A DNA stretch of 64,000 nucleotides. It comes from Actinomadura alba (GTDB lineage Bacteria > Actinomycetota > Actinomycetes > Streptosporangiales > Streptosporangiaceae). A program made the position numbers and the translations under genes. The DNA is taken from contig NZ_JABVEC010000001.1 in assembly GCF_014323705.1 (NCBI RefSeq), positions 434,001 through 498,000 on the forward strand, given 5' to 3'. Positions 1-64,000 of this stretch are shown one piece after another (the stretch's first letter is position 1; every line of letters starts with the position of its first letter). Below the pieces are notes generated by a model. The model had not been told where the DNA came from. It was given only the letters and a program-made list of their open reading frames with translations, and made no database searches.

Positions 1-1672
1 CGATGCGAAGCCCGGACAGGTGCTCCTCCGCCAGGCTCGGCAGCAGGTCGAGCACTGCCAGCGGAGGGCGCCGCTCCCCCTCGTCGTCCTTGGGCTCGAC
101 GTCGCCCTCGTCCCCCTCCTGCTCACCGATCCGCGGGCAGACGATGTAGGTCTGGCGGCCCTGTGCGGCCTCTTCCCTTATCCGCTCCCAGGCGCGGTGG
201 AGGAAGCCCGGCTTCTCCGGGGGCACGACATGGGTCTTGATCTCCGCTCGGCCGGCCGGAAGCTGGTTGAGGACCGAGGTGTCCAGATCGCCGAACACGG
301 TCATCGCGACCGTACGCGGGATCGGCGTCGCGGTCATCACCAGCACGTGCGGGCGCCCGCCCGCGACCTTCTCCCGCAGGGCGTCCCGCTGTTCCACCCC
401 GAATCGGTGCTGCTCATCGACGACGACCAGCCCGAGGTCGGCGAACTGCACGTGCTCCTGCAGCAGGGCGTGGGTGCCGACCACGATCCCGGCGGCACCG
501 GAGGCGGCGTCGAGCAGCGCCGCGCGCCGCGCCTTGGCCCCCTGTGAACCGGTGAGCAGCGCCACCCTGGTCGCCCGGTCGGCGCCGCCCAGCTGCCCCG
601 CCTGCCCCAGCGGGCCCAGCATGCCGGTGATCGAGCGGTAGTGCTGTTGCGCGAGGACCTCGGTGGGCGCGAGCAGCGCCGCCTGCCCGCCGGAGTCGAC
701 GACCTGCAGCATCGCCCGCAGGGCGCACATGGTCTTGCCCGAGCCGACGTCGCCCTGGAGCAGCCGGTGCATCGGGTGTTCGCGGGCCAGCTCCGCAGCG
801 ATCTCCTCGCCGACCGACAGCTGTCCCTCCGTGAGAGTGAAGGGCAGCCGCCGGTCGAACTCGCGGAGCAGCCCGTCCTCGGCTCGCGGCCGGGCCTTGG
901 CGGGCAGCGCGCCGGCCGCTCTGCGTCGGCGCGCCAGAGCCAGCTGCAGCAGAAACGCCTCGTCCCACTTCAGCCGCTTGCGGGCCCGTGACAGCTCCGC
1001 GAAGTCCTTGGGCCGGTGAATGCCGTCATAGGCCTCACGCAGCCTGATGAAGCCGTGGTCACGCAAGATCGGCTCGGGCATGGGATCGGTGCCGATGTCG
1101 ACGGTGTCCAGGATCATCTTCACGCAGTCCGTGATCTTCCAGGACTCCAGGCCCTTGGTCGCCGGGTAGACCGGGATCAGTTCCTCGACGAACTCCCGCG
1201 CGGCCTCGGACATCCCGCTCCCCGAGGCGCCCGAGACGGCCGAGACGGCCACCGGCCGGTAGTCGGGGTGGGTGAGCTGCTTCTTGACACCCTGCCTGGT
1301 GCGGAAGAAGGTCACCTTTCCGGCGAACAGCGCCCGGGTGCCCGGGGGCAGCTCTTTCTCGGGCTTGTAGGACGCCTTCTTGCCGAAGAACGTGAGCATC
1401 AGCTCGCCGCGCCCGTCGGTGACGGTGACCTCCAGCAGGTAGCCGGGCCGCTTGGTGATCGTCCGGCCCTGGACCTTCAGCACCTCGGCCATGACGGTGA
1501 CGTGCTCGCCCTCCACCAGGCCGGACAGGTCGGTGAGCTCACCCCGCTCGGCGTAGCGCCGGGGGTAATGGCACAACAGGTCTCCGACGGTGTGCAGGTC
1601 GAGGCCTTCGGCCATCACCTTGGCCGTACGGTCACCGAGCGCCTTGCGCAGCGGCTCGTCGAGTTTCGCCAC
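1..1672 (-). CDS. recG: ATP-dependent DNA helicase RecG (3' end outside window)
   Basis: RecG is the SF2 branch-migration helicase that remodels stalled replication forks and Holliday junctions. The gene runs off the left edge, so about the first 557 residues are present and the end of the second helicase lobe is missing. Reading from GTG 1672 the protein opens AKLDEPLRKALG, carries the OB-type wedge domain (about residues 50-190), then motor motifs in order: Walker A GDVGSGKT, PTEVLAQQH, the DEQH box in VVVDEQHRFG, and TATPIPRT. An in-frame GTG 12 nt upstream is an alternative start; neither has a strong Shine-Dalgarno. It follows the DAK-domain gene on the same strand after 69 nt, so co-transcription is likely. 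Confidence 0.95.
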   Translation of the reverse strand, partial: MAKLDEPLRKALGDRTAKVMAEGLDLHTVGDLLCHYPRRYAERGELTDLSGLVEGEHVTVMAEVLKVQGRTITKRPGYLLEVTVTDGRGELMLTFFGKKASYKPEKELPPGTRALFAGKVTFFRTRQGVKKQLTHPDYRPVAVSAVSGASGSGMSEAAREFVEELIPVYPATKGLESWKITDCVKMILDTVDIGTDPMPEPILRDHGFIRLREAYDGIHRPKDFAELSRARKRLKWDEAFLLQLALARRRRAAGALPAKARPRAEDGLLREFDRRLPFTLTEGQLSVGEEIAAELAREHPMHRLLQGDVGSGKTMCALRAMLQVVDSGGQAALLAPTEVLAQQHYRSITGMLGPLGQAGQLGGADRATRVALLTGSQGAKARRAALLDAASGAAGIVVGTHALLQEHVQFADLGLVVVDEQHRFGVEQRDALREKVAGGRPHVLVMTATPIPRTVAMTVFGDLDTSVLNQLPAGRAEIKTHVVPPEKPGFLHRAWERIREEAAQGRQTYIVCPRIGEQEGDEGDVEPKDDEGERRPPLAVLDLLPSLAEEHLSGLRI

Positions 1673-1741
1673 AGTGCTACCCACAGGGCTATTACAGACC
1701 ATGCGCGAGGGTGCGCGTGCGCGAAGGCGGGCGCCGCGGGC

Positions 1742-3391
1742 TCACTCCACTCCGATGAGCACCGGGCGGCGTTCCTGGCCGCCCTCGTAGAAGACCAGCT
1801 CGACACCGGGGCGTTCTGCGCGCAGGCGGCCCTCTACCGCGCCGGTCAGCCCGGGCGGTGCCGTGCGGCCCATGATCAGTGTGACGAGCTCACCGCCGCC
1901 GGCGAGCATGCGGCCCAGGATGTGGAGGGCCGTCTCGGTCACGTCGGCGCCGATCACGCACACGTCGCCCTCGATGAGCCCGAGGACGTCATCGGGCTGG
2001 CAGATGCCCGCACTGGTGACGGCCTCCTGCTCGGCGATCTCCACATGCCCGGACCTGGTCGCTCCCGCGGCGCGCATCATGGCGATCACGTCGTCGTCGA
2101 ACCGGCGCAGCTCATCGTGCACCGCCAGTGCCGCCAGACCCTGTACGGAAGCCTCGGTGGGCAGCACGGCGATGCGCACCCCGCTGTCGCCGGCGCGTTC
2201 CGCGGCGGCCTCGGCGACCGCCAGCACGCCCGGATCATTGGGCAATACGGTCACCTCGTCGCCGGCCGCCAAGATCGCCTCCACCAGTACCGCGACCGGC
2301 GGCACGGCACCCGGTTCCCTGCGCACGATCCGGGCGCCGCCGCTCTCGAAGAGCGTCGCCAGGCCATCGGCGTCGGTGACCGCCACGACTCCCCGGCCGG
2401 CGCAGGGCGCCTGCGGCCTCCCTGCCGCGTGCGGTGCGTCGTGCAGGCAGGTCACCCTGATACGGCGCGGCCGGCCGGCGGCCAGCCCCGCCTCGATGGC
2501 CGCGCCCACGTCGTCGACGTGCACGTGGACGTTCCAGAGCCCGTCTCCGCCGACGACGACCAGCGAGTCGCCGAGCCCGTCCAGGGTCCGCCGCAGCACC
2601 GTGACCTCGTCGTCGGAAGCGTCGAGGAGGTACATCACCTCATAGCCCCCGCCGCCCGCCTCCCCGGCGGTCACCGACCGGTCCGCGAGGTCGTAGCCGC
2701 CGGGCACGGCGGCGCGGGAGGGCGCCACGGCGCGGGAGGGCGCCACGGCGCGGGAGGGAACCGCGTAGCCGTCCGGGAACTCCTCCGTGACCACCGCCAC
2801 CAGGGCGTCCAGCACGACGCAGAGCCCGGCTCCGCCCGCGTCGACCACCCCGTTGCGGGCGAGCACGTCGAGCTGTTCGGGGGTCCGCGACAGCGCCGCC
2901 CTGGCCGCCTCAGCGGCCGCGCGCACCACACCCGCCAGCGTGGGGCCGCCGGTGGGCGGGGCGGCGGCGGCCGAGGCCAGGACGCTCAGGATGGTGCCCT
3001 CGACGGGATGCGCCACGGCCGTACGGGCGAGCGCGGCCGCGTATCCGAGCGCCTCGTCGAGCACCTGGCCGTCGGCGATCACCCCTGGCTTGCCCAGGAC
3101 GTCGGCGAGTCCGAGGAAGACCTGGCTGAGGATCACCCCCGAGTTCCCGCGCGCGCCGAGGAGCGCCCCCTGGGCCAGGGCCCGCCAGGTGCGCTCGGCG
3201 TCCGCCCCGGGCGGCAGCTCAGCGAGGGCCTCCGCCGCCGCCAGCACCGTGAGGTGGAGGTTGGTGCCGGTGTCGCCATCGGGCACGGGAAAGACGTTCA
3301 GTCCGTCGATCTCACCCCGGACCCGGCCGAGGGCGTCGGCCGCGAGCCCGCACCAATGCCGTACACCGGCCGCGTCCAGGATCTCGCGCAC
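1742..3391 (-). CDS. DAK2/DhaL domain protein (YloV/FakA-like)
   Basis: A 549-residue protein of the DhaL-DegV-type family. In Firmicutes the relative FakA phosphorylates fatty acids held by FakB; that substrate is not proven for actinobacteria. The N-terminal DhaL nucleotide-binding domain shows PDGDTGTN (residues 37-44) and [12 protein letters not shown], and the rest resembles the middle and DegV-like C-terminal domains. I chose GTG 3391 because GGAGG lies 5 nt before it; the open frame continues upstream across the rpmB promoter and is not coding there. A linker near the middle is built of VAPSRA-like repeats encoded by a short tandem repeat. It is divergent from rpmB and precedes recG, the usual actinobacterial arrangement. 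Confidence 0.9.
2711..2758. repeat. 18-bp tandem repeat inside the DAK-domain gene
   Basis: Two full copies and two thirds of a third copy of an 18-bp unit (GGCGCGGGAGGGCGCCAC) lie head to tail at 2711, 2729 and 2747. The unit is a multiple of three, so it adds six residues per copy (VAPSRA type) to a Pro/Ala-rich linker without breaking the frame. Copy number could vary between strains. Confidence 0.85.
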
Positions 3392-3575
3392 GCCCACCTC
3401 CGTGTTTCCGGCGAGATTATCCTTATCGGACAGGCCGTCCAGGGTGGAACGGGTTCGCGGGCTGATTCGCACGGTAGCCAGGGGTCGGCTACTCTTGCTA
3501 GGTCGTCCCCGATGGGGACCTTTTGGCGAGCGGCCGATCAGGGCGCTCAAGCATCGATACCACTTGGAGTTTCCC

Positions 3576-3770
3576 GTGGCTTCCGTCTGCGACGTCTGCG
3601 GCAAGGGACCCGGTTTCGGCATGAGTGTCTCCCACTCGCACCGCCGCACCCCGCGCCGCTGGAACCCCAACATCCAGCGCGTGCGTGCCGTCGTCGGTGG
3701 CACCACGAAGCGGATCAACGCCTGCACGTCCTGCATCAAGGCCGGCAAGGTCAAGCGTCCCACCGTCTGA
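3576..3770 (+). CDS. rpmB: 50S ribosomal protein L28, zinc-ribbon (C+) form
   Basis: A 64-residue large-subunit ribosomal protein. Two CxxC pairs, CDVC near the N-terminus and CTSC near residues 50-53, make this the zinc-binding C+ form; actinobacteria often keep a cysteine-free paralogue elsewhere for zinc starvation. Other family marks are [13 protein letters not shown] and RWNPNIQ. GTG 3576 is used because GGAG sits 6 nt upstream and it gives the normal family length. It is transcribed away from the DAK-domain gene and ends at a strong hairpin, so it is probably monocistronic. Confidence 0.97.
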
Positions 3771-3789
3771 CCGCTCCCGCGCCAACCGA

Positions 3790-3816
3790 GCCGGCTCACC
3801 CCTGGGGTGGGCCGGC
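3790..3816 (+). terminator. Hairpin after rpmB
   Basis: GCCGGC and GCCGGC arms enclose the complementary TCACCCC and GGGGTGG with almost no loop, giving a GC-rich stem about 20 nt after the rpmB stop codon. There is no long T-run, as is common for terminators in high-GC actinomycetes. Confidence 0.75.
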
Positions 3817-3889
3817 TTCGTAGTTTCCGCCGGCCCGATCGTTCCTCACTGCCTTCAACGGGCAGCGGGCAGCGGGGGCCGCCCGGTGA

Positions 3890-4543
3890 TCACGGAGCCG
3901 GGGTCGGGCCGTTGTCGGCGGGCTCGGGGACGACCGTGGACTCGGCCTCGTCGCGCTGCCGGTCGATCTCGTCCTGATCGACCCCGGACGTCGAGGGCGG
4001 CCGGGGCGCCTGGCCGTCCCGTGCCCTGCGGGCGAGATCGGTCTGGTTCGGCCGGCCGCCGCTCCCGGCGCTCGTTCCGGAGTCGGCTCCGCCGTTCGCC
4101 GTGCCACCCGCCGGGCGGGCCGAGGGCTTGGCCGCCGGCGCCTTGTCGGCCGTGACGCCACGCGGCGCGCCGCTCTCACAGGGCCCGGGCTCGGCGCAGT
4201 CGGGAATCGCGCTCCGGCTCACCGGAACGGACGCAGGCAGTGGATCTTTCGTACCGCCGAGCCACCCCGCGTCCATGGCGATCCCGCCCAGCAGGAGGCC
4301 GGCCACCAGGATGAGCCCCCCGAGCGCGGCCGACGCACCCCTGCCACCGCGCCGCCCCGCAGCGATCTCTCCGGGAGCGGCCTCTCGGGTATTGGCGTCT
4401 TCAGTGTGGGTCTTCTCGGTGCGGGCCTTCTCGGTACCGGCCTCTTCGGTGCGGGCATCTTCAGATCCGGCCGTTTCGGCGTGAGCCTCTTCGGCGTCGC
4501 CGTGCTCTGCCCGCTCGTCTCGCGCCGACTCGCCGTCGCCCAC
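3890..4543 (-). CDS. Hypothetical single-pass membrane protein, acidic repeat N-terminus
   Basis: I do not recognise a family for this 217-residue protein. The N-terminal 60 residues are rich in Glu, Thr and Ala in degenerate repeats (TEEAG, TEKAR, TEKTH, TEDAN). One membrane segment follows (about residues 70-92, ALGGLILVAGLLLGGIAMDA), then a low-complexity Pro/Gly/Ala-rich tail of about 120 residues containing one closely spaced Cys pair. GTG 4543 was chosen because GGAGGG lies 7 nt upstream; the frame is open further back. The topology suggests a cytoplasmic repeat region and an exported tail. It is convergent to rpmB and downstream of thiD on the same strand. Confidence 0.6.
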   Translation of the reverse strand: MGDGESARDERAEHGDAEEAHAETAGSEDARTEEAGTEKARTEKTHTEDANTREAAPGEIAAGRRGGRGASAALGGLILVAGLLLGGIAMDAGWLGGTKDPLPASVPVSRSAIPDCAEPGPCESGAPRGVTADKAPAAKPSARPAGGTANGGADSGTSAGSGGRPNQTDLARRARDGQAPRPPSTSGVDQDEIDRQRDEAESTVVPEPADNGPTPAP

Positions 4544-4686
4544 GCCGGTTCCCTCCGTCAGTGAGCGGGAGCCCACACCGCACAAGCCGCGTGCGTCGCG
4601 GCGACCGTGAGCCGTGATCATGGAGCAACGGCGCATCGACGTCAAGCGCTCGGCAGCCGAACCGCTCGCGAGATCCCGAATCGGGA

Positions 4687-5484
4687 TCAGTCGCGCCAGC
4701 GCCAGGCGTGGTCGACGGGGCCGATGCCCGAGCCGAGCGGGAAACCACGCTCGATCGCTCCGGTGACGTACTCCTTGGCCTTGCCCACCGCACCCGGCAC
4801 GTCCTCTCCGAGGGCCAGATACGAGGCGGTGGCCGAGGCCAGCGTGCAGCCGGTGCCGTGCGTGTGCAGGTTGTCGTGCCGGGCCGCCGAGAAGTGGTAC
4901 TCACGGGTTCCGTCGAACAGCAGGTCGACCGGCTCGCCCGGCAGGTGACCGCCCTTGACCAGCACCCACCGCGGGCCGAGCGCCCACACCGCCTCGGCGG
5001 CCTCGCGCAGCCCCGACTCGTCGACGACCTTGATCCCGGTGAGCTGCTCGACCTCCCAGAGATTCGGCGTCACCACGGTGGCGACCGGCAGCAGGGCGGT
5101 GCGCACCGCGTCGACGGCGTCGGCGGCGAGCAGCGAGTCGCCGTGCTTGGACACGCCGACGGGGTCGACGACGACCGGCGCCTCGGCGTCCGCGAGGACC
5201 TGCGCCACCGTCTCGACCAGCTCGGCCGAGGCGAGCATGCCGGTCTTGATCGCCTCGGCCCCGATGTCACCTAGCACGGAGTCGAGCTGGGCCCGTACGG
5301 CCTCGGCCGGCAGTTCCCAGTAGCCCTGGACGCCCACGGAGTTCTGCGCCGTCACCGCGGCGATGACGCTCATTCCGTGCACGCCGAGAGCCAGCATCGT
5401 CTTCAGGTCCGCCTGGATCCCGGCACCGCCACCGGAGTCGGATCCGGCCACGGTGAGCACCCGCGGAGGGGTCGGTCGCGCCAT
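4687..5484 (-). CDS. thiD: Hydroxymethylpyrimidine/phosphomethylpyrimidine kinase
   Basis: ThiD phosphorylates HMP and then HMP-phosphate to give HMP-diphosphate, the pyrimidine half of thiamine. At 265 residues it has the family length. Visible motifs are [20 protein letters not shown] at the N-terminus, [12 protein letters not shown] in the middle, [14 protein letters not shown] and the anion-hole motif [12 protein letters not shown] near the C-terminus. The start ATG 5484 has no Shine-Dalgarno; instead TAGGCT stands 7 nt before it, suggesting a leaderless mRNA. thiL lies about 800 nt upstream on the same strand, separated by a CBM2-like gene, so thiamine synthesis genes are near but not in one tight operon. 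No TPP riboswitch would fit in such a short leader. Confidence 0.95.
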
Positions 5485-5491
5485 GGCAGCC

Positions 5492-5497
5492 AGCCTA
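5492..5497 (-). promoter_or_regulatory. Leaderless -10 box for thiD
   Basis: On the minus strand TAGGCT (TAnnnT) is followed by 7 nt and then the thiD ATG. This spacing places transcription start at or next to the A of ATG. Confidence 0.5.
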
Positions 5498-5565
5498 GAG
5501 CCTGCGGCCGGGCTCGAAGATCCCGGAGGCCGTCCGCCGGAGGGCCCCGGCGTTGGCCGCCCGCG

Positions 5566-6180
5566 TCAGTCGAGCGTGCAGGCGACCCCGTTGAAACGGC
5601 ACGTCGACGGCTTGCTGGCCGCACCCTCGGCGGTGAAGATCACCTTGACCGACCGGCCGGGGGCGATCGTCGGCGAGTGCGCCGGGTTCCGCACGGTCGC
5701 GACCCTGCCGGGCTGGACCAGCACGACGTTCGTCGCCCCGATGACCTGGGCGTTCGGGATCTGGAACCGCAGGGTCCAGCCGTTGATCGGCTGCGTCCCG
5801 TGGTTGGCGATCGTCGCCGTGGCCCGAAAGCCCGTGGACGACCGCGAGGTGGCCCGGAACGCGATGGTCACCGCGCTCGAACGCTCCGCGCGGCTGGTCC
5901 GGTCGTCCGCCCCACGCCGGTTCGCGCTGTCCTGTGCCTGGGCCTGCGGCCGGTCGGCGACCGCCGGGGTTCCACCCGCGAAGTTCAGCGAAATCTGTGA
6001 GGTGCTCCATGCGGCCGTGACGACGCCGATGGCGCCGATGCCGGCGATCGCCGGCAGCAACGGCACTTTCGTGACCCAGCCCATGCGCCGCCCCTGTTGC
6101 GGCGGTTCGGTGATCGCGTCACCCGTGAGGTCAGCGTCCTCGGGGTCAAGGTCATCCGCGAGTTTGGTGTGTCGTCCCAT
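5566..6180 (-). CDS. Membrane-anchored protein with CBM2-like ectodomain
   Basis: A 204-residue protein with a charged cytoplasmic N-terminus, one membrane segment (about residues 39-58, [20 protein letters not shown]), a short linker and a C-terminal domain (about 95-204) that reads like a family 2 carbohydrate-binding module: [20 protein letters not shown], a central Trp, and paired cysteines in CRFNGVAC. No catalytic domain is present. ATG 6180 has GAGGA 4 nt upstream; longer in-frame starts were rejected. A TATACA box on the minus strand at 6203-6208 may be its -10. The gene lies between thiL and thiD. A second protein of the same plan, not obviously a recent copy, is encoded at 53484-54746. 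Substrate binding is inference. Confidence 0.7.
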
Positions 6181-6272
6181 CCCGTCCTCTTCGGTCCCAG
6201 GATGTATACCAAATCCGCACCAAGAGTGCCTACAAGACAAGCAATACTTGAACCGCGAATCACCACATTTCA

Positions 6273-7196
6273 CTAGCGGAAATGATCCCAACCGCCGGTT
6301 GCGTACGCTTCGCCGTCGACGGTCAGACCGGTCCCCTCCGTCACCTGGCCGATCACCCGCCAGGTCTCGGGCAGGGCGACCCCGGCCGGGAACGTGCCCG
6401 CGAACGCGTGGTCCTCTCCCCCGGTCAGCACATGCCGCAGGCCGCGCGCTCCGAGGACGGCGGGCACCGGGAGCGACGACGTGTCCAGATCGATCCGGAC
6501 GCCGCTCGCCGCCGCGACGTGCCCGAGGTCCTGCACCAGACCGTCGCTGACGTCGAGCAGTGCCGTGGCGCCCAACCGCGCCGCCTCGGGACCCGCGTCG
6601 TACGGCGGCAGCGGGCGGCGGTGCGCGGCGATCAGTTCGGCCGGCTCCGTACGCTCGGCGGAGAGCAGTTCCAGCCCGGCGGCGGCGAAGCCGAGCCGGC
6701 CCCGCACCGCCACCCGGTCGCCGGGACGGGCTCCTGAGCGGGTGAGCGGCCGGGCCCCGCCGAGATCACCCAGCGCGGTGACCGCGAGGACGACCAGCGG
6801 AGCCCGTACGACGTCGCCGCCGACCACCGAGGCCCCGACCACGGCGCACTCGTCGCGCAGCCCGTCGGTGAGCTCCTCGGCCCAGGCGACCTCGGTCTCG
6901 GGCGGGGCCGCGAATCCGACCAGCAGCGCCGTCGGGCGCGCCCCCATCGCCGCCACGTCGGCCAGATTCTGCGCCGCCGCCTTCCGCCCCACGTCGTAGG
7001 CGCTGGACCAGTCAGGGCGGAAATGACGGCCCTCGACCAGCAGATCCGACGTGGCGACGACCCGGCCGTCCGGCGCGCGGACGATCGCCGCGTCATCCCC
7101 CGGCCCGAGGTCGACGTCCGGTCCCTGCGTGAGACGCTGTGAAATACGAGCGATTAGTCCGAACTCGCCCAGATCCCCGATCGTGATAGCCCACAC
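6273..7196 (-). CDS. thiL: Thiamine-monophosphate kinase
   Basis: ThiL converts thiamine phosphate to thiamine diphosphate, the last step to the cofactor. The 307-residue protein has the PurM/AIR-synthetase-like marks of the family: [13 protein letters not shown] at the start, [45 protein letters not shown] and [11 protein letters not shown]. The start is uncertain: GTG 7196 directly follows a GGAG and gives the usual N-terminus within a few residues, while longer frames overlap the divergent Lrp-domain gene. A TACCGT box lies about 12 nt before it. Only 60 nt separate thiL from the divergent gene, so the two promoters overlap. Confidence 0.93.
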
Positions 7197-7256
7197 CTCC
7201 GTGAAGACACGGTACGGTGGCCGACGGACGGGACAAACTACGCCCTGGAGGACGTG

Positions 7257-7490
7257 ATGGTGCAGGCCTACATCCTCATCCAGACCGAGGTCGGCAAGGC
7301 CGCGGACGTGGCCCGTGAGATCTCCGGCATCTCCGGTGTCAAGCAGGCGGAGGACGTCACCGGTCCCTATGACGTGATCGTGCGGGCGGAGGCGCACAAT
7401 GTGGATGATCTCGGCAAGCTCGTCGTCGCGCAGATTCAGGGCGTCGACGGCATCACGCGTACTCTCACCTGCCCGATCGTCCATATCTGA
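7257..7490 (+). CDS. Stand-alone Lrp/AsnC ligand-binding (RAM) domain protein
   Basis: A 77-residue protein consisting only of the ligand-binding, oligomerising domain of Lrp/AsnC regulators (YILIQTEVGKAADVAREI, GVKQAEDVTGPYDVIVRAEA). It has no DNA-binding helix-turn-helix, so it cannot act as a classical repressor; such proteins may sense amino acids or modify full-length Lrp proteins, which is inference. ATG 7257 is preferred over GTG 7254 because GGAGG is then 5 nt away. It is divergent from thiL and followed closely by a DUF3515 lipoprotein, a neighbourhood kept in many actinobacteria. Confidence 0.85.
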   Translation: MVQAYILIQTEVGKAADVAREISGISGVKQAEDVTGPYDVIVRAEAHNVDDLGKLVVAQIQGVDGITRTLTCPIVHI

Positions 7491-7525
7491 CTCCACCGTA
7501 CGCAGGGTGCGGTAGGAGTTCCGAG

Positions 7526-7987
7526 ATGCGGAGGGCCGCCGCGGTTCTGACGGTGCTGGCGTTGTCGCCGGCACTGCTGGCGGGCGGCTGCGCGGGTGGC
7601 GCCGTCCAGGTACCCGTGCCCCGCCCGGACGCCGCGACGGCCCGGGTCTGCGAAGGCCTGCGACTGCCGGCCGAACTGCACGGCCAGTCCCGGCGGTCGA
7701 CCGCGCCGAAGTCCCCGCTGATCACCGCGTGGGGCTCCCCCGCGATCGCGGTGCGCTGCGGGGTCGCCCGCCCGTCCGCCATGGTCCCGACGTCGCAGCT
7801 GCTGACGATCAATGGCGTCGACTGGTTCGGGCAGCCCATGGACCGGCCCACGACGTTCACGGCCGTGGGCCGGCAGGCCTACGTCGAGGTCACCGTGCCG
7901 GCCGCCTACGAGCCGGCCGCCGAGGTGCTCAACGAGCTGACCGGCGTGATCAAGACCCTCCGTCCCAAACCCGACGGCGAACTCTGA
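7526..7987 (+). CDS. DUF3515 family lipoprotein
   Basis: A 153-residue exported protein. The N-terminus is a lipoprotein signal: a hydrophobic stretch ending in LLAGGC, with Cys at about residue 22. The body matches the actinobacterial DUF3515 family in size and in the conserved stretch LITAWGSPAIAVRCGVARP, followed by GVDWFGQP. No enzymatic role is known. GGAG stands 8 nt before ATG 7526. It lies 35 nt after the Lrp-domain gene and is probably in the same transcript. In related genomes it is normally followed by ddl, which here lies 27 kb away. Confidence 0.85.
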   Translation: MRRAAAVLTVLALSPALLAGGCAGGAVQVPVPRPDAATARVCEGLRLPAELHGQSRRSTAPKSPLITAWGSPAIAVRCGVARPSAMVPTSQLLTINGVDWFGQPMDRPTTFTAVGRQAYVEVTVPAAYEPAAEVLNELTGVIKTLRPKPDGEL

Positions 7988-8004
7988 GGCGACGGCCCCT
8001 CGAC

Positions 8005-8038
8005 GCGACCCGGCACGACTCCCGGCGCGCCGGGTCGC
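8005..8038 (+). terminator. Hairpin after DUF3515 gene
   Basis: Perfect 10-bp arms GCGACCCGGC and GCCGGGTCGC with a 14-nt loop, starting 17 nt after the stop codon. No T-run follows. Positions 8039-8226 hold no gene that I can support. Confidence 0.55.
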
Positions 8039-8226
8039 TGGGCAGGCCCGTAAGGGGTCACGAGTGCCCGAGGACGCCGTGCGGCCGGTACGGCGCCTCC
8101 AACCGGGCGAATAATCCGTTGCGCCGGTGCCGCGACCGCTGGCACCGTGGGGGTCGTTCGCCCGCCCGGTCCGCCCGGCGACAGGGCGACCCGAGGTTTC
8201 CGAGACATCGCGGAGGAGGACCGGCC

Positions 8227-8301
8227 ATGGCCATGGAGCAGCTTCGCTATCGACTGCGCCCGGCGCTTCTCGCCCGCCGCGGCCGGCCCGTCGCCCACTG
8301 A
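8227..8301 (+). CDS. Small basic ORF (24 residues) with strong ribosome-binding site
   Basis: ATG 8227 is preceded by GGAGGAGGA with 5 nt spacing, about the best Shine-Dalgarno in the window. The frame encodes 24 residues beginning MAMEQLRYRLRPALLARRGR and ends at TGA 8301. Six Arg and five Leu dominate, giving a basic, possibly amphipathic peptide. It lies 70 nt before the first of three unusual tRNA genes. I recognise no family. It could be a leader peptide, a small protein or chance; the strong ribosome-binding site is the main argument that it is translated. Confidence 0.4.
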   Translation: MAMEQLRYRLRPALLARRGRPVAH

Positions 8302-8371
8302 GGCACTTCCCTCGCCCGGGCACGACGCCGCTTCCCGCCGCGCCGCCGCGAGCAGCGCCCGCTTCACCCGC

Positions 8372-8449
8372 GCGGCTCTATCCCAGCTGGCAAGAGGAAC
8401 CGTTCTCAGGAAACGGAAGAGCCGGGTTCGAATCCCGGGAGCCGCACCA
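8372..8449 (+). tRNA. Atypical tRNA with Leu anticodon CAG, short variable loop
   Basis: Acceptor arms GCGGCTC (8372-8378) and GAGCCGC pair perfectly and an encoded CCA ends at 8449. The anticodon stem CCGTT/AACGG closes a 7-nt loop CTCAGGA, anticodon CAG at 8407-8409 (codon CTG, Leu). The T arm is perfect: CCGGG, TTCGAAT, CCCGG. Bacterial tRNA-Leu is class II with a long variable arm, but here only five nucleotides (AAGAG) lie between anticodon and T stems. The D arm has a three-pair stem TCC/GGA with a large loop, as in class II tRNAs. It is either a functional non-standard tRNA or a degraded one; the perfect acceptor, anticodon and T stems argue against decay. Confidence 0.75.
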
Positions 8450-8475
8450 TTCCCGTTCCACAACTGATGACCTAT

Positions 8476-8548
8476 GCCCCCGTGGTCCAAATGGCAGAGG
8501 CGCTGGCCCGAGGAGCCAGATGTGCGGGTTCGAATCCCGCCGGGGGTA
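8476..8548 (+). tRNA. Atypical tRNA with Leu anticodon GAG, C33, short variable loop
   Basis: Acceptor GCCCCCG (8476-8482) pairs with CGGGGGT with one G-T pair at the end; discriminator A at 8548, CCA not encoded. The anticodon stem CTGGC/GCCAG closes the loop CCGAGGA, giving anticodon GAG at 8510-8512 (codon CTC, Leu). Position 33, a nearly invariant U, is C. The variable region is only four nucleotides (ATGT), although tRNA-Leu should have a long arm. The D arm, with three pairs and a big loop containing ATGGCAGA, resembles normal tRNA-Leu. The T arm GCGGG, TTCGAAT, CCCGC is intact. It lies 26 nt after the CAG tRNA. Confidence 0.72.
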
Positions 8549-8575
8549 CGAAACGGACTCTCGCGAGTCCGGTGA

Positions 8576-8658
8576 GGGGCGGCGCCGACGTGGGAGAGTC
8601 GGGCTCGGCTGTAAACCGGGTGCCATGTGCTGAGTGGGTTCGAATCCCACCCGCCCCA
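8576..8658 (+). tRNA. tRNA-Tyr-like gene, anticodon GTA
   Basis: Acceptor GGGGCGG (8576-8582) pairs with CCGCCCC; discriminator A at 8658, then CC but no full CCA. The anticodon stem CTCGG/CCGGG closes the loop CTGTAAA, anticodon GTA at 8611-8613 (Tyr). A 13-nt variable region (8621-8633, TGCCATGTGCTGA) fits the class II form expected for bacterial tRNA-Tyr. The T arm GTGGG, TTCGAAT, CCCAC is perfect. The D arm CCGA/TCGG encloses a G-rich loop, and position 8 is C instead of the usual U, so this too departs from the usual tRNA-Tyr. It is the third member of the tandem cluster. Confidence 0.75.
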
Positions 8659-8666
8659 CCGGCGCG

Positions 8667-8685
8667 ACGACGGCGCCGCCGTCGT
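8667..8685 (+). terminator. Hairpin after the tRNA cluster
   Basis: ACGACGGC and GCCGTCGT arms with a 3-nt loop, nine nucleotides after the last tRNA, followed by GAATTT. It probably ends the tRNA transcript. Confidence 0.5.
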
Positions 8686-8879
8686 GAATTTCGCGATCTC
8701 GGGCACGACGGCGCCCAAGTGCGCCCGGTCCGCGTGGACTTAGTAGATCATGGTGGTGCGCCGCGCATGTCGTGCCCGCACCGATGGTGCGGATCTGTGG
8801 GGCACGCACGGCTGATGATGTTGCCCTGGTTTCTTCGGCCGGTCTCGCTGACAGCGGCCAACCCCTTCGGAGGCGCTTC

Positions 8880-10136
8880 GTGGTCCCCTTCCAGTTCCCT
8901 GTACCTGGAGAGCCCGTCCCGCACACTCTCGCCCGGCTCAGGGAGATCGGTCCGGTCGTCCCCCTGGAGCTCCCGGGCAATGTCAGCGCCTGGGCGGTGA
9001 CCAACTACGCCGCTCTGGCCGAACTGCTCGCCAACGACAACAAGCTGGTCTCCAGGAACCCCAGGCACTGGTCGGCCCTCCGGAACGGGGAGATTCCCGC
9101 GGACTGGCCGTTGCGCCCGCTCATCGAGGGCGAGCATCTCCAGGTCCTGGACGGCGTCGACCACCGGCGGCTGCGGACGCTGGTATCCCGCGCCTTCACC
9201 GCGTCACGCGTCGAGGCGCTGGCACCCCGGGTCGAAGAGATGGTGACCGATCTCGTCGATGAGGTCGTCGCGGCCGGTGACGGGGTCGACCTGGTCTCCG
9301 CCTTCACCGAGCCGCTGCCGATGTCGGTGATCTGCGAGCTGTACGGCGTGCCCGAACCAGAGCGGCCCCAGCTCCGGGCCTGGGCCAACACGATGATCTC
9401 GCACACCAGCACCGGGGAGCAGACCGCCGCGGCCAACCGTGACATGCTCGCGTACCTGGCCGAGCACGTGGAACGAAAGCGCCGCGACCCGGGAGACGAC
9501 CTCACGACCGGGCTGGTCCGCGCGCAGGACGAGGGCGACCAACTGTCCGGCTCCGAGCTGGTGACCAATCTCTGGCTGATGATCATCGCCGGCCACGAGA
9601 CCACCGTGCACATGCTCGGGCACGCCATCGTGGCGCTGTGCACCCATCCGGAGCAGCGTGCCCTCGCGGTGGCGGAGAACCTCTGGCCGCAGGTGGTGGA
9701 GGAGACCCTCCGCCACCGCACGTCCGTGAAAACCAGCCCGTTCCGGTACGCGATGACGGACGTGAACCTCGCGGGGACGGACATCCCCGCCGGTGACGCG
9801 ATGCTGGTCTGCTACGGAGGAGCGGGCACCGACACCGACCGGTACGGCGAGGACGCGGACCGGTTCGACATCACGCGGGAGGACAAGGGGCACCTGGCCT
9901 TCGGCTACGGCCCGCACTTCTGCATCGGCGCGCCGCTCGCCCGGCTCGAAGGCCGGATCGGTCTCCCGGCACTGTTCAACCGGCTACCCGGTCTGCGACT
10001 GGCCGTCGACGCCGACCACATTCCCTACTCGCCGTCCTTCATCACCTACGGCCCGCTGTCCCTGCCCGTGAATCTCGGCCTTGCCGCGGATCGGACTCCG
10101 GAGCGCGCCGGCCCGAGCCGGTATAGGACCCGGTAG
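8880..10136 (+). CDS. Cytochrome P450 (CYP154-like)
   Basis: A 418-residue haem monooxygenase with all class I bacterial P450 marks: I-helix AGHETT (residues 237-242), K-helix E275-T-L-R278, and haem-ligand loop FGYGPHFCIGAP with Cys348. GTG 8880 is chosen because GGAGG lies 6 nt upstream; the frame is open further back to 8772 but without a ribosome-binding site. The substrate cannot be told from sequence. It is convergent with the conservon P450 at 10245-11507, and a shared hairpin lies between them. In Streptomyces, CYP154 and CYP157 genes often lie together beside conservons, which fits this placement; the subfamily name is inference. Electrons must come from ferredoxins elsewhere. Confidence 0.9.
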   Translation: MVPFQFPVPGEPVPHTLARLREIGPVVPLELPGNVSAWAVTNYAALAELLANDNKLVSRNPRHWSALRNGEIPADWPLRPLIEGEHLQVLDGVDHRRLRTLVSRAFTASRVEALAPRVEEMVTDLVDEVVAAGDGVDLVSAFTEPLPMSVICELYGVPEPERPQLRAWANTMISHTSTGEQTAAANRDMLAYLAEHVERKRRDPGDDLTTGLVRAQDEGDQLSGSELVTNLWLMIIAGHETTVHMLGHAIVALCTHPEQRALAVAENLWPQVVEETLRHRTSVKTSPFRYAMTDVNLAGTDIPAGDAMLVCYGGAGTDTDRYGEDADRFDITREDKGHLAFGYGPHFCIGAPLARLEGRIGLPALFNRLPGLRLAVDADHIPYSPSFITYGPLSLPVNLGLAADRTPERAGPSRYRTR

Positions 10137-10204
10137 AGGACCGGGCCGAAGGCGACCCCGGCACTGTCCGCCGTGGGGGCCGTCGGCCGGCATGACCCAC
10201 GGCA

Positions 10205-10237
10205 CGGATCCCGCCGGATCGGCTCCGGCGGGATCCG
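10205..10237. terminator. Bidirectional terminator between convergent P450 genes
   Basis: A 14-bp perfect stem (CGGATCCCGCCGGA with TCCGGCGGGATCCG) and a 5-nt loop, followed on the plus strand by ACTTTTG. It ends 7 nt before the stop codon of the minus-strand P450 and can serve both transcripts. Confidence 0.8.
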
Positions 10238-10244
10238 ACTTTTG

Positions 10245-11507
10245 TCAGGAGGGGCTGAACGTGACCGGCAGCGTGGACAGGCCGCGTATCTGAAAGGACG
10301 GCCGCCAAACGAGGTCGTCGGCGGCCACCGCCAACGTCACGTCCGGGAGCCGGTCCAGGAGCACCTCGACGGCGGCCTGCGCGATGACCTCGGCGAGCTC
10401 GGGCGCCGGGTGCGGGCACCCGTGCGGGCCATGGCCGAACGCCATATGGGCGTGATTTCCGGCGGACCCGGAGAAGAGGTCGGTCCGCACCTCGGGATCG
10501 GCGTTGGCGCCGGCCAAGCCCAGGATGAGCGCGTCACCGGCCCGGATGTGCTGCCCTCCCAGCTCGGTGCCCTGAGCGGCCCACCGCCCGATACTGTTCT
10601 GGCCGGGAGTGTCCTCCCACAGCACCTCGTTCAACGCCTGGCCGACGCTGCGGCGGCCTCCGGAGAGATTCACGGAGAACCGGTCATCGGTCAGCATCAG
10701 CCGCAGAGTGTTCCCGATCCAGTTGGCAGTGGGATCCTGCCCCGCGACCATCAGCAACAGCAGATCCTGGATCAGCTCGTCGTCGCTGAGCCCGGCGGGG
10801 TGCGCCAGCATACGAGAGGGCACATCCGGACCGGGGTGGGCCCGCTTGCTCTCCAGCAGCCGCCCCATCGTGGCGGCGAACCGCTGATGGGCCTCGGCGG
10901 CACCCTCGCCGCCGTCCAACGCCGCGCTCACATCCCGTACTAGGGCCGGCGTCTCGGACCCGGGCATACCGAACAGCCCGGCGACGGCCACCAGCGGCAT
11001 CCGGTGGGCGTACTCCCGCATCAGGTCGACCTCACCGCGGCCCGCGAACGCGTCGATCAGTGAGTCGGCGATCCGCTCGCATCGAGCCTTGAGCTCGAAC
11101 TGGTCGACGGCGGCGAGGGCATCACTGATGGCCTCGGCCCGCCGCTGGTGCTCGGCCCCCTCGGTGAACAGCACTGAAGGTTGATAACCGACGAACGCCA
11201 TGAGGGGCCAGTCGGGCGGGATCTGATCCCAGGCGTTCCACCGGCGGGAGTCGCGGGCGAAGAGCTGCGGATTGCCGAGCATGTAGTGGAGCTCTCGGTA
11301 CCCGATCACGAGCCACGCGGGGACGTTGCCCTCGAGCAGAACCGGGACGACCGGCCCATGCTGCCGCCTCATCTCCCGGTACAACTCGGCCGGGTTCTCC
11401 TGGTAACGCGGTCCGTACAGCGGCATGGCATTCGCGTGGGCCGGACACCCCGGGGGCGGCGTCGCTCCAGAGGACGACTGCGAGGCGTCGAACGACTGCT
11501 GGGTCAT
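10245..11507 (-). CDS. Conservon cytochrome P450 lacking ExxR (CYP157-like)
   Basis: A 420-residue P450-fold protein. The haem loop is FGHGPHGCPHPAP with Cys364 present. The K-helix motif reads E294-V-L-W297, so the Arg that is nearly universal in P450s is Trp, and the I-helix reads VAGQDPT instead of AGxET. Absence of ExxR, with an E-x-x-L-W-like pattern, is known for the Streptomyces CYP157 family, which also sits in conservons. ATG 11507 overlaps the stop of the GTPase gene as ATGA, so translation is coupled. It is the last gene of the conservon. Whether it is a working monooxygenase, or a haem sensor or scaffold for the signalling proteins, cannot be told. Confidence 0.88.
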   Translation of the reverse strand: MTQQSFDASQSSSGATPPPGCPAHANAMPLYGPRYQENPAELYREMRRQHGPVVPVLLEGNVPAWLVIGYRELHYMLGNPQLFARDSRRWNAWDQIPPDWPLMAFVGYQPSVLFTEGAEHQRRAEAISDALAAVDQFELKARCERIADSLIDAFAGRGEVDLMREYAHRMPLVAVAGLFGMPGSETPALVRDVSAALDGGEGAAEAHQRFAATMGRLLESKRAHPGPDVPSRMLAHPAGLSDDELIQDLLLLMVAGQDPTANWIGNTLRLMLTDDRFSVNLSGGRRSVGQALNEVLWEDTPGQNSIGRWAAQGTELGGQHIRAGDALILGLAGANADPEVRTDLFSGSAGNHAHMAFGHGPHGCPHPAPELAEVIAQAAVEVLLDRLPDVTLAVAADDLVWRPSFQIRGLSTLPVTFSPS

Positions 11508-12112
11508 GGCGTGCTCTCTTGGGTGTCGGACAAGGCGTAGAGGTGGTTCACGAGCGTGATCAGCACGGTTTTGCTGGAGTCGCGCCTGCGGGCATCACAG
11601 TGGATCAATGGGATGCCATCGGACAGCGAGAGCGCCTCACGTACGTTCTCCAGGCCGTGCACGGGTCCGCCGAAGTCGTTGAGAGCGACGATGAACGGCG
11701 TCTTGTGGTGTTCGAGACGGTCGATGGCGTACCAGGAGTCCTCCACCCGCCGGGTGTCCACGAGGACGACCGCGCCGAGGGTTCCCGAGAACAGCCGATC
11801 CCACAAGAACCAGAACCGCTGCTGTCCCGGAGCGCCGAACAGATAGAGGACCATCTCGTCGTTCAGGCTGATGCGCCCGAAGTCGAAGGCGACAGTGGTC
11901 GTCGTCTTGTTCTGTACGCCCTCCGGGTCGTCGATCCCGACGCCCGCCCGGGTCATGGTCTCCTCGGTGCTCAGCGGCCGGATCTCACTGACCGAGCGGA
12001 CCATGGTCGTCTTGCCCACGCCGAAACCGCCGACTATCACGATCTTGAGACCGTTGGCGGCCGTGCTCCGCAGTGGCGTGCGGGTGGCTTGCTCAGAGCT
12101 TTTCAAGTCCAA
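11504..12112 (-). CDS. cvnD: Conservon small GTPase (CvnD)
   Basis: A 202-residue Ras-like ATP/GTP-binding protein. The P-loop GGFGVGKTT occupies residues 28-36, a Thr-rich switch TTTTVAFDFG follows, then the G3 region LYLFGAPGQQRFWFLWD. The base-specificity motif is LNDF, not the classical NKxD. Conservon GTPases are thought to cycle with the roadblock protein and report to the membrane kinase-like protein, by analogy with eukaryotic G-protein systems. The start is uncertain: TTG 12112, overlapping cvnC by 20 nt, or TTG 12106; no ATG or GTG occurs before the P-loop. Its stop overlaps the P450 start as ATGA. Confidence 0.9.
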   Translation of the reverse strand: MDLKSSEQATRTPLRSTAANGLKIVIVGGFGVGKTTMVRSVSEIRPLSTEETMTRAGVGIDDPEGVQNKTTTTVAFDFGRISLNDEMVLYLFGAPGQQRFWFLWDRLFSGTLGAVVLVDTRRVEDSWYAIDRLEHHKTPFIVALNDFGGPVHGLENVREALSLSDGIPLIHCDARRRDSSKTVLITLVNHLYALSDTQESTP

Positions 12113-12452
12113 CGAGCACCTGCTTCAGGATTTCTCGATCGGGCAGTTGCGCCCAGGCGGGGGTCGATGACGGATGGCGTGCGGTGATCCGGCCGGTGTC
12201 CAGGAGGTCGCACAGCAAGATCTTCACCACGCCCACCGGCAGGTCCAGCTCCGATGAGATCTCTACGACCGCCGTCGGCGTACGGCACATGCGGAGGATC
12301 TTGACGTGCTCAGACTGCATTCCCGGCGTGGGATCACATTCGCTGACGATCAGAGAGACGATGTCGATGGTGCTCTCGTCCGCCCGGCTGCGCCCGCCGG
12401 TGACGACGTACAGCCGGTCCGGGCCCTCCCTGTCGACTGGCCGTGAGGTCAT
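12093..12452 (-). CDS. cvnC: DUF742 conservon protein (CvnC)
   Basis: A 119-residue DUF742 protein. Family marks are RLYVVTGGRS near residue 14, the region TAVVEISSELDLPVGVVKIL, which looks like a winged helix, and the closing LLCDLLDTGRITAR. In S. coelicolor conservons the equivalent protein is the third component. Its ATG overlaps the cvnB stop as ATGA, and its own end overlaps the cvnD start, so the three are translationally coupled. Its biochemical role is unknown; DNA or protein binding is inferred from the predicted fold. Confidence 0.9.
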   Translation of the reverse strand: MTSRPVDREGPDRLYVVTGGRSRADESTIDIVSLIVSECDPTPGMQSEHVKILRMCRTPTAVVEISSELDLPVGVVKILLCDLLDTGRITARHPSSTPAWAQLPDREILKQVLVGLEKL

Positions 12453-12868
12453 GGCAATTGGCTGCTCTGCTGAGGCCGCCGCGGCTGGGCGACCAGGTAC
12501 TCACCGAGCTGCTCGACCAACTCGTGCATGTTGTGTCCGATGACGCCGACGTCGGCGTCATCGGTCGCCACGACGGCGAGGTGGGCCCCTTCACCGGCCT
12601 CCACGATGAACATGAGCCCGCCGTGGAACTCGGTCATGGACTGCCGCAGCCCTCCGGTGCCGTCACCGAACTCGGCGGACGCGCCGTAGGAGAGGCTTTG
12701 GATGCCCGAGGCTATGGCGGCCAGCTGGTCCGCCTGGTCCACGGTCAGCCCGGACGAGTGGCAGAGTTTGAGGCCGTCCTTCGACAGCACCAAAGCGTGC
12801 CGGGTCTCCGGCGTCCGCTCGAGGAGATTCTCGAGCAACCAGTCGAGGTCGCGCTGTGAGGGCTTCAT
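12449..12868 (-). CDS. cvnB: Roadblock/LC7 domain protein (CvnB)
   Basis: A 139-residue roadblock/LC7 (MglB-type) protein, a fold that acts as GTPase-activating partner or scaffold for small GTPases. The sequence DLDWLLENLLERTPETRHAL, then LVLSKDGL, and GGLMFIVEAGEGAHLAVVA are typical. ATG 12868 gives the normal family length; a longer frame to 12925 lacks a ribosome-binding site. It ends in an ATGA overlap with cvnC. With CvnD it is expected to form the switch of the conservon, receiving input from the membrane protein encoded just upstream. Confidence 0.9.
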   Translation of the reverse strand: MKPSQRDLDWLLENLLERTPETRHALVLSKDGLKLCHSSGLTVDQADQLAAIASGIQSLSYGASAEFGDGTGGLRQSMTEFHGGLMFIVEAGEGAHLAVVATDDADVGVIGHNMHELVEQLGEYLVAQPRRPQQSSQLP

Positions 12869-12983
12869 CGAGTTCTCGGGGCGGTGCTCCGGGCGTCGGT
12901 GCCGGGGCGCGGCCCCTGTCTCCAATCCTTTGTCGGGTCATCCGGTGTCGTGTCATCCGGGCCGGCGGGAAGAGCCGACATCA

Positions 12984-14432
12984 TCAGGTGTCGTCCGCCG
13001 GGGGCGAGGACTTGGCACCGCTTGCGGGCCCGCCACGGCCGCTCTGGCGGAAGGCGCGGAATCGCTCCGCGGCTTCGGCGGCGGACTTCGCGGGCCTGGA
13101 AATCGGCTCGGCCGGTGGCGGGGACGCCGCCGCCAGCGTCTGGCCCTTCGGGCGCTTCGGCAGCCCGGGAGCCTTGCCCTCGGCGACGGGGACGCCGCTC
13201 TCGGCGGGCGAGGCCGCCTGAAGGGTCGGGCCGGTCTCGGTCGGCGCGGCCGCCGCGCCGACCGAGACCGTCGGGCGGGGCTCGGCTGCCGCCGCCGGGG
13301 TGGACGGGCGCACCGCCCGTGACATCGCAGGTGCGGCGTCCGGCGCGGCCTGCGTGATCAGCTTGCGTGGGATCATGACCACGACTCCCGTCCCTCCGCG
13401 CGAGGACGGCCTGAAGGAAACGGTCAGACCGTGCTTGCGGGCCAGGCAGCCCACCACCGCGAGGCCCAACCTCGTGCCGGACAACGTCATCAGGTCCAGC
13501 GGCTCGGACGACACGGCCCGCTCGGCGCGCCGCAGCGCGGTGGCGCTCATGGTGAGGCCGGCGTCCTCGATCGTGACCACGATGCCCGCATGGACCTCTT
13601 CGACGTACACGTGGGCCTTCTCGGACGGAGGCGAGAAGCGCGTCGCGTTGTCCATCAGCTCGGCCAGCGCGTGCATGACGCCTTCGGCGGCGTAGCCCGC
13701 GATCGCGACCAGGCTGGTCGAGTGCACCCGCACCCGCTGGTAGGCGCTGATCCGGCCGACCGCGCCGCGCAGGATGCTCTCCATCATGATCGGTTTGGTC
13801 CAGCGCCGGCCGGAACGGGCACCGGTGAGCACGGCGACGCTGTCGGCCAGCCGGCCCACCTGCGCGGTGCTGTGGTCCAGTCTCAGCAGGTCGCCGAGAA
13901 CCTCTTCGTCATGCCGGTCCTCCATCTCACGCAGATCGGCGAGCATGCTGGTGGCCAGGGCCTGGACGCGGCCGACGGCGTTCGCCGAGGCCGCCATCGC
14001 AGCCGCGCGCATGCGCTCTCCCTTGCCGATCTCTTCGGCCAGGGTGTGGAGGATGCGTTGCTGGGCGCGTCCGGCGGGCCGCGTGATCTCAGCCAGGGCG
14101 GTGTCCGCCGATGCCCCGTCGCGCAGCAGCTTCACCAGGGCGGGCAGCGTCTTGTCGGCGAGCCGGGCCAGCTCCGCGTCCGTCGCCGCGACGCGGGTGC
14201 GTAGCTGGCGTGCGGTCTGGAATCCGTAGGTCCCGGCGGTCACCGCGGCGCAGAGGATGAGTGCGGCCATACCGGTGAGCACGGCGATGAGACCTCGGTT
14301 CGCGGCGGGTGCGGCGGCCGTCGCCAACAGGCATGCGCCACCGGTGATGACCGCCGCGGCCACCAGGGCGAACAGTGCCTGCTGGAGCGGCGGGGGCTCT
14401 TCCCGACGGCGGGTGGGAACGTGTGCTGACAT
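12984..14432 (-). CDS. cvnA: Conservon sensor histidine kinase-like protein (CvnA)
   Basis: A 482-residue membrane protein, first gene of the conservon. Two membrane helices lie near residues 19-42 and 48-69 with a very short loop between them, so there is almost no external sensor. A coiled linker and a GHKL ATPase domain follow: N-box ELMDNATRFSPP, G1-like IEDAGLTM and GTRLGLAVVGCLARKHG. The last 120 residues are low-complexity Pro/Ala-rich. No clear phospho-acceptor His region is visible, as is usual for CvnA. ATG 14432 has GAGGA 8 nt upstream and is preferred to the TTG just before it. A 115-nt gap separates it from cvnB. Confidence 0.88.
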   Translation of the reverse strand: MSAHVPTRRREEPPPLQQALFALVAAAVITGGACLLATAAAPAANRGLIAVLTGMAALILCAAVTAGTYGFQTARQLRTRVAATDAELARLADKTLPALVKLLRDGASADTALAEITRPAGRAQQRILHTLAEEIGKGERMRAAAMAASANAVGRVQALATSMLADLREMEDRHDEEVLGDLLRLDHSTAQVGRLADSVAVLTGARSGRRWTKPIMMESILRGAVGRISAYQRVRVHSTSLVAIAGYAAEGVMHALAELMDNATRFSPPSEKAHVYVEEVHAGIVVTIEDAGLTMSATALRRAERAVSSEPLDLMTLSGTRLGLAVVGCLARKHGLTVSFRPSSRGGTGVVVMIPRKLITQAAPDAAPAMSRAVRPSTPAAAAEPRPTVSVGAAAAPTETGPTLQAASPAESGVPVAEGKAPGLPKRPKGQTLAAASPPPAEPISRPAKSAAEAAERFRAFRQSGRGGPASGAKSSPPADDT

Positions 14433-14799
14433 CAATCAAGTCCTCGTCGGCGGCGGATGGAGGCGGGAACCGGGTCGAGCGGAGCCGCGGGCCGGTTCAC
14501 CGTGCGGCGAGACGCCGACGGACTCACGGGACGTCCGGCGAATCCGCGCGCGTGGGGGCTCGCCGCAGGATCCGTAGGTGATCCCCGGTGGCACAGGGTG
14601 GCACGGAGCGGGGAGAACGGTCTGAGACGGACGAGCGGGGCACCTGGTGCCGACTCGGGCGGTCAAGTGTCTTGATCTCGATCCCCTCGCCTTGGCCGCG
14701 ACTTCCGGTGCCGGCTGTGGAAGATCCCCGGGCCGCCCCCAGAACGGCGATCGTAGTGGCCCTGCCACTTAACGCGCTGGGATTCGTCGTATTTTGCCG
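14433..14799. other. Intergenic region upstream of the conservon
   Basis: These 367 nt between cvnA and the EamA transporter gene, both on the minus strand, should hold the conservon promoter and the end of the transporter leader is not involved. I see no supported gene: the plus-strand frame at 14588-14818 has no ribosome-binding site and no familiar sequence. No strong hairpin stands out. Confidence 0.5.
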
Positions 14800-15738
14800 T
14801 TACTTTCCGGGCGGGTAGCCACTATCTAGGAAATCCGATGCTCTCGGATCATCGGTCATTTCCTCGACCACGGGCGGAGCCTCGCGGTGCAGAGCGACCG
14901 CGATGACGACCAGCCCGACGCCGGCCACCTCGGCCACGGTCGGCACCTGCCGAAGCACGGCCACACCGATCACCGTCGCCGTGGCGGGCAGGAGCGCGAC
15001 GAGCAGCGCGTAGGTCGCTCGGGCCATGCGAGCCATGGCGAGCTGGTCGCAGACGTACGGGATGACCGACGACGTGATCCCGACTCCGATCCCGGCGCCG
15101 AGCGCCACCGGGTCGATCAGGGCCGGAGCGGCCTGCCAGAGGCCCAGGGGCACGACCAGTACGCAGGCGACCAGCATGGCCCCGGCCAGCCCGTCGATTC
15201 CGCTGATGCCGGACAGCCGCCGGGCGGCCCGGTGCGCCACCACGATGTAGGCGGCGAACAGCACCGCGTTGGCGGCGGCGAAAACGAAACCCAGCGGCGC
15301 CCCGGTCAGCCGCACGTCGGCCAGCACACCGACACCGCACACGACCACCACGAGCGCCGCGAGGTTGCGCGGCGTACGGGCACCGAGGGCGGCCAGCACG
15401 ATGACCGGCACGAACTCGATGGCCGCGACGGTTCCGAGGGGCAGCCGGTCGATCGCCAGATAGAAGCAGGCGTTCATGGCCGCGAGCACCGCGGCCCAGG
15501 CGACGATCGTGCGGCGGCCGGCGGGGTCCATCCGGCCGAGCAACCGCCACGGCCGGCGCCAGAGCGCGAAGACCAGCGCTGCACTCCAGATCCGCAGGCC
15601 CGCCACCCCGAGCGGCGCGAGCCTGGAGAACAGCAGGACGGCGAAGGCCGGGCCGAGGTAGTGGAAGACCGCGCTGCCGATGAAAAAGGACCAGGGAGGC
15701 GCCGTCGACAGGAGGGTGCGGGAACCGAAGAAGGGCAT
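14800..15738 (-). CDS. EamA (DMT) family transporter
   Basis: A 312-residue polytopic protein with about ten membrane helices in two EamA halves, the fold of drug/metabolite and amino acid exporters such as RhtA. Marks include FHYLGPAFAVLLFSRLAPLG at the start and GIGVGITSSVIPYVCDQLAM in the second half. The C-terminal 25 residues are acidic and cytoplasmic. It is divergent from an Lrp/AsnC regulator with only 34 nt between the start codons, the classical layout for an amino acid exporter controlled by its regulator. The substrate is therefore probably an amino acid, by context only. Confidence 0.85.
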   Translation of the reverse strand: MPFFGSRTLLSTAPPWSFFIGSAVFHYLGPAFAVLLFSRLAPLGVAGLRIWSAALVFALWRRPWRLLGRMDPAGRRTIVAWAAVLAAMNACFYLAIDRLPLGTVAAIEFVPVIVLAALGARTPRNLAALVVVVCGVGVLADVRLTGAPLGFVFAAANAVLFAAYIVVAHRAARRLSGISGIDGLAGAMLVACVLVVPLGLWQAAPALIDPVALGAGIGVGITSSVIPYVCDQLAMARMARATYALLVALLPATATVIGVAVLRQVPTVAEVAGVGLVVIAVALHREAPPVVEEMTDDPRASDFLDSGYPPGK

Positions 15739-15760
15739 GGCTCCATCGTCGACCGGCCCG

Positions 15761-15766
15761 TAACTT
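15761..15766 (+). promoter_or_regulatory. Leaderless -10 box for the Lrp regulator
   Basis: TAACTT is followed by 6 nt and then ATG 15773, with no Shine-Dalgarno between. Transcription would start at the ATG. The divergent transporter start is at 15738, so any Lrp site here would affect both genes. Confidence 0.5.
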
Positions 15767-15772
15767 TGCAGA

Positions 15773-16252
15773 ATGGCGAATCGAACGGTCAGGCCAGGGC
15801 GAGCCTACGAAACCAAGGATCTCGACGCCCTCGACCTTCGCATCCTCACCGAGCTCCAGATCGACGCTCGGGTGAGCTTTGCCGAGCTGGGACGCCGGGT
15901 CGGGCTCTCGGCGCCGGCGGTGACCGAGCGGGTGCAGCGACTCGAGGGCACCGGTGTGATCGTCGGCTACCGCACCGAGGTCGATCCGAGGGCCCTCGGC
16001 TTCCCCGTCACGGTGATGGTCCGGATCCGGCCGGCGGTCCGGGAGCTGGGCCGCATCGCCAAGATCGCTGACGAGATCCCGCAGATCGTCGAGTGCTACC
16101 GGATGACCGGAGAGGACTGCTTCTACTTCACGATGCATCTGCGTGCGGTGGACGAGCTGCAGCCGATCCTCGACCGGTTCACCCCTTTCGGCCAGACGAC
16201 CACGTCGCTCATCCATACCGCGACCGTCCCGCGCCGCCCCCTGCCCCTGTGA
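15773..16252 (+). CDS. Lrp/AsnC family transcriptional regulator
   Basis: A 159-residue full-length Lrp protein: N-terminal helix-turn-helix (LDALDLRILTELQIDARVSF, then AELGRRVGLSAPAVTERVQR, residues about 18-65) and C-terminal RAM ligand-binding domain with EVDPRALGFPVTVMVRIRP and YRMTGEDCFYFTMHLRAV. It is a likely local regulator of the divergent EamA transporter, responding to an amino acid. The sequence before ATG 15773 lacks a Shine-Dalgarno but has a -10-like TAACTT, so the mRNA is probably leaderless. Confidence 0.92.
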   Translation: MANRTVRPGRAYETKDLDALDLRILTELQIDARVSFAELGRRVGLSAPAVTERVQRLEGTGVIVGYRTEVDPRALGFPVTVMVRIRPAVRELGRIAKIADEIPQIVECYRMTGEDCFYFTMHLRAVDELQPILDRFTPFGQTTTSLIHTATVPRRPLPL

Positions 16253-16487
16253 TCGGCACAGTGATCACCCACAGCGTTCGTGGGGCGAGCGCGCGGTCCC
16301 AGGAGGCGGTGGCGGCCGCGTCCGAGGTCTGAGCCACGCCCGGCAAGGGTCATCGACCGGCTTGAGCGTCCCGGTCGTCGATGCCCAGCAGCTCGGCGGC
16401 CTCATCCAGCAGCGGAATGCCGCGCATCCGCTCCAGTGGCAAGTCGCGATCTTCAGCGTCCTCAAGTGGATCGTCCCCATGCCGGGT

Positions 16488-16530
16488 TGACAGCTCAACC
16501 GACTATCAGTCTAAAGTACTAGGTAACTAG
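16488..16530 (+). promoter_or_regulatory. Promoter and palindromic operator of the GntR/ABC operon
   Basis: TTGACA at 16488-16493 is a consensus -35; a -10-like TAAAGT follows after 19 nt. Overlapping it at 16519-16530 is CTAG-GTAA-CTAG, an inverted repeat inside an AT-rich patch that contrasts with the surrounding GC-rich DNA. YtrA-type GntR proteins repress their own operon from such sites. The rest of the gap from 16253 holds only a possible gene remnant on the minus strand. Confidence 0.65.
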
Positions 16531-16546
16531 ATAAATGGAGCCTAGG

Positions 16547-16939
16547 ATGATCGAGTTTCATCTGGACGAGCGGTCCGGCCTCTCGCCGTACCTGCAGATC
16601 GTCCGCCAGGTGCGGCAGGCCCTGCGGCTGGGCCTGCTGCGCGAGGGGGACCGGCTGCCCACGGTCAAGGAGGTCGTGGCGCAGCTGGCGATCAACCCCA
16701 ACACGGTGCTCAAGGCGTATCGGGAGCTGGAGCACGACGGCCTGGTGGCCGCCCGGCCGGGGGTCGGGACGTTCGTCACGGCGACGTTGGTCGACGCCAC
16801 CCTCGCCGCGCACGGGCCGTTGCGCCAGGAGCTGCGGCGCTGGCTTGCCAAGGCCCGCAGGGCCGGTCTCGACGAGGAAAGCATCGAGGCCCTGTTCATG
16901 ACCACCTTTCGGACCACCGCTCAGGAGGAAATAGCATGA
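16547..16939 (+). CDS. GntR family regulator, YtrA subfamily
   Basis: A 130-residue repressor with an N-terminal winged helix (SPYLQIVRQVRQAL, then GDRLPTVKEVVAQLAINPNT and KAYRELEHDGLV) and a short C-terminal helical dimerisation part, the size of the YtrA subfamily, which regulates adjoining ABC transporter genes. ATG 16547 has GGAG 6 nt upstream and is preferred over ATG 16535. Its TGA overlaps the ATG of the ATPase gene, so it is the first gene of a coupled three-gene operon, presumably autoregulated through the palindrome in front of it. Confidence 0.93.
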   Translation: MIEFHLDERSGLSPYLQIVRQVRQALRLGLLREGDRLPTVKEVVAQLAINPNTVLKAYRELEHDGLVAARPGVGTFVTATLVDATLAAHGPLRQELRRWLAKARRAGLDEESIEALFMTTFRTTAQEEIA

Positions 16940-17826
16940 CCGCCGTCTTGCGGGCCGAGGGACTCGGCAAGAGGTACGGGAAGCACTGGGCGTTGACCGA
17001 CTGCACCCTGGACATCCCGACCGGGCATGTGGTGGGACTGGTCGGTCCCAACGGGGCGGGCAAGACCACGCTGCTCAACCTGGCCTGCGGCCAGCTGCCG
17101 CCGACCGCGGGCGGCATCACGGTGCTCGGCGGCCGCCCCGGGGGCAGCCCCGCGCAGCTGGCCAAGGTCGGGTACGTCGCCCAGGACACTCCCACCTACG
17201 CCGGGCTGAGCGTGGCCGAGCATCTGAAGCTGGGCGCCCGGCTCAATCCCGGCTGGGACGACGCGCTGGCGCGGCACCGGATCGAACGGCTCGGTCTCCG
17301 CCCCTCCAGCCGGGCCGGGAAGCTGTCGGGTGGGCAGCGTGCTCAGCTGGCCCTGACGCTGGGGTTGGCCAAGCGGCCCGAGCTGCTGATCCTGGACGAG
17401 CCGGTCGCCGCGCTCGACCCGCTGGCGCGCCGCGAGTTCCTGCAGGGCCTGATGGAGGCCGCCGTCGAGCAGCAGCTCAGCGTAGTGCTGTCCTCCCACC
17501 TGGTCTCCGACCTGGAGCGGGTCTGCGACTACCTGATCGTGCTGGTGGACTCCAAGGTCCAGGTGGCCGGAGAGTTGGAGAAACTGCTGGCCACCCATCA
17601 CCGGCTCACCGGGCCGCGCCGCGACCCCGCCCGGCTGCCGGCCGACCAGCACGTCATCTCCGCCAGCCACACCGACCGGCAGTCCACCCTTCTGGTACGC
17701 ACGCAGGCCCCGATCCACGACCCCGCCTGGACGGTCGGTCAGATCAGCCTTGAAGACCTGGTCCTCGCCTACATGAGCAAGCCCGCCGACACCCACCGCC
17801 GACCCACCCTGGAGGTCCAGCGATGA
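16936..17826 (+). CDS. ABC transporter ATP-binding protein
   Basis: A 296-residue ABC ATPase. Walker A GPNGAGKTT (near residues 37-45), Q-loop VAQDTP, signature LSGGQ, Walker B LLILDEP, D-loop and switch His in SSH are all intact. The C-terminal 80 residues form an extension common in exporters of the YtrB/DrrA type. Start and stop both overlap their neighbours by 4 nt (ATGA), so it is made together with the GntR repressor and the permease. In YtrA-controlled systems the substrate is often a cell-envelope-active compound; here it is unknown. Confidence 0.93.
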   Translation: MTAVLRAEGLGKRYGKHWALTDCTLDIPTGHVVGLVGPNGAGKTTLLNLACGQLPPTAGGITVLGGRPGGSPAQLAKVGYVAQDTPTYAGLSVAEHLKLGARLNPGWDDALARHRIERLGLRPSSRAGKLSGGQRAQLALTLGLAKRPELLILDEPVAALDPLARREFLQGLMEAAVEQQLSVVLSSHLVSDLERVCDYLIVLVDSKVQVAGELEKLLATHHRLTGPRRDPARLPADQHVISASHTDRQSTLLVRTQAPIHDPAWTVGQISLEDLVLAYMSKPADTHRRPTLEVQR

Positions 17827-18860
17827 TCTGGCTGACCTGGCGCCAGTTCCGCGCCGCGGCCGCGGCCACGGCCGCCGCGCTCGCCGCGCTCGCCGCCGTC
17901 CTGGCCATCACCGGCCCGGGCCTGGCCGACGACTACGCCACCGGGCTCACCGGCTGCACCACGCAGAGCGACGGCTGCTCGCGGTTCCTCCAGAACTTCT
18001 TCCATGACAACCAGGCGGCCTTCCTCGGCCTCACCGCCGTCATGCTGGCCCTGCCGGCACTTACCGGGCTCTTCTGGGGAGCACCGATGATCACGCGTGA
18101 GCTCGAGGCCGGCACGCACCGGCTGGTGTGGAACCAGAGCATCACCCGCACCCGCTGGCTGGCGATCAAACTCGGGCTCACCGGCCTGGCCGCCATGGCC
18201 GCCGCGGGGCTGGCCAGCCTCGCGGTGAGCTGGTGGTCCGGCCCTATCGACAAGGCCGCCGCCGCGAACGAGCCCGGCTTCCCAAGGATGGGGACACTGC
18301 TGTTCGACGTACGCGGCATCGTCCCCATCGGCTACGCGGCCTTCGCCTTCGTCCTCGGCGTGACCGTCGGGATGCTGGTGCGCCGCACCCTGCCCGCCAT
18401 GGCCATCACCCTGGCCGTCTTCGCCGCCGTACAGGTCGCCATGCCGCTGCTGGTCCGCCCGTACCTGCGCCCACCCGTCCATGCGACCGTCGAGATCAGC
18501 ATGTCGAACCTGGAGGGACTCGGATTCGAGCGCGGCGGAGGTCCTCTGCGCCTTCAGTTGCGGACACTGGCCCCCGACAAGAACGGCTGGGCCTTGTCCA
18601 GCCGGCTCGTCGACACGTCCGGAAACACGGTCAGCAGCACCGTCCCTGTGTCCACGACGTCAGGACCCTGCGCACCAGACCCAGCGCGGGGGCCCTCGGC
18701 GTGCTTTGCCGAGCTCAAGCGGCTGGGCTACCGGCAAGAAGTGTCGTATCACCCCTCCAGCCGCTTCTGGGCCTTCCAGCGGACCGAGACCGGGATCTAC
18801 ACCATCCTCGCCCTAGGCCTGGCGGGCTTCTGCTTCCGGCGGCTCCGCCGCGTGTCCTGA
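17823..18860 (+). CDS. ABC-2 type transporter permease
   Basis: A 345-residue membrane protein with about six helices: one at residues 10-33, others near 65-85, 110-137, 165-188 and 195-215, and one near the C-terminus (TILALGLAGFCFRRL). A large external loop of roughly 100 residues precedes the last helix and holds two cysteines. The element APMITRELEAGTHRLVWNQS is typical of streptomycete transporter permeases of this group. It pairs with the upstream ATPase through an ATGA overlap. Substrate unknown. It is convergent with the LacI gene, with 118 nt between. Confidence 0.85.
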   Translation: MIWLTWRQFRAAAAATAAALAALAAVLAITGPGLADDYATGLTGCTTQSDGCSRFLQNFFHDNQAAFLGLTAVMLALPALTGLFWGAPMITRELEAGTHRLVWNQSITRTRWLAIKLGLTGLAAMAAAGLASLAVSWWSGPIDKAAAANEPGFPRMGTLLFDVRGIVPIGYAAFAFVLGVTVGMLVRRTLPAMAITLAVFAAVQVAMPLLVRPYLRPPVHATVEISMSNLEGLGFERGGGPLRLQLRTLAPDKNGWALSSRLVDTSGNTVSSTVPVSTTSGPCAPDPARGPSACFAELKRLGYRQEVSYHPSSRFWAFQRTETGIYTILALGLAGFCFRRLRRVS

Positions 18861-18978
18861 CCGAACCTCACCGGAGCGCGGCAGGCCGGTCGACGATCCC
18901 GCCGCGCAAAGGCGTCGCCGGCTCTCGGTCGAGTCGATCATCTCGGCCGAGACCGCGGCGCTACATGCCACTGGAGTG

Positions 18979-19974
18979 CTAAGCCGACTCGCGGACCACC
19001 AGCTCGTTGGGCATGATCACCGAGTCGGCGGGCTCGCCCTCGAGCAGGCAGAGCAGCAGCCGCGCGGTCGCCCTCGCCTGGTCGCTCATCGGGCTGTGCA
19101 CGGTGGTGAGCGGCGGCGCGGTGTAGGAGGCGGCCTCGATGTCGTCGAACCCCACGACCGCCACGTCGTCCGGCACCCGCCGGCCCGCCTCGCGCAGTGC
19201 CCGCAGCGCGCCGATGGCCATCAGGTCGTTGGCGGCGAACACCGCGTCGAGCGCCGGGTCGTCGTCGAGCAGCTGGCGCATGCACACGGCTCCGGAGAGC
19301 CGGTTGAACTCCCCGACGGCCGCGATCGACCGGCGTCCGGTGTCACGGAGGGTCTCGCGATAGCCCGCGAGCCGGTCCTGCGCGGCGATCATGTCGAGCG
19401 GCCCGGTGATCGTGGCGATCCGCCGTCGTCCCTGATCGAGCAGATACCGTACGGCCAGCGTCGCACCGCCCACGTTGTCGTTGTCGACGTACGGCAGGTC
19501 CACGGACATGGTCGGCCGGCCGTGGGTGACGACCGGCACGCCCATCCGCTCCACCGCGGCCGGCAGCGGATCGGCGCCGTGCATCGACATGAGCATCGCG
19601 CCGTCCACGTGCCCGGCCGCGAGCTGCTCCTCGACGCGCAGATGGCTGCCGGGCGACCCCGTGAGGATGAGCGTCACCCGCTTGCCGGCCGCCTCGAGCT
19701 CGCGGCTCACCGTGCGGACCACCGCGGAGAACATCGGGTCGTCGGCGACCACCCCGCCGGGAGGGTCGGAGACGATCACGGCGATCGCGTTGGTGCGCCG
19801 GGTCGCCAGGCTGCGGGCGGCGCCGTTCGGGACATAGCCCAGCTCCGTGACGGCCCGCATCACCACGTCGCGGATCTCGGGGGCGACCGTGGCCTGACCG
19901 TTCACCACCCGCGAGACGCTCGACCTGGATACTCCTGCCCTGGCGGCCACGGCCTCCAAGGTGGGTCGTTTCAT
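18979..19974 (-). CDS. LacI family transcriptional regulator (CebR-like)
   Basis: A 331-residue regulator: N-terminal LacI helix-turn-helix TLEAVAARAGVSRSSVSRVV (residues about 4-23), hinge, and a periplasmic-binding-protein-type effector domain (AVIVSDPPGG, YVDNDNVGGATLAVRYLLDQ, VFAANDLMAIGALRALREAG, VGFDDIEAASYTAPPLTTV). ATG 19974 gives the standard LacI start. It is divergent from the secreted glucan-degradation genes, and three palindromes with a central AGCGCT, like the streptomycete CebR operator TGGGAGCGCTCCCA, lie in the gap. It is therefore probably the repressor of that cluster, with a beta-glucan oligosaccharide as inducer; this is inference from layout and operator form. Confidence 0.92.
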   Translation of the reverse strand: MKRPTLEAVAARAGVSRSSVSRVVNGQATVAPEIRDVVMRAVTELGYVPNGAARSLATRRTNAIAVIVSDPPGGVVADDPMFSAVVRTVSRELEAAGKRVTLILTGSPGSHLRVEEQLAAGHVDGAMLMSMHGADPLPAAVERMGVPVVTHGRPTMSVDLPYVDNDNVGGATLAVRYLLDQGRRRIATITGPLDMIAAQDRLAGYRETLRDTGRRSIAAVGEFNRLSGAVCMRQLLDDDPALDAVFAANDLMAIGALRALREAGRRVPDDVAVVGFDDIEAASYTAPPLTTVHSPMSDQARATARLLLCLLEGEPADSVIMPNELVVRESA

Positions 19975-20043
19975 ACGAGTCCGTTCTGCCTCGCGACTGC
20001 GCCGGGCGACGAAGGTGCCGTCGCCGAGCGCCACCTTGGTCGT

Positions 20044-20057
20044 GGAGAGCGCTCCCT
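20044..20057. promoter_or_regulatory. LacI/CebR-like operator 1
   Basis: GGAGAGCGCTCCCT, centred on AGCGCT, matches 11 of 14 positions of the CebR box TGGGAGCGCTCCCA. It lies 70 nt upstream of the LacI start codon, a position suited to autoregulation. Confidence 0.6.
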
Positions 20058-20142
20058 GCGAGGGTCGTCCCTTTGCCGCCGGGTGTCAACGGTCACCCAA
20101 TTGAACGATCTTTATTGTCCCGGCGATTTGCAACGGTCCATC

Positions 20143-20158
20143 GAGAGAGCGCTCTCTC
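20143..20158. promoter_or_regulatory. LacI/CebR-like operator 2, perfect 16-bp palindrome
   Basis: GAGAGAGCGCTCTCTC is perfectly symmetric about AGCGCT, in the middle of the 393-nt gap between the LacI gene and the GH16 gene. A TTGACA element follows within about 10 nt (20165-20170), so repressor binding would overlap a possible promoter. Confidence 0.65.
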
Positions 20159-20326
20159 ACTCGTCTTGACATCCGTGCAGTTCACGCCGAGCAATGGCGG
20201 ACCGGAAGATCATTCAGATGGGCTTTCCCCGTCCTGTACTCGGCGTTGCGGGCACACCCGATCACCCTTTCCACAGAATTGATAAGGGTCTTGACAGATC
20301 TTTCGGACAAGCGCACTCTCAGCTTC

Positions 20327-20340
20327 CGGGAGCGCTCTCC
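20327..20340. promoter_or_regulatory. LacI/CebR-like operator 3, before the GH16 gene
   Basis: CGGGAGCGCTCTCC is a near match to the CebR box, 27 nt before the GH16 start codon. A TTGACA at 20291-20296 lies upstream of it, so the box falls near the expected transcription start and could block initiation. Confidence 0.6.
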
Positions 20341-20367
20341 GACCCCCCGCCCCGTTGAGGAGACGCC

Positions 20368-22131
<1,764 letters not shown>

Positions 22132-22136
22132 TCCCA

Positions 22137-22176
22137 CCGGTTCCGGTACGGCGTGCGCGCGCCGTACCGGAACCGG
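22137..22176 (+). terminator. 17-bp hairpin between GH16 and sugar dehydrogenase genes
   Basis: Perfect 17-nt arms (22137-22153 and 22160-22176, beginning CCGGTTCCGGTACGG) with a 6-nt loop, 5 nt after the GH16 stop codon. No T-run follows. It may terminate part of the transcripts or protect the GH16 mRNA 3' end. Confidence 0.7.
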
Positions 22177-22210
22177 GCCACCCCGCCCCGCCCCGGTCAG
22201 GAACCCCGCC

Positions 22211-25048
22211 ATGCCTTTGATCAACCGATGGCCGAAGGCCGCCCTCCTCACGACCCTGCTCCTCGTCCTCTCGCTGGTCGCCGGCCCGGCGCCGGCGTCG
22301 GCCGACCCGGTGAATCCCGCGCACTTCCAGCAGGTCACGCTGGCCAAGGGCGTCCCGGAGGTCGGCGAGCCGATGTCGATGGCGGTGCTGCCCGACCGCT
22401 CAGTCGTGCACACCGCGCGCGACGGCACGATCCGTGTCACCGACGCAGCCGGCACCACCAGGGTGGCGGGCAGGGTCCCCGTCTACTTCAACGACGAGGA
22501 GGGCATGCAGGGCATCGGGATCGACCCGGGGTTCGCCACGAACAGGTTCATCTACCTCTTCTACGCGCCGCCGCTGTCGACCCCGCCCGGCGGCGCTCCG
22601 CTGGACGGAACAGCGGCCGACTTCGCCCGGTTCGACGGCGTCAACCGGCTGTCCCGGTTCCGGCTGAACACCGACGGCACCCTCGACACCGCCGGCGAAC
22701 GCACCGTGCTCGAGGTCAAGACCAGCCGGGGATCGTGCTGCCACGTCGGCGGTGACATCGACTTCGACGCCGCCGGGAACCTCTACCTGACCACGGGCGA
22801 TGACACCGAGCCCGGCTTCAACGACGGGTACGCCCCGCTCGACGACCGGGCCACCCGCAACCCGGTGCTCGACGCGCAGCGCGGCGCCGCCAACACCAAC
22901 GACCTGCGCGGCAAGCTGCTCCGGATCAAGGTGAACGCCGACGGCTCGTACTCGATCCCGGCCGGGAACATGTTCCCGCCGGGCACGCCGAACACCCGGC
23001 CGGAGATCTACGCGATGGGTTTCCGCAACCCGTTCCGGATGAGCGTCGACAAGGCCACCGGTGCTGTGTACCTCGGCGACTACGGCCCTGACGCGGGCGC
23101 CGCCGGGGCGCGCGGCCCGGGCGGGCAGGTCGAGTTCGACCGGATCACCGGGCCCGGCTTCTACGGCTGGCCGTACTGCACCGGGAACAACACCCCGGCC
23201 GAGACGTACGCGCACTACAACTACGCGACGGGCGCGGTGGGCGCGAAGTACGACTGCGCGGGCGGGCCGGTCAACGACTCGCGCAACAACACGGGGCAGT
23301 CGAAACTGCCGCCGGCCAAGCCCGCGTGGATCGCCTACGACGGCTGCTCACTGCCGGCGTTCGGCTGCGGGGCCGAGTCGCCGATGGGCGGCGTCGTCTA
23401 CCGGTACAACACCGATGTCAGCTCCCCGGTGAAGTTCCCGCAGTCGCTCGACGGGCACTTCTTCGCCGGTGAGCTCCAGCGGGCCTGGATCAAGGACATC
23501 ACGGTCAACGCCGATGGGAGCCGTGGCGCGATCGAGCCGTTCCCGTGGTCGGGGACGCTGGTGATGGACATGGCGTTCGGCCCCGACGGCGCCCTCTACG
23601 TTCTCGACTACGGCACCGGCTGGTTCAACGGCAACGAGAACTCCGCGCTCTACCGGATCGAGTACATCGGCAGCGGCGGCTCGGGCCGGGTACCGGTGGC
23701 GAACGCCACGGCCACGCCCACGTCCGGACGGGCCCCGCTGACCGTGGCGTTCTCCTCGGCCGGCTCGTCCGACCCGGACGGCGACGCGATCACCTTCTCC
23801 TGGGCGTTCGGCGACGGCGGCACGTCGACGGCGGCGAACCCGAGTCATACCTTCACCGCCAACGGCACCTACAACGCGACGCTGACCGTCAGGGACAGCA
23901 CCGGCAAGACCGCCACGTCGACCGTCCCGATCTCCGTGGGCAACACCGCCCCGACGGTGAGCCTCCAGCTCCCGGCGCACGGCCAGGTATTCGGCTTCGG
24001 CGACGCCGTCCCCTACCGGGTCACCGTCACCGATCCCGAGGACGCCTCGATCGACTGTTCGCGGGTGAAGGTCACGTACATCCTCGGGCACGACGAGCAC
24101 GGCCACCCGCTCGCCACCGGCACCGGCTGCTCGGGCACCATCCAGACGCCGGGCAACGGCGAGCACGACGGCGCGGCGAACCTGTTCGGCGTCTGGGACG
24201 CCGAGTACACCGACGGCGGCGGGCTCGTCACCCACGACCAGCACGTCACCCAGCCTCGGACCAAGCAGGCCGAGCACCACACCGCCGCCCAGGGCATCGC
24301 GCTGTTCGACAAGGCCGCCGCGCACGGCGGCAAGACCGTCGGCAACATCGAGAGCGGCGACTGGATCGCCTTCCAGCCGTACGTCCTCCAGGGGCTCTCG
24401 TCGTTCTCGGCCCGCGTCTCCTCCGGCGGGGCCGGCGGGGCGGTCCAGGTCCGCGCCGGATCACCGACGGGCCCGCTGCTCGGCACGGCCACGGTGTCGC
24501 CCACCGGCGGCTGGGAGACCTTCACCGACGTCTCCGCGCCGCTGTCGGGGGCTCCGGCCGGCACCACGACGCTCTATCTCGTCTTCACCGGCGGCGCGGG
24601 CGCGCTGTTCGACGTCGACGACTTCACCCTGAGCGGCGGATCCACGCCGCCTCCCACGTCGGGCCTGCTGTCGGCGAACCGCCCGGTCACGGCCTCCTCG
24701 ACGGAGGGCGCAGGCTTCCCCGCGAGCGCCGTCGTGGACGGCAACGCCGGGACGCGGTGGTCGTCGGCGTTCTCCGACCCGCAGTGGATCTCGATCGACC
24801 TCGGCTCCACCCGCTCGGTCAACCGCGTGGTGCTGCAATGGGAGGCCGCGTACGGCAGGGCCTACCGCATCGAGACGTCCACCAACGGCACCACCTGGAC
24901 GAGCGCCCACAGCACCACCACCGGTGACGGCGCCACCGACGACATCACCCTCGCGCCGGTGTCCGCCCGCTACGTGCGCATGTACGGCACCCAGCGCGCC
25001 ACCCCGTACGGCTACTCCCTCTGGGAAATGGAGGTCTACGGTGCGTAA
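22211..25048 (+). CDS. Secreted PQQ-type sugar dehydrogenase with PKD, CBM6 and F5/8C domains
   Basis: A 945-residue exported protein: signal peptide (1-31), glucose/sorbosone dehydrogenase beta-propeller (about 40-490; EGMQGIGIDPGF, GGDIDFDAAGNLYLTTGDD, LRGKLLRIKVN, GFRNPFRMSVD, GPGFYGWPYC), PKD domain (about 493-578), a further beta domain, CBM6-like domain (about 686-810) and a C-terminal discoidin domain (about 817-945). Such propellers use PQQ to oxidise sugars; no cytochrome domain is attached. ATG 22211 opens the signal peptide, with AGGA upstream. Its stop overlaps the start of the ThuA gene by 8 nt. The discoidin domain is almost identical in DNA to that of the ThuA protein. The electron acceptor and substrate are unknown. 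Confidence 0.88.
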   Translation: MPLINRWPKAALLTTLLLVLSLVAGPAPASADPVNPAHFQQVTLAKGVPEVGEPMSMAVLPDRSVVHTARDGTIRVTDAAGTTRVAGRVPVYFNDEEGMQGIGIDPGFATNRFIYLFYAPPLSTPPGGAPLDGTAADFARFDGVNRLSRFRLNTDGTLDTAGERTVLEVKTSRGSCCHVGGDIDFDAAGNLYLTTGDDTEPGFNDGYAPLDDRATRNPVLDAQRGAANTNDLRGKLLRIKVNADGSYSIPAGNMFPPGTPNTRPEIYAMGFRNPFRMSVDKATGAVYLGDYGPDAGAAGARGPGGQVEFDRITGPGFYGWPYCTGNNTPAETYAHYNYATGAVGAKYDCAGGPVNDSRNNTGQSKLPPAKPAWIAYDGCSLPAFGCGAESPMGGVVYRYNTDVSSPVKFPQSLDGHFFAGELQRAWIKDITVNADGSRGAIEPFPWSGTLVMDMAFGPDGALYVLDYGTGWFNGNENSALYRIEYIGSGGSGRVPVANATATPTSGRAPLTVAFSSAGSSDPDGDAITFSWAFGDGGTSTAANPSHTFTANGTYNATLTVRDSTGKTATSTVPISVGNTAPTVSLQLPAHGQVFGFGDAVPYRVTVTDPEDASIDCSRVKVTYILGHDEHGHPLATGTGCSGTIQTPGNGEHDGAANLFGVWDAEYTDGGGLVTHDQHVTQPRTKQAEHHTAAQGIALFDKAAAHGGKTVGNIESGDWIAFQPYVLQGLSSFSARVSSGGAGGAVQVRAGSPTGPLLGTATVSPTGGWETFTDVSAPLSGAPAGTTTLYLVFTGGAGALFDVDDFTLSGGSTPPPTSGLLSANRPVTASSTEGAGFPASAVVDGNAGTRWSSAFSDPQWISIDLGSTRSVNRVVLQWEAAYGRAYRIETSTNGTTWTSAHSTTTGDGATDDITLAPVSARYVRMYGTQRATPYGYSLWEMEVYGA
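24658..25035 (+). repeat. Direct repeat copy A (discoidin domain of sugar dehydrogenase)
   Basis: This 378-nt stretch coding for the C-terminal discoidin domain recurs at 26210-26587 with the same length and, by eye, 8 differences (about 98 percent identity), including synonymous positions. Such identity within one operon implies recent duplication or gene conversion. Confidence 0.9.
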
Positions 25049-26600
25049 ACGCATCCTCGTCCTGGTGATCGGCCTGCTGGCCGCGCTCACGGTCGCAGTT
25101 CCGGGCGTGAACGCCGCCGACGCCCCGTTCCGGATCCTGGTCTTCTCCAAGACCGCCGGTTTCCGGCACGACGCGATCCCCGCGGGAATCACCGCGTTGC
25201 GCGAGCTCGGAGCGGCGAACGACTTCACCGTCGACGCCACCGAGGACGCCGGCGCCTTCACCACCGCCAACCTGTCGGGCTACCAGGCGATCGTCTTCCT
25301 GCTGACGACCGGCGACGTGCTCAACGCCGCCCAGCAGACCGCGTTCGAGTCCTACATCACCGCGGGCGGCGGGTACGCGGGCGTCCACGCCGCCGCCGAC
25401 ACGGAGTACGACTGGCCCTTCTACGGCGGGCTCGTCGGCGCCTACTTCGCCTCCCACCCGGCCATTCAGCAGGCCACCATCCGCGTGGAGGACAGGGCGC
25501 ACCCCTCGACGGCGCATCTGCCGGCCGCTTGGCAGCGCACCGACGAGCTGTACAACTACCGCACCAACCCGCGCGGCACCGTGCACGTGCTGGCCACGCT
25601 GGACGAGTCGACCTACACCGGCGGGTCGATGGGCGGCGATCACCCGATCGCCTGGTGCCAGGCCTACCGCGGCGGCCGGTCGTGGTACACCGGCCTCGGG
25701 CACACGATCGAGTCGTACTCCGAGCCGGCCTTCCGCGCACACCTGCTCGGCGGTGTCCGGTACGCGGCGGGCGCGGTGGCCGCCGACTGCTCGGCCCCGC
25801 CGCCCCCGTCGTCGCCGACGGTGGAGGCCGAGGGCTTCTCGGCCCAGTCGGGGACGCAGATCGTCACCAAGGCCTCCGCGCACGGCGGCCGGGCGGTCGG
25901 CTACATCGACAACGGCGACTGGCTCGGCTTCGCGCCGGTCGAGTCGGCCCAGGCCAGGGGTTTCACCGCCCGGGTCGCCTCGGCGGGCGCCGGCGGCACG
26001 ATCCAGGTACGGGCGGGTTCACCGACCGGCGCGTTGCTGGGCTCGGCACAGGTGCCGGTGACCGGCGGCTGGGAGACCTGGCAGAACGTGTCCACGACCC
26101 TCACGGGGACGGGGAGCGGTCCGCTGCACCTGGTGTTCACCGGTGGCGCGGGGTCGCTGTTCGACCTCGACGACTTCACCGTGACCCGGGACTCAACCCC
26201 GCCGCCCGCGTCGGGCCTGCTGTCGGCGAACCGTCCTGTGACAGCCTCCTCGACGGAGGACGCCGGCTTCCCCGCGAGCGCCGTCGTGGACGGCAACGCC
26301 GGGACGCGGTGGTCGTCGGCGTTCTCCGACCCGCAGTGGATCTCGATCGACCTCGGCTCCACCCGCTCGGTCAACCGCGTGGTGCTGCAATGGGAGGCCG
26401 CGTACGGCAGGGCCTACCGCATCGAGACCTCGACCAACGGCACCACCTGGACGAGCGCCCACAGCACCACCACCGGTGACGGCGCCACCGACGACATCAC
26501 CCTCGCGCCGGTGTCCGCCCGCTACGTGCGCATGTACGGCACCCAGCGCGCCACCCCGTACGGCTACTCCCTCTGGGAAATGGAGGTGCACGGAACATGA
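25041..26600 (+). CDS. Secreted ThuA-domain protein with CBM6 and F5/8C domains
   Basis: A 519-residue exported protein: signal peptide (1-25), ThuA domain (about 28-255; RILVFSKTAGFRHDAI, GGGYAGVHAAADTEYDWPFY, GGDHPIAWCQAYRGGRSWYT, GHTIESYSEPAFRAHLLGG), CBM6-like domain (about 262-385) and C-terminal discoidin domain (about 392-519). ThuA has a class I amidotransferase-like fold and was named from trehalose utilisation; its chemistry is unclear. GTG 25041 has GGAGG 6 nt upstream and overlaps the stop of the dehydrogenase gene; its own stop overlaps the GH64 start as ATGA. ThuA and this dehydrogenase type occur fused in other actinomycetes, from memory, so here they are a split pair. Confidence 0.88.
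   Translation: MRKRILVLVIGLLAALTVAVPGVNAADAPFRILVFSKTAGFRHDAIPAGITALRELGAANDFTVDATEDAGAFTTANLSGYQAIVFLLTTGDVLNAAQQTAFESYITAGGGYAGVHAAADTEYDWPFYGGLVGAYFASHPAIQQATIRVEDRAHPSTAHLPAAWQRTDELYNYRTNPRGTVHVLATLDESTYTGGSMGGDHPIAWCQAYRGGRSWYTGLGHTIESYSEPAFRAHLLGGVRYAAGAVAADCSAPPPPSSPTVEAEGFSAQSGTQIVTKASAHGGRAVGYIDNGDWLGFAPVESAQARGFTARVASAGAGGTIQVRAGSPTGALLGSAQVPVTGGWETWQNVSTTLTGTGSGPLHLVFTGGAGSLFDLDDFTVTRDSTPPPASGLLSANRPVTASSTEDAGFPASAVVDGNAGTRWSSAFSDPQWISIDLGSTRSVNRVVLQWEAAYGRAYRIETSTNGTTWTSAHSTTTGDGATDDITLAPVSARYVRMYGTQRATPYGYSLWEMEVHGT
26210..26587 (+). repeat. Direct repeat copy B (discoidin domain of ThuA protein)
   Basis: Partner of the 378-nt repeat at 24658-25035. A third, clearly diverged relative codes for the end of the GH64 protein (about 27760-28138) and two further relatives lie in the GH16 gene. 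Confidence 0.9.
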
Positions 26601-28141
26601 CGCTCACCAGGCGGACCTTCCTCGGAACCGCGCTCGCGGCCGGTGTCCTCTCGTCAGTGCGCGTTCCCGCGGCGCTCGCCGCCGAGCGGCTGCCGCTGTC
26701 CGTGGCGAACGACACCGGCCGCTTCGCGAGCGGCTCGATCTGGATGTACGTGGTCGGCAGCGACCTCACGACCGGGCAGCAGGGCTACGTACGGGGCGAC
26801 GGTACGTTCGTCCCCGCCTCCCCCGCGCTCAACGGGCCCGATGGTTACGCGGACCTGTCCGTGCCGATCACCGCGCCGCCGCCGAGCCTGCCGCACATGT
26901 CGGGCCGGATCTACTTCTCGATCGAGCAGAAACTGAAGTTCCGGGTCGTCACGGACGGGGGCGGGCGGTCGGCATTCCAGTACCCCGCCGGCTGGGTGTC
27001 CGCGGACCCGAGCTACCCGGTCCTGCACGACTGCGTCGAGTTCACGTTCGGCCCGGGCGGGATGTTCTGCAACACGACCATGGTGGACATGCTGAGCATC
27101 CCGATGGCCATCCGGCTCGTCGGAGCCCAGAACCAGACCACCGGCACGTTCAAGGCCGGTGGCCGCGCGCGCGTGTTCGAGGCGCTCAGGGCGCTGCCCG
27201 ACTTCCGGCGGCTCATCATCGGCGACGACCTCCGGGTGATCGCTCCTGGGCACGGCATCAACGCCGGCCTGTTCGCACCGGACTATCTCGCGCCGTACAT
27301 CGACGAGGTGTGGGCGAAGTACCGCACCACCGACCTGAGCGTTCGGATCAACGCGACCACCTACACGGCCCGGGTCCAGGGCGACCTGCTCACCTTCGGC
27401 GGCGGGGTCGCGGCGTTCCGGAAGCCGACCACCAAGGACGTTTTCTTCTGCGACGGGGCGCTGGGCGCGCCGAACGACGGGCGGACCGGCCCCGTCGCGG
27501 CCGTGCTCGGCGCCGCGTTCAACCGCGCCGTGCTGCGCGACCATGCCGCCCAGCCGACGACCGACCCGGCGCTGTACTACCGAACGCCGCTCACCAACCA
27601 CTACTCCCGGGTCATGCACGAGAACACCATCGACGGCCGGGCGTACGGCTTCGCCTTCGACGACGTGCTCGACTTCGCCTCCTACATCCAGGACCTGGCA
27701 CCCACCTCGTTCACCGTGACGCTGACCCCGTTCGGCGGCGGGGGCGATGACCCCACGTTGCTGTCCGCGGGACGCCCCGCCACCGCCTCCTCCACCGAGG
27801 GGGCGGGTCTCGCGGCCGGCAACGTGGTCGACGGCAACGCGGGGACGCGCTGGTCGTCGGCGTTCGCCGACCCGCAGTGGGTATCGGTCGACCTCGGCTC
27901 GGCCCGCACGGTGAGCCGGGTGCGGCTGCGATGGGAGGCGGCCTACGCGAGGGCGTACCGGATCGAGACCTCCACCAACGGCACCGCCTGGTCGACCGTC
28001 CACAGCACGGCGGCGGGCGACGGCGGGACCGACGACGTCACGTTCCCCGCCGTGGCGGCCCGGCATGTCCGTGTGTACGGCACCCAGCGCGCCACCCCCT
28101 ACGGCTACTCCCTCTGGGAGATGGAGGTGTACGGCACCTGA
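26597..28141 (+). CDS. Secreted GH64 beta-1,3-glucanase with F5/8C domain
   Basis: A 514-residue exported enzyme. The N-terminus MTLTRRTFLGTALAAG has a twin-arginine signal. Residues about 30-385 match GH64 (thaumatin-like fold) beta-1,3-glucanases: SGRIYFSIEQKLKF, HDCVEFTFGPGGMFCNTTMV, GAQNQTTGTFKAGGRA, and FCDGALGAPND. These enzymes release laminari-oligosaccharides from long beta-1,3-glucan such as fungal walls. A discoidin domain follows (about 388-514). Start overlaps the ThuA stop as ATGA. Tat export here contrasts with the Sec-type signals of the other three cluster proteins. It is the last gene before the convergent ROK regulator. Confidence 0.92.
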   Translation: MTLTRRTFLGTALAAGVLSSVRVPAALAAERLPLSVANDTGRFASGSIWMYVVGSDLTTGQQGYVRGDGTFVPASPALNGPDGYADLSVPITAPPPSLPHMSGRIYFSIEQKLKFRVVTDGGGRSAFQYPAGWVSADPSYPVLHDCVEFTFGPGGMFCNTTMVDMLSIPMAIRLVGAQNQTTGTFKAGGRARVFEALRALPDFRRLIIGDDLRVIAPGHGINAGLFAPDYLAPYIDEVWAKYRTTDLSVRINATTYTARVQGDLLTFGGGVAAFRKPTTKDVFFCDGALGAPNDGRTGPVAAVLGAAFNRAVLRDHAAQPTTDPALYYRTPLTNHYSRVMHENTIDGRAYGFAFDDVLDFASYIQDLAPTSFTVTLTPFGGGGDDPTLLSAGRPATASSTEGAGLAAGNVVDGNAGTRWSSAFADPQWVSVDLGSARTVSRVRLRWEAAYARAYRIETSTNGTAWSTVHSTAAGDGGTDDVTFPAVAARHVRVYGTQRATPYGYSLWEMEVYGT

Positions 28142-28177
28142 TCCCCACGTCCCGCCCGCTCCCCCGTGATCACGCGA

Positions 28178-29368
28178 TCAGGCGCCGGCGACGGCCGCGG
28201 ACCAGCTCTCCAGGCCCTCGTCGGTGAGGATGGCGTCGAAGCCGACCTCGGCGCCGCCGATGATGGTGCCGTCGCCGCGCAGGGTCGAGGCCAGCAGCGG
28301 GGGCGGGTCGTCGTGACGGAAGCTCATGAGCCCGCCGAGATAGGCGGAGCCCAGTTCCTCGGGCGCCGTCTCGATGAGGCCGCAACCGAGGCCGGACAGC
28401 GTCACCAGGGCGGGGTCGAGTGCGTTGACGAGCCCGGCGACGCCCCGGCCGAGGGCGGTGGCGGCCGTGCCGACGGCGGCGCGGGACGCCGGGTCGCCCG
28501 AGGCGGCCTCGGCGAGGATGACGTCCGCGTCGGCGCGCGGGTCGTGCGGGGCGGGCCGGCCGAGCGCGCGGGCCATCGCCCGCCCGTCGACCTCCAGGTC
28601 CCAGCACCCGTGGGCCCCGCAGGGGCAGCGCCGCCGAGGGTCGCCGAAGGGCAGATGGCCGAACTCGCCACCGGCGTCGGTGGCGCCGGTCATCATCCGC
28701 CCGTCCATCACGAGGACACCCCCGATGCCCACTTCGACCGTGAGGTGGAGCAGTGCCTTGACGCCCGCACCGGCCCCCCGTCTGGCCTCGGCCAGCCCGG
28801 CCAGGGAGGCGTCGTTTCCGGCGAGCAGCGGTATGGACGGGTCCGGGCACAGGCCGTCGAGCGTCACGTCGCGCCATCGCAGGGTGGACGCCTGCACGAT
28901 CCGGGTGCCCTGCACGGTGCCGGCCACCGCCACCGCCACCGCGCGCAGGCGGTGGCCGTGCCGTTCCCTGGCCTCGGCGATCCGCCGGCGCAGCACGGCG
29001 AGCACGGCACCCGAGTCCCGGTCGCGGTGCCGCCCCGTGCTCTCGTCGAGAAGCGCTCCGCCCAGCTCCACCGTGACCACCCGCCACCGTTCGTGGCCGA
29101 CGTCGACGGCGCAGACGAGCGGGCCCTCGGGATGGGCGGTCAGCGCGGGCGAGGGACGCCCGCGTCCACCGGTGGGCGGTGCGCTGACCTCGTCGACGAG
29201 CCGCAGTGCCTTGAGGCGGGCGGTGATCTCGGTGGCCGAGCCACTACTGAGCCCGAGCGCCCGCGTCAGCTCCGCACGCGTCACCTCCGGATGGGCGTGG
29301 ACGTGGCGGAGCACCGCCAGCGCCCCCTGCCTACGGAGGGCACGTGCCCGGGGAACGGCTTCGCGCAT
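28178..29368 (-). CDS. ROK family transcriptional regulator
   Basis: A 396-residue NagC/Mlc-type regulator: N-terminal winged helix (about 1-75; VTRAELTRALGLSSGSATEI) and a C-terminal ROK sugar-kinase-like domain (AVDVGHERW, GTVQGTRIVQ, GGEFGHLPFG) with the zinc motif CPCGAHGCWDLEVDG. The phosphate-binding loop lacks a kinase-type DxGGT, so it is a sugar sensor, not a kinase. ATG 29368 has GGGGAG 9 nt upstream. It lies divergent from an MFS transporter with 121 nt between, so it probably regulates that transporter; a role with the convergent glucan cluster is possible. Confidence 0.9.
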   Translation of the reverse strand: MREAVPRARALRRQGALAVLRHVHAHPEVTRAELTRALGLSSGSATEITARLKALRLVDEVSAPPTGGRGRPSPALTAHPEGPLVCAVDVGHERWRVVTVELGGALLDESTGRHRDRDSGAVLAVLRRRIAEARERHGHRLRAVAVAVAGTVQGTRIVQASTLRWRDVTLDGLCPDPSIPLLAGNDASLAGLAEARRGAGAGVKALLHLTVEVGIGGVLVMDGRMMTGATDAGGEFGHLPFGDPRRRCPCGAHGCWDLEVDGRAMARALGRPAPHDPRADADVILAEAASGDPASRAAVGTAATALGRGVAGLVNALDPALVTLSGLGCGLIETAPEELGSAYLGGLMSFRHDDPPPLLASTLRGDGTIIGGAEVGFDAILTDEGLESWSAAVAGA

Positions 29369-29489
29369 GGTGACATTCTCCCCCCGGCGTTTTATCCTCG
29401 TCACGCGAGGAAATTGGAACGCTCCCCCGAGACAGGTCGAGCGCGGTGGCTCCACGACCGCCGCGCGGTGCCGGAGCAGGTGAACCGCC

Positions 29490-30695
29490 GTGAGCAGGAC
29501 CCGCAACACGCTCGGCCTCTACGCCGCCCTCGGCTGCCTCGGTTACCTGCTCACCGGTCTCGGCGCGATCCTCCCGCGGCTGCAGGAGGAGCGCGGGCTG
29601 AGCCGGGTCGAGGTCGGGCTCTACCCGTCGGCCTTCGCGGCCGGACTGATCATCGTCGGGGTCGCGGGACATCACCTGAACCGGCTGCTCGGGCGATTCG
29701 CCGTGCCGGCCGCGCTGGCCCTGCTGGGTACCGGAGCCGTGATCCTCGCCGCCGGCACCGACCGCCTGATCACCGGTGCCGGGGCGCTCGTGCTGGGCAC
29801 CGGCGGCGCCGGACTCGTACAACTCGTCCCGGCCGCCCTGCGCGCCGAACACGGCGACCCGGCCACCGAGCCGATCAGTGAGGCCAACGCGGTGGCCAGC
29901 GGCGCGTCGGTGCTCGCCCCGCTGATCGTCGGCGCGGCGCTGGGCGCGGACCTCGGCTGGCGGCCCGGCTACCTCGTCCTCCCGCTGGCCGCGGCGGCGC
30001 TCGTCATCCTCCTGACGGCGAGCGCTCCAAGGCGAGATCACCCGACGGCGGTGGGGACGGTGGCCCCGGCGAGGGCCGAGGGACACACCCGCCGCTGGTC
30101 CCCCGAGTTCGCGGGGTGGTGGCTCGATCTCGTCCTCGTCGTGGCCGTGGAGTTCTGCGTGCTGTTCTGGGCGGCGGACTTCCTGCAGACCGAGAGCGGC
30201 ATCGGCGCGGACGCGGCCGTCACGGCGGCGGCCGCCTTCGTCCTCGGCATGGCGATCGGCCGCGCGGTGATCGGCCCGGTGACCCGGCTCGTCGCCGCGC
30301 CGGTGCCGCTGCTGGCGGGCTCGGCCGGCCTGGCCACGGCGGGCTTCGCCCTCTTCTGGGCGGGCGGCCCACCGGCGGTCGCGATCACGGGGCTGGCCAT
30401 CACCGGGCTCGGCGTCGCGCTGCTCTACCCGGTCACGCTCGCGCAGACGCTCGCGGCCTGGCCGGCCGACCCGAGCGTGGCGGCCGCGCGGTGCGCTCTC
30501 GCCTCCGGGGTGGCCATCGGAGCGGCGCCCGTGCTCCTGGGCACGCTCGCCGACGCCGCGGATCTGCGCGTCGCCACGCTGCTGACGCCTTCGCTGCTGC
30601 TCGTGTTCCTGATCCGCTGCGCCGTGCGGCTCGCGCGCGGGGCGGCCGGAGTGCGTCCAGGGCCCCGCACCACGGCTCAGGACGACATGGCGTAG
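29490..30695 (+). CDS. MFS transporter
   Basis: A 401-residue membrane protein with about 12 predicted helices in the MFS layout. The first half includes YAALGCLGYLLTGLGAILPR and LIIVGVAGHHLNRLLGRF. A hydrophilic loop with many charged residues separates the halves near residues 175-205. GTG 29490 is preceded by AGGTGA with 6 nt spacing. It is close to the FucP/NarK-like sugar or anion transporters only in general plan; a sugar substrate is suggested by the divergent ROK regulator and the neighbouring glucan-degrading cluster, not by sequence motifs. Confidence 0.82.
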   Translation: MSRTRNTLGLYAALGCLGYLLTGLGAILPRLQEERGLSRVEVGLYPSAFAAGLIIVGVAGHHLNRLLGRFAVPAALALLGTGAVILAAGTDRLITGAGALVLGTGGAGLVQLVPAALRAEHGDPATEPISEANAVASGASVLAPLIVGAALGADLGWRPGYLVLPLAAAALVILLTASAPRRDHPTAVGTVAPARAEGHTRRWSPEFAGWWLDLVLVVAVEFCVLFWAADFLQTESGIGADAAVTAAAAFVLGMAIGRAVIGPVTRLVAAPVPLLAGSAGLATAGFALFWAGGPPAVAITGLAITGLGVALLYPVTLAQTLAAWPADPSVAAARCALASGVAIGAAPVLLGTLADAADLRVATLLTPSLLLVFLIRCAVRLARGAAGVRPGPRTTAQDDMA

Positions 30696-30896
30696 AACAG
30701 GACGTCGGCGGCGCTCAGGACCACAGGCCACCGCCGTGAAGATCTCGTGGTGGGACTTCCACACCGTCAAGCGCCAACTCTCCGGCGGGGTGGTCGCCAC
30801 ATACCTTCCACCGGTTCGCTGACCGGGGTGGACAGTGCCATCGGGCAGTGGTGAGCTTGCGTCGCGAGCAGGCTCGGATCATGGTGGGAGGCCACG

Positions 30897-32483
30897 TTGA
30901 CGACGTCCGGAGACATGAACGAGGGGCGGTTGTGGAGGGCCGCCGAGCGCGGTGACGCCGATGCCATGACCGAACTGGGCAACCTGCTCTTCGACGGCGG
31001 TCGTACCGCGGCCGCCGAGGACTGGTACCGGCGCGCGGTCGAGGCCGGCCATCCCGTCGCCATGAACAACCTCGGGATCCTGCTCGAACGCGCGGAACGC
31101 ACCGAAGAGGCCGAGGCGCTGTTCCGGCGTTCCATCGACGCCGGCAACACCGCCCCGATGTTCAGCCTCGGACTCCTGCTCGAGCGAACCGGCCGGCTCG
31201 GGGAGGCGGAGCAGTGGCTTCAGCACGCGAGCGACCTCGGGGACGCCGACGCCATGAACAACCTGGCGATCCTCCTCAAGCGGGACAAGCGGAGCGCGGA
31301 CGCCGAGCGCTGGTACTGGCGCGCCATCGAGGCCGGCAACACCGATGCCATATACAACCTCGGCATCCTGCTCATGCAGACCGGACGGGCCGGGGAGGCC
31401 GCGGACTGGTTCCGGCGGTCGGCCGAGGCGGGCAACGATCTGGCTCTGGACCAGCTGGCCGCGCTGACCGCCCCCGATGACGACGACGCGGTGCTCGAGC
31501 CCTACCGGCGCGCCGCAGACGCCGGCCACGCCGGCGCGATGACCCGCCTCGGCACGCTGCTGGCCGAGACCGGCCGCACCGAAGAGGCGGAGCAGTGGTA
31601 CCTGAAGGCCATGGTGACGGGCCGGCACATCCCCGCCGCGCACAACCTCGGGCTGTTGCTCAAGGAGTCGGGGCGTACCGAAGAGGCGGCGGAATGGCTC
31701 GGTCGAGCCGCCGACGCCGATGTCCCGTACTCGATCAACGCCGTCGGGCTGCTGCACAGTGCGGCCGGGCGGGCCGAGGAGGCCGAGCAACGGTTCCGTA
31801 CGGCCGCCGAGGCCGGCGACACCGCCGCGATGTACAACCTGTGCGTTCTACTGAAGAGCACCGGCCGGGACGGCGAGGCGCAGCCATGGCGCGAGGAGGC
31901 GGGCCGAGCCCATCGCCGCGCCGCGCGCAGCGAGGGAGTACTGCTCGAACAGGCCGGCCGGATCAAGGACGCCGAGGAGTGGTACCGGCAGCACGCGGAG
32001 GAGGGCGACACCGATGTCATGTGCATGCTCGCCCTGCTGCTCAAGGAGACCGGGCGGACGTGGCAGGCCGAGTGGTGGCTCCGCCGTGCCGCAGGCAACG
32101 GCAACAACGGGGCCGTCAGCGAACTGGGCGTCATGCTCAAGCAGCGCGGCGAGCTGGACGAGGCCGAACAGTGGTACCGGCGCGGGATCGAGGTCGGCGA
32201 ACCATCCGCCCTGTACAACCTGGCGATCATCCTCGTCGAGACCGAGCGCGCCGACGAGGGCGAGCGACTTTACCGCCAGGCGGCCGCGGCCGGCCACGTC
32301 GACGCCATGTACAACCTCGCCAACCACTTCCGGCGGACCGGCCGCCTCGACGAGGCCGTGCGCTGGTTCCGAGCGGCCGCCGAGACCGGCGACGTCGACG
32401 CAATGAACCAGCTCGGAGCCGTGCTCGAACGGACGGGGCGGGCCGGCGAGGCCCGTGAGTGGTACCGCCGCGCGGTGAACTGA
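30897..32483 (+). CDS. Sel1/TPR repeat protein
   Basis: A 528-residue protein made almost wholly of about 14 tandem Sel1/TPR-like repeats of roughly 36 residues, each with the pattern A-x-W-Y-R-R-A-x-E-A-G-x-x-x-A-M-x-N-L-G-x-L-L. No signal peptide or membrane segment is visible, so it is probably a cytoplasmic protein-interaction scaffold. TTG 30897 is used because GGGAGG lies 5 nt before it; ATG 30915 is the alternative. Its partners are unknown; it stands alone between an MFS gene and a convergent acetamidase-like gene. Conservation between repeats suggests recent internal expansion. Confidence 0.8.
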   Translation: MTTSGDMNEGRLWRAAERGDADAMTELGNLLFDGGRTAAAEDWYRRAVEAGHPVAMNNLGILLERAERTEEAEALFRRSIDAGNTAPMFSLGLLLERTGRLGEAEQWLQHASDLGDADAMNNLAILLKRDKRSADAERWYWRAIEAGNTDAIYNLGILLMQTGRAGEAADWFRRSAEAGNDLALDQLAALTAPDDDDAVLEPYRRAADAGHAGAMTRLGTLLAETGRTEEAEQWYLKAMVTGRHIPAAHNLGLLLKESGRTEEAAEWLGRAADADVPYSINAVGLLHSAAGRAEEAEQRFRTAAEAGDTAAMYNLCVLLKSTGRDGEAQPWREEAGRAHRRAARSEGVLLEQAGRIKDAEEWYRQHAEEGDTDVMCMLALLLKETGRTWQAEWWLRRAAGNGNNGAVSELGVMLKQRGELDEAEQWYRRGIEVGEPSALYNLAIILVETERADEGERLYRQAAAAGHVDAMYNLANHFRRTGRLDEAVRWFRAAAETGDVDAMNQLGAVLERTGRAGEAREWYRRAVN

Positions 32484-32530
32484 CACTGGCGCCGGTTCAC
32501 CCGGCGTCTCGCGTGGGACTGAGCCGTCCC

Positions 32531-33220
32531 TCAGGCGGCGGGAGACGGGTCGGGCATCAGCAATGGGCCGCTGATCCGGAAGCGTTCGACACCGCGCTTG
32601 GTGAGGTGGATCCGCAGATCGATCCAGCCGGCCAGCGGCGCGAGCACGCAATCCTGAGCACCGGCCCACGGGAAGTGCAGGTCTCCGACCGAGAGCTTCG
32701 CACCGGGCACGTGCACCGGGAGCAGGATGCGGGAGCCGGGCACGAGCGGGGCGATGGAGCAGGTGGCGACTTCGCGGCCGCGTGCCGCGGTCGTGCGGGC
32801 CTCGCCCGCGATCCTCTCGTACGAGGCCAGCCCGGGACCCACGTGCCCGAGCAGTGGAGCGCCGGCCCCGGGGTTCGGACCGTTCCCATGAGCCGGCCCG
32901 GTCATCGCGTCCGGCGCCGGCGCACAGCCGATCACGCCGGGGTGCCCGATGCCCCCGTACCTGCCATCGGTGCGGCCGATGCCGAGGACGTCGACGGTGA
33001 TGACATCGCCGGGCTCAGCGCCCATCACCGCGATCGGGCCGCAGAGCACCGGTTCGGCGCTCGGCGAACCGTCGGCGAGGCGGTCGCGGCCCTGGCACTC
33101 CATGCGGACCGATCCGCCCGTGATCACTTCGGCCACCGCGGGGATCTCGGGATGCCATCGGTGGTGCCCGGGTACGGCCTGCGCGTTCCGCCGCGGAGGC
33201 GTGGCGAGTGAGAGCAGCAA
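32531..33220 (-). CDS. Shortened acetamidase/formamidase family protein
   Basis: A 229-residue protein that aligns with FmdA/AmdA in order but is far shorter than the usual 310-420 residues. Recognisable blocks are HHRWHPEIPAVAEV, GPIAVMGAEPGDVITVDVL, HPGVIGCAP, then ILLPVHVPGAKLSVGDLHF and GWIDLRIHL. The segments between the blocks, which carry several metal and substrate residues in full-length enzymes, are missing or compressed, and the N-terminal 30 or so residues are absent. All losses keep the frame. TTG 33220 is a weak start. Activity as an amide hydrolase is doubtful. It is divergent from the beta-propeller lipoprotein gene. Confidence 0.65.
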   Translation of the reverse strand: MLLSLATPPRRNAQAVPGHHRWHPEIPAVAEVITGGSVRMECQGRDRLADGSPSAEPVLCGPIAVMGAEPGDVITVDVLGIGRTDGRYGGIGHPGVIGCAPAPDAMTGPAHGNGPNPGAGAPLLGHVGPGLASYERIAGEARTTAARGREVATCSIAPLVPGSRILLPVHVPGAKLSVGDLHFPWAGAQDCVLAPLAGWIDLRIHLTKRGVERFRISGPLLMPDPSPAA

Positions 33221-33409
33221 CGACGTGGTCCCTTCTGACGGGAGGAGTCCCTGAGTGCATCTTCCGCTTCCCGTTGTTTCGGACCCGTTTCCGGACCTTT
33301 AACGTCCAGTAATGTCCAGGTCTGCATGTCGCGACGGGTCGTCAGCGCGAGATGAATCACTCCGGCGAAACGGATGGAACCGAAATATCCGATGCCCCGT
33401 CCAAGGTGA

Positions 33410-35329
33410 ATGGGCTCCCCGGGTCGACGACTCTCCTGGTCCGCGCTAACCCTCTCCGTGCTCGTCCTGGTCGCCGGTTGCAGCGGCGAGGGCGGCTCGA
33501 AGACCGAGGCCACGGCCTCGTCGGCGCCCGCCCCGCCGATGCGGCTGGTCGCCTATACCGACTGCACCGAGTTGCTCTCCCGGCTGCGCAAGTCCGCCGA
33601 GAAGGTGGTGGGGCCGTACGGCCTCCCGGACGGCAACCAGGGCCGGGCCGCCCTCGCGGGCCGCGGACTGCCCGGTGCCGAGTCGGCGCGGGGCGACGCG
33701 GCGGTCCCGGAGGCGCCGGGCGCGGCCGCGAAGCAGGCCCCGGAGCATTCGAGCACCAACGTGCACGAGGCCGGGGTGGACGAGCCGGATCTGGTCAAGA
33801 CCGACGGCCGCCGCATCGTCACGGTCGCCCGCGGTCGCCTGCGCGTCGTCGACGCCGCCGACCGCAAGGTCACCGGCACCCTGACGCTGCCCGAGGTGAA
33901 CTCCCAGGTCGGCAGCGAGAACCTGCTGCTGGCCGGTGACAGGGCGATAGTGATCTTGCCCGATCACCGTCTCGGCATGATCCAGCGCGACAACGTCGAA
34001 GTGGCGGACCCCGCGCCGACCGGTCCGCGGATGCGGCTGCTGCTGGTCGACTTGAGCGGCGAGCCGCGGGTCGTCAGCACGCTGACCGCCGACGGCGAGT
34101 ACCTCGACGCCCGCCAGACGGGCCCGACGGCCCGCGTGGTGTTCCGGTCCACGCCGCGCATCGACTTCACGCAGGCACGGCCGGACCGCTCCGAGGTCGA
34201 CGCCCTCGCTGAGAACCGCCAAGCCGTACGCCGCGCTCCGCTGGAGGCCTGGCTGCCGAGTTACGAGGTGACGACCGGCACGAACCGGCAGCGCCTGAGG
34301 GTGCCGTGTGAGCGGGTGAGCCAGCCGGCCGGCTCCACCGATACCTCGATCATCAGCGTGCTGACGTTCGATCTCGGCGCCGGCATCAACGACGCCGATC
34401 CGGTCAGCGTGGTGACGAAGGGCCGTACCGTCTACGGCACCGGATCGAGCCTCTACGTCAGCGACACCGACTATGGCACCGCCCCCGGCGGTCCCGGCAC
34501 CGCGATGAAACCGGTGGAGCCGCCGGTCGCGCGGACGGACATCCACCGGTTCGATGTCAGCGGCACGGGACCCCCGCGCTACGCCGCCTCGGGCTCGGTT
34601 CCCGGCACTCTGCTCAACCAGTACGCCCTGTCGGAGTACGAAGGGCGGCTACGGGTCGCCACCACCAGTGATCCCGGCAACGGCCGATCCAGCAGCACGG
34701 TGCGCGTCCTGGCCCAGAACGGCGCGAGACTCGATGTCGTCGGCAGTGTCGGCGGGCTCGGCAAGGGAGAGCGCATCTATTCGGTGCGCTTCATCGGACC
34801 GACCGGATACGTGGTGACGTTCCGGCAGGTGGACCCGCTCTACACGCTGGACCTGCGCGACCCCGCCCGGCCGAAGGTCACCGGCGAACTGAAGATCACC
34901 GGTTACTCGGCGTACCTGCATCCCGCGGGCGACGGGCGCCTGCTCGGCGTCGGCCAGGAGGCGAGCGGCGAAGGCCGCACTCTGGGCCTCCAGGTGTCCC
35001 TGTTCGACGTGACCGGGCAGCCGAAACGGCTGTCCCGCTTCCATCTGCCGGACACGAGCACCGAGACCGAGTTCGACGCGCACGCGTTCCTGTACTGGCC
35101 GCGGACCGGCCTCACCGTCGTACCGATCACCACGTACCAGGGCGGCGGATCGGCGCTGGCGCTGAGGGTGACCGGCGACCGCGTGACCAGGCTCGGCACG
35201 ATCGAGCACCCGCGCTCACAGATCCGCCGGTCCCTGGTCATCGGTGACACCCTGTGGACCGTGTCCGACACCGGCCTGCGCGCCAACGCCGTGACCGACC
35301 TCGACGAACGCGCCTGGATCCGGTTCTGA
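33410..35329 (+). CDS. Secreted beta-propeller domain lipoprotein
   Basis: A 639-residue exported protein with a lipoprotein signal ending LVLVAGC (Cys near residue 24) and a body matching the beta-propeller family PF09826: THSS-like NVHEAGVDEPDLVKTDGRRI, ADRKVTGTLTLPE, YSVRFIGPTGYVVTFRQVDP, LYTLDLRDPARPKVTGELKI, GYSAYLHPAGDGRLLGVGQE. This family is common in bacteria and archaea but has no assigned function. ATG 33410 opens the signal peptide, though its ribosome-binding site is poor. It is the last gene of the inserted region, convergent with ddl and only 15 nt from it. Confidence 0.85.
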   Translation: MGSPGRRLSWSALTLSVLVLVAGCSGEGGSKTEATASSAPAPPMRLVAYTDCTELLSRLRKSAEKVVGPYGLPDGNQGRAALAGRGLPGAESARGDAAVPEAPGAAAKQAPEHSSTNVHEAGVDEPDLVKTDGRRIVTVARGRLRVVDAADRKVTGTLTLPEVNSQVGSENLLLAGDRAIVILPDHRLGMIQRDNVEVADPAPTGPRMRLLLVDLSGEPRVVSTLTADGEYLDARQTGPTARVVFRSTPRIDFTQARPDRSEVDALAENRQAVRRAPLEAWLPSYEVTTGTNRQRLRVPCERVSQPAGSTDTSIISVLTFDLGAGINDADPVSVVTKGRTVYGTGSSLYVSDTDYGTAPGGPGTAMKPVEPPVARTDIHRFDVSGTGPPRYAASGSVPGTLLNQYALSEYEGRLRVATTSDPGNGRSSSTVRVLAQNGARLDVVGSVGGLGKGERIYSVRFIGPTGYVVTFRQVDPLYTLDLRDPARPKVTGELKITGYSAYLHPAGDGRLLGVGQEASGEGRTLGLQVSLFDVTGQPKRLSRFHLPDTSTETEFDAHAFLYWPRTGLTVVPITTYQGGGSALALRVTGDRVTRLGTIEHPRSQIRRSLVIGDTLWTVSDTGLRANAVTDLDERAWIRF

Positions 35330-35344
35330 CCGGGCACGACCCCG

Positions 35345-36451
35345 TCAGCGGAGGCCGATCGGGCGGGACAGGGCGGTCTGGATCAGCCGGTCGACCAGCG
35401 CCGGGTAGTCGAGACCACTCGCCGCCCACATCTTCGGGAACGCCGAGGCCGGGGTGAAGCCCGGCATCGTGTTGATCTCGTTGAGCAGCAGCCGGCCGTC
35501 ACTGGTGTAGAAGAAATCGACCCGGGCGAGCCCTTCGCAGCCGAGCGCGTCGAACGCCCGCACCGCAAGCCGCCGGACCTCCTCGATCACCTCGGCCGGC
35601 AGCCTCGGCGGGATGTCGAGCCGGAGCCCGTCATCGAGATACTTCGCCTCGAAGTCATAGAAATCATGCCCGTCCGCCACGTTGACCTCGGACGGAAGGC
35701 TCGCCTCGGCAGGGTCGTCGCCGAGGCCCTGCAGCACGCCGCATTCGATCTCGCGCCCGTCGATCGCCGCCTCGACGATCACCTTCGGGTCGTGCTCCCG
35801 TGCCGCCTCGACCGCCGCGTCCAGGTCGCCCTCGGAGTCGACCTTGCTGATGCCCATGCTCGACCCGGCCCGGGCGGGCTTGACGAACACCGGCAGGCCG
35901 AGTTCCTTGATCTCGTCGATCACGCGCTTGCGCTCTCGTCGCCAGTCGCGCTCGGTCACCGCGACGTACGGCCCGACCGGCAGCCCCTGCCCAGCCCAGA
36001 TGACCTTCATGAAGCCCTTGTCCATGCCCGCAGCGCTGGCCAGCACCCCGGCGCCGACGTAACGGACGCCGACCAGGTCGAGCAGCCCCTGGATGGTGCC
36101 GTCCTCCCCGTACGGGCCGTGCAACAGGGGCAGGACCACATCGACCTCGCCCAGGGTGCGCGGCACCCGGCCGGGCTCGACCACCATGAGGCCACGGCCG
36201 GCCGGGTCGAACGGGAGGGCGAGCGCGGCGCCGGCGGAGTCGACCTCCGGCAGCTTGCCATCCTGGATGGACAGCCGCTGGTCCTCGGGCGCCAGCACCC
36301 AGCGGCCGTCGGTGGCGATGCCGATCGGCACGATCTCGTAGCGATCACGGTCGATCGCCGCCATGACGCTGCCGGCGGTGAGACAGGAGATGGCGTGCTC
36401 GGAGCTGCGCCCGCCGAAGACCACGGCAACGCGAATCTTGGACTCGGACAT
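35345..36451 (-). CDS. ddl: D-alanine--D-alanine ligase
   Basis: Ddl joins two D-Ala with ATP for the peptidoglycan stem. The 368-residue protein shows the ATP-grasp marks: VAVVFGGRSSEHAISCLTAG, LPLLHGPYGEDGTIQGLL, AGMDKGFMK, PVFVKPARAGSSMGISKV, EAAIDGREIECGVL and metal-binding RVDFFYTSDGRLLLNEINTM with PGFTPASAFPKM. The residue before MG in the omega-loop region and the GSSMGI motif are those of ordinary D-Ala-D-Ala enzymes; no vancomycin-resistance-type change is evident. ATG 36451 is chosen; upstream in-frame codons lack support. gpsA and plsC follow upstream on the same strand, the usual actinobacterial order. Confidence 0.95.
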   Translation of the reverse strand: MSESKIRVAVVFGGRSSEHAISCLTAGSVMAAIDRDRYEIVPIGIATDGRWVLAPEDQRLSIQDGKLPEVDSAGAALALPFDPAGRGLMVVEPGRVPRTLGEVDVVLPLLHGPYGEDGTIQGLLDLVGVRYVGAGVLASAAGMDKGFMKVIWAGQGLPVGPYVAVTERDWRRERKRVIDEIKELGLPVFVKPARAGSSMGISKVDSEGDLDAAVEAAREHDPKVIVEAAIDGREIECGVLQGLGDDPAEASLPSEVNVADGHDFYDFEAKYLDDGLRLDIPPRLPAEVIEEVRRLAVRAFDALGCEGLARVDFFYTSDGRLLLNEINTMPGFTPASAFPKMWAASGLDYPALVDRLIQTALSRPIGLR

Positions 36452-36611
36452 GGTGACCGACCTTACCGGCGATCGGCACCGATCGCCCAAGCGCGAACAT
36501 TACGGAACCCAGCGGGTGCAGAAGTGCACGCATCGTTCGCCGGTCCTTCGGCCGGGCCTCCCACCCCAACGCTCGCGGGCATCGCGCCGGCCGCCCCGTA
36601 CCGGCCGCGAC

Positions 36612-37640
36612 TCACTCGTCCACGCCGTAGCGCTCCGGTTTGGGCGAGCGCGACATCAGGAGGTAGCCGGCTTCAGAGATCGGCATCCCGTGGTGCATCA
36701 CCGCGGCGACCACCTCCGTGATCGGCATCTCCACGCTGTGCTTGCGGGCGAGCTCGAGCACGGCCTCGGACGACTTGACTCCCTCAGCCGTCTGCCTGGT
36801 CACCGCCGTGACCTGCTCCAGTGTCATACCCCGGCCGAGGTTCTCACCGAAGGTGCGGTTGCGGGAAAGCGGCGAACTGCAGGTCGCCACGAGATCACCG
36901 AGACCCGCCAGGCCCGCGAACGTGTGCTGGTCGGCGCCGAGCGCCGTGCCCAGGCGGGCGATCTCGGCGAGCCCGCGGGTGATGAGCATCGCCCGCGTGC
37001 TGTCGCCGAAGCCCAGCCCGGCCGCGATGCCGACGCACAGCGCGATGACGTTCTTCACCGCGCCGCCCAGCTCACACCCGATGACATCGGTGTTGGTGTA
37101 GACCCGGAAGTACGGGGTCATGCACGCGGCCTGCAGCCGCCGCGCGGTCTCGGCGTCGGTGCAGGCCGCCACCGAGGCCGCCGGCTGGCGCGCGGCGATC
37201 TCACGGGCGAAGTTCGGCCCGCTGATCACGGCGACGCGCTCCTGGGGCACGTCGGCGACCTCCTGGATGACCTCGGACATGCGACGGCAGGTGCCGAGCT
37301 CGATGCCCTTCATGAGGCTGACCAGCACGGCGCTCTCGGGCAGCAGCGGCTTCCACGCCGAGAGGTTCTCGCGCAGCGTCTGCGAGGGCACGGCCAGCAC
37401 GACGTAGTCGACGCCCTGGAGCGCCTCGGCCGGGTCGAGCGTCGCGCGCATCGTCTCGGGAAGCTCTACGCCCGGCAGGTAGTCGGCGTTCTCCCGCCCC
37501 TCGTTGATCGCCTTGACGATCTCGGGACGGCGGCCCCAGAGCCTGACCTCACCGCCCGCGTCGCACAGGACCTTGGCGAACACGGTGCCGAACGACCCCG
37601 ACCCCATGACCGCCGCTCTGTTGATGGTTGTGCGCGTCAC
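36612..37640 (-). CDS. gpsA: Glycerol-3-phosphate dehydrogenase [NAD(P)+]
   Basis: GpsA reduces dihydroxyacetone phosphate to glycerol-3-phosphate for phospholipids. The 342-residue protein has the NAD fold GSGSFGTVFA at the N-terminus, VVLAVPSQTLRENL, ISGPNFAREIA, the catalytic Lys in GAVKNVIAL, and GLAGLGDLVATCSSPLSRNR. GTG 37640 overlaps the plsC stop by 4 nt, coupling it to the acyltransferase that uses its product line, so lipid precursor genes are translated together. Confidence 0.96.
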   Translation of the reverse strand: MTRTTINRAAVMGSGSFGTVFAKVLCDAGGEVRLWGRRPEIVKAINEGRENADYLPGVELPETMRATLDPAEALQGVDYVVLAVPSQTLRENLSAWKPLLPESAVLVSLMKGIELGTCRRMSEVIQEVADVPQERVAVISGPNFAREIAARQPAASVAACTDAETARRLQAACMTPYFRVYTNTDVIGCELGGAVKNVIALCVGIAAGLGFGDSTRAMLITRGLAEIARLGTALGADQHTFAGLAGLGDLVATCSSPLSRNRTFGENLGRGMTLEQVTAVTRQTAEGVKSSEAVLELARKHSVEMPITEVVAAVMHHGMPISEAGYLLMSRSPKPERYGVDE

Positions 37641-38383
37641 GACGCCTGCTCTCTATCGGCTCTGGCCCGTCGCTCTTCGATCGCCTTGTGGTGGTCGTAC
37701 AACTGCTCGGGCGGCTTCTGCCCGCGCAGCTCACCGACCAGGTCGGCGATGGTCCTCATGATCATGTCAGTGGCGGCCCGCACCGTGGCCTTGTCGTCCG
37801 GCCGGTCCGCGTAGTCCGACAGGTCGATCGGCGGGCCGGCGACGACCTGCATGGTCTTGCGCGGGAACGGCCGGAACCTCTTGGTGCCGTACGGCCACAA
37901 CCGGTGCGCCCCCCAGTGTGCCACCGGGACGACCTGGGCCCCGGTCGCCAGGGCGAGCCGCGCCACCCCGGTCTGGCCGGTCATCGGCCACAACTCGGGG
38001 TCGCGGGTACATGTGCCCTCGGGATAGAAGATCAGGCACTCCCCGGCGCGCAGGGCCTCCTCGGCCTCCTTGAGCGCCTCGGCGGAATCGGCCCGATCGC
38101 GGAAGACCGGGATCTGCCCCGTTCCGCGGACGATCCGGCCGACCACCCTGGCCGTGAACAACGGGGCCTTCGCGAGGTAGACGGGGTAGCGCCCGGACTC
38201 GTACACGAAATGAGCGAGCGCCAGCGGGTCGGCCCACGACAGGTGGTTGGCGGCGATGATCACGCCGCCCTTCCGGGGGACGTTGCGCCGGCCCTTCCAG
38301 TCCCGCTTCAGCAGCGCGTAAAGCAGCGGGCGCAGGATGACGATCGACGTCTTGCGCCAGAGCGGCGAATAGTCGTGGCTCAT
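37637..38383 (-). CDS. plsC: 1-acyl-sn-glycerol-3-phosphate acyltransferase
   Basis: A 248-residue PlsC-type acyltransferase that forms phosphatidic acid. The catalytic HxxxxD motif is NHLSWAD, substrate motif YPEGTCTR and the later VVPVAHWGAHRLWPYG are clear. ATG 38383 has GGAGGA 5 nt upstream; a much longer open frame runs back under cofC and was rejected. It begins a plsC-gpsA coupled pair (GTGA overlap) and is divergent from cofC with 78 nt between. Confidence 0.93.
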   Translation of the reverse strand: MSHDYSPLWRKTSIVILRPLLYALLKRDWKGRRNVPRKGGVIIAANHLSWADPLALAHFVYESGRYPVYLAKAPLFTARVVGRIVRGTGQIPVFRDRADSAEALKEAEEALRAGECLIFYPEGTCTRDPELWPMTGQTGVARLALATGAQVVPVAHWGAHRLWPYGTKRFRPFPRKTMQVVAGPPIDLSDYADRPDDKATVRAATDMIMRTIADLVGELRGQKPPEQLYDHHKAIEERRARADREQAS

Positions 38384-38461
38384 GCCCGTCCTCCTCTTGC
38401 GATGCCCCGAGCTCGGGGTGCCCTCAAGTTTCGCGGTGCGTCCGCATAGTGTCGAGTCGCC

Positions 38462-39133
38462 ATGTCTACTGCAGCCTTCAGCGCCCCCGACCTCCGGTGG
38501 TCCCTCGTGGTCCCGGTCAAGGTCCTGGCCCGCGCCAAGTCCCGCATGTCCGCCGCAGCAGGCCCCTACCGTGAGGCGCTGGCCCTTTCGGTGGCCGCCG
38601 ACACCGTAGCGGCCGCCCTGCTGTGTGAGCACGTCGGGGCGGTCGTCGTCGTCACCGACGATCCGCTCGCCGCTAGCGAGCTCTCCGACCTCGGAGCCCG
38701 CGTCGTGTCCGACGAGCCCGACGCCGGTCTGAACCCGGCCCTGGCGCACGGCGCCGCGCTCGCCCGCGCCCTCGCCCCGGACGCCGGTGTCGGTGCGCTG
38801 TCGGCGGATCTGCCCGCGTTGCGCCCGGCCGAGCTGTCCGAGGTCCTCGGGACGGCGGCCGCGCACGGCGGGACGGCGTTCGTCCCGGACACCGCCGGGA
38901 CGGGAACGACACTCTACGTCGCATCGCCCGGAGTCGTCTTCGCACCGGCGTTCGGCCCGGACTCCCGAGCGAGGCACCGCGCTCAGGGTGCCCGCGAGCT
39001 GGCCCTGGCCGGCATCCCGAGCGTGCGCCGTGACGTGGACACCCTCGACGATCTGATCGCCGCGCTCAGCCTCGGTGCCGGTCCGCGCACGACCGCCATC
39101 GCCCCCCTCCTGCCCGCGTGCGCACCATCATGA
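38462..39133 (+). CDS. cofC: Phospholactate/phosphoenolpyruvate guanylyltransferase (F420)
   Basis: CofC/FbiD activates 2-phospholactate or, in actinobacteria, phosphoenolpyruvate with GTP in the first committed step of cofactor F420 synthesis. The 223-residue protein has VVPVKVLARAKSRM at the N-terminus, VVVVTDDPLAASE, LGARVVSDEPDAGLNPALAH, ALSADLPALRPAELSEVL and LDDLIAALSLGAGPRT. The position beside ddl/gpsA/plsC matches mycobacterial fbiD. ATG 38462 lacks a good Shine-Dalgarno; a TAGTGT box lies 9 nt upstream, so the leader is very short. Confidence 0.9.
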   Translation: MSTAAFSAPDLRWSLVVPVKVLARAKSRMSAAAGPYREALALSVAADTVAAALLCEHVGAVVVVTDDPLAASELSDLGARVVSDEPDAGLNPALAHGAALARALAPDAGVGALSADLPALRPAELSEVLGTAAAHGGTAFVPDTAGTGTTLYVASPGVVFAPAFGPDSRARHRAQGARELALAGIPSVRRDVDTLDDLIAALSLGAGPRTTAIAPLLPACAPS

Positions 39134-39157
39134 TCATGTCGTCGCCTCCTCAGCGGA

Positions 39158-39163
39158 TAGGCT
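39158..39163 (+). promoter_or_regulatory. Leaderless -10 box for the small OB-fold gene
   Basis: TAGGCT, then 7 nt, then ATG 39171 without Shine-Dalgarno. The same hexamer and spacing occur before thiD. Confidence 0.5.
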
Positions 39164-39170
39164 GACCGTC

Positions 39171-39398
39171 ATGCAGGGAACGGTGCGCACCTACGACGCC
39201 GCGACGCGGTCGGGCAGCGTTCTGCTCGATGACGGCACCCGGCTCGACTTCGACGCCACGGCCTTCGAGGCGGGCGGACTGCGGATGTTGCGGTTCGGCC
39301 AGCGGGTCAACCTCGCCGTGGAATCGGCCCCGGACGGCGACCGGATCTCGGTGATCACCCTGTCGACGTTTCCCCTGCCCGCCCCGCCCTCGGGCTGA
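39171..39398 (+). CDS. Small cold-shock-domain-like protein
   Basis: A 75-residue protein reading like a compact OB/cold-shock domain: GTVRTYDAATRSGSVLLDDG, then LDFDATAF and LRFGQRVNLAVE, which follow the beta1-beta5 pattern of CspA, but the RNP aromatic residues (KWFN, FGFI) are not conserved. RNA binding is therefore uncertain. The start ATG 39171 appears leaderless. It is convergent with hup and shares a very strong hairpin with it. Confidence 0.65.
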   Translation: MQGTVRTYDAATRSGSVLLDDGTRLDFDATAFEAGGLRMLRFGQRVNLAVESAPDGDRISVITLSTFPLPAPPSG

Positions 39399-39402
39399 AT
39401 GC

Positions 39403-39448
39403 CGCGACGCCCGGTGGCCGTGCGTCAGCACGGCCACCGGGCGTCGCG
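39403..39448. terminator. 21-bp perfect hairpin, bidirectional terminator
   Basis: Arms 39403-39423 and 39428-39448 are perfectly complementary over 21 nt (starting CGCGACGCCCGGTGG) with loop GTCA, filling the gap between the convergent OB-fold and hup genes. Confidence 0.85.
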
Positions 39449-39456
39449 ACGATTGA

Positions 39457-39735
39457 CTAGTGCTTGCCGCCGACCAGGTTCTTGAAATCGGCACCGGGCT
39501 TGAACTTCGGCACCGATGTCGCAGGGACCTGGATGGCCTTGCCTGTTGCCGGGTTACGAGCCGTTCGGGCAGGCCGATCGGCCTTCTCGAACGAACCGAA
39601 CCCGGTGATGGCGACTTTCTCTCCCTTGGCGACCGCCGCCTGGATGGTCTCCAAGATGGCGTCGACAGCCTCGGATGCGGCCTTCTTGCTCCCCAGCCGC
39701 TCGGAGATCGCGTCGACCAGCTCGCGCTTGTTCAT
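39457..39735 (-). CDS. hup: DNA-binding protein HU
   Basis: A 92-residue histone-like HU protein: MNKRELVDAISERLGSKKAA, then VAKGEKVAITGFGSF and the DNA-contact arm RPARTARNPATGKAI. It lacks the long Lys/Ala-rich tail of the second actinobacterial HU (HupS/HupB type), so it is the short HupA-like form. ATG 39735 has GGAGGA 8 nt upstream. It is placed before leuD/leuC as in Streptomyces. Confidence 0.96.
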   Translation of the reverse strand: MNKRELVDAISERLGSKKAASEAVDAILETIQAAVAKGEKVAITGFGSFEKADRPARTARNPATGKAIQVPATSVPKFKPGADFKNLVGGKH

Positions 39736-39923
39736 TGGGATACTCCTCCAGTTCCCCCTTGCCCCGACGAAACTAGGGGACCCACGACGCCTGCACAATC
39801 ACCTGCAAGCAATAGTTGCCGTGTCGTAGGCGATTTCCTTGCCCCCACCCCGTTTCCACAGGCTCTATGGCCTGGACGGATGCCTACAAAACATCCCAAG
39901 GCCGGTGGTATCGGTGACAAGCG

Positions 39924-40268
39924 TCACTCTGCCGTTCGGCCGCCCTCGCCCGGCCCCCCGGACCCCCCGTCGGGCCTGCGCCGCAGCTCGCGCGCTTCCC
40001 CTCCGTCCGGCGGGTACGAGGACCCGTGCTCCCGCTCCAGATCGGCCACAAAGGTCACCAGGCGGCGATCGGCGAGTTGCGGATCGCGCTTGGCGAGGTC
40101 GGTGATGATGAGCAGGTGCCGAATCAGTCGCCGCCGGTCGTCCGCGGGAAGCGGAGCGACCAGACGGTGGGCGTCGCGGAGCCGATGGGCCAGCGCGGTC
40201 AGCACGGGGTCGTCCCACTCCGGCCCCGCCCAGCCCGGCTCGCCCGGCCGGGGGCGCGGCGCGCTCAC
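39924..40268 (-). CDS. Hypothetical helical protein near leuD
   Basis: A 114-residue soluble protein with a helical middle (PVLTALAHRLRDAHRLVAPL, DDRRRLIRHLLIITDLAKRD) and a disordered Gly/Arg-rich tail. GTG 40268 has GAGGTGA 5 nt upstream. A small protein at this place between leuD and hup is seen in related genomes, as far as I recall; no function is known. It follows leuD after 43 nt on the same strand and is probably co-transcribed. Confidence 0.65.
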   Translation of the reverse strand: MSAPRPRPGEPGWAGPEWDDPVLTALAHRLRDAHRLVAPLPADDRRRLIRHLLIITDLAKRDPQLADRRLVTFVADLEREHGSSYPPDGGEARELRRRPDGGSGGPGEGGRTAE

Positions 40269-40311
40269 GCGGCGCTCACCTCGCCGCCGGCCGGACGGAT
40301 CGCCTCGACGA

Positions 40312-40902
40312 TCACGCCGTGACGGGCAGCCAGGAGGAACGGCCCTGCTCGAACGAGGCGATGGCGTCGGCGTGGCGGAGCGTGAGCCCGATGTCGTCGA
40401 GGCCCTCCAGGAGCCGCCAGCGGGTGTAGTCGTCGATCTCGAAGGACAGCACGCCGCCGTCGTCACAGCGCAGCTCGCGCCGGTCCAGGTCGACGGTGAA
40501 CTCCTTGGCCGGATCGGCCTCGATCTTGCCCTGCATGCGCTCGACGTCGGCCTCGGGGAGCTGGATCGGCAGCAGGCCCATCTTGGTGGCGTTGTTACGG
40601 AAGATGTCTCCGAAGCGGGCTGCGACGACGGCGCGGAAACCGTACTGCTGCAGCGCCCAGACGGCGTGCTCGCGGGAGGAACCGGTACCGAAGTCCGGGC
40701 CGGCCACCAGGATGCTCGCCCCGGCGTAGGCGGGGTCGTTCAGCACGAAGGACGGGTCCTCGCGCCACGCGGCGAACAGCCCCTTCTCGAAACCGGTGCG
40801 GCTGACCTGCTTGAGCCAGACCGCCGGGATGATCTGGTCGGTGTCGACATTGCTGCGCCGCAGCGGTACCGCGCGGCCGGTGTGGACGGTGAACGCTTCC
40901 AT
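40312..40902 (-). CDS. leuD: 3-isopropylmalate dehydratase small subunit
   Basis: LeuD and LeuC isomerise 2- to 3-isopropylmalate in leucine synthesis. The 196-residue small subunit has [39 protein letters not shown] and [20 protein letters not shown], which shape substrate specificity. ATG 40902 starts 9 nt after the leuC stop with AAGGGAAG before it, so the two are one operon. The same enzyme can serve citraconate-type steps after citramalate synthase. Confidence 0.97.
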
Positions 40903-40911
40903 GATCTTCCC

Positions 40912-42309
<1,398 letters not shown>

Positions 42310-42368
42310 CGCTCCACCTCATCCGTTGCTTCCCGGCGCGGCCCTGCGCCGTCCGACTTCGATTTGCA

Positions 42369-42383
42369 TCTCAGAATCCGAGA
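42369..42383. promoter_or_regulatory. Candidate NdgR operator
   Basis: TCTC-AGAATCC-GAGA is an inverted repeat 16 nt before the ndgR start codon and within the leuC promoter region, the place where NdgR/LeuR-type IclR proteins bind in Streptomyces. Confidence 0.5.
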
Positions 42384-42398
42384 CGGCAATATCGAGGT

Positions 42399-43118
42399 AT
42401 GGACAACTCTAGCGGAGTCGGCGTTCTCGACAAAGCGGTTCTCGTTCTGAACACGCTGGAAGCCGGTCCGGCCTCGCTCGCGCAGCTCGTGCAGACCACC
42501 GGACTCGCGCGCCCGACCGCCCACCGGCTCGCCGTCGCGCTGGAGCACCACCGCCTGGTCCACCGGGACACCCAGGGCCGTTTCATCCTCGGCCCCCGGC
42601 TGGCCGAGCTCGCGGTCGCGGCCGGCGAGGACCGGCTGCTGGCGATCGCCCAGCCCATCCTGACGCAGCTGCGGGACCTCACGGGCGAGAGCGCCCAGCT
42701 GTACCGGCGGCAGGGTGACGTGCGGGTGTGCGTGGCGGCGGCCGAGCGCATGAGCGGGCTGCGCGACACCGTGCCGGTCGGCAGCGCGCTGCCGATGACC
42801 GCCGGCTCGGCCGCCCAGATCCTGCTGGCCTGGGAGGAGCCCGACCGGCTGCACCGCGGCCTGCGCGGGGCGAAGTTCGAGGCCACCACCCTGGCGTCGG
42901 TACGGCGCCGCGGGTGGGCGCAGAGCGTCGGTGAACGCGAGTCGGGGGTCGCGTCGGTCTCGGCCCCGATCCGCGGCGCGGGTGGCCGGGTGATCGCCGC
43001 CGTGTCGGTGTCGGGGCCGATCGAGCGGCTGACCCGCTCGCCCGGCCGCCAGCACGCGCATCCGGTGACGGCCGCCGCCGACAAGATCTCCGACTCGATG
43101 CGGCGTACCACCGGCTGA
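42399..43118 (+). CDS. ndgR: IclR family regulator (NdgR-like)
   Basis: A 239-residue regulator with winged helix (GVLDKAVLVLNTLEAGPASL, TGLARPTAHRLAVALEHHRL) and IclR effector domain (LTGESAQLYRRQGDVRVCVA, GSALPMTAGSAAQILLAWEE, ASVSAPIRGAGGRVIAAVSV). Its divergence from leuCD identifies it as the NdgR/AreB orthologue, which controls leucine and other amino acid genes in Streptomyces. ATG 42399 gives the standard start; GAGGT is only 1-2 nt away, and CAATAT lies 6 nt before it, so a leaderless mRNA is likely. Confidence 0.92.
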   Translation: MDNSSGVGVLDKAVLVLNTLEAGPASLAQLVQTTGLARPTAHRLAVALEHHRLVHRDTQGRFILGPRLAELAVAAGEDRLLAIAQPILTQLRDLTGESAQLYRRQGDVRVCVAAAERMSGLRDTVPVGSALPMTAGSAAQILLAWEEPDRLHRGLRGAKFEATTLASVRRRGWAQSVGERESGVASVSAPIRGAGGRVIAAVSVSGPIERLTRSPGRQHAHPVTAAADKISDSMRRTTG

Positions 43119-43138
43119 GCCCTCGGCCGGCGGCCCGG

Positions 43139-43546
43139 TCAGGAACTCAGGCCACGCCGCACGAGCGCGCGGTACCAGTCGGCGAAACGGGCCCGCATCA
43201 TGGCCATCTGGATGGCGTCGAGGCCGTGCCGGGCGAACTCGGCGTCGGGCAGGTGCGGCAGTTCCGCCAGTGCCCCGGCGAACAGGAAGGGGTCGTAGGC
43301 CGGGCCGCGGGCGCACATCAGCTCGATCAGCCGGTCCCGGGTGTAACCCCGGTCTCGCAGGGCGAGATAGACCCCGGTGAAGTCCTCGGGCCGGCCCCGG
43401 TCGAAGAGGGCCGCCATGGCGTCGGCCGCCGCGTCGTCACGGGCGCGCGGGCGTCCGAGCCGGGTCTCACCGGCCAGGGGGTCGTGGTCGCGCTGCTCGC
43501 TCACCGGGGCGTCGCCACCGGAACCGGTCGTATCGAAAGAGGCCAT
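43139..43546 (-). CDS. Hypothetical protein
   Basis: I do not recognise this 136-residue soluble protein. After a polar N-terminus it is helical: DDAAADAMAALFDRGRPEDF, LRDRGYTRDRLIELMCAR, FARHGLDAIQMAMMRARF. ATG 43546 and GTG 43594 are both possible starts, neither with a clear Shine-Dalgarno. Codon bias is strong and typical for the genome. It is convergent with ndgR and downstream of a MerR gene, 212 nt away. Confidence 0.5.
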   Translation of the reverse strand: MASFDTTGSGGDAPVSEQRDHDPLAGETRLGRPRARDDAAADAMAALFDRGRPEDFTGVYLALRDRGYTRDRLIELMCARGPAYDPFLFAGALAELPHLPDAEFARHGLDAIQMAMMRARFADWYRALVRRGLSS

Positions 43547-43758
43547 GCGGACGCGTCTTCCCACTCGTGCCGGGGCGGGGCCCGGCGCCGTCACGAAGCG
43601 GCCGTGAAGGAACGATCTGGTCGGGCACCCGGCTGGCCACCGCCACCCGCAGACCTGTGTGAGACGTACCGCGTCACCGAAGGTAGCCGAATGACCACGC
43701 CCGTGGCATTCCTTTCCGAGATTGCCCGGTCTTCGCGTCGCCCGCGGGCGTGCCGCCG

Positions 43759-44385
43759 CTATCCGAGCCGGCGGGCCGACTCGTGTTCTCGGGCGAGCCG
43801 GTGCAGGGCGAGCAGCACCTGCTCGTACAGCACGGTGGTCACGAGCGTGCGGTGGATGGCCCGGGTGCGGGGCTCGTCGGTCGAGAGGCCGCCGGCCTCG
43901 TGCTCGCCCAGGCTCATGGCCGCCTCGATGTAGGGGCGCAGTTCGGTGAGCACCACGGGGAAGCCGAGTTTGCGCAGGGCCACGAAGGTCTGGGCCAGCA
44001 GGTCACGGGCGGGCGCGTCGGCGGTGACCCGCCAGCCGAGCTCGGCGATCAGCGCGTCGACGTCCGCCCGCGCGGCCCGCCATTGCGGGTCGTCGGCCGG
44101 GGCGTCGACATGCGGGCCGAGGGCGTACTGCACCGTTCCCAGCAGCTCGTGCAGGCCGACCTCCGGCTCGTCGGCGGCGGCGATGATCCGCTTGATCGCG
44201 AACACCGGAAGATCACCAACCTCCCGCATCGCGCGGATGAGCCGCAGCCGCTCCAGGTGACCGTCGCCGTACTCCGCGCGCGTCGCGCCGGTGGCCGCGC
44301 CCTTCGGCATCAGCCCCTCACGCAGATAGAACTTGATCGTCTGTACGGTCAGGCCGCTCCGATCACTGAGTTCAGAGATCTTCAT
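43759..44385 (-). CDS. MerR family transcriptional regulator
   Basis: A 208-residue MerR protein: N-terminal winged helix MKISELSDRSGLTVQTIKFY with LREGLMPKG wing, then the coiled dimerisation helix and a C-terminal helical domain of about 110 residues with no metal-binding Cys. Such long C-termini bind organic effectors. ATG 44385 follows AAGGGGG with 5 nt spacing. Upstream of the gene lie nested palindromes made of GGATA/TATCC, probably its operator. No drug or metal gene is adjacent, so the target may be its own promoter plus distant genes. Confidence 0.9.
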   Translation of the reverse strand: MKISELSDRSGLTVQTIKFYLREGLMPKGAATGATRAEYGDGHLERLRLIRAMREVGDLPVFAIKRIIAAADEPEVGLHELLGTVQYALGPHVDAPADDPQWRAARADVDALIAELGWRVTADAPARDLLAQTFVALRKLGFPVVLTELRPYIEAAMSLGEHEAGGLSTDEPRTRAIHRTLVTTVLYEQVLLALHRLAREHESARRLG

Positions 44386-44401
44386 CCGCACCCCCTTGAC
44401 T

Positions 44402-44444
44402 GGATACTAGCGATATCCAACTATTGGATAGTGTTGATATCCAA
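44402..44444. promoter_or_regulatory. Nested GGATA palindromes upstream of merR gene
   Basis: GGATA (44402) pairs with TATCC (44414); TATCCAA (44414) pairs with TTGGATA (44424); that TTGGATA pairs with TATCCAA (44438). Four half-sites spaced by 7, 3 and 7 nt in an AT-rich patch 16 nt before the MerR start form a plausible multi-dimer operator. Confidence 0.7.
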
Positions 44445-44479
44445 GGATGCCCCCCATCCGGTTCACGGCCGTCAGCGCA

Positions 44480-45484
44480 TCAGTCCGCCGGCTGGAGCAA
44501 CGCCACGAGCACGTCGTCCAGCGTCGCGACGCCGACGGTGGCACCGTCCCGCCCGGCCACGGCGACGACCTGGGCCCGGCTCTTGCGCATCAGCGCCAGC
44601 ACATCGGCGAGCATGGCGCCACCGGCCACCGTGGGCAGCACGCGGACCGGCAGGGGCCGTTCCCGGGGCGCCCCGTTGAGCGCGTCCAGGATGTGCAGGT
44701 AGCCGCGCAGCTCACCCGGTTCGTCACCGTGCACGGGAAAGCGCGAGTGCCCGTACTTCCCGGCGAAGTCCTGCAGCTCGACGGGCGTGGTGGCCGCCGA
44801 CACGGTGACCACCTTGGACAAGGGCACCATCACTCCCTCGACCGGCCGGGCGTGCAGGGCGAGTGTGGCGATCATCCGGTCGTGCTCAGCGGCTTCGAGC
44901 AGCCGGTGCTCGCGCGACTCGCCGATGAGCGCCGGAAGCTCGTCCCGCGTGTACACGGTCCTGACCTCGCTCGTCGCCGGCAGGCGCATCAGCCGCAGGG
45001 TGACGTTGGACAGCAGCTTGATGACCGCGATGAACGGCTGGGTGAGACGCGAGAACGCCAGCAACGGCGGCACGATCCACAGCGCGACCCGCTCGGGACC
45101 GGCGAGCGCCAGGTTCTTCGGCACCATCTCGCCGAGCATGATGTGCCCGGACACCACCAGTGTCAGCGCCAGCGCGAAGGCGACCGGGTGCACGAAGTGC
45201 TCGGGCACGCTCGCGGCCTCGAACGCCGGCTCCAGCGCATGCGCGAGGGTCGGCTCGCCGATCGCCCCGAGCAGCAGCGACGCCACCGTCACCCCGAGCT
45301 GCGCACCCGCCAGCATGGTGGGCACCGCCTCCATCGCCGCCACGACGGCGCGTGCCCTCCGCGAGTGGGCGGCGAGCGGCTCGATCTGCGTACGGCGCGC
45401 GGAGATCAACGCGAACTCGGAGCCGACGAAAAAGCCGTTGAGCCCGAGCAGGACGAAGATCGCGACCAGGTCGAGCGCGCTCAC
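44480..45484 (-). CDS. CNNM/CBS-domain membrane protein (CorC/HlyC type)
   Basis: A 334-residue protein with a CNNM membrane domain (four helices; start LVAIFVLLGLNGFFVGSEFA, LAGAQLGVTVASLLLGAIGE, GEMVPKNLALAGPE) followed by paired CBS domains (VEGVMVPLSKVV to VGVATLDDVLVAL). It lacks the C-terminal CorC domain found in its neighbour. CNNM proteins are linked to magnesium or sodium transport. GTG 45484 overlaps the stop of the upstream paralogue by 4 nt, so the two are co-translated and may form a heterodimer. Confidence 0.88.
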   Translation of the reverse strand: MSALDLVAIFVLLGLNGFFVGSEFALISARRTQIEPLAAHSRRARAVVAAMEAVPTMLAGAQLGVTVASLLLGAIGEPTLAHALEPAFEAASVPEHFVHPVAFALALTLVVSGHIMLGEMVPKNLALAGPERVALWIVPPLLAFSRLTQPFIAVIKLLSNVTLRLMRLPATSEVRTVYTRDELPALIGESREHRLLEAAEHDRMIATLALHARPVEGVMVPLSKVVTVSAATTPVELQDFAGKYGHSRFPVHGDEPGELRGYLHILDALNGAPRERPLPVRVLPTVAGGAMLADVLALMRKSRAQVVAVAGRDGATVGVATLDDVLVALLQPAD

Positions 45485-46848
45485 GACTCCTCCTCGGTGA
45501 GGGACGGCGCGGTGACGGTGACCTGCTCGACGCGCCGGCGCTCCATGGCGGTGACGGTCAGCGTCCAGGCGTCCACGTCGGCCCGCTCACCCGCGTCGGG
45601 CAGGTGACCGAGCCGCGCCAGCACGAGGCCGGCGAGGGTCTCGTACGGCCCCTCCGGCATCACGAAGCCGGTGCGCTCCTCGACCTCGTCGGCGCTCAGC
45701 CCGCCGGGAACGGTCGCCGACTCACCGGGCCCGAGCCGCGTGGGGATCGGCTCGGCCGACTCGTCGCCCGGCAGGTCGTACTCGTCGGCCATCTCACCGA
45801 CCAGCTCTTCGGCAAGGTCCTCGGTCGTGACGATGCCCGCGAAGCCGCCGTACTCGTCCACCACGATCGCCATCTCGGTGCGGGCGGCGCGCAGCCGCTC
45901 CAGCACGATGCCGAGGCCGAGCGTGCCCGGCACCAGTACCGGGGGAAGCAGGATCTCGGCCACCCGGATGCCCGCGCGGTCGGCCTCGGCCACGGCGAAC
46001 GCGCCGGCCACCCCGGCCACGCCCTTGACCCCCGCGGCCTCGCCCCAGCCGGCCCCGGCCTCCCTGTCCCCGCCATCGCCGCGTACGGGGAAACGCAGAT
46101 GACCCGTACGGTCGGCGATCTCCAGCAGCTCCGCGACGCTCGCCGACGCGTCGACGACCACACAGTCGACGCGGGGTGTCATGGCCTCGGCCGCGAGCTT
46201 GTCCCCGAACCTCAGAGCGCGGTGCAGCATGGCGGCGGTCGTCGGCTGCAGCGTCCCGGCCTCGGCGGACAGCCGCACCAGAAGGCCGAGCTCATCGGGC
46301 GACCGGGCCGAGGCGAGCTCGTCCTGAGGCTCCACCCCCAGGCGGCGTACGATCCCGTTCGCACCTGCGTTGAACGCCCTGATCAGCGGGCCGAAGACGA
46401 CCGAGAAGGCCCGCTGCGGCGGCGTGGCGAAGCGGGCCACCGCGAGCGGGCTCGCCAGCGCGGCGCTCTTGGGCACCAGCTCGCCGAGGACCATCTGCGC
46501 CACCGTGGCGATCACCAGCGCCGCCGCGATCGCCACGCCGTCCGCCGTCTGTTCTGAACCCGCGGGAAGGGCCGAGATCAGCGGCACGAGCAGGTGCGCG
46601 ATGGCCGGCTCGGTCATCACACCGAGCAGCAACGAGGTGATCGTGATGCCCAGCTGCGCGCCCGAGAGCTGGAACGACAACCGGCGCACCGCGGCGAGCA
46701 CGCCCTTGGCGCCGCGATCACCCTCGTCGGCGAGCCGCTGGACCTGGCTCCGCTCGACGGTCACCAGGGAGAACTCCGCCGCGACGAAGACGCCGTTGGC
46801 CACGATCAGCCCCAAAGCGACGGCCAGGAGGACCAGATCGAGGATCAT
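45481..46848 (-). CDS. CNNM/CBS/CorC-domain membrane protein
   Basis: A 455-residue paralogue with all three parts: CNNM membrane domain (ANGVFVAAEFSLVTVERSQV, SGAQLGITITSLLLGVMTEP, GELVPKSAALASPL), CBS pair (AEAMTPRVDCVVV, MAIVVDEYGGFAGIVTTEDL) and C-terminal CorC/HlyC domain (GGLSADEVEERTGFVMPEGP). A Gly/Ala-rich insertion of about 25 residues splits the first CBS domain. The family is tied to divalent cation homeostasis; the direction of transport is unclear. The start ATG 46848 has a weak ribosome-binding site. It heads a two-gene operon. Confidence 0.9.
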   Translation of the reverse strand: MILDLVLLAVALGLIVANGVFVAAEFSLVTVERSQVQRLADEGDRGAKGVLAAVRRLSFQLSGAQLGITITSLLLGVMTEPAIAHLLVPLISALPAGSEQTADGVAIAAALVIATVAQMVLGELVPKSAALASPLAVARFATPPQRAFSVVFGPLIRAFNAGANGIVRRLGVEPQDELASARSPDELGLLVRLSAEAGTLQPTTAAMLHRALRFGDKLAAEAMTPRVDCVVVDASASVAELLEIADRTGHLRFPVRGDGGDREAGAGWGEAAGVKGVAGVAGAFAVAEADRAGIRVAEILLPPVLVPGTLGLGIVLERLRAARTEMAIVVDEYGGFAGIVTTEDLAEELVGEMADEYDLPGDESAEPIPTRLGPGESATVPGGLSADEVEERTGFVMPEGPYETLAGLVLARLGHLPDAGERADVDAWTLTVTAMERRRVEQVTVTAPSLTEEES

Positions 46849-46940
46849 GACGCCGGCCCGCGGCGCGAGCCGGCGGTTCTATTGCTCGAGTCCATTGGCG
46901 AGGATGTCACTCTCCCGGTCGCCCATCGGACAGGATGATC

Positions 46941-47798
46941 TCACGTCTCCAGGGCCGCGTCGCGGTAGGCGCCTGGTGTGATGCCGTAGTACCTGCTGAA
47001 CCAGCGGGTCAGGTGGCTCTGATCGGCGAAGCCTACCCGCGCCGCCACCCGCGCCGGCGCGTCGCCCCTGGTGAGCAGCCGGCGGGCGGCGCGCAACCGG
47101 GCCTGGCGCTGGTAGTCGCTCGGTGACATGCCGTACGCGGCACGGAACGCGCGGTAGACGGCGTAGCGGCTGCATCCGGCGACCACCGCGAGATCCCCGG
47201 CTCCCAGGTCGGCCGCATAGGCGTCGTCGAGGAGCGCGCGCACCCGGCCCGCGATGCGGGTCACGTCGGCGCGGCCCCGGACGGCGCCGCCGTCCCCGGG
47301 CCCCGGCCTGGTCGCCCCGCGGCGCACCAGCGCGGTGACAGCGGCCGAGAGCAGCTCGTCCCGCCGCAGGGTGCCGCCCCCGTCCTCCGCACCACCGGTC
47401 AGCGCCGCATGCAGCCGCCAGACGATCCCCGCGAGCGATGGGTCGTGCACGATCGGCTCGGCGAACAACGGCAGACCCGCCAGCCGCCCGGCCGCGTCAC
47501 CGAGCACGTCGGCGACGAGATCGGCTCCGACGTGGACGATCCGGTAGGTGAATCCCGGATCGGTGGCGGTCCGCCCGTCGTGCGGGTCGTCGGGGTTGAA
47601 GGCCATCACCATGCCGGTGGTGCTGGTATGCGCCGCGCCGCGGCAGCTGAACGACTGGGCGCCGCTCTCGGTGATCCCGAAGGAGTAGGTCTCGTGGCTG
47701 TGCCGGTGATAGGCGTGCCGCCGGAAATGGGCCCGCATCGCCTCGACCGGCCGGTCCGGCGAGCGCCAGTAGCTCACCCATTCGCCGTCGACGGTCAC
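46941..47798 (-). CDS. AraC family transcriptional regulator
   Basis: A 285-residue regulator with an N-terminal AraC-type cupin (residues about 10-160; HSHETYSFGITESGAQSFSC, AFNPDDPHDGR) and a C-terminal double helix-turn-helix (LAVVAGCSRYAVYRAFRAAY, ARVAARVGFADQSHLTRWFS). GTG 47798 is used. It is divergent from a DUF2000 gene with 113 nt between; AraC and DUF2000 genes are often paired in actinobacteria, so it probably activates or represses that neighbour. Confidence 0.9.
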   Translation of the reverse strand: MTVDGEWVSYWRSPDRPVEAMRAHFRRHAYHRHSHETYSFGITESGAQSFSCRGAAHTSTTGMVMAFNPDDPHDGRTATDPGFTYRIVHVGADLVADVLGDAAGRLAGLPLFAEPIVHDPSLAGIVWRLHAALTGGAEDGGGTLRRDELLSAAVTALVRRGATRPGPGDGGAVRGRADVTRIAGRVRALLDDAYAADLGAGDLAVVAGCSRYAVYRAFRAAYGMSPSDYQRQARLRAARRLLTRGDAPARVAARVGFADQSHLTRWFSRYYGITPGAYRDAALET

Positions 47799-47911
47799 AC
47801 CTCATTGTGCATGGCCCGCCCGGTCGCGTGCGCCGCGGACGGCGGCAGACCCGCGGTGGTAGGCGCACCAGCGTTCAATACGCCGGTGGCCGGCCGGGGC
47901 AGACTGCCCGC

Positions 47912-48322
47912 ATGCGATTCGACACCAAGATCGCCATCGCCGTACGGGAGGACCTCGCGGCATGGCAGAAGCTCAACGTGACGGCGTTCCTCGCCGGTGG
48001 ACTGGCGGCGGGCTTCCCCGACACCGTCGGAAGGCCGTACGAGGACGGCTCCGGCAACCGCTATCTGGCGACGTTCCGCCAGCCGGTCCTCGTCCACGGC
48101 GGCGACGCCGAGGCGCTCGGGCGGGCGCACGCCCGCGCGCTCTCCCGGGACCTCCTCATCGGGATCTACACCGAAGAGCTCTTCAAGACCGGCAACGACG
48201 ACGACAACCGGGCCGCCGTCGCCGCGGTGCCGACCGACGCGCTGCGGCTCGTCGGGCTCGCGGTGCACGGGCCCCGCAACGCCGTCGACAAGGTCATGAA
48301 GGGGCTCGCCCTCCACCCCTGA
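47912..48322 (+). CDS. DUF2000 domain protein
   Basis: A 136-residue protein of the DUF2000 family, which has a peptidyl-tRNA hydrolase 2-like fold: DTKIAIAVREDLAAWQKLNV, AFLAGGLAAGFPDTVGRPYE, LVHGGDAEALGRAHARALSR, LRLVGLAVHGPRNAVDKVMK. The role is unknown. ATG 47912 is placed by the family start; the sequence CAGACT lies 6 nt before it and no clear Shine-Dalgarno is present. It is divergent from the AraC regulator and convergent with the phosphotransferase-like gene. Confidence 0.82.
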   Translation: MRFDTKIAIAVREDLAAWQKLNVTAFLAGGLAAGFPDTVGRPYEDGSGNRYLATFRQPVLVHGGDAEALGRAHARALSRDLLIGIYTEELFKTGNDDDNRAAVAAVPTDALRLVGLAVHGPRNAVDKVMKGLALHP

Positions 48323-48448
48323 TCGGCTCGGTCTACCTCGCCATATATCAGGACTAAGAATTTAGGGCGCGCGACCGGAGGCGTCCCGCGAATCACGGAT
48401 CGTCACATCAAGGACGCGCCTGTCGCCGGAGCGGTTGACATACCCGTC

Positions 48449-49567
48449 TCATGCGTCACCCTCGGTGCCGCCCGCCTCATCGGCACCGCCGTCCCCGTGG
48501 CCGTACGGCGCGGCGAAGACGTCGAGCGTGCGGTCGAGGTTGGCGGTCCACCACTCGACGAGGGCGATCTCCGCGGCGGCCCGTTCATCCCCGGAGCCGT
48601 CACGAGCGTCAGCGGTGGGCGCCAGCACCCGCACATCGCAAAGCCGTTCCCACCACACCCGGTGCACCGCGGACTGCACCTGAGCCGCGTCGAGCCGGAA
48701 CGCCGCCGCGTGGCCGCGGACGAAGGCCTCCACCCGCTCGAGGTCCATCCCCCGCTCGTCACCGTGCGCGAACAGCGCCGAGGCGGCCTGTACCAGCTCA
48801 CCCGCGAAAGGCGCGATGTGCAGGCGGCGCCAGCCGAGGACGGCGACGAGGCCACCGGTGAACTCGCCGTACCGAAGGTTGCCCGAGTGCAGGCCGCCGT
48901 GCACGTAGCCCACCGTCACCGTCTCCGCGGCCGGCGGCTCGTGATCGGCGAACTGGACCAGCAGATCGCGCCGGTCGGCCAGCCGGGTCGCGGCCGGCTC
49001 GTCGAGCCGGTCCGCCTCGTCGAGCTCGTCGAGCTCGTCGGACTCGTCACGCTCCCCGCGGCCCTCGGGCGGTTCCGCGAGCATCCGGCCGGCCAGGGCG
49101 ATGGCGTCGTGCGCCCGGGTGGCGGGCACCAGCAGGCTCTGCTGAACCGGCGGGGCGAACCGGTCGAGCTCGGTGTGCAACCGGCCGAGGACGCCGCCGA
49201 GCTCCCGGCATTCCGCGATGCCGAGGTCGACGCCGTCACGGTGCCGGCCGTCGATCCAGGGGTAGAGCGCGTAACGCCCGTGGGCCGTGTCGACCAGCGG
49301 GCGGCCGTCACGCGTGGGGATCGGGGCCGGCACCGGGAGGTCCGCCGCGGCAAGCGCCTCGGTCACCCGGAGCCGGAACAGGACCTGCCGCCGGGTCGCG
49401 TCCGCGAAGCGCTTGAGCAGGAAGCGGCCGTCCGGCGTCACGACCCGCCAGTTCCGGTTCTCGGGCGCGGCGCTGAGAGCGGCGAGCTCCCACGGCTCCT
49501 CGAGGTCCCATCGGCGGAGCAGGCGCGCGGACGGCGACCGCACGCCAGAGCTCACCGAAGTCGACAC
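48449..49567 (-). CDS. Phosphotransferase (APH)-fold protein with lost catalytic residues
   Basis: A 372-residue protein with the aminoglycoside phosphotransferase/choline kinase fold: nucleotide-binding NWRVVTPDGRFLLKRFADAT, hinge YALYPWIDGRH, then the catalytic region. The Brenner motif HGDxxxxN reads H223-G-G225-L-H-S-G-N230, so the catalytic Asp is Gly, and the metal-binding D in IDWD is replaced in VLGWRRLHIAPFAGEL. It should therefore be a pseudokinase or have an altered reaction. An acidic insertion rich in DE and DL lies near residues 165-185. GTG 49567 has AAGG 6 nt upstream. No partner gene is adjacent. Confidence 0.78.
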   Translation of the reverse strand: MSTSVSSGVRSPSARLLRRWDLEEPWELAALSAAPENRNWRVVTPDGRFLLKRFADATRRQVLFRLRVTEALAAADLPVPAPIPTRDGRPLVDTAHGRYALYPWIDGRHRDGVDLGIAECRELGGVLGRLHTELDRFAPPVQQSLLVPATRAHDAIALAGRMLAEPPEGRGERDESDELDELDEADRLDEPAATRLADRRDLLVQFADHEPPAAETVTVGYVHGGLHSGNLRYGEFTGGLVAVLGWRRLHIAPFAGELVQAASALFAHGDERGMDLERVEAFVRGHAAAFRLDAAQVQSAVHRVWWERLCDVRVLAPTADARDGSGDERAAAEIALVEWWTANLDRTLDVFAAPYGHGDGGADEAGGTEGDA

Positions 49568-49679
49568 CTCATGCCTTGGTCAGGTCACGACGAACACGTT
49601 CGAGAAGGGTCCGGGGCGGGACGAACAGACGTTCCATTGAACAACACCCACGCGCACCCCGCACCCGCGCCACGGAGAT

Positions 49680-49856
49680 TCACAGACTCCACCGGCAGTG
49701 GAGCCGGTGCCCGCCGTCCCGCGCGCGGCGCGCGAGATCCGCGAGCTCGCCCGGAAAGCCCGCGAGGATCTCCGGGGCGCCCTGGCCCCAGAACTCCTCG
49801 GTCCTCAACCACGGCCCCGCCACCTCGGTGTCGTACAGGTTGCCCATGCCGCGCAT
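49680..49856 (-). CDS. Hypothetical small protein
   Basis: A 58-residue frame opening MRGMGNLYDTEVAGPWLRTE and containing EEFWGQGAPEILAGFPGELA. It reads like real coding sequence (codon bias, Trp and Tyr use) but I know no family. It lies 60 nt after the MBL hydrolase stop on the same strand and may be the third gene of the mscR operon. A GTG start at 49907 is also possible. No Shine-Dalgarno is clear. Confidence 0.4.
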   Translation of the reverse strand: MRGMGNLYDTEVAGPWLRTEEFWGQGAPEILAGFPGELADLARRARDGGHRLHCRWSL

Positions 49857-49916
49857 CGTGGCAGACCGCACTGACATCTGCGGGACATATGCCGTGAAAT
49901 CCAGCACGGGAGCGGC

Positions 49917-50537
49917 TCAGTGGCCCCGCTGAATCCATTCCTCCAGGTGCGGGGTCTCCGTGCCGATGACCGTGGTGTCGCCGTGCCCCGTCCGTACGAC
50001 CGTCTTCGGCGGCAGGGAGAGCAGCCGGTCACGGATCGAGTCGATGATCGTGGGGAAGTCGGAGTACGACCGGCCGGTCGCTCCCGGGCCTCCCTGGAAG
50101 AGCGTGTCTCCCGTGAACACGGTCTCGAGTTCCGGGGCGTACAGGCACACGGCGCCCGGCGCGTGACCGGGCGTGTGCATGACGCGGAGCACCGTGCCCG
50201 CCACCGTGATCTCGTCGCCGTCGGCGAGCGACCCGTCCGGCTTCCGGTCCGGGTAGACGGCGTCCCACAGGACCCGGTCGGCCTCGTGCAGCAGGACCGG
50301 CGCGCCGGTCCGGTCGGCGACCTCCGCCGCCGCGTTGATGTGATCGTTGTGCGCGTGCGTGGACACGATCGCGACCAGCCGCCGCCCGCCGATCGCGGCC
50401 ACGATGGCGTCGGCGTCGTGGGCGGCGTCGATCACGAGCACCTCACTGTCGTCACCGACCAGCCAGACGTTGTTGTCGACGTCCCAGGTGCCGCCGTCCA
50501 GGGTGAACTGCCCGGAGGTGACCAGATGCTCGATCAC
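49917..50537 (-). CDS. MBL-fold metallohydrolase (mscR-linked)
   Basis: A 206-residue metallo-beta-lactamase-fold hydrolase. Metal ligands are visible in [29 protein letters not shown] and [10 protein letters not shown]. This glyoxalase II-like protein is regularly paired with the mycothiol-dependent formaldehyde dehydrogenase and is expected to hydrolyse the mycothiol thioester made by it, completing formaldehyde oxidation. The start overlaps the mscR stop by 4 nt, so both are co-translated. Confidence 0.92.
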
Positions 50538-51619
50538 AACATCACCACCGAGCGGAGCACCTCGCCGCGGTGCATCTTGCCGAAGGCGGCCTCGACGTCG
50601 TCCAGGCCGATCGTCTCGGACACGAAGCCGTCGAGGTCGAGCCGGCCCTGCTTGTAGAGGTCGATGAGCATCGGGAAGTCGCGGGAGGGCAGGCAGTCGC
50701 CGTACCAGGACGACTTCAGGGCGCCGCCGCGGCCGAAGACGTCGAGCAACGGGAGGTCGATGCGCATGTCCGGGGTGGGCACGCCGACGAGCACGACGGT
50801 GCCGGCCAGATCACGGGCGTAGAAGGCCTGCTCGTAGGTCTCGGGGCGGCCCACGGCCTCGACCACGACGTCGGCGCCGTCGCCGCCGGTGAGCTCGCGG
50901 ATCGCCTCGACCGGATCGGCGGCGGAGGAGTTCACCGTGTGCGTGGCGCCGAAGTCCCGGGCCCACTGCAGTTTCCGGTCGTCGATGTCCACCGCGATGA
51001 TCTTCGCCGCGCCGGCCAGCCGCGCGCCCGCGATGGCGGCGTTCCCGACGCCGCCGCAGCCGATGACGGCGACCGAGTCACCCCTGTTGACCCCGCCCGT
51101 GTTGATGGCGGCGCCGATGCCGGCCATGATGCCGCAGCCCAGCAGGCCCGCGGCGGCCGGGCTCGCGGCCGGGTCGACCTTGGTGCACTGCCCGGCGGCC
51201 ACCAGGGTCTTCTCGGCGAAGGCGCCGATGCCGAGGGCGGGCGAGAGCTCGGTGCCATCGGCGAGCGTCATCTTCTGGGTGGCGTTGTGCGTGGCGAAGC
51301 AGTACCAGGGACGGCCCCGGGAACAGGCGCGGCACTGGCCGCAGACCGCCCGCCAGTTGAGGATGACGAAGTCGCCGGGCGCCACGTCGGTGACCCCCAC
51401 CCCGACCTCTTCGACGATGCCGGCCGCCTCGTGGCCGAGCAGGAACGGGAAGTCGTCGTTGATCCCGCCCTCGCGATAGTGCAGGTCCGTGTGACAGACC
51501 CCGCATGCCTGTACTCGGACCAGGGCCTCACCCGGCCCGGGATCCGGAACGATGATCGTCTCCAGCGATACGGGCTCGCCCTTCTTACGGGCGATCACAC
51601 CACGGACCTCGTGTGCCAT
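50534..51619 (-). CDS. mscR: S-(hydroxymethyl)mycothiol dehydrogenase
   Basis: A 361-residue zinc alcohol dehydrogenase that oxidises the mycothiol adduct of formaldehyde with NAD. Catalytic zinc ligands lie in [13 protein letters not shown] and GHEAAG; the structural zinc loop is [15 protein letters not shown]; the Rossmann motif is [20 protein letters not shown]. The N-terminus [20 protein letters not shown] and the [14 protein letters not shown] segment are typical of MscR/AdhE2. ATG 51619 has GAGGAGA 6 nt upstream. With the coupled MBL hydrolase it forms the formaldehyde detoxification operon, and its presence implies that the organism makes mycothiol. Confidence 0.94.
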
Positions 51620-51756
51620 GCGTTCTCTCCTCGTACGTAGGCGGACGGCGGGGCAGCCGACACCTGCAGCAGCAGCTGCAGCCTAGTGCCGTGGCACTCT
51701 GGGGTGAGGGCGTGGCATCCGGTCGCGCCCGTACGCGAGGACAGAGTGGGCACCAC

Positions 51757-52089
51757 ATGGCACTGCGGGTCATCGACGCTCCTGACAAGAAGCGCTTCGA
51801 GGTCTACGACGGGGAGGAACTCGCCGGATTCCTCGACTACCGCCTGCGCGGGGACGACATCGCGCTTCTGCACACGGAGGTGGACGAGAGGTTCAACGGC
51901 CGTGGGATCGGCAGCCGGCTCGTGCGCGAGGCCCTCGACGCCTCGCGGGACACCGGTCTCGGAGCGCTTCCCTACTGCCCTTTCATCCGCGACTGGATCA
52001 ACAGGCACCCGGACTACCTCGACATGGTGCCCGAGCACAGGCGCGCCGAGTTCGACCTGAACGCGGACGCGGGCGTCCGGCGGGATTAA
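51757..52089 (+). CDS. Small GNAT family acetyltransferase (YidJ/Gtn type)
   Basis: A 110-residue single-domain protein of the small GCN5-related group: RFEVYDGEELAGFLDYRLRG, LLHTEVDERFNGRGIGSRLV, REALDASRDTG and ALPYCPFIRDWINRHPDYLD. The acetyl-CoA loop RGIGSRLV is intact and the Cys in PYCPFI is the typical one of this group. Its substrate is unknown. ATG 51757 is supported by family length. It is divergent from mscR and ends at a strong terminator. Confidence 0.88.
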   Translation: MALRVIDAPDKKRFEVYDGEELAGFLDYRLRGDDIALLHTEVDERFNGRGIGSRLVREALDASRDTGLGALPYCPFIRDWINRHPDYLDMVPEHRRAEFDLNADAGVRRD

Positions 52090-52103
52090 CGGCCCGTACG
52101 ACA

Positions 52104-52137
52104 GAAGGCCTGGTCACGATTTCGTGACCAGGCCTTC
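52104..52137. terminator. Terminator after the GNAT gene
   Basis: A 16-bp perfect stem (GAAGGCCTGGTCACGA with TCGTGACCAGGCCTTC) and a 2-nt loop, between the convergent GNAT and tRNA-Glu genes. Confidence 0.85.
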
Positions 52138-52152
52138 CAACTGCTACGTATG

Positions 52153-52225
52153 TAGCCCCGACCGGATTCGAACCGGCGTTACCGCCTTGAGAGGGCGGCG
52201 TCCTAGGCCACTAGACGACGGGGCC
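52153..52225 (-). tRNA. tRNA-Glu (anticodon CTC)
   Basis: On the minus strand GGCCCCG pairs with CGGGGCT; the anticodon stem CCGCC/GGCGG closes loop CTCTCAA, anticodon CTC (codon GAG). D arm TCGTCTAGTGGCCTAGGACG and T arm with GGTTCGAATCC are standard for tRNA-Glu. CCA is not encoded. Confidence 0.95.
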
Positions 52226-52362
52226 ATGACCTTGCTCTCCCTTGTGATCTCTCACTCGGGCGACGCTCAGCTTACCGGACATCCAACCCTTGCCGAACCA
52301 GATCATTCAATCTGCCTCGTACAAGAGAAATGGGTCAAACCAGCCAAATTCAGCCGACCCAG

Positions 52363-52434
52363 CTGGGGTACCAGGACTCGAACCTAGACTAACTGAACCA
52401 GAATCAGTCGTGCTGCCGATTACACCATACCCCA
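52363..52434 (-). tRNA. tRNA-Gln (anticodon CTG)
   Basis: On the minus strand TGGGGTA pairs with TACCCCA; the anticodon stem ACTGA/TCAGT closes loop TTCTGGT, anticodon CTG (codon CAG). T arm has GGTTCGAGTCC. Discriminator G. It lies 137 nt upstream of tRNA-Glu on the same strand and may share its transcript. Confidence 0.95.
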
Positions 52435-52518
52435 CCGGCGTATGCCCTTCCGGGCCGCTTGCGCCTCGGAGAGCTTACCGGAGTCCAGAGTCTGAACCAA
52501 AACCAAATAGCCCCGGGG

Positions 52519-53283
52519 CTACTCGCGGGAGACGACCCGGTTGGTGAGCGTACCGATGGACTCGATCGTGACCGACACCTCGTCGCCGATCTCGAGGGGG
52601 CCCACACCGGCGGGCGTGCCGGTCAGGATCACATCGCCGGGCAGCAGGGTCATCACCTGGCTGACGTACTCGATCAGCGTCGGGATGTCGTGGATCAGCA
52701 GCGACGTCCGCGCGTCCTGGCGCACCTCGCCGTTGACCATCGTGGTGATCGCGAGGTCCGCGGGATCGGCGGACGTCTCGATCCACGGCCCCAGCGGGCA
52801 GAAGGTGTCGAACCCCTTCCCCCGGGTCCACTGCCCGTCCCGCTGCTGGAGGTCACGGGCCGTGACGTCGTTGCCGCAGGTGTAACCCAGGATCACCTCG
52901 GCGGCACGCGCCGCCGGGACCTCGCGGCACATCCGGCCGATGACGACCGCGAGCTCGCCCTCGTAGTCGACCCGCTGGGAGAGCTTCTCCGGGTAGGCGA
53001 CGGTCTCGCCCGGACCGATCACCGTGGTCGACGGCTTGCTGAAGACGACCGGCTCGTCGGGGGCCTCCCCGCCCATCTCGCGGGCGTGCTCGGCGTAGTT
53101 CTTGCCGATTCCGATGACCTTGCTGGGCAGGATCGGCGCCAGCAGCCGTACGTCGGCGAGGGCGAACCTCTCGCCGGTGAAGCGGAGCTCACCAAAGGGG
53201 TGGGCCGCGATCGCGGCGACGGAATCCTCCTCGATCACGCCGAAGGACATCCCTTCGTCCGTGGAAAACCTTGCAATGCGCAT
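52519..53283 (-). CDS. Fumarylacetoacetate hydrolase family protein
   Basis: A 254-residue FAH-fold enzyme. Metal ligands are in VDYEGELAVVIG and the Asp of GNDVTARDLQ; other marks are IGKNYAEHAREMGG, VFSKPSTTVIGPGE, KGFDTFCPLGPW and TGTPAGVGPLEIGD. The family includes acylpyruvases, oxaloacetate decarboxylases and catabolic hydratases, so the exact reaction is open. In actinobacteria this gene is conserved next to the leucine/isoleucine genes and gltX. The start has no Shine-Dalgarno but TAGGCT lies 6 nt before the ATG. Confidence 0.93.
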   Translation of the reverse strand: MRIARFSTDEGMSFGVIEEDSVAAIAAHPFGELRFTGERFALADVRLLAPILPSKVIGIGKNYAEHAREMGGEAPDEPVVFSKPSTTVIGPGETVAYPEKLSQRVDYEGELAVVIGRMCREVPAARAAEVILGYTCGNDVTARDLQQRDGQWTRGKGFDTFCPLGPWIETSADPADLAITTMVNGEVRQDARTSLLIHDIPTLIEYVSQVMTLLPGDVILTGTPAGVGPLEIGDEVSVTIESIGTLTNRVVSRE

Positions 53284-53289
53284 GCCCCG

Positions 53290-53295
53290 AGCCTA
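53290..53295 (-). promoter_or_regulatory. Leaderless -10 box for the FAH-family gene
   Basis: Minus-strand TAGGCT followed by 6 nt (CGGGGC) and then ATG 53283. Confidence 0.5.
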
Positions 53296-53483
53296 GCCGC
53301 GCGGCCGACGTCGCACGCCGGGCGTCCAAACCCTGGAATGACGGTTGACGCTGATGACCGTCCCGTTACGCGGCCGCGCTCGGCTCCCGGCCCGCGCCGG
53401 CGCCGGCCGGATTCGCGCCGCGTACCCTTGGCGCCTCACCCTCGAGCGCCTCACCGGCGCGGCGGCCTGGCCGGCCGGGCCGG

Positions 53484-54746
53484 TCAGCCGAAGGCGCAGG
53501 GCCTGCCGCCGAACAGGCAGTCGGCCGGGGCCGCGGGGCTGCCCTCCGCGCCGAAGCGGACCTCCAGCGAGCCACCGGGCGGGATGGCCTCGGCGGTCCG
53601 CATACTCCGGATCACCGGGTGGTCGCCGCCCCGGACGAGCACCGCGTCCCAGATGTTCTTGACGTTGGCCCCCGGATAGGTGAACGACACCTCCCAGGCG
53701 TGCATCGTCGCACCGGTCTGGTTGGTGAAGGTGAGGACGCCCTCGAAGTAGCCCGGGTCGTGCTGAACGGTCTGATAGCGCACCCTTGGGCCGTTCTGCT
53801 GCTCCGGGGCGACCGGCGCGCCGTCCGGCGCACCCGACGGGGTGACCTCGCCGGGCGCGGACGGCTGGACCGGCACCTGGCCGGCACCGGGAGCCGGCGA
53901 GCCGGACGCCGTCGGAGCCGTCTCGGGTCCCGGTGAGCCCGTGGGCCCGATCGAGGGGGCGGCCGACGCCGCGGGCGCGGTCGACGGCCCGGCGGCGGCC
54001 GCGCCGGAGCGGCCGGGCTCCCCGCCCGACAGGAGGACGGCCGCCAGCACTCCGGCGACGATGACGGCGGCACCGGCACCGGCGCCGATCAGTACCTTCG
54101 GACGCCTGCCGCCGGGTCCCGGCGGCGCCAGGTGGGGCGGGCCGTTCGTTCCCGGCGGCGGCGCCACACCGGACGGCGGCGTTCCCATGCCAAGTCCCGA
54201 TATGAACGGCGGCGGCACGGCGAAGGACGACGGGGACGACGGGGACGACGGGGACGTTTCGTCCACGCCGGCGGCGGGCGCGGCCTCGGCCGCCGGCCGG
54301 TGCGCCGCGGCGGCCATCGCGACCGGGATCTCGGTCGGTACGTCCAACGGGGCCGGCGGCTGAGGAGCCACCCGCCGGTCACCGCCAGGCGGCGAGGAAT
54401 CGGTCTGGGGAACCGTCGCGGCGTCGGCCGGGGGTTCGTCGCCCGGCTGGGCCGAGGCGGCTCCCCAGGGCTGCTCGTCGGTCACGTCGGCGAGGGCGGG
54501 CCAGAGATCCTCGTCGTCGAAGGACCCGCCCGCCGCGGTCGTCCCGGTCTTCGCCGCCATCTCGGTGGTGGCCGACGTCCCGGACCCGGTGTCCACCGGT
54601 TCGTCCGTGACGGTCGCCGCGGCGGCGCCCTCGCCGGGTGGGTCAGTGGGGTCGCCGCCGGAAGGCGGCGTCTCCCCGGCCGGCTGCTGGTCCGCAAGGG
54701 GGTGTTCGTCCCGCTCCGCCGGTCCGCCCGACTTGTCGCCGTTCAA
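53484..54746 (-). CDS. Membrane-anchored protein with CBM2-like ectodomain, long
   Basis: A 420-residue protein: a disordered cytoplasmic region of about 215 residues rich in Pro, Gly, Asp and Ser (with SPSSPSSPSS), one membrane helix (near 225-250, KVLIGAGAGAAVIVAGVLAA), a Ser/Pro/Gly linker, and a C-terminal domain of about 105 residues (RVRYQTVQHDPGYFEGVLTF, TGATMHAWEVSFTYPGANVK, paired Cys in CLFGGRPC) that looks like CBM2. It has the same plan as the protein at 5566-6180. The start is unsure: TTG 54746 after AAAGGGTGA, or GTG 54767. It may bind wall or external polysaccharide, or receive signals across the membrane; both are inference. Confidence 0.65.
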   Translation of the reverse strand: MNGDKSGGPAERDEHPLADQQPAGETPPSGGDPTDPPGEGAAAATVTDEPVDTGSGTSATTEMAAKTGTTAAGGSFDDEDLWPALADVTDEQPWGAASAQPGDEPPADAATVPQTDSSPPGGDRRVAPQPPAPLDVPTEIPVAMAAAAHRPAAEAAPAAGVDETSPSSPSSPSSFAVPPPFISGLGMGTPPSGVAPPPGTNGPPHLAPPGPGGRRPKVLIGAGAGAAVIVAGVLAAVLLSGGEPGRSGAAAAGPSTAPAASAAPSIGPTGSPGPETAPTASGSPAPGAGQVPVQPSAPGEVTPSGAPDGAPVAPEQQNGPRVRYQTVQHDPGYFEGVLTFTNQTGATMHAWEVSFTYPGANVKNIWDAVLVRGGDHPVIRSMRTAEAIPPGGSLEVRFGAEGSPAAPADCLFGGRPCAFG

Positions 54747-54956
54747 CTCGTCACCCTTTCGCCCCACAGGTGATTCCGGCCCTGTGATCTCAGTGAGTCC
54801 GACGGCGAGAACGCCCGTTTGGTTCGCACTTTCCCCGCCGTTCGGCCGAGCGCCGCGAAAAGGCACGGGAACGCCACCGGGCCGCGCCACCGGCCGGGCG
54901 GGTCCAGGCAATAGGGTCCGGAACAGGTCCACGTCATCGTCATGGAGGGAATTCAG

Positions 54957-55322
54957 GTGTCTGTCGTCAAGATCAACGCCTTGACCGTCACCGCGGACTC
55001 GCGGGACGAACTCGAGCGGCGGTTCGCGGGCCGGGCCGGTCTGGTGGAGTCGGCCGACGGGTTCGAGGGCTTCGAGCTCCTGCGGCCCCTGGAGGGCACC
55101 GACCGGTACCTCGTCTACACCCGCTGGCGCAGCGAGGAGGACTTCCAGCGCTGGACCGAGAGCCAGGACTTCCAGCGCGGGCACGCCCAGGCGGCGGCGC
55201 AGGCGGCGGCGCAGGGCGGCACCGGGCACGGGCATGGACAGGGACATGGCGGCCCCGCCGCCACCGGCGCCGAGCTGTGGTCCTTCGAGGTCATCCAGAG
55301 CTCCGCGCCCAAGGCGGGCTGA
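54957..55322 (+). CDS. Antibiotic biosynthesis monooxygenase (ABM/IsdG-like) protein
   Basis: A 121-residue ABM-fold protein: VVKINALTVTADSRDELERR, GFEGFELLRPLEGTDRYLVY, TRWRSEEDFQRWTESQDFQR, ending LWSFEVIQS. Mycobacterial MhuD and staphylococcal IsdG haem-degrading enzymes share this fold and the N-terminal VVKINA pattern. A Gly/His-rich insertion (GTGHGHGQGHGG) lies before the last strand and could bind metal. GTG 54957 has GGAGGG 7 nt upstream and is preferred to ATG 54942. It is divergent from the CBM2-like gene and convergent with cimA. Haem breakdown is a reasonable but unproven role. Confidence 0.8.
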   Translation: MSVVKINALTVTADSRDELERRFAGRAGLVESADGFEGFELLRPLEGTDRYLVYTRWRSEEDFQRWTESQDFQRGHAQAAAQAAAQGGTGHGHGQGHGGPAATGAELWSFEVIQSSAPKAG

Positions 55323-55442
55323 GGCGGCACGGCGACGGGCGGCCGGTCCGACCCGTCCGGTCGCCCGCCCGTGCCGTCGCCGGCCCCTGCCGTCGCCGGC
55401 CCGCGCGCTACGGGGCCTCCCGGCCGTACGTGACGGAGCCGG

Positions 55443-57020
55443 TCAGTTCACGTCGTAGCCGGCGTGCAGCAGGCAGTACGTCACGGCCTCCTCGAGCGCC
55501 TGCCAGGAGGCCGCGATCACGTTGTCCTCGACGCCGACCGTGCCCCACTCGCCCCGGCCGTTGCTCGACTCGATGAGCACCCTGGTCCGAGCGCCGGTGC
55601 CGTGTGAGCCTTCGAGGATCCGGACCTTGTAGTCGACCAGCTCGAGCCTGGCGAGTTCGGGATAGAGCCGCTCGAGCGCGACGCGCAGCGCCGTGTCGAG
55701 GGCGTTGACCGGACCGTTGCCCTCACCGGTCGCGACGATCCGTTCCCCCTTGGCGTGCAGCTTGACCGTGGCCTCGCTGACCATCGAACCATCCGGCCGG
55801 CGCTCGATGATCGCCCGCCACGATTCGACCTCGAAGTGCCGCTGCCGTACCCCGGTGAGCTCCTCGCGCAACAGCAGCTCGAAGGAGGCGTCGGCCGCCT
55901 CGAAGGTGTAGCCCGCGGCCTCCAGCTCCTTCACCCGGCCGACGACCCGCTTGGCGGTGTCCCCCGACAGGTCGTAACCGAGCTCCCTGCCCTTCAGCTC
56001 GACCGAGGCGCGCCCCGCCATGCTCGAGACCAGCATCCGCATGTCGTTGCCGACGGCCGCCGGGTCGATGTGCTGGTAGAGGCTCGGGTCGACCTTCACG
56101 GCCGAGGCGTGCAGGCCGGCCTTGTGCGCGAACGCGGACAACCCGACGTAGGGCTGTTGTGAGCCGGGGGTGACGTTGGTGACCTCCGACACGGCGTGGG
56201 CGATCCGGGTCATCTCGGCCAGCTGCTCGTCGGTGACGACCCGCATCCCCCGCTTGAGCTGCAGGTTTCCGACCACGGTGAACAGGTTGGCGTTGCCGCT
56301 GCGCTCACCGTAGCCGTTCGCGCAGCCCTGGACGTGCGAGGCGCCCGCCGTGACCGCCGCGAGGGTGTTGGCGACCGCGCAGCCGCTGTCGTCGTGGCAG
56401 TGGATGCCGATCCGGGCACCCTGCTCGACGACGGCGGCGACCACCTCGGCGAGCTCGTCCGGAAGCATGCCGCCGTTCGTGTCGCACAGCGCGATGACAT
56501 CGGCGCCCGCCTCGGCCGCGGTCCGGACGACATCGAGCGCGTAGGCCCGGTCGGCCCGGTAGCCGTCGAAGAAGTGCTCCGCGTCGACGAAGACGCGCTG
56601 GCCCTCCCGGCGCAGGTGCGAGACCGTGTCGCGGATCATCGCGAGGTTCTCCTCCAGGGTCGTACGGAGGGCCAGTTCGACGTGCCGGTCGTGACTCTTG
56701 GCGACGAGGGTCACGACCGGCGCGCCGGAGTCGCGCAAGGCGGCCACCAGTGGGTCGTCGGCGGCCTTCACACCGGCCCGGCGGGTCGCGCCGAAGGCGG
56801 TGAGCTGCGCATGCTTCAGGTCGAGCTCTGTTCGAGCGCGCCGGAAGAAATCGGTGTCCTTCGGATTGGCTCCGGGCCAGCCGCCCTCGATGAAGCCCAC
56901 CCCGAGCTCGTCGAGGTGCCGGGCGATGACGAGCTTGTCCGCCACGGAGAGGTTGAGCCCCTCCTGCTGGGCTCCGTCACGCAGGGTCGTGTCATAGACG
57001 TGGAAGCCGTCGTCGAGCAT
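55443..57020 (-). CDS. cimA: Citramalate synthase
   Basis: CimA condenses pyruvate with acetyl-CoA to (R)-citramalate, the threonine-independent entry to isoleucine. The 525-residue protein belongs to the DRE-TIM group: HVYDTTLRDGAQQEGLNLSV, GFIEGGWPGANPKDTDFF, VIALCDTNGGMLPDELAEVV, IGIHCHDDSGCAVANTLAAV and GERSGNANLFTVVGNL, then the LeuA-type dimer/regulatory domain with VKLHAKGERIVATGEGNGPV. Length and the GGWPGANPKD motif separate it from leuA and homocitrate synthase. ATG 57020 has AAAGGAGAG 4 nt upstream. A probable Ile-coding leader peptide and terminator stand 150-250 nt before it. Confidence 0.94.
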   Translation of the reverse strand: MLDDGFHVYDTTLRDGAQQEGLNLSVADKLVIARHLDELGVGFIEGGWPGANPKDTDFFRRARTELDLKHAQLTAFGATRRAGVKAADDPLVAALRDSGAPVVTLVAKSHDRHVELALRTTLEENLAMIRDTVSHLRREGQRVFVDAEHFFDGYRADRAYALDVVRTAAEAGADVIALCDTNGGMLPDELAEVVAAVVEQGARIGIHCHDDSGCAVANTLAAVTAGASHVQGCANGYGERSGNANLFTVVGNLQLKRGMRVVTDEQLAEMTRIAHAVSEVTNVTPGSQQPYVGLSAFAHKAGLHASAVKVDPSLYQHIDPAAVGNDMRMLVSSMAGRASVELKGRELGYDLSGDTAKRVVGRVKELEAAGYTFEAADASFELLLREELTGVRQRHFEVESWRAIIERRPDGSMVSEATVKLHAKGERIVATGEGNGPVNALDTALRVALERLYPELARLELVDYKVRILEGSHGTGARTRVLIESSNGRGEWGTVGVEDNVIAASWQALEEAVTYCLLHAGYDVN

Positions 57021-57167
57021 CGAGCTCTCCTTTGCGAATGACCGGCGCCCTGTATCCGAACGCGGATGTCGTCGCGGTTATGGGAAAAGCACTGTTGTCG
57101 GATTTTTGTCTGGTAGATCCGGTTTCTGGATCTTCACTCGTCACGGTTCGCGGTGCTGAAAAGCAAA

Positions 57168-57193
57168 AGACCCCTCACGGACGTGAGAGGTCT
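57168..57193 (-). terminator. Attenuator terminator in the cimA leader
   Basis: On the minus strand AGACCTCTCACG pairs with CGTGAGGGGTCT (12 bp with one G-T), 2-nt loop, followed by TTTTGCTTTT. It is one of the few terminators here with a real T-run, and it lies between a short leader ORF and cimA, 147 nt before the cimA start codon, so it must be conditional for cimA to be expressed from the upstream promoter. Confidence 0.75.
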
Positions 57194-57210
57194 GCGCGCC
57201 GGTGGTCTCG

Positions 57211-57270
57211 TCAGATACCGGCGCGCCAGCCGATAATGTTCAGCTCATAGTGAGCGTGGCCGTAACGCAT
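57211..57270 (-). CDS. Leader peptide of cimA (Ile-containing)
   Basis: ATG 57270 opens a 19-codon frame, MRYGHAHYELNIIGWRAGI, ending with TGA at 57211, which is 18 nt before the terminator. Three of the last eight residues are Ile, two of them adjacent (ATT ATC). The end of the frame lies in the 5' arm of a second hairpin: GCGCGCCGGT pairs with ACCGGCGCGC across the stop codon. This is the layout of ribosome-mediated attenuation, here sensing isoleucine, the end product of the citramalate route. There is no obvious Shine-Dalgarno before the ATG. Confidence 0.65.
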   Translation of the reverse strand: MRYGHAHYELNIIGWRAGI

Positions 57271-57418
57271 AGCGATGTCAGTGTGCCACATCGTCGGCGG
57301 CCATGACACACCGGTCCCACCATCCGAGACGACCGCGAGATCATCGCATCGCGCCGTGACCTTGCGGTCGTCCGTGTGATCGGTCCGTGTGGTTCGTCCG
57401 TGTGATGGAGCCCGCCGC

Positions 57419-58522
57419 TCAGCAGATCTTGTGGACCCAGCCGTACGGGTCGGGGTGCGTGCCGTACTGGATGCCGATCAGCTCCTCGCGCAGCCGCATG
57501 GTCACCGGGCCCGGCTCGCCCGAGCCGACGAGCCACTCTCCGTCGCGCCCCTTGACCCGGCCGACCGGGGTGATGACCGCGGCGGTGCCGCAGGCGAAGA
57601 CCTCGGTGAGCTCGCCGGAGGCGTTGCCGGCCCGCCACTCGTCGGTGCTGATCCGCCCCTCTTCGGCGGGGATGCCCATATCGTGAGCGAGCTTGAGCAG
57701 CGAGTCCCGGGTGATCCCGGGCAGCAGGGTCCCCGTCAGCGCCGGCGTCAGCAGCCGCGCGTCCGCGCCGCCGCCGTAGGCGAAGAAGAGGTTCATCCCG
57801 CCCATCTCCTCCACCCAGCGGTGCTCCATCGCGTCGAGCCAGACGACCTGGTCGCACCCCTGCTCGACGGCCTGGGCCTGGGCCACGAAGGCGGCCGCGT
57901 AGTTGCCGCCGCACTTGGCGAATCCGGTGCCGCCGGGTGCCGCCCGGGTGTAGTCCTCCGACAGCCAGACCGACACCGGCCTGATCCCGCCGGTGAAGTA
58001 CGCGGCCGAGGGTGATGCGATCACGATGAAGCGATACGACGAGGAGGGGCTGTTCACGCCGAGCCCACGCTGCGTCGCGATCATGAAGGGACGCAGATAG
58101 AGGCTGTGGCCCTCCGCGGTCGGCACCCAGTCCCTGTCGGTCTCGACCAGCAGTTCCAGCGAACGGACGAAGAGCTCCTCGGGGACGGGCGGCATCGCCA
58201 TCCGCTCGCACGACCTGTTGAACCGCGCCGCGTTGGCGTCCGGCCGGAAGGTGACGATGGTCCCGTCGGCGTGCCGGTACGCCTTGAGCCCCTCGAAGAG
58301 TTCCTGGGCGTAGTGGAACACCGCCGTCGCCGGGTCGAGCGAGAGCGGCCCGTACGGCTCGAGGCGGGCGTCGTGCCAGCCCCGCCCCTGGTCCCACTCA
58401 ATCGTGATCATGTGATCGGTGAACAGCTGCCCGAATCCGGGGTCGGCCAGCATGCGTTCTCTCTCGGCGTCGGGGACGCGGTGATCGGAGAGCTTGATGT
58501 CGAAGTCGAGAGTGCTGCTCAT
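57419..58522 (-). CDS. ilvE: Branched-chain amino acid aminotransferase
   Basis: IlvE makes the last step to Ile, Leu and Val with glutamate and PLP. The 367-residue fold-type IV protein has [74 protein letters not shown] with the PLP Lys, and [18 protein letters not shown] 58522 has AGAGGA 6 nt upstream. It sits between leuB and cimA on the same strand; a strong terminator separates it from leuB and a leader with attenuator from cimA, so the three are separately controlled. Confidence 0.96.
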
Positions 58523-58630
58523 GTTCGGTCCTCTTCCGGAAGCCCGGCAGGCCCCATCGTCCTGTCCGGCATTCCCCATTGTGGCCCTTTGTTCCAGCGA
58601 GGTCTCCTGGAGCACGGCGCGCACGAAAAA

Positions 58631-58652
58631 GGGCGCGCCGTGAGGCGCGCCC
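58631..58652 (-). terminator. Intrinsic terminator after leuB
   Basis: GGGCGCGCC and GGCGCGCCC arms with a 4-nt loop; on the minus strand the stem is followed by TTTTT. It lies 34 nt after the leuB stop codon. Confidence 0.85.
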
Positions 58653-58685
58653 GGAGAAGCCCTGATCAGGTCAGGACGGCGCGCC

Positions 58686-59741
58686 TCAGCCGGCTACTCG
58701 CTTGGTGATCGCGTCACCGATCTGGGATGTGGCCCGCGCGGGACCTCCCTGGCGCTCGGCCAGGTCGGCGGCGACCGCCGACTCGACCTGGCGCGCGGCC
58801 TCGGGCACACCGAGGTGATCGAGCAGCATGGCCACGGACAGGATCGTAGCGGTCGGGTCGGCCTTGCCCTGCCCGGCGATGTCCGGCGCGCTCCCGTGCA
58901 CCGGCTCGAACATGCTGGGCGCGTCACCCGTCGGGTTGACGTTGCCGCTGGCCGCGAGCCCGATGCCGCCCGCGATCGCCGCGCCGAGGTCGGTGAGGAT
59001 GTCGCCGAACAGGTTGTCGGTGACCACGACGTCGAACCGGCCCGGCTGGGTCACGAAGAACATCGAGGCCGCGTCGACGTGCAGGTAGTCGACGGACACC
59101 TCGGGGAAGTCCCGCGCCACCGCGCGGACCGTGCGCTGGTAGAGGTCGCCGGCGAAGGTGAGCACGTTGTCCTTGTGCACGAGAGTCAGCTTCTTGCGGG
59201 ACCGCGAGGCGGCGCGCGCGAAGGCATAGCGAACGACGCGCTCGACGCCGTACGCCGTATTGATGCTCTCCTGGGTGGCGACCTCCTGCGGCGTTCCGCG
59301 GCGCATCACCCCGCCCACACCGGTGTAGGGGCCCTCGGTGCCCTCCCGCACGACCAGCATGTCGACGTCCTCGGGCCGCACGTCGGCCAGCGGTGTGGTC
59401 ACCCCGGGATAGAGCTTGACCGGCCGCAGGTTGACGTAGTAGTCGAGCTCGAAGCGCAGGCGGAGCAGCAGCCCGCGCTCCAGCACTCCACTCGGCACGG
59501 TCGGGTCTCCGACGGCGCCGAGCAGGATGACGTCGTGGCCGCGGATCTCCTCCAGCATCGAGTCCGGGAGGGTGTCACCGGTCTCGTGCCAGCGGGCCGC
59601 GCCGAGCCCGTAGGTCTCCCGCTCGATCGCGAGATCATGGGACTGGGCCACGGCGTCGAGCACCTTGAGGCCTTCGGCGACGACCTCGGGGCCGATGCCG
59701 TCGCCCGGGATGACGGCGAGACGGATACTGCGGGAAGCCAT
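58686..59741 (-). CDS. leuB: 3-isopropylmalate dehydrogenase
   Basis: LeuB oxidatively decarboxylates 3-isopropylmalate in leucine synthesis. The 351-residue protein shows [71 protein letters not shown], the Lys in [11 protein letters not shown], and the metal-binding [20 protein letters not shown] with [23 protein letters not shown] 59741 has TAAGGT 6 nt upstream, indicating a leaderless or nearly leaderless mRNA; the same AAGGT could also act as a weak Shine-Dalgarno. A strong terminator follows. Confidence 0.97.
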
Positions 59742-59747
59742 GGACGT

Positions 59748-59753
59748 ACCTTA
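59748..59753 (-). promoter_or_regulatory. Leaderless -10 box for leuB
   Basis: Minus-strand TAAGGT, 6 nt, then ATG 59741. Confidence 0.45.
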
Positions 59754-60014
59754 GTGCAAACGTCTCAATGCATGAACGCCGGTCTCAGATCGCGGGACGG
59801 CGGGCCGCGATCGGCCTGCGCGGTGCCGGTTCGCGCGACGCCCGCGGCCTGTTGACGTGATCGCCACCGCGCCCGCACAATGACCGGCGGAGCCGAGTGA
59901 CCCGTACAGGCGTTCGTCCGGGCATGCCTGCCGTCACCACCGCGACGACGGCGCCGTGCCGCAAAGACCGCCTCGGCCCGTGGTCGCGTGTCCTCACGCG
60001 AAGGCACCCAGCCC

Positions 60015-61601
60015 ATGTCTCTCAGCGACAGACACTTCTCCCGCCTCGGCCCGCTCGTCGCGGCCGTCGCCGGGCTCCTGCTGGCCGTGGCCGCACTGGT
60101 CGCGACCCCGCTCGCACCGGCGAGCGGCGCCGCCGGCGGCACCGGCACCGGTCACCTCCGTACCAGCGGCAACCGGATCGTCGACGCCACCGGCACGACC
60201 GTACGCCTCACCGGCATCAACTGGTTCGGCATGGAGACCGACAACAAGACCTTCCACGGCCTGTGGAGCCGCAACTGGAAGAGCATGATCGACCAGATGG
60301 CCGGGCTCGGCTACAACACCCTGCGCGTCCCCTTCTCCAACGACGCGATCAAGCCGGGCGCCGTGGCCAACAGCATCGACGGCGTCGCCAACCCCGATCT
60401 GGTGGGCCTGAGCCCGTTGCAGATCCTCGACAAGGTGATCGACTACTCGGGCCAGAAAGGGATGCGGGTCATCCTCGACCGGCATCGGCCCACCAGCGCG
60501 GGGCAGTCGGCGCTCTGGTACACCCCCGCCGTCTCCGAGGCCACGTGGATCAACGACTGGAAGATGCTCGCGCAGCGCTACGCGGGGAACACCACCGTGA
60601 TCGGCGCGGACCTGCACAACGAGCCGCACGCCGAGGGCACCGACCCGAACGGCACCGGCTCCTGCTGGGGCTGCGGCGACCAGGCCCGCGACTGGCGGCT
60701 GGCGGCCGAACGCGGAGGCAACGCGATCCTGTCCGTGAACTCCAGTTGGCTGATCTTCGTCGAGGGCGTGAGCTGCCCGAGCGGCGGCAACGCGAACGCC
60801 TGGGACGACATCCCCGACGAGCACTGCGGCTGGTGGGGCGGGAACCTCTCCAAGGCCGGCGAGTTCCCGGTACGCCTGGGCACGCCCGGCCGGCTGGTGT
60901 ACTCCCCGCACGAGTACGGGATCTCGGTCTACCGCCAGCCCTGGTTCGACGACCCGGCGTTCCCGGGCAACCTCGCGGCGATCTGGGACCAGCAGTGGGG
61001 TTACCTGCACAGGCAGGGCATCGCTCCGCTCATGCTCGGCGAGTTCGGCAGCACCCTGGCCGATCCGAAGGATCGGATCTGGCTCGAGCGGCTGATGGCC
61101 CACACGGGGACCGGCACCGGCGGCATGAGCTTCACCTACTGGTCGTGGAACCCCAACTCCGGTGACACCGGCGGGATCCTGAACGACGACTGGCAGACCG
61201 TGAACCAGACCAAGCAGAACATCCTGCAGCCGTATCTCATCCCGCCCACCGGCGGCGGAACGCAGCCGACACCGACCCCCACCCCGACGCCTCCGCCGTC
61301 GCCTGGCGCGTGCGAGACGACCTACAAGGTGGACAACTCGTGGCCCGGGGGCTTCAACGCGACGGTGAGCGTGAAGAACACCGGCACCTCCGCCCTGCGC
61401 GACTGGCGGCTCACCTTCACCGTGCCGGCGGGTGTGACGCTGGTCAACGGATGGAACGCGACCGTCAGCCAGAGCGGCACGACGTTCACAGCCCGGGCGC
61501 CCTCGTGGAACGCCGACCTGGCCGCCGGCGCGACGGCGAGTTTCGGTTTCCAGGCGGGCGGCCCTGCCACTCCCCAGCCGAGCGGTTACGCCTGCTCATG
61601 A
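60015..61601 (+). CDS. Secreted GH5 endoglucanase with CBM2
   Basis: A 528-residue exported cellulase: signal peptide (about 1-45), GH5 (subfamily 1-like) catalytic domain (about 50-395), Pro/Thr linker and C-terminal CBM2 (about 425-528, opening CETTYKVDNSWPGGFNATVS, closing Cys pair). Acid/base E203 lies in DLHNEPH and nucleophile E343 in LGEFGS; GMRVILDRHRPTS and YSPHEYGISVYRQPWF are family marks. In GH5 cellulases the segment after DRHRP usually continues with an Asp or polar residue; here it is TS. ATG 60015 is preferred over GTG 59988. It lies between leuB and serA, where related genomes have no cellulase as far as I know. No CebR-like box is seen upstream. Confidence 0.93.
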   Translation: MSLSDRHFSRLGPLVAAVAGLLLAVAALVATPLAPASGAAGGTGTGHLRTSGNRIVDATGTTVRLTGINWFGMETDNKTFHGLWSRNWKSMIDQMAGLGYNTLRVPFSNDAIKPGAVANSIDGVANPDLVGLSPLQILDKVIDYSGQKGMRVILDRHRPTSAGQSALWYTPAVSEATWINDWKMLAQRYAGNTTVIGADLHNEPHAEGTDPNGTGSCWGCGDQARDWRLAAERGGNAILSVNSSWLIFVEGVSCPSGGNANAWDDIPDEHCGWWGGNLSKAGEFPVRLGTPGRLVYSPHEYGISVYRQPWFDDPAFPGNLAAIWDQQWGYLHRQGIAPLMLGEFGSTLADPKDRIWLERLMAHTGTGTGGMSFTYWSWNPNSGDTGGILNDDWQTVNQTKQNILQPYLIPPTGGGTQPTPTPTPTPPPSPGACETTYKVDNSWPGGFNATVSVKNTGTSALRDWRLTFTVPAGVTLVNGWNATVSQSGTTFTARAPSWNADLAAGATASFGFQAGGPATPQPSGYACS

Positions 61602-61723
61602 CCGCATCACCTCGTGACCTCGTGACCTCGTGATCACATGACCACACGGTCCTCGAGACCGCGTGACAGGCGCGGTGACCGTCCCTCTCACCGAGGGGCG
61701 GCGTGCTGCACCCGACCGGCCGA

Positions 61724-62467
61724 TCACCGGCGGGCCGGGTGCAGCAGCGCGCAGTCCCCGCACATCGCACCGCCGGGCGGGACCCGGTAGTACAGGCAGC
61801 AACTGCGGCGTACGAACGAGGCACCCGGGCCGAGCGAACCGGTGCCGGCGAGCGGGTGCCGTGCCAGTAGCTCGCGGGCGAGATGGCGCATGGCCGCCGC
61901 CGACCCGGGGGAATGCGTGCCACCTTGCAGCACGCCCATCAGCGCCGACGCGGCGTTGCCCCACAGCAGCCCATCGGCGACGCGCACGACGTCGCCGAAA
62001 GTGACCCGCACCGGATGCAACAGACCGTCCACCACAGTGCGATGGACGAGCCCGGCCGCGTCACCGTCCGCCGCCCACCCGGCCGGCTCGGCCAGCCACA
62101 GGGCGATCGGCGCGCCGGGCGCCCAGCGCCAGTGCAACGACGACAGATCCGGTACGACACCGCGGGAGGCGGCCGCGAGCGCCGGCGACCACAGGCGCGC
62201 CGCCAGTGCCTGGAACAGGAGTGAGGCCGCGACCCGGTCCTCTGTCGTCCCGAGCCTGCGCGCGTACTCGTCGATCAGACCGCGCAGCGTCACGGGATCG
62301 AACTCGGCGAGCGGCCGCCAGGTCGGATCGGCCGCTTCCGCCGGGTCGGTCGCCACGGCGAAGAAGGGCCCGAGCCGCGCGACGTCGCGCAGCACCCGGC
62401 TGACCGTCTCGGCATCGGCCAGGGGCGCCGGCGGATCCTCAGCCGACGTACCTGGCCGGGTGCTCAT
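61724..62467 (-). CDS. FhuF-like (2Fe-2S)-binding protein
   Basis: A 247-residue protein of the ferric iron reductase FhuF family, which releases iron from siderophores in the cytoplasm. The C-terminal cluster motif is SCCLYYRVPPGGAMCGDCAL, the CC-x10-C-x2-C pattern of FhuF. The rest is helical with VAASLLFQALAARLWSPALA and GNAASALMGVLQGG. The start ATG 62467 has TACGAT 6 nt upstream and no Shine-Dalgarno. No siderophore transporter is adjacent, so the siderophore is unknown. It is convergent with the GH5 gene. Confidence 0.87.
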   Translation of the reverse strand: MSTRPGTSAEDPPAPLADAETVSRVLRDVARLGPFFAVATDPAEAADPTWRPLAEFDPVTLRGLIDEYARRLGTTEDRVAASLLFQALAARLWSPALAAASRGVVPDLSSLHWRWAPGAPIALWLAEPAGWAADGDAAGLVHRTVVDGLLHPVRVTFGDVVRVADGLLWGNAASALMGVLQGGTHSPGSAAAMRHLARELLARHPLAGTGSLGPGASFVRRSCCLYYRVPPGGAMCGDCALLHPARR

Positions 62468-62473
62468 GGCCGC

Positions 62474-62479
62474 ATCGTA
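62474..62479 (-). promoter_or_regulatory. Leaderless -10 box for the FhuF-like gene
   Basis: Minus-strand TACGAT, 6 nt (GCGGCC), then ATG 62467. Confidence 0.45.
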
Positions 62480-62512
62480 GCGGCGCCCGAAGGCGTGAAC
62501 CTCGCGCGGCGG

Positions 62513-62623
62513 CTACTTGCCGGCCGCACCGCCGTTGTCCCGCCGGTCGAGGGCGATCTGAACGGCTCGGATGGCCTCGTCCTGGGCGTCGTCCGCAGGC
62601 GTGGGGGCACAGGTGTTCTTCAT
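62513..62623 (-). CDS. Small ORF (36 residues) upstream of FhuF-like gene
   Basis: ATG 62623 is preceded by GGAG with 8 nt spacing. The 36-residue product begins MKNTCAPTPADDAQDEAIRA, continues with an amphipathic helix (AIRAVQIALDRRD) and ends in a Gly/Ala tail. It has one Cys near the N-terminus. A TACCGT element lies upstream on the same strand. The frame ends 45 nt before the FhuF-like start. I recognise no family; it may be a small regulatory or metal-handling protein, or a peptide precursor, but nothing proves this. Confidence 0.45.
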   Translation of the reverse strand: MKNTCAPTPADDAQDEAIRAVQIALDRRDNGGAAGK

Positions 62624-62977
62624 GGATCAGGCTCCATATCGCGGTGCGGCACGGTACTGGACCTTCGGCCGGCACCTCATTCCGCGGCGGGTCGCCGGCC
62701 TGCCCGGCGCCTCAGGCTCCGTCGCGGGTGCCAAGAATCACTGAATGGCACCACATGGTCACATTGATAGTACCCGCGGGCTCACGCGATAGTTTTGCGA
62801 TGCGGCCAATGTTTCCACATGTTGAGACAACAGGCTCCCAGGGCCGTCTCCCCCCGAGCGCCGACAGCGGCCTGGCGGCGACGGAACGGCCGGCACGACC
62901 GATGGCCGGCCCGACGAACGGCCGTGACCTCGCCACGGGCGTGCGCCCGCCGCGAGGTCACCGCCGGGATATGAACC
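62624..62977. other. Intergenic region between serA and the small ORF
   Basis: These 354 nt hold the promoter of the minus-strand small ORF and the 3' flank of serA. An AT-richer patch around 62750-62830 stands out from the flanks. I see no supported gene, tRNA or clear riboswitch. Confidence 0.45.
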
Positions 62978-64000
62978 TCAGTTCTCGTCGAGGTCGACGC
63001 GGCGCCCCATGTCGGCGCCGATCTCCCTGGTGATCGAGTCGAGCAGGTCCGGGGTGATCGCCGAGTCGACGGTGAGCGCGATCAGAGCCTTGCCGCCCTT
63101 CTCGTGCCGGCCGACCTGCATCCCGGCGATGTTGATCCCGAGGTCGCCGAGCAGCTTGCCGACGACACCGACGATGCCGGGCCGGTCGGTGTAGGCGAAG
63201 AACGCCATGTGCGCCGCCGGAAGCAGCTCCATGTCGTAGCCGTTGATCTCGACGATCCGCTCGACCTGCTTGGGGCCGGTCAGCGTGCCCGAGACCGACA
63301 CCACGCCGCCGTCGCCCATGGTGCCCCGGACCGTGACGACATTGCGCCAGTCCGGGCTGTCCTCGCTGGTGGTGAGCGTCACCTCGACGCCTCGGTCGCG
63401 CGCCAGCAGCGGTGCGTTGACGAAGGTCACCGACTCTTCGATCACGTCGACGAAGACGCCCTTGAGCGCCGCCAGTTCCAGCACCTTGACGTCGTGCGCG
63501 GCGATCTCGCCCCGCACGATGACGTCGAGCCGTACGGGGACGCCGCCCGCGAGCGCGGTGAAGATCCGGCCCAGTTTCTCGGCCAGCGGCAGCCCCGGCT
63601 TGACGTCCTCGGCGACCGCGCCGCCCTGCACGTTCACCGCGTCGGGCACGAACTCTCCGGCGAGCGCCAGCCGGACCGACCGTGCCACCTGGGTGCCGGC
63701 CTTCTCCTGCGCCTCGTGCGTGCTCGCACCGAGATGCGGGGTCACGACGGTGTTGTCGAAGTGGAACAGCGGGCTGTCGGTGCACGGCTCGCTGGTGAAG
63801 ACGTCGATGCCCGCACCGGCCACCCGCCCGTCCTTGAGGGCCAGGGCCAGCGCGTTCTCGTCGACGATGCCGCCGCGAGCGGCGTTGACGATCCGCACGC
63901 TCGGCTTGACGTCGTGCAGCTCCTTGTCGCCGATCAGCCCGAGCGTCTCGGCCGTCTTCGGCAGGTGCACGGTGATGAAGTCGCTCTCGCGCAGCAGCTC
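62978..64000 (-). CDS. serA: D-3-phosphoglycerate dehydrogenase (5' end outside window)
   Basis: SerA opens serine synthesis by oxidising 3-phosphoglycerate. The gene runs off the right edge; about 340 C-terminal residues are present. Visible parts are the end of the catalytic core with the NAD-domain motif IVNAARGGIVDENALALALK, the catalytic His region TVVTPHLGASTHEAQEKAGT, then the intervening ASB domain and a C-terminal ACT domain (YTDRPGIVGVVGKLLGDLGI, NIAGMQVGRHEKGG). This long form with ASB and ACT domains is the serine-regulated type of actinobacteria. In related genomes ilvBNC lies beyond it. Confidence 0.96.
   Translation of the reverse strand, partial: ELLRESDFITVHLPKTAETLGLIGDKELHDVKPSVRIVNAARGGIVDENALALALKDGRVAGAGIDVFTSEPCTDSPLFHFDNTVVTPHLGASTHEAQEKAGTQVARSVRLALAGEFVPDAVNVQGGAVAEDVKPGLPLAEKLGRIFTALAGGVPVRLDVIVRGEIAAHDVKVLELAALKGVFVDVIEESVTFVNAPLLARDRGVEVTLTTSEDSPDWRNVVTVRGTMGDGGVVSVSGTLTGPKQVERIVEINGYDMELLPAAHMAFFAYTDRPGIVGVVGKLLGDLGINIAGMQVGRHEKGGKALIALTVDSAITPDLLDSITREIGADMGRRVDLDEN

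Follow-up and report, generated by a model that had tools for sequence, protein, structure and literature searches.

The window, a stretch of 64,000 nt of the Actinomadura alba genome, carries three adjacent tRNA genes (Table 1). Their lengths are 75 nt for Leu(CAG), 73 nt for Leu(GAG) and 83 nt for Tyr(GTA). The preliminary description had noted that both leucine tRNAs lack the long variable arm, and this was confirmed: the variable loops are AAGAG (5 nt) in Leu(CAG) and ATGT (4 nt) in Leu(GAG), short of the 10 nt or more of a canonical class II tRNA. That of Tyr(GTA) has 13 nt. The C at position 33 of one leucine tRNA, namely Leu(GAG), and the identity of the third gene as a Tyr(GTA) tRNA with C at position 8 were also found as described. 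Acceptor, anticodon and T stems had been reported as intact in all three genes; every position of these stems is indeed paired, and the same holds for the D stem. Neither broken stems nor a lack of conservation, the marks of a pseudogene, was seen in the window tRNAs.

Table 1. Coordinates of the three tRNA genes and of the markers of their locus in the window. R1 is the covariance model of short-arm tRNA-Leu.
Feature	Position	Strand	Remarks
thiD-like gene	4687..5484	-	left-hand marker beside DUF3515
thiL-like gene	6273..7574	-	left-hand marker beside DUF3515
DUF3515 protein gene	7526..7987	+	left-hand locus marker; cluster c2 in 6/21 compared stretches
Short-variable-arm (class I) tRNA-Leu(CAG)	8372..8446	+	CCA encoded at 8447-8449; ARAGORN (8372-8449, including CCA); 82.7 bits with R1
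Short-variable-arm (class I) tRNA-Leu(GAG)	8476..8548	+	C33; full E. coli-type leucine identity set; ARAGORN (8476-8549); 82.9 bits with R1
Divergent long-arm tRNA-Tyr(GTA)	8576..8658	+	C8, G1-C72, A73; ARAGORN (8576-8660)
D-alanine--D-alanine ligase gene (ddl)	35345..36490	-	right-hand locus marker; conserved context
Glycerol-3-phosphate dehydrogenase gene (gpsA)	36612..37640	-	right-hand locus marker; conserved context

A 3-bp D stem with C13.A22 as a mismatch, a feature absent from the preliminary description, is shared by both leucine genes, and both have A73. The leucine identity set (A73, U8-A14, A15-U48, G18G19 and A20a) is complete in Leu(GAG). Leu(CAG) has G15/G48 in place of the leucine-type A15-U48 and so lacks one identity pair. 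The tyrosine gene shares with bacterial tRNA-Tyr the GUA anticodon, G1-C72, A73 and the long variable arm, but differs from it in having C8 instead of U8. With the generic Rfam tRNA model (gathering score 29) the genes scored 45.9 bits for Leu(CAG), 51.6 for Leu(GAG) and 17.8 for Tyr, so that the tyrosine gene is overlooked by this model. A search directly upstream of the cluster for a sigma-70-like promoter gave no hit, with none expected. Two known classes of unusual tRNA genes were ruled out: allo-tRNAs (8/4 or 9/3) by the 7/5 acceptor and T stems of all three genes, and tRNA array units (at least 20 clustered tRNA genes) by the size of the cluster.

The preliminary description had proposed a search for orthologous clusters in related genomes. 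A DNA search over 150 genomes of the family gave some match in 113 genomes, mostly short T-arm matches. When the best 30 loci were read with ARAGORN, Leu(CAG), Leu(GAG) and Tyr were found together in ten, the window and nine others. One further locus (L049) carried Leu(CAG) and Tyr, and another (L047) carried Tyr alone, with its leucine pair about 38 kb away (L076). The window genus was sampled with three genomes: G001 carried the triplet at 91% identity, and G002 gave short T-arm matches only. Between the window genome (G000) and G001, 75/75 positions of Leu(CAG), 71/73 of Leu(GAG) and 72/83 of Tyr were identical, and the 200-bp flanks were scarcely alignable. Stem pairing was kept in 240/240 pairs of the CAG orthologues (12 genes), 220/220 of the GAG orthologues (11 genes) and 251/252 of the Tyr orthologues (12 genes), 711/712 in total; the exception was one broken T-stem pair in the G001 Tyr gene. 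The earlier view that these are not decaying pseudogenes was borne out by the preserved stems and by the unchanged Leu(CAG) gene.

The genomic context of the triplet was also conserved. Outside the window genus, all 11 stretches of the triplet type (L068-L078, from 10 genomes) had ddl/gpsA or DUF3515/thiL/thiD genes like those of the window, and none of nine stretches of other arrangement (L079-L087) had them. Synteny of the triplet locus extended over five genera including the window genus (g1, g38, g49, g66 and g67), and this shared ddl-thiL neighbourhood indicates inheritance of the triplet at a single locus. A P450/conservon-like block and further genes now lie between the triplet and ddl in the window. 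The region at 8772-14435 contains a plus-strand P450 gene facing a second P450 gene, and genes for an ATP_bind_1 protein and a histidine-kinase-like ATPase; we take this set to be a conservon from its appearance. In one of the stretches of other arrangement (G103, L086:7889-10278), a class I Leu CAG/GAG pair adjoins tyrS, with a methylpurine-DNA glycosylase gene in between.

The two window leucine tRNAs are members of a coherent family of short-variable-arm tRNA-Leu in Actinomycetes. An alignment of members with the anticodons CAG, GAG, AAG, CAA, UAA and UAG gave one structure, in which 539/540 cells (99.8%) were paired; none of 500 shuffles equalled this share. Two-sided changes were seen in 17 of the 20 pairs, with a covariation score of 0.80 against 0.20 in shuffles. 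We built covariance models for short-arm, class I Leu (R1) and for long-arm, class II Leu (R2). In six genomes of the family (G000, G119, G086, G103, G100 and G041), R1 gave at least 76 bits to class I Leu and at most 66 to other tRNAs, and R2 gave at least 83 bits to class II Leu and at most 57 to the rest. The best non-member in the window genome scored 65.4 bits with R1; the scores of the two window genes (Table 1) are partly circular, both genes being in the R1 training alignment. An R1 match at E <= 1e-13 was obtained in 276 of 296 genomes of the class; as Arg tRNAs score up to 70.6 bits in G266, this count can only be a maximum. A pattern scan of named genomes found class I Leu(UAA) in at least 118 stretches; among the 80 listed were Streptosporangium, Nonomuraea, Nocardiopsis, Thermobifida, Actinomadura, Pseudonocardia and Geodermatophilaceae. 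The pattern searches for UAR tRNAs had a fixed D loop and A38 as conditions, so that some genes escaped them, for example Leu(UAG) of the window genome, which has T as base 38. These searches served as a source of sequences only, never as a basis for absence.

C33 in Leu(GAG) and C8 in Tyr are expected to weaken decoding or folding, a point against a working triplet. Among class I Leu genes, C33 was present in 14/21 with GAG and 13/80 with UAA, and in 0/28 with CAG, 0/17 with CAA, 0/12 with UAG and 0/2 with AAG; other tRNAs had it in 5/218. C8 was present in 12/12 Tyr genes of the triplet type and in 18 of the 20 distinct Tyr genes collected. Read by eye, the variable arm of the triplet-type Tyr has only about two pairs.

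The tRNA complement of the window genome was read with ARAGORN from 76 matches to the tRNA model (Table 2). Both window leucine anticodons and tyrosine are already served by ordinary tRNAs in this genome, including an ordinary tRNA-Tyr (L102); the triplet may therefore be dispensable in translation. Leu(UAG) and both Leu(UAA) genes were seen in the short-arm form only. Compared with all other tRNAs of the same genome, Leu(CAG) came closest to class I Leu(UAG) (identity 0.66) and Leu(GAG) to class I Leu(UAA) (0.71); the highest value for Tyr was 0.65. The two class I Leu(UAA) genes (L103 and L110) are isoforms with U33 and C33, and both forms were also present in G119. More divergent second tRNAs occur elsewhere in the window genome (L090, L101, L106 and L111), in groups of Ala(TGC), Arg(GCG) and Trp(CCA); Glu(TTC), Met(CAT) and Ser(CGA); Met(CAT) and Ser(GCT); and a tRNA read as Cys(ACA).

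Table 2. Leucine tRNA anticodons in six genomes of the family, read gene by gene (five assemblies on one contig, G000 in 100).
Genome	Long-arm (class II)	Short-arm (class I)	Remarks
G000 (window)	CAG, GAG, CAA	CAG, GAG, UAG, UAA x2	
G119	CAG, GAG, UAG	CAG, GAG, CAA, UAA x2	
G086	CAG, GAG, UAG	CAG, GAG, CAA, UAA	
G103	CAG, GAG	CAG, GAG, CAA, UAG	no UAA seen in either class
G100	CAG, GAG, CAA, UAG	AAG, CAG, UAA	
G041	CAG, GAG	UAA, UAG, CAA	

Within these six genomes, class I provided the sole UAA tRNA found in five, the sole CAA in four and the sole UAG in three. The window's kind, with one anticodon in both classes, was seen for CAG in five genomes and for GAG in four. We also read nine genomes from other families of the class. 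Class I UAA and CAA were both present in G303, G417, G196, G173, G266 and G185, class I UAA only in G238, and class I CAA only in G166 and G254, while class I CAG or GAG was found in none of the nine. G166 and G254 are probably Streptomyces-like, and the class II UAA tRNA of G166 is presumably similar to bldA. Over the 15 actinomycete genomes, no UAA, CAA or UAG anticodon turned up in both classes of one genome, in a tally that leaves unread one class II match in each of the two f18 genomes (70.9 and 61.6 bits) and a 54.2-bit R2 match in G238. In the f18 genomes, one 85-nt class II gene was named Pro(agg) by ARAGORN. Short-arm UAA, CAA and UAG tRNAs thus replace their long-arm isoacceptors in these 15 genomes, and in most genomes read, no UUA/UUG decoder other than class I was found, and in some no other CUA decoder.

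To see what these codons mean, we used leuS and tyrS alignments from 13 and 12 genomes, in which frames were chosen by mutual similarity and columns with at least 80% of one residue were counted. TTA fell on leucine columns in 8/8 cases and TTG in 32/38, the other six lying on other residues; CTA fell six times on leucine and once on isoleucine. In G173, where class I provides both the UAA and the CAA tRNA and is the sole reader of TTA and TTG, leucine columns held 8/8 TTA and 13/14 TTG codons, and in G196 they held 12/15 TTG codons. The suggestion that the window tRNAs misread leucine codons is therefore not supported: their relatives are the only UUA/UUG decoders found, and these codons lie at conserved leucines.

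Exactly one LeuRS scored over the family cut-off in each of the 13 genomes, which rules out a second LeuRS dedicated to the unusual tRNAs. One TyrRS was over the cut-off in 12 of the 13 genomes and none in the window genome; with a completeness of 93.5% for that assembly, the absence is probably an assembly gap. E. coli LeuRS depends on A73, A15-U48, G18G19, A20a and D/T-loop contacts, and tRNA-Leu variants without the variable arm stay active with it, according to the available part of an identity review (PMC9976931). The full set of U8, A14, A15-U48, G18G19, A20a and A73 was present in 36/37 long-arm Leu sequences and in 147 of 160 distinct short-arm Leu sequences, a biased rather than independent count since most of the 160 were found by the family's own models and patterns. 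Elsewhere the full set occurred in 14/144 other short-arm tRNAs (six each of Lys and Ala, one each of Met and Pro), 0/17 Ser and 1/20 Tyr. With 147/160 against 14/144 and, as indirect evidence, a single LeuRS in each genome, the proposal that an enzyme other than LeuRS charges the window leucine tRNAs found no support.

We consider it probable that the triplet consists of three working tRNAs, a class I leucine pair leucylated by the ordinary LeuRS and a second tRNA-Tyr charged by TyrRS, which together form an auxiliary set of isoacceptors. The LeuRS would read A73 and the core of D loop and T loop (U8-A14, G18G19, A20a and usually A15-U48), not the variable arm; the G15/G48 of Leu(CAG), with one identity pair missing, counts against its charging with leucine. 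Once leucylated, the two tRNAs would decode CUG and CUC/CUU as leucine beside the long-arm isoacceptors, and the tyrosine gene would supply a second, divergent tRNA for TyrRS. As a set retained by vertical descent at the ddl-thiL locus, the three would be kin to the divergent tRNAs of actinobacterial arrays.

The same set might instead be held in reserve for times when host tRNAs are cut or blocked by anticodon nucleases or tRNA-modifying toxins, still carrying leucine and tyrosine and, by their altered structure, offering a poor target. We regard this as rather unlikely. It would fit the duplication of an ordinary isoacceptor by each triplet gene in a very different sequence, and the presence of related tRNAs in a 34-tRNA plasmid array of Nonomuraea. 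In the available parts of the sources, phage tRNAs are mentioned as a counter to tRNA degradation (PMC10865867), and the toxin MenT3 senses the variable arm of tRNA-Ser (PMC11541572). However, many actinomycetes rely on this same family for their everyday decoding of UUA/UUG, so the short arm itself is no reserve feature, and no toxin gene consistently adjoined the cluster in the loci compared.

It is very unlikely that the triplet is what remains of a mobile tRNA array in decay, without present function. The C8 of Tyr and the class I CAG/AAG tRNAs are array-like features that match the plasmid array, and the broken T-stem pair in the G001 Tyr gene could be read as decay, but the other 711 stem pairs, a Leu(CAG) gene unchanged between strongly diverged flanks and the synteny in five genera all speak against it. 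We give very little credence to a non-translational role in which the charged tRNAs would feed a tRNA-dependent biosynthetic enzyme, for example in a cyclodipeptide-type pathway using leucine and tyrosine. P450 genes do lie near the Tyr gene in the window, L072, L073 and L085, and the window P450 weakly matches a cyclodipeptide-associated P450 family (116 bits, cut-off 500). This P450, however, adjoins the second P450 and the ATP_bind_1/histidine-kinase-like set; neighbours at other loci are radical SAM, SDR or TetR genes; and among the proteins scanned there was no cyclodipeptide synthase or other enzyme using aminoacyl-tRNA, nor one consistently beside the triplet. It is equally implausible that another synthetase charges both leucine tRNAs and places a different amino acid at CUG/CUC: the missing long arm and the G15/G48 of Leu(CAG) would allow it, and redundancy would permit a minor mistranslating tRNA, but the leucine identity set, the relatives that are sole UUR decoders found, the closest tRNAs of the same genome being class I Leu and no other isotype, and a Codetta screen whose available text reports bacterial sense reassignments of arginine codons only (PMC8629427) all oppose it.

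The favoured reading of leucylated, auxiliary short-arm tRNAs can be compared with known systems. The window genes share with canonical bacterial class II tRNA-Leu the leucine anticodon, A73, U8-A14, G18G19 and A20a, the A15-U48 pair in the GAG gene, and a 3-bp D stem with a 13.22 mismatch. They differ from it in C13.A22, where class II has a purine at 13, and in the long arm, whose place is taken by a variable loop of 4-5 nt. Animal mitochondrial tRNA-Leu is leucylated without a long variable arm, but is organellar and has a degenerate core (PMC9976931, available part), in contrast to the intact core and four stems of the window tRNAs. A 2023 identity review states, in its available text, that every tRNA-Leu except the animal mitochondrial one is long-armed (PMC9976931). 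The genomes examined here contradict this rule, and the long variable arm, which the preliminary description had taken to define bacterial tRNA-Leu, does not do so in actinobacteria.

Short-arm tRNA-Leu is already in print for a mycobacterial tRNA cluster (PMC6582537) and, by implication, for M. tuberculosis, in which long loops are ascribed to tRNA-Leu-2, 3 and 5 only (PMC11541572, available part). The available text of PMC6582537 describes a short-loop Leu(TAG) of the same architecture as the window genes, also lying within a cluster in which all tRNAs are unlike the core copies. Three tRNAs of that cluster were expressed, more so in stationary phase, which by analogy would support auxiliary, expressed isoacceptors. 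As far as the available parts go, both papers mention the short loops in passing, with no class-wide family and no CAG or GAG members noted. In the open-licence literature we found no description of class-wide replacement or of short-arm CAG or GAG members, the two mycobacterial mentions being the only ones met.

In genomes that we take to be mycobacteria-like, microbacteria-like and streamlined freshwater-type actinobacteria, short-arm tRNA-Leu is the sole UUA/UUG decoder found. This makes them a natural test of how LeuRS recognizes its tRNA, and a warning against annotation rules that call the isotype from the variable arm. They also offer a series of replacements in which single anticodons pass from the long-arm to the short-arm form, and the triplet adds a conserved case of two structural classes for the same codon in one cell. 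We suggest, with little confidence, that two structural lineages of leucine tRNA run on one LeuRS in Actinomycetes and that in the window's family the short-arm lineage spread from UUR to CUG/CUC and, together with C33 and C8 variants, gave rise to a conserved second-line translation set for special conditions or survival of tRNA-attacking toxins.

Actinobacterial tRNA array units (at least 20 genes) likewise contain divergent isoacceptors that are redundant with host tRNAs (PMC5966550, available part), but the cluster in the window consists of three genes, and its chromosomal locus is conserved by vertical descent. On the Nonomuraea sp. NBC_00507 plasmid NZ_CP107854, an array of 34 tRNA genes spans about 4.7 kb (L446:319-5049); short-arm Leu(CAG), short-arm Leu(AAG) and a Tyr gene bearing C8 are among them. 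The divergent tRNAs of this array cover nearly all amino acids, mostly without listed genes in PLSDB. Small array-like groups were also found on chromosomes (L053, L054, L060 and L066). Position 8 is often not U in array-type Gly, Trp, Thr and Ser tRNAs: A was present in 7/11 Gly and 2/4 Trp, and various bases in Ser and Thr.

In the available part of PMC10865867, phage Gaia integrates at attB-11 in the tRNA-Leu-CAA gene of M. smegmatis through an 8-bp core, does not rebuild the host tRNA and brings its own copy. The Gaia tRNA-Leu gene is long-armed (84 nt, with C74). In Omega-type phages (Thibault was checked), 54-55 bases are 96.4% identical to positions 21-75 of the short-arm Leu(CAA) of G196, which is consistent with a short-arm host gene. 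If the host gene is short-armed, Gaia would be a case of a long-arm tRNA replacing a short-arm one in a living cell. Short-arm tRNA-Leu genes were also seen in Streptomyces phage Francob (L443), in Lactobacillus phage Bacchae (L444), a phage of a non-actinobacterial host, and in Thermobifida phage P318 (L445), where the gene is unannotated.
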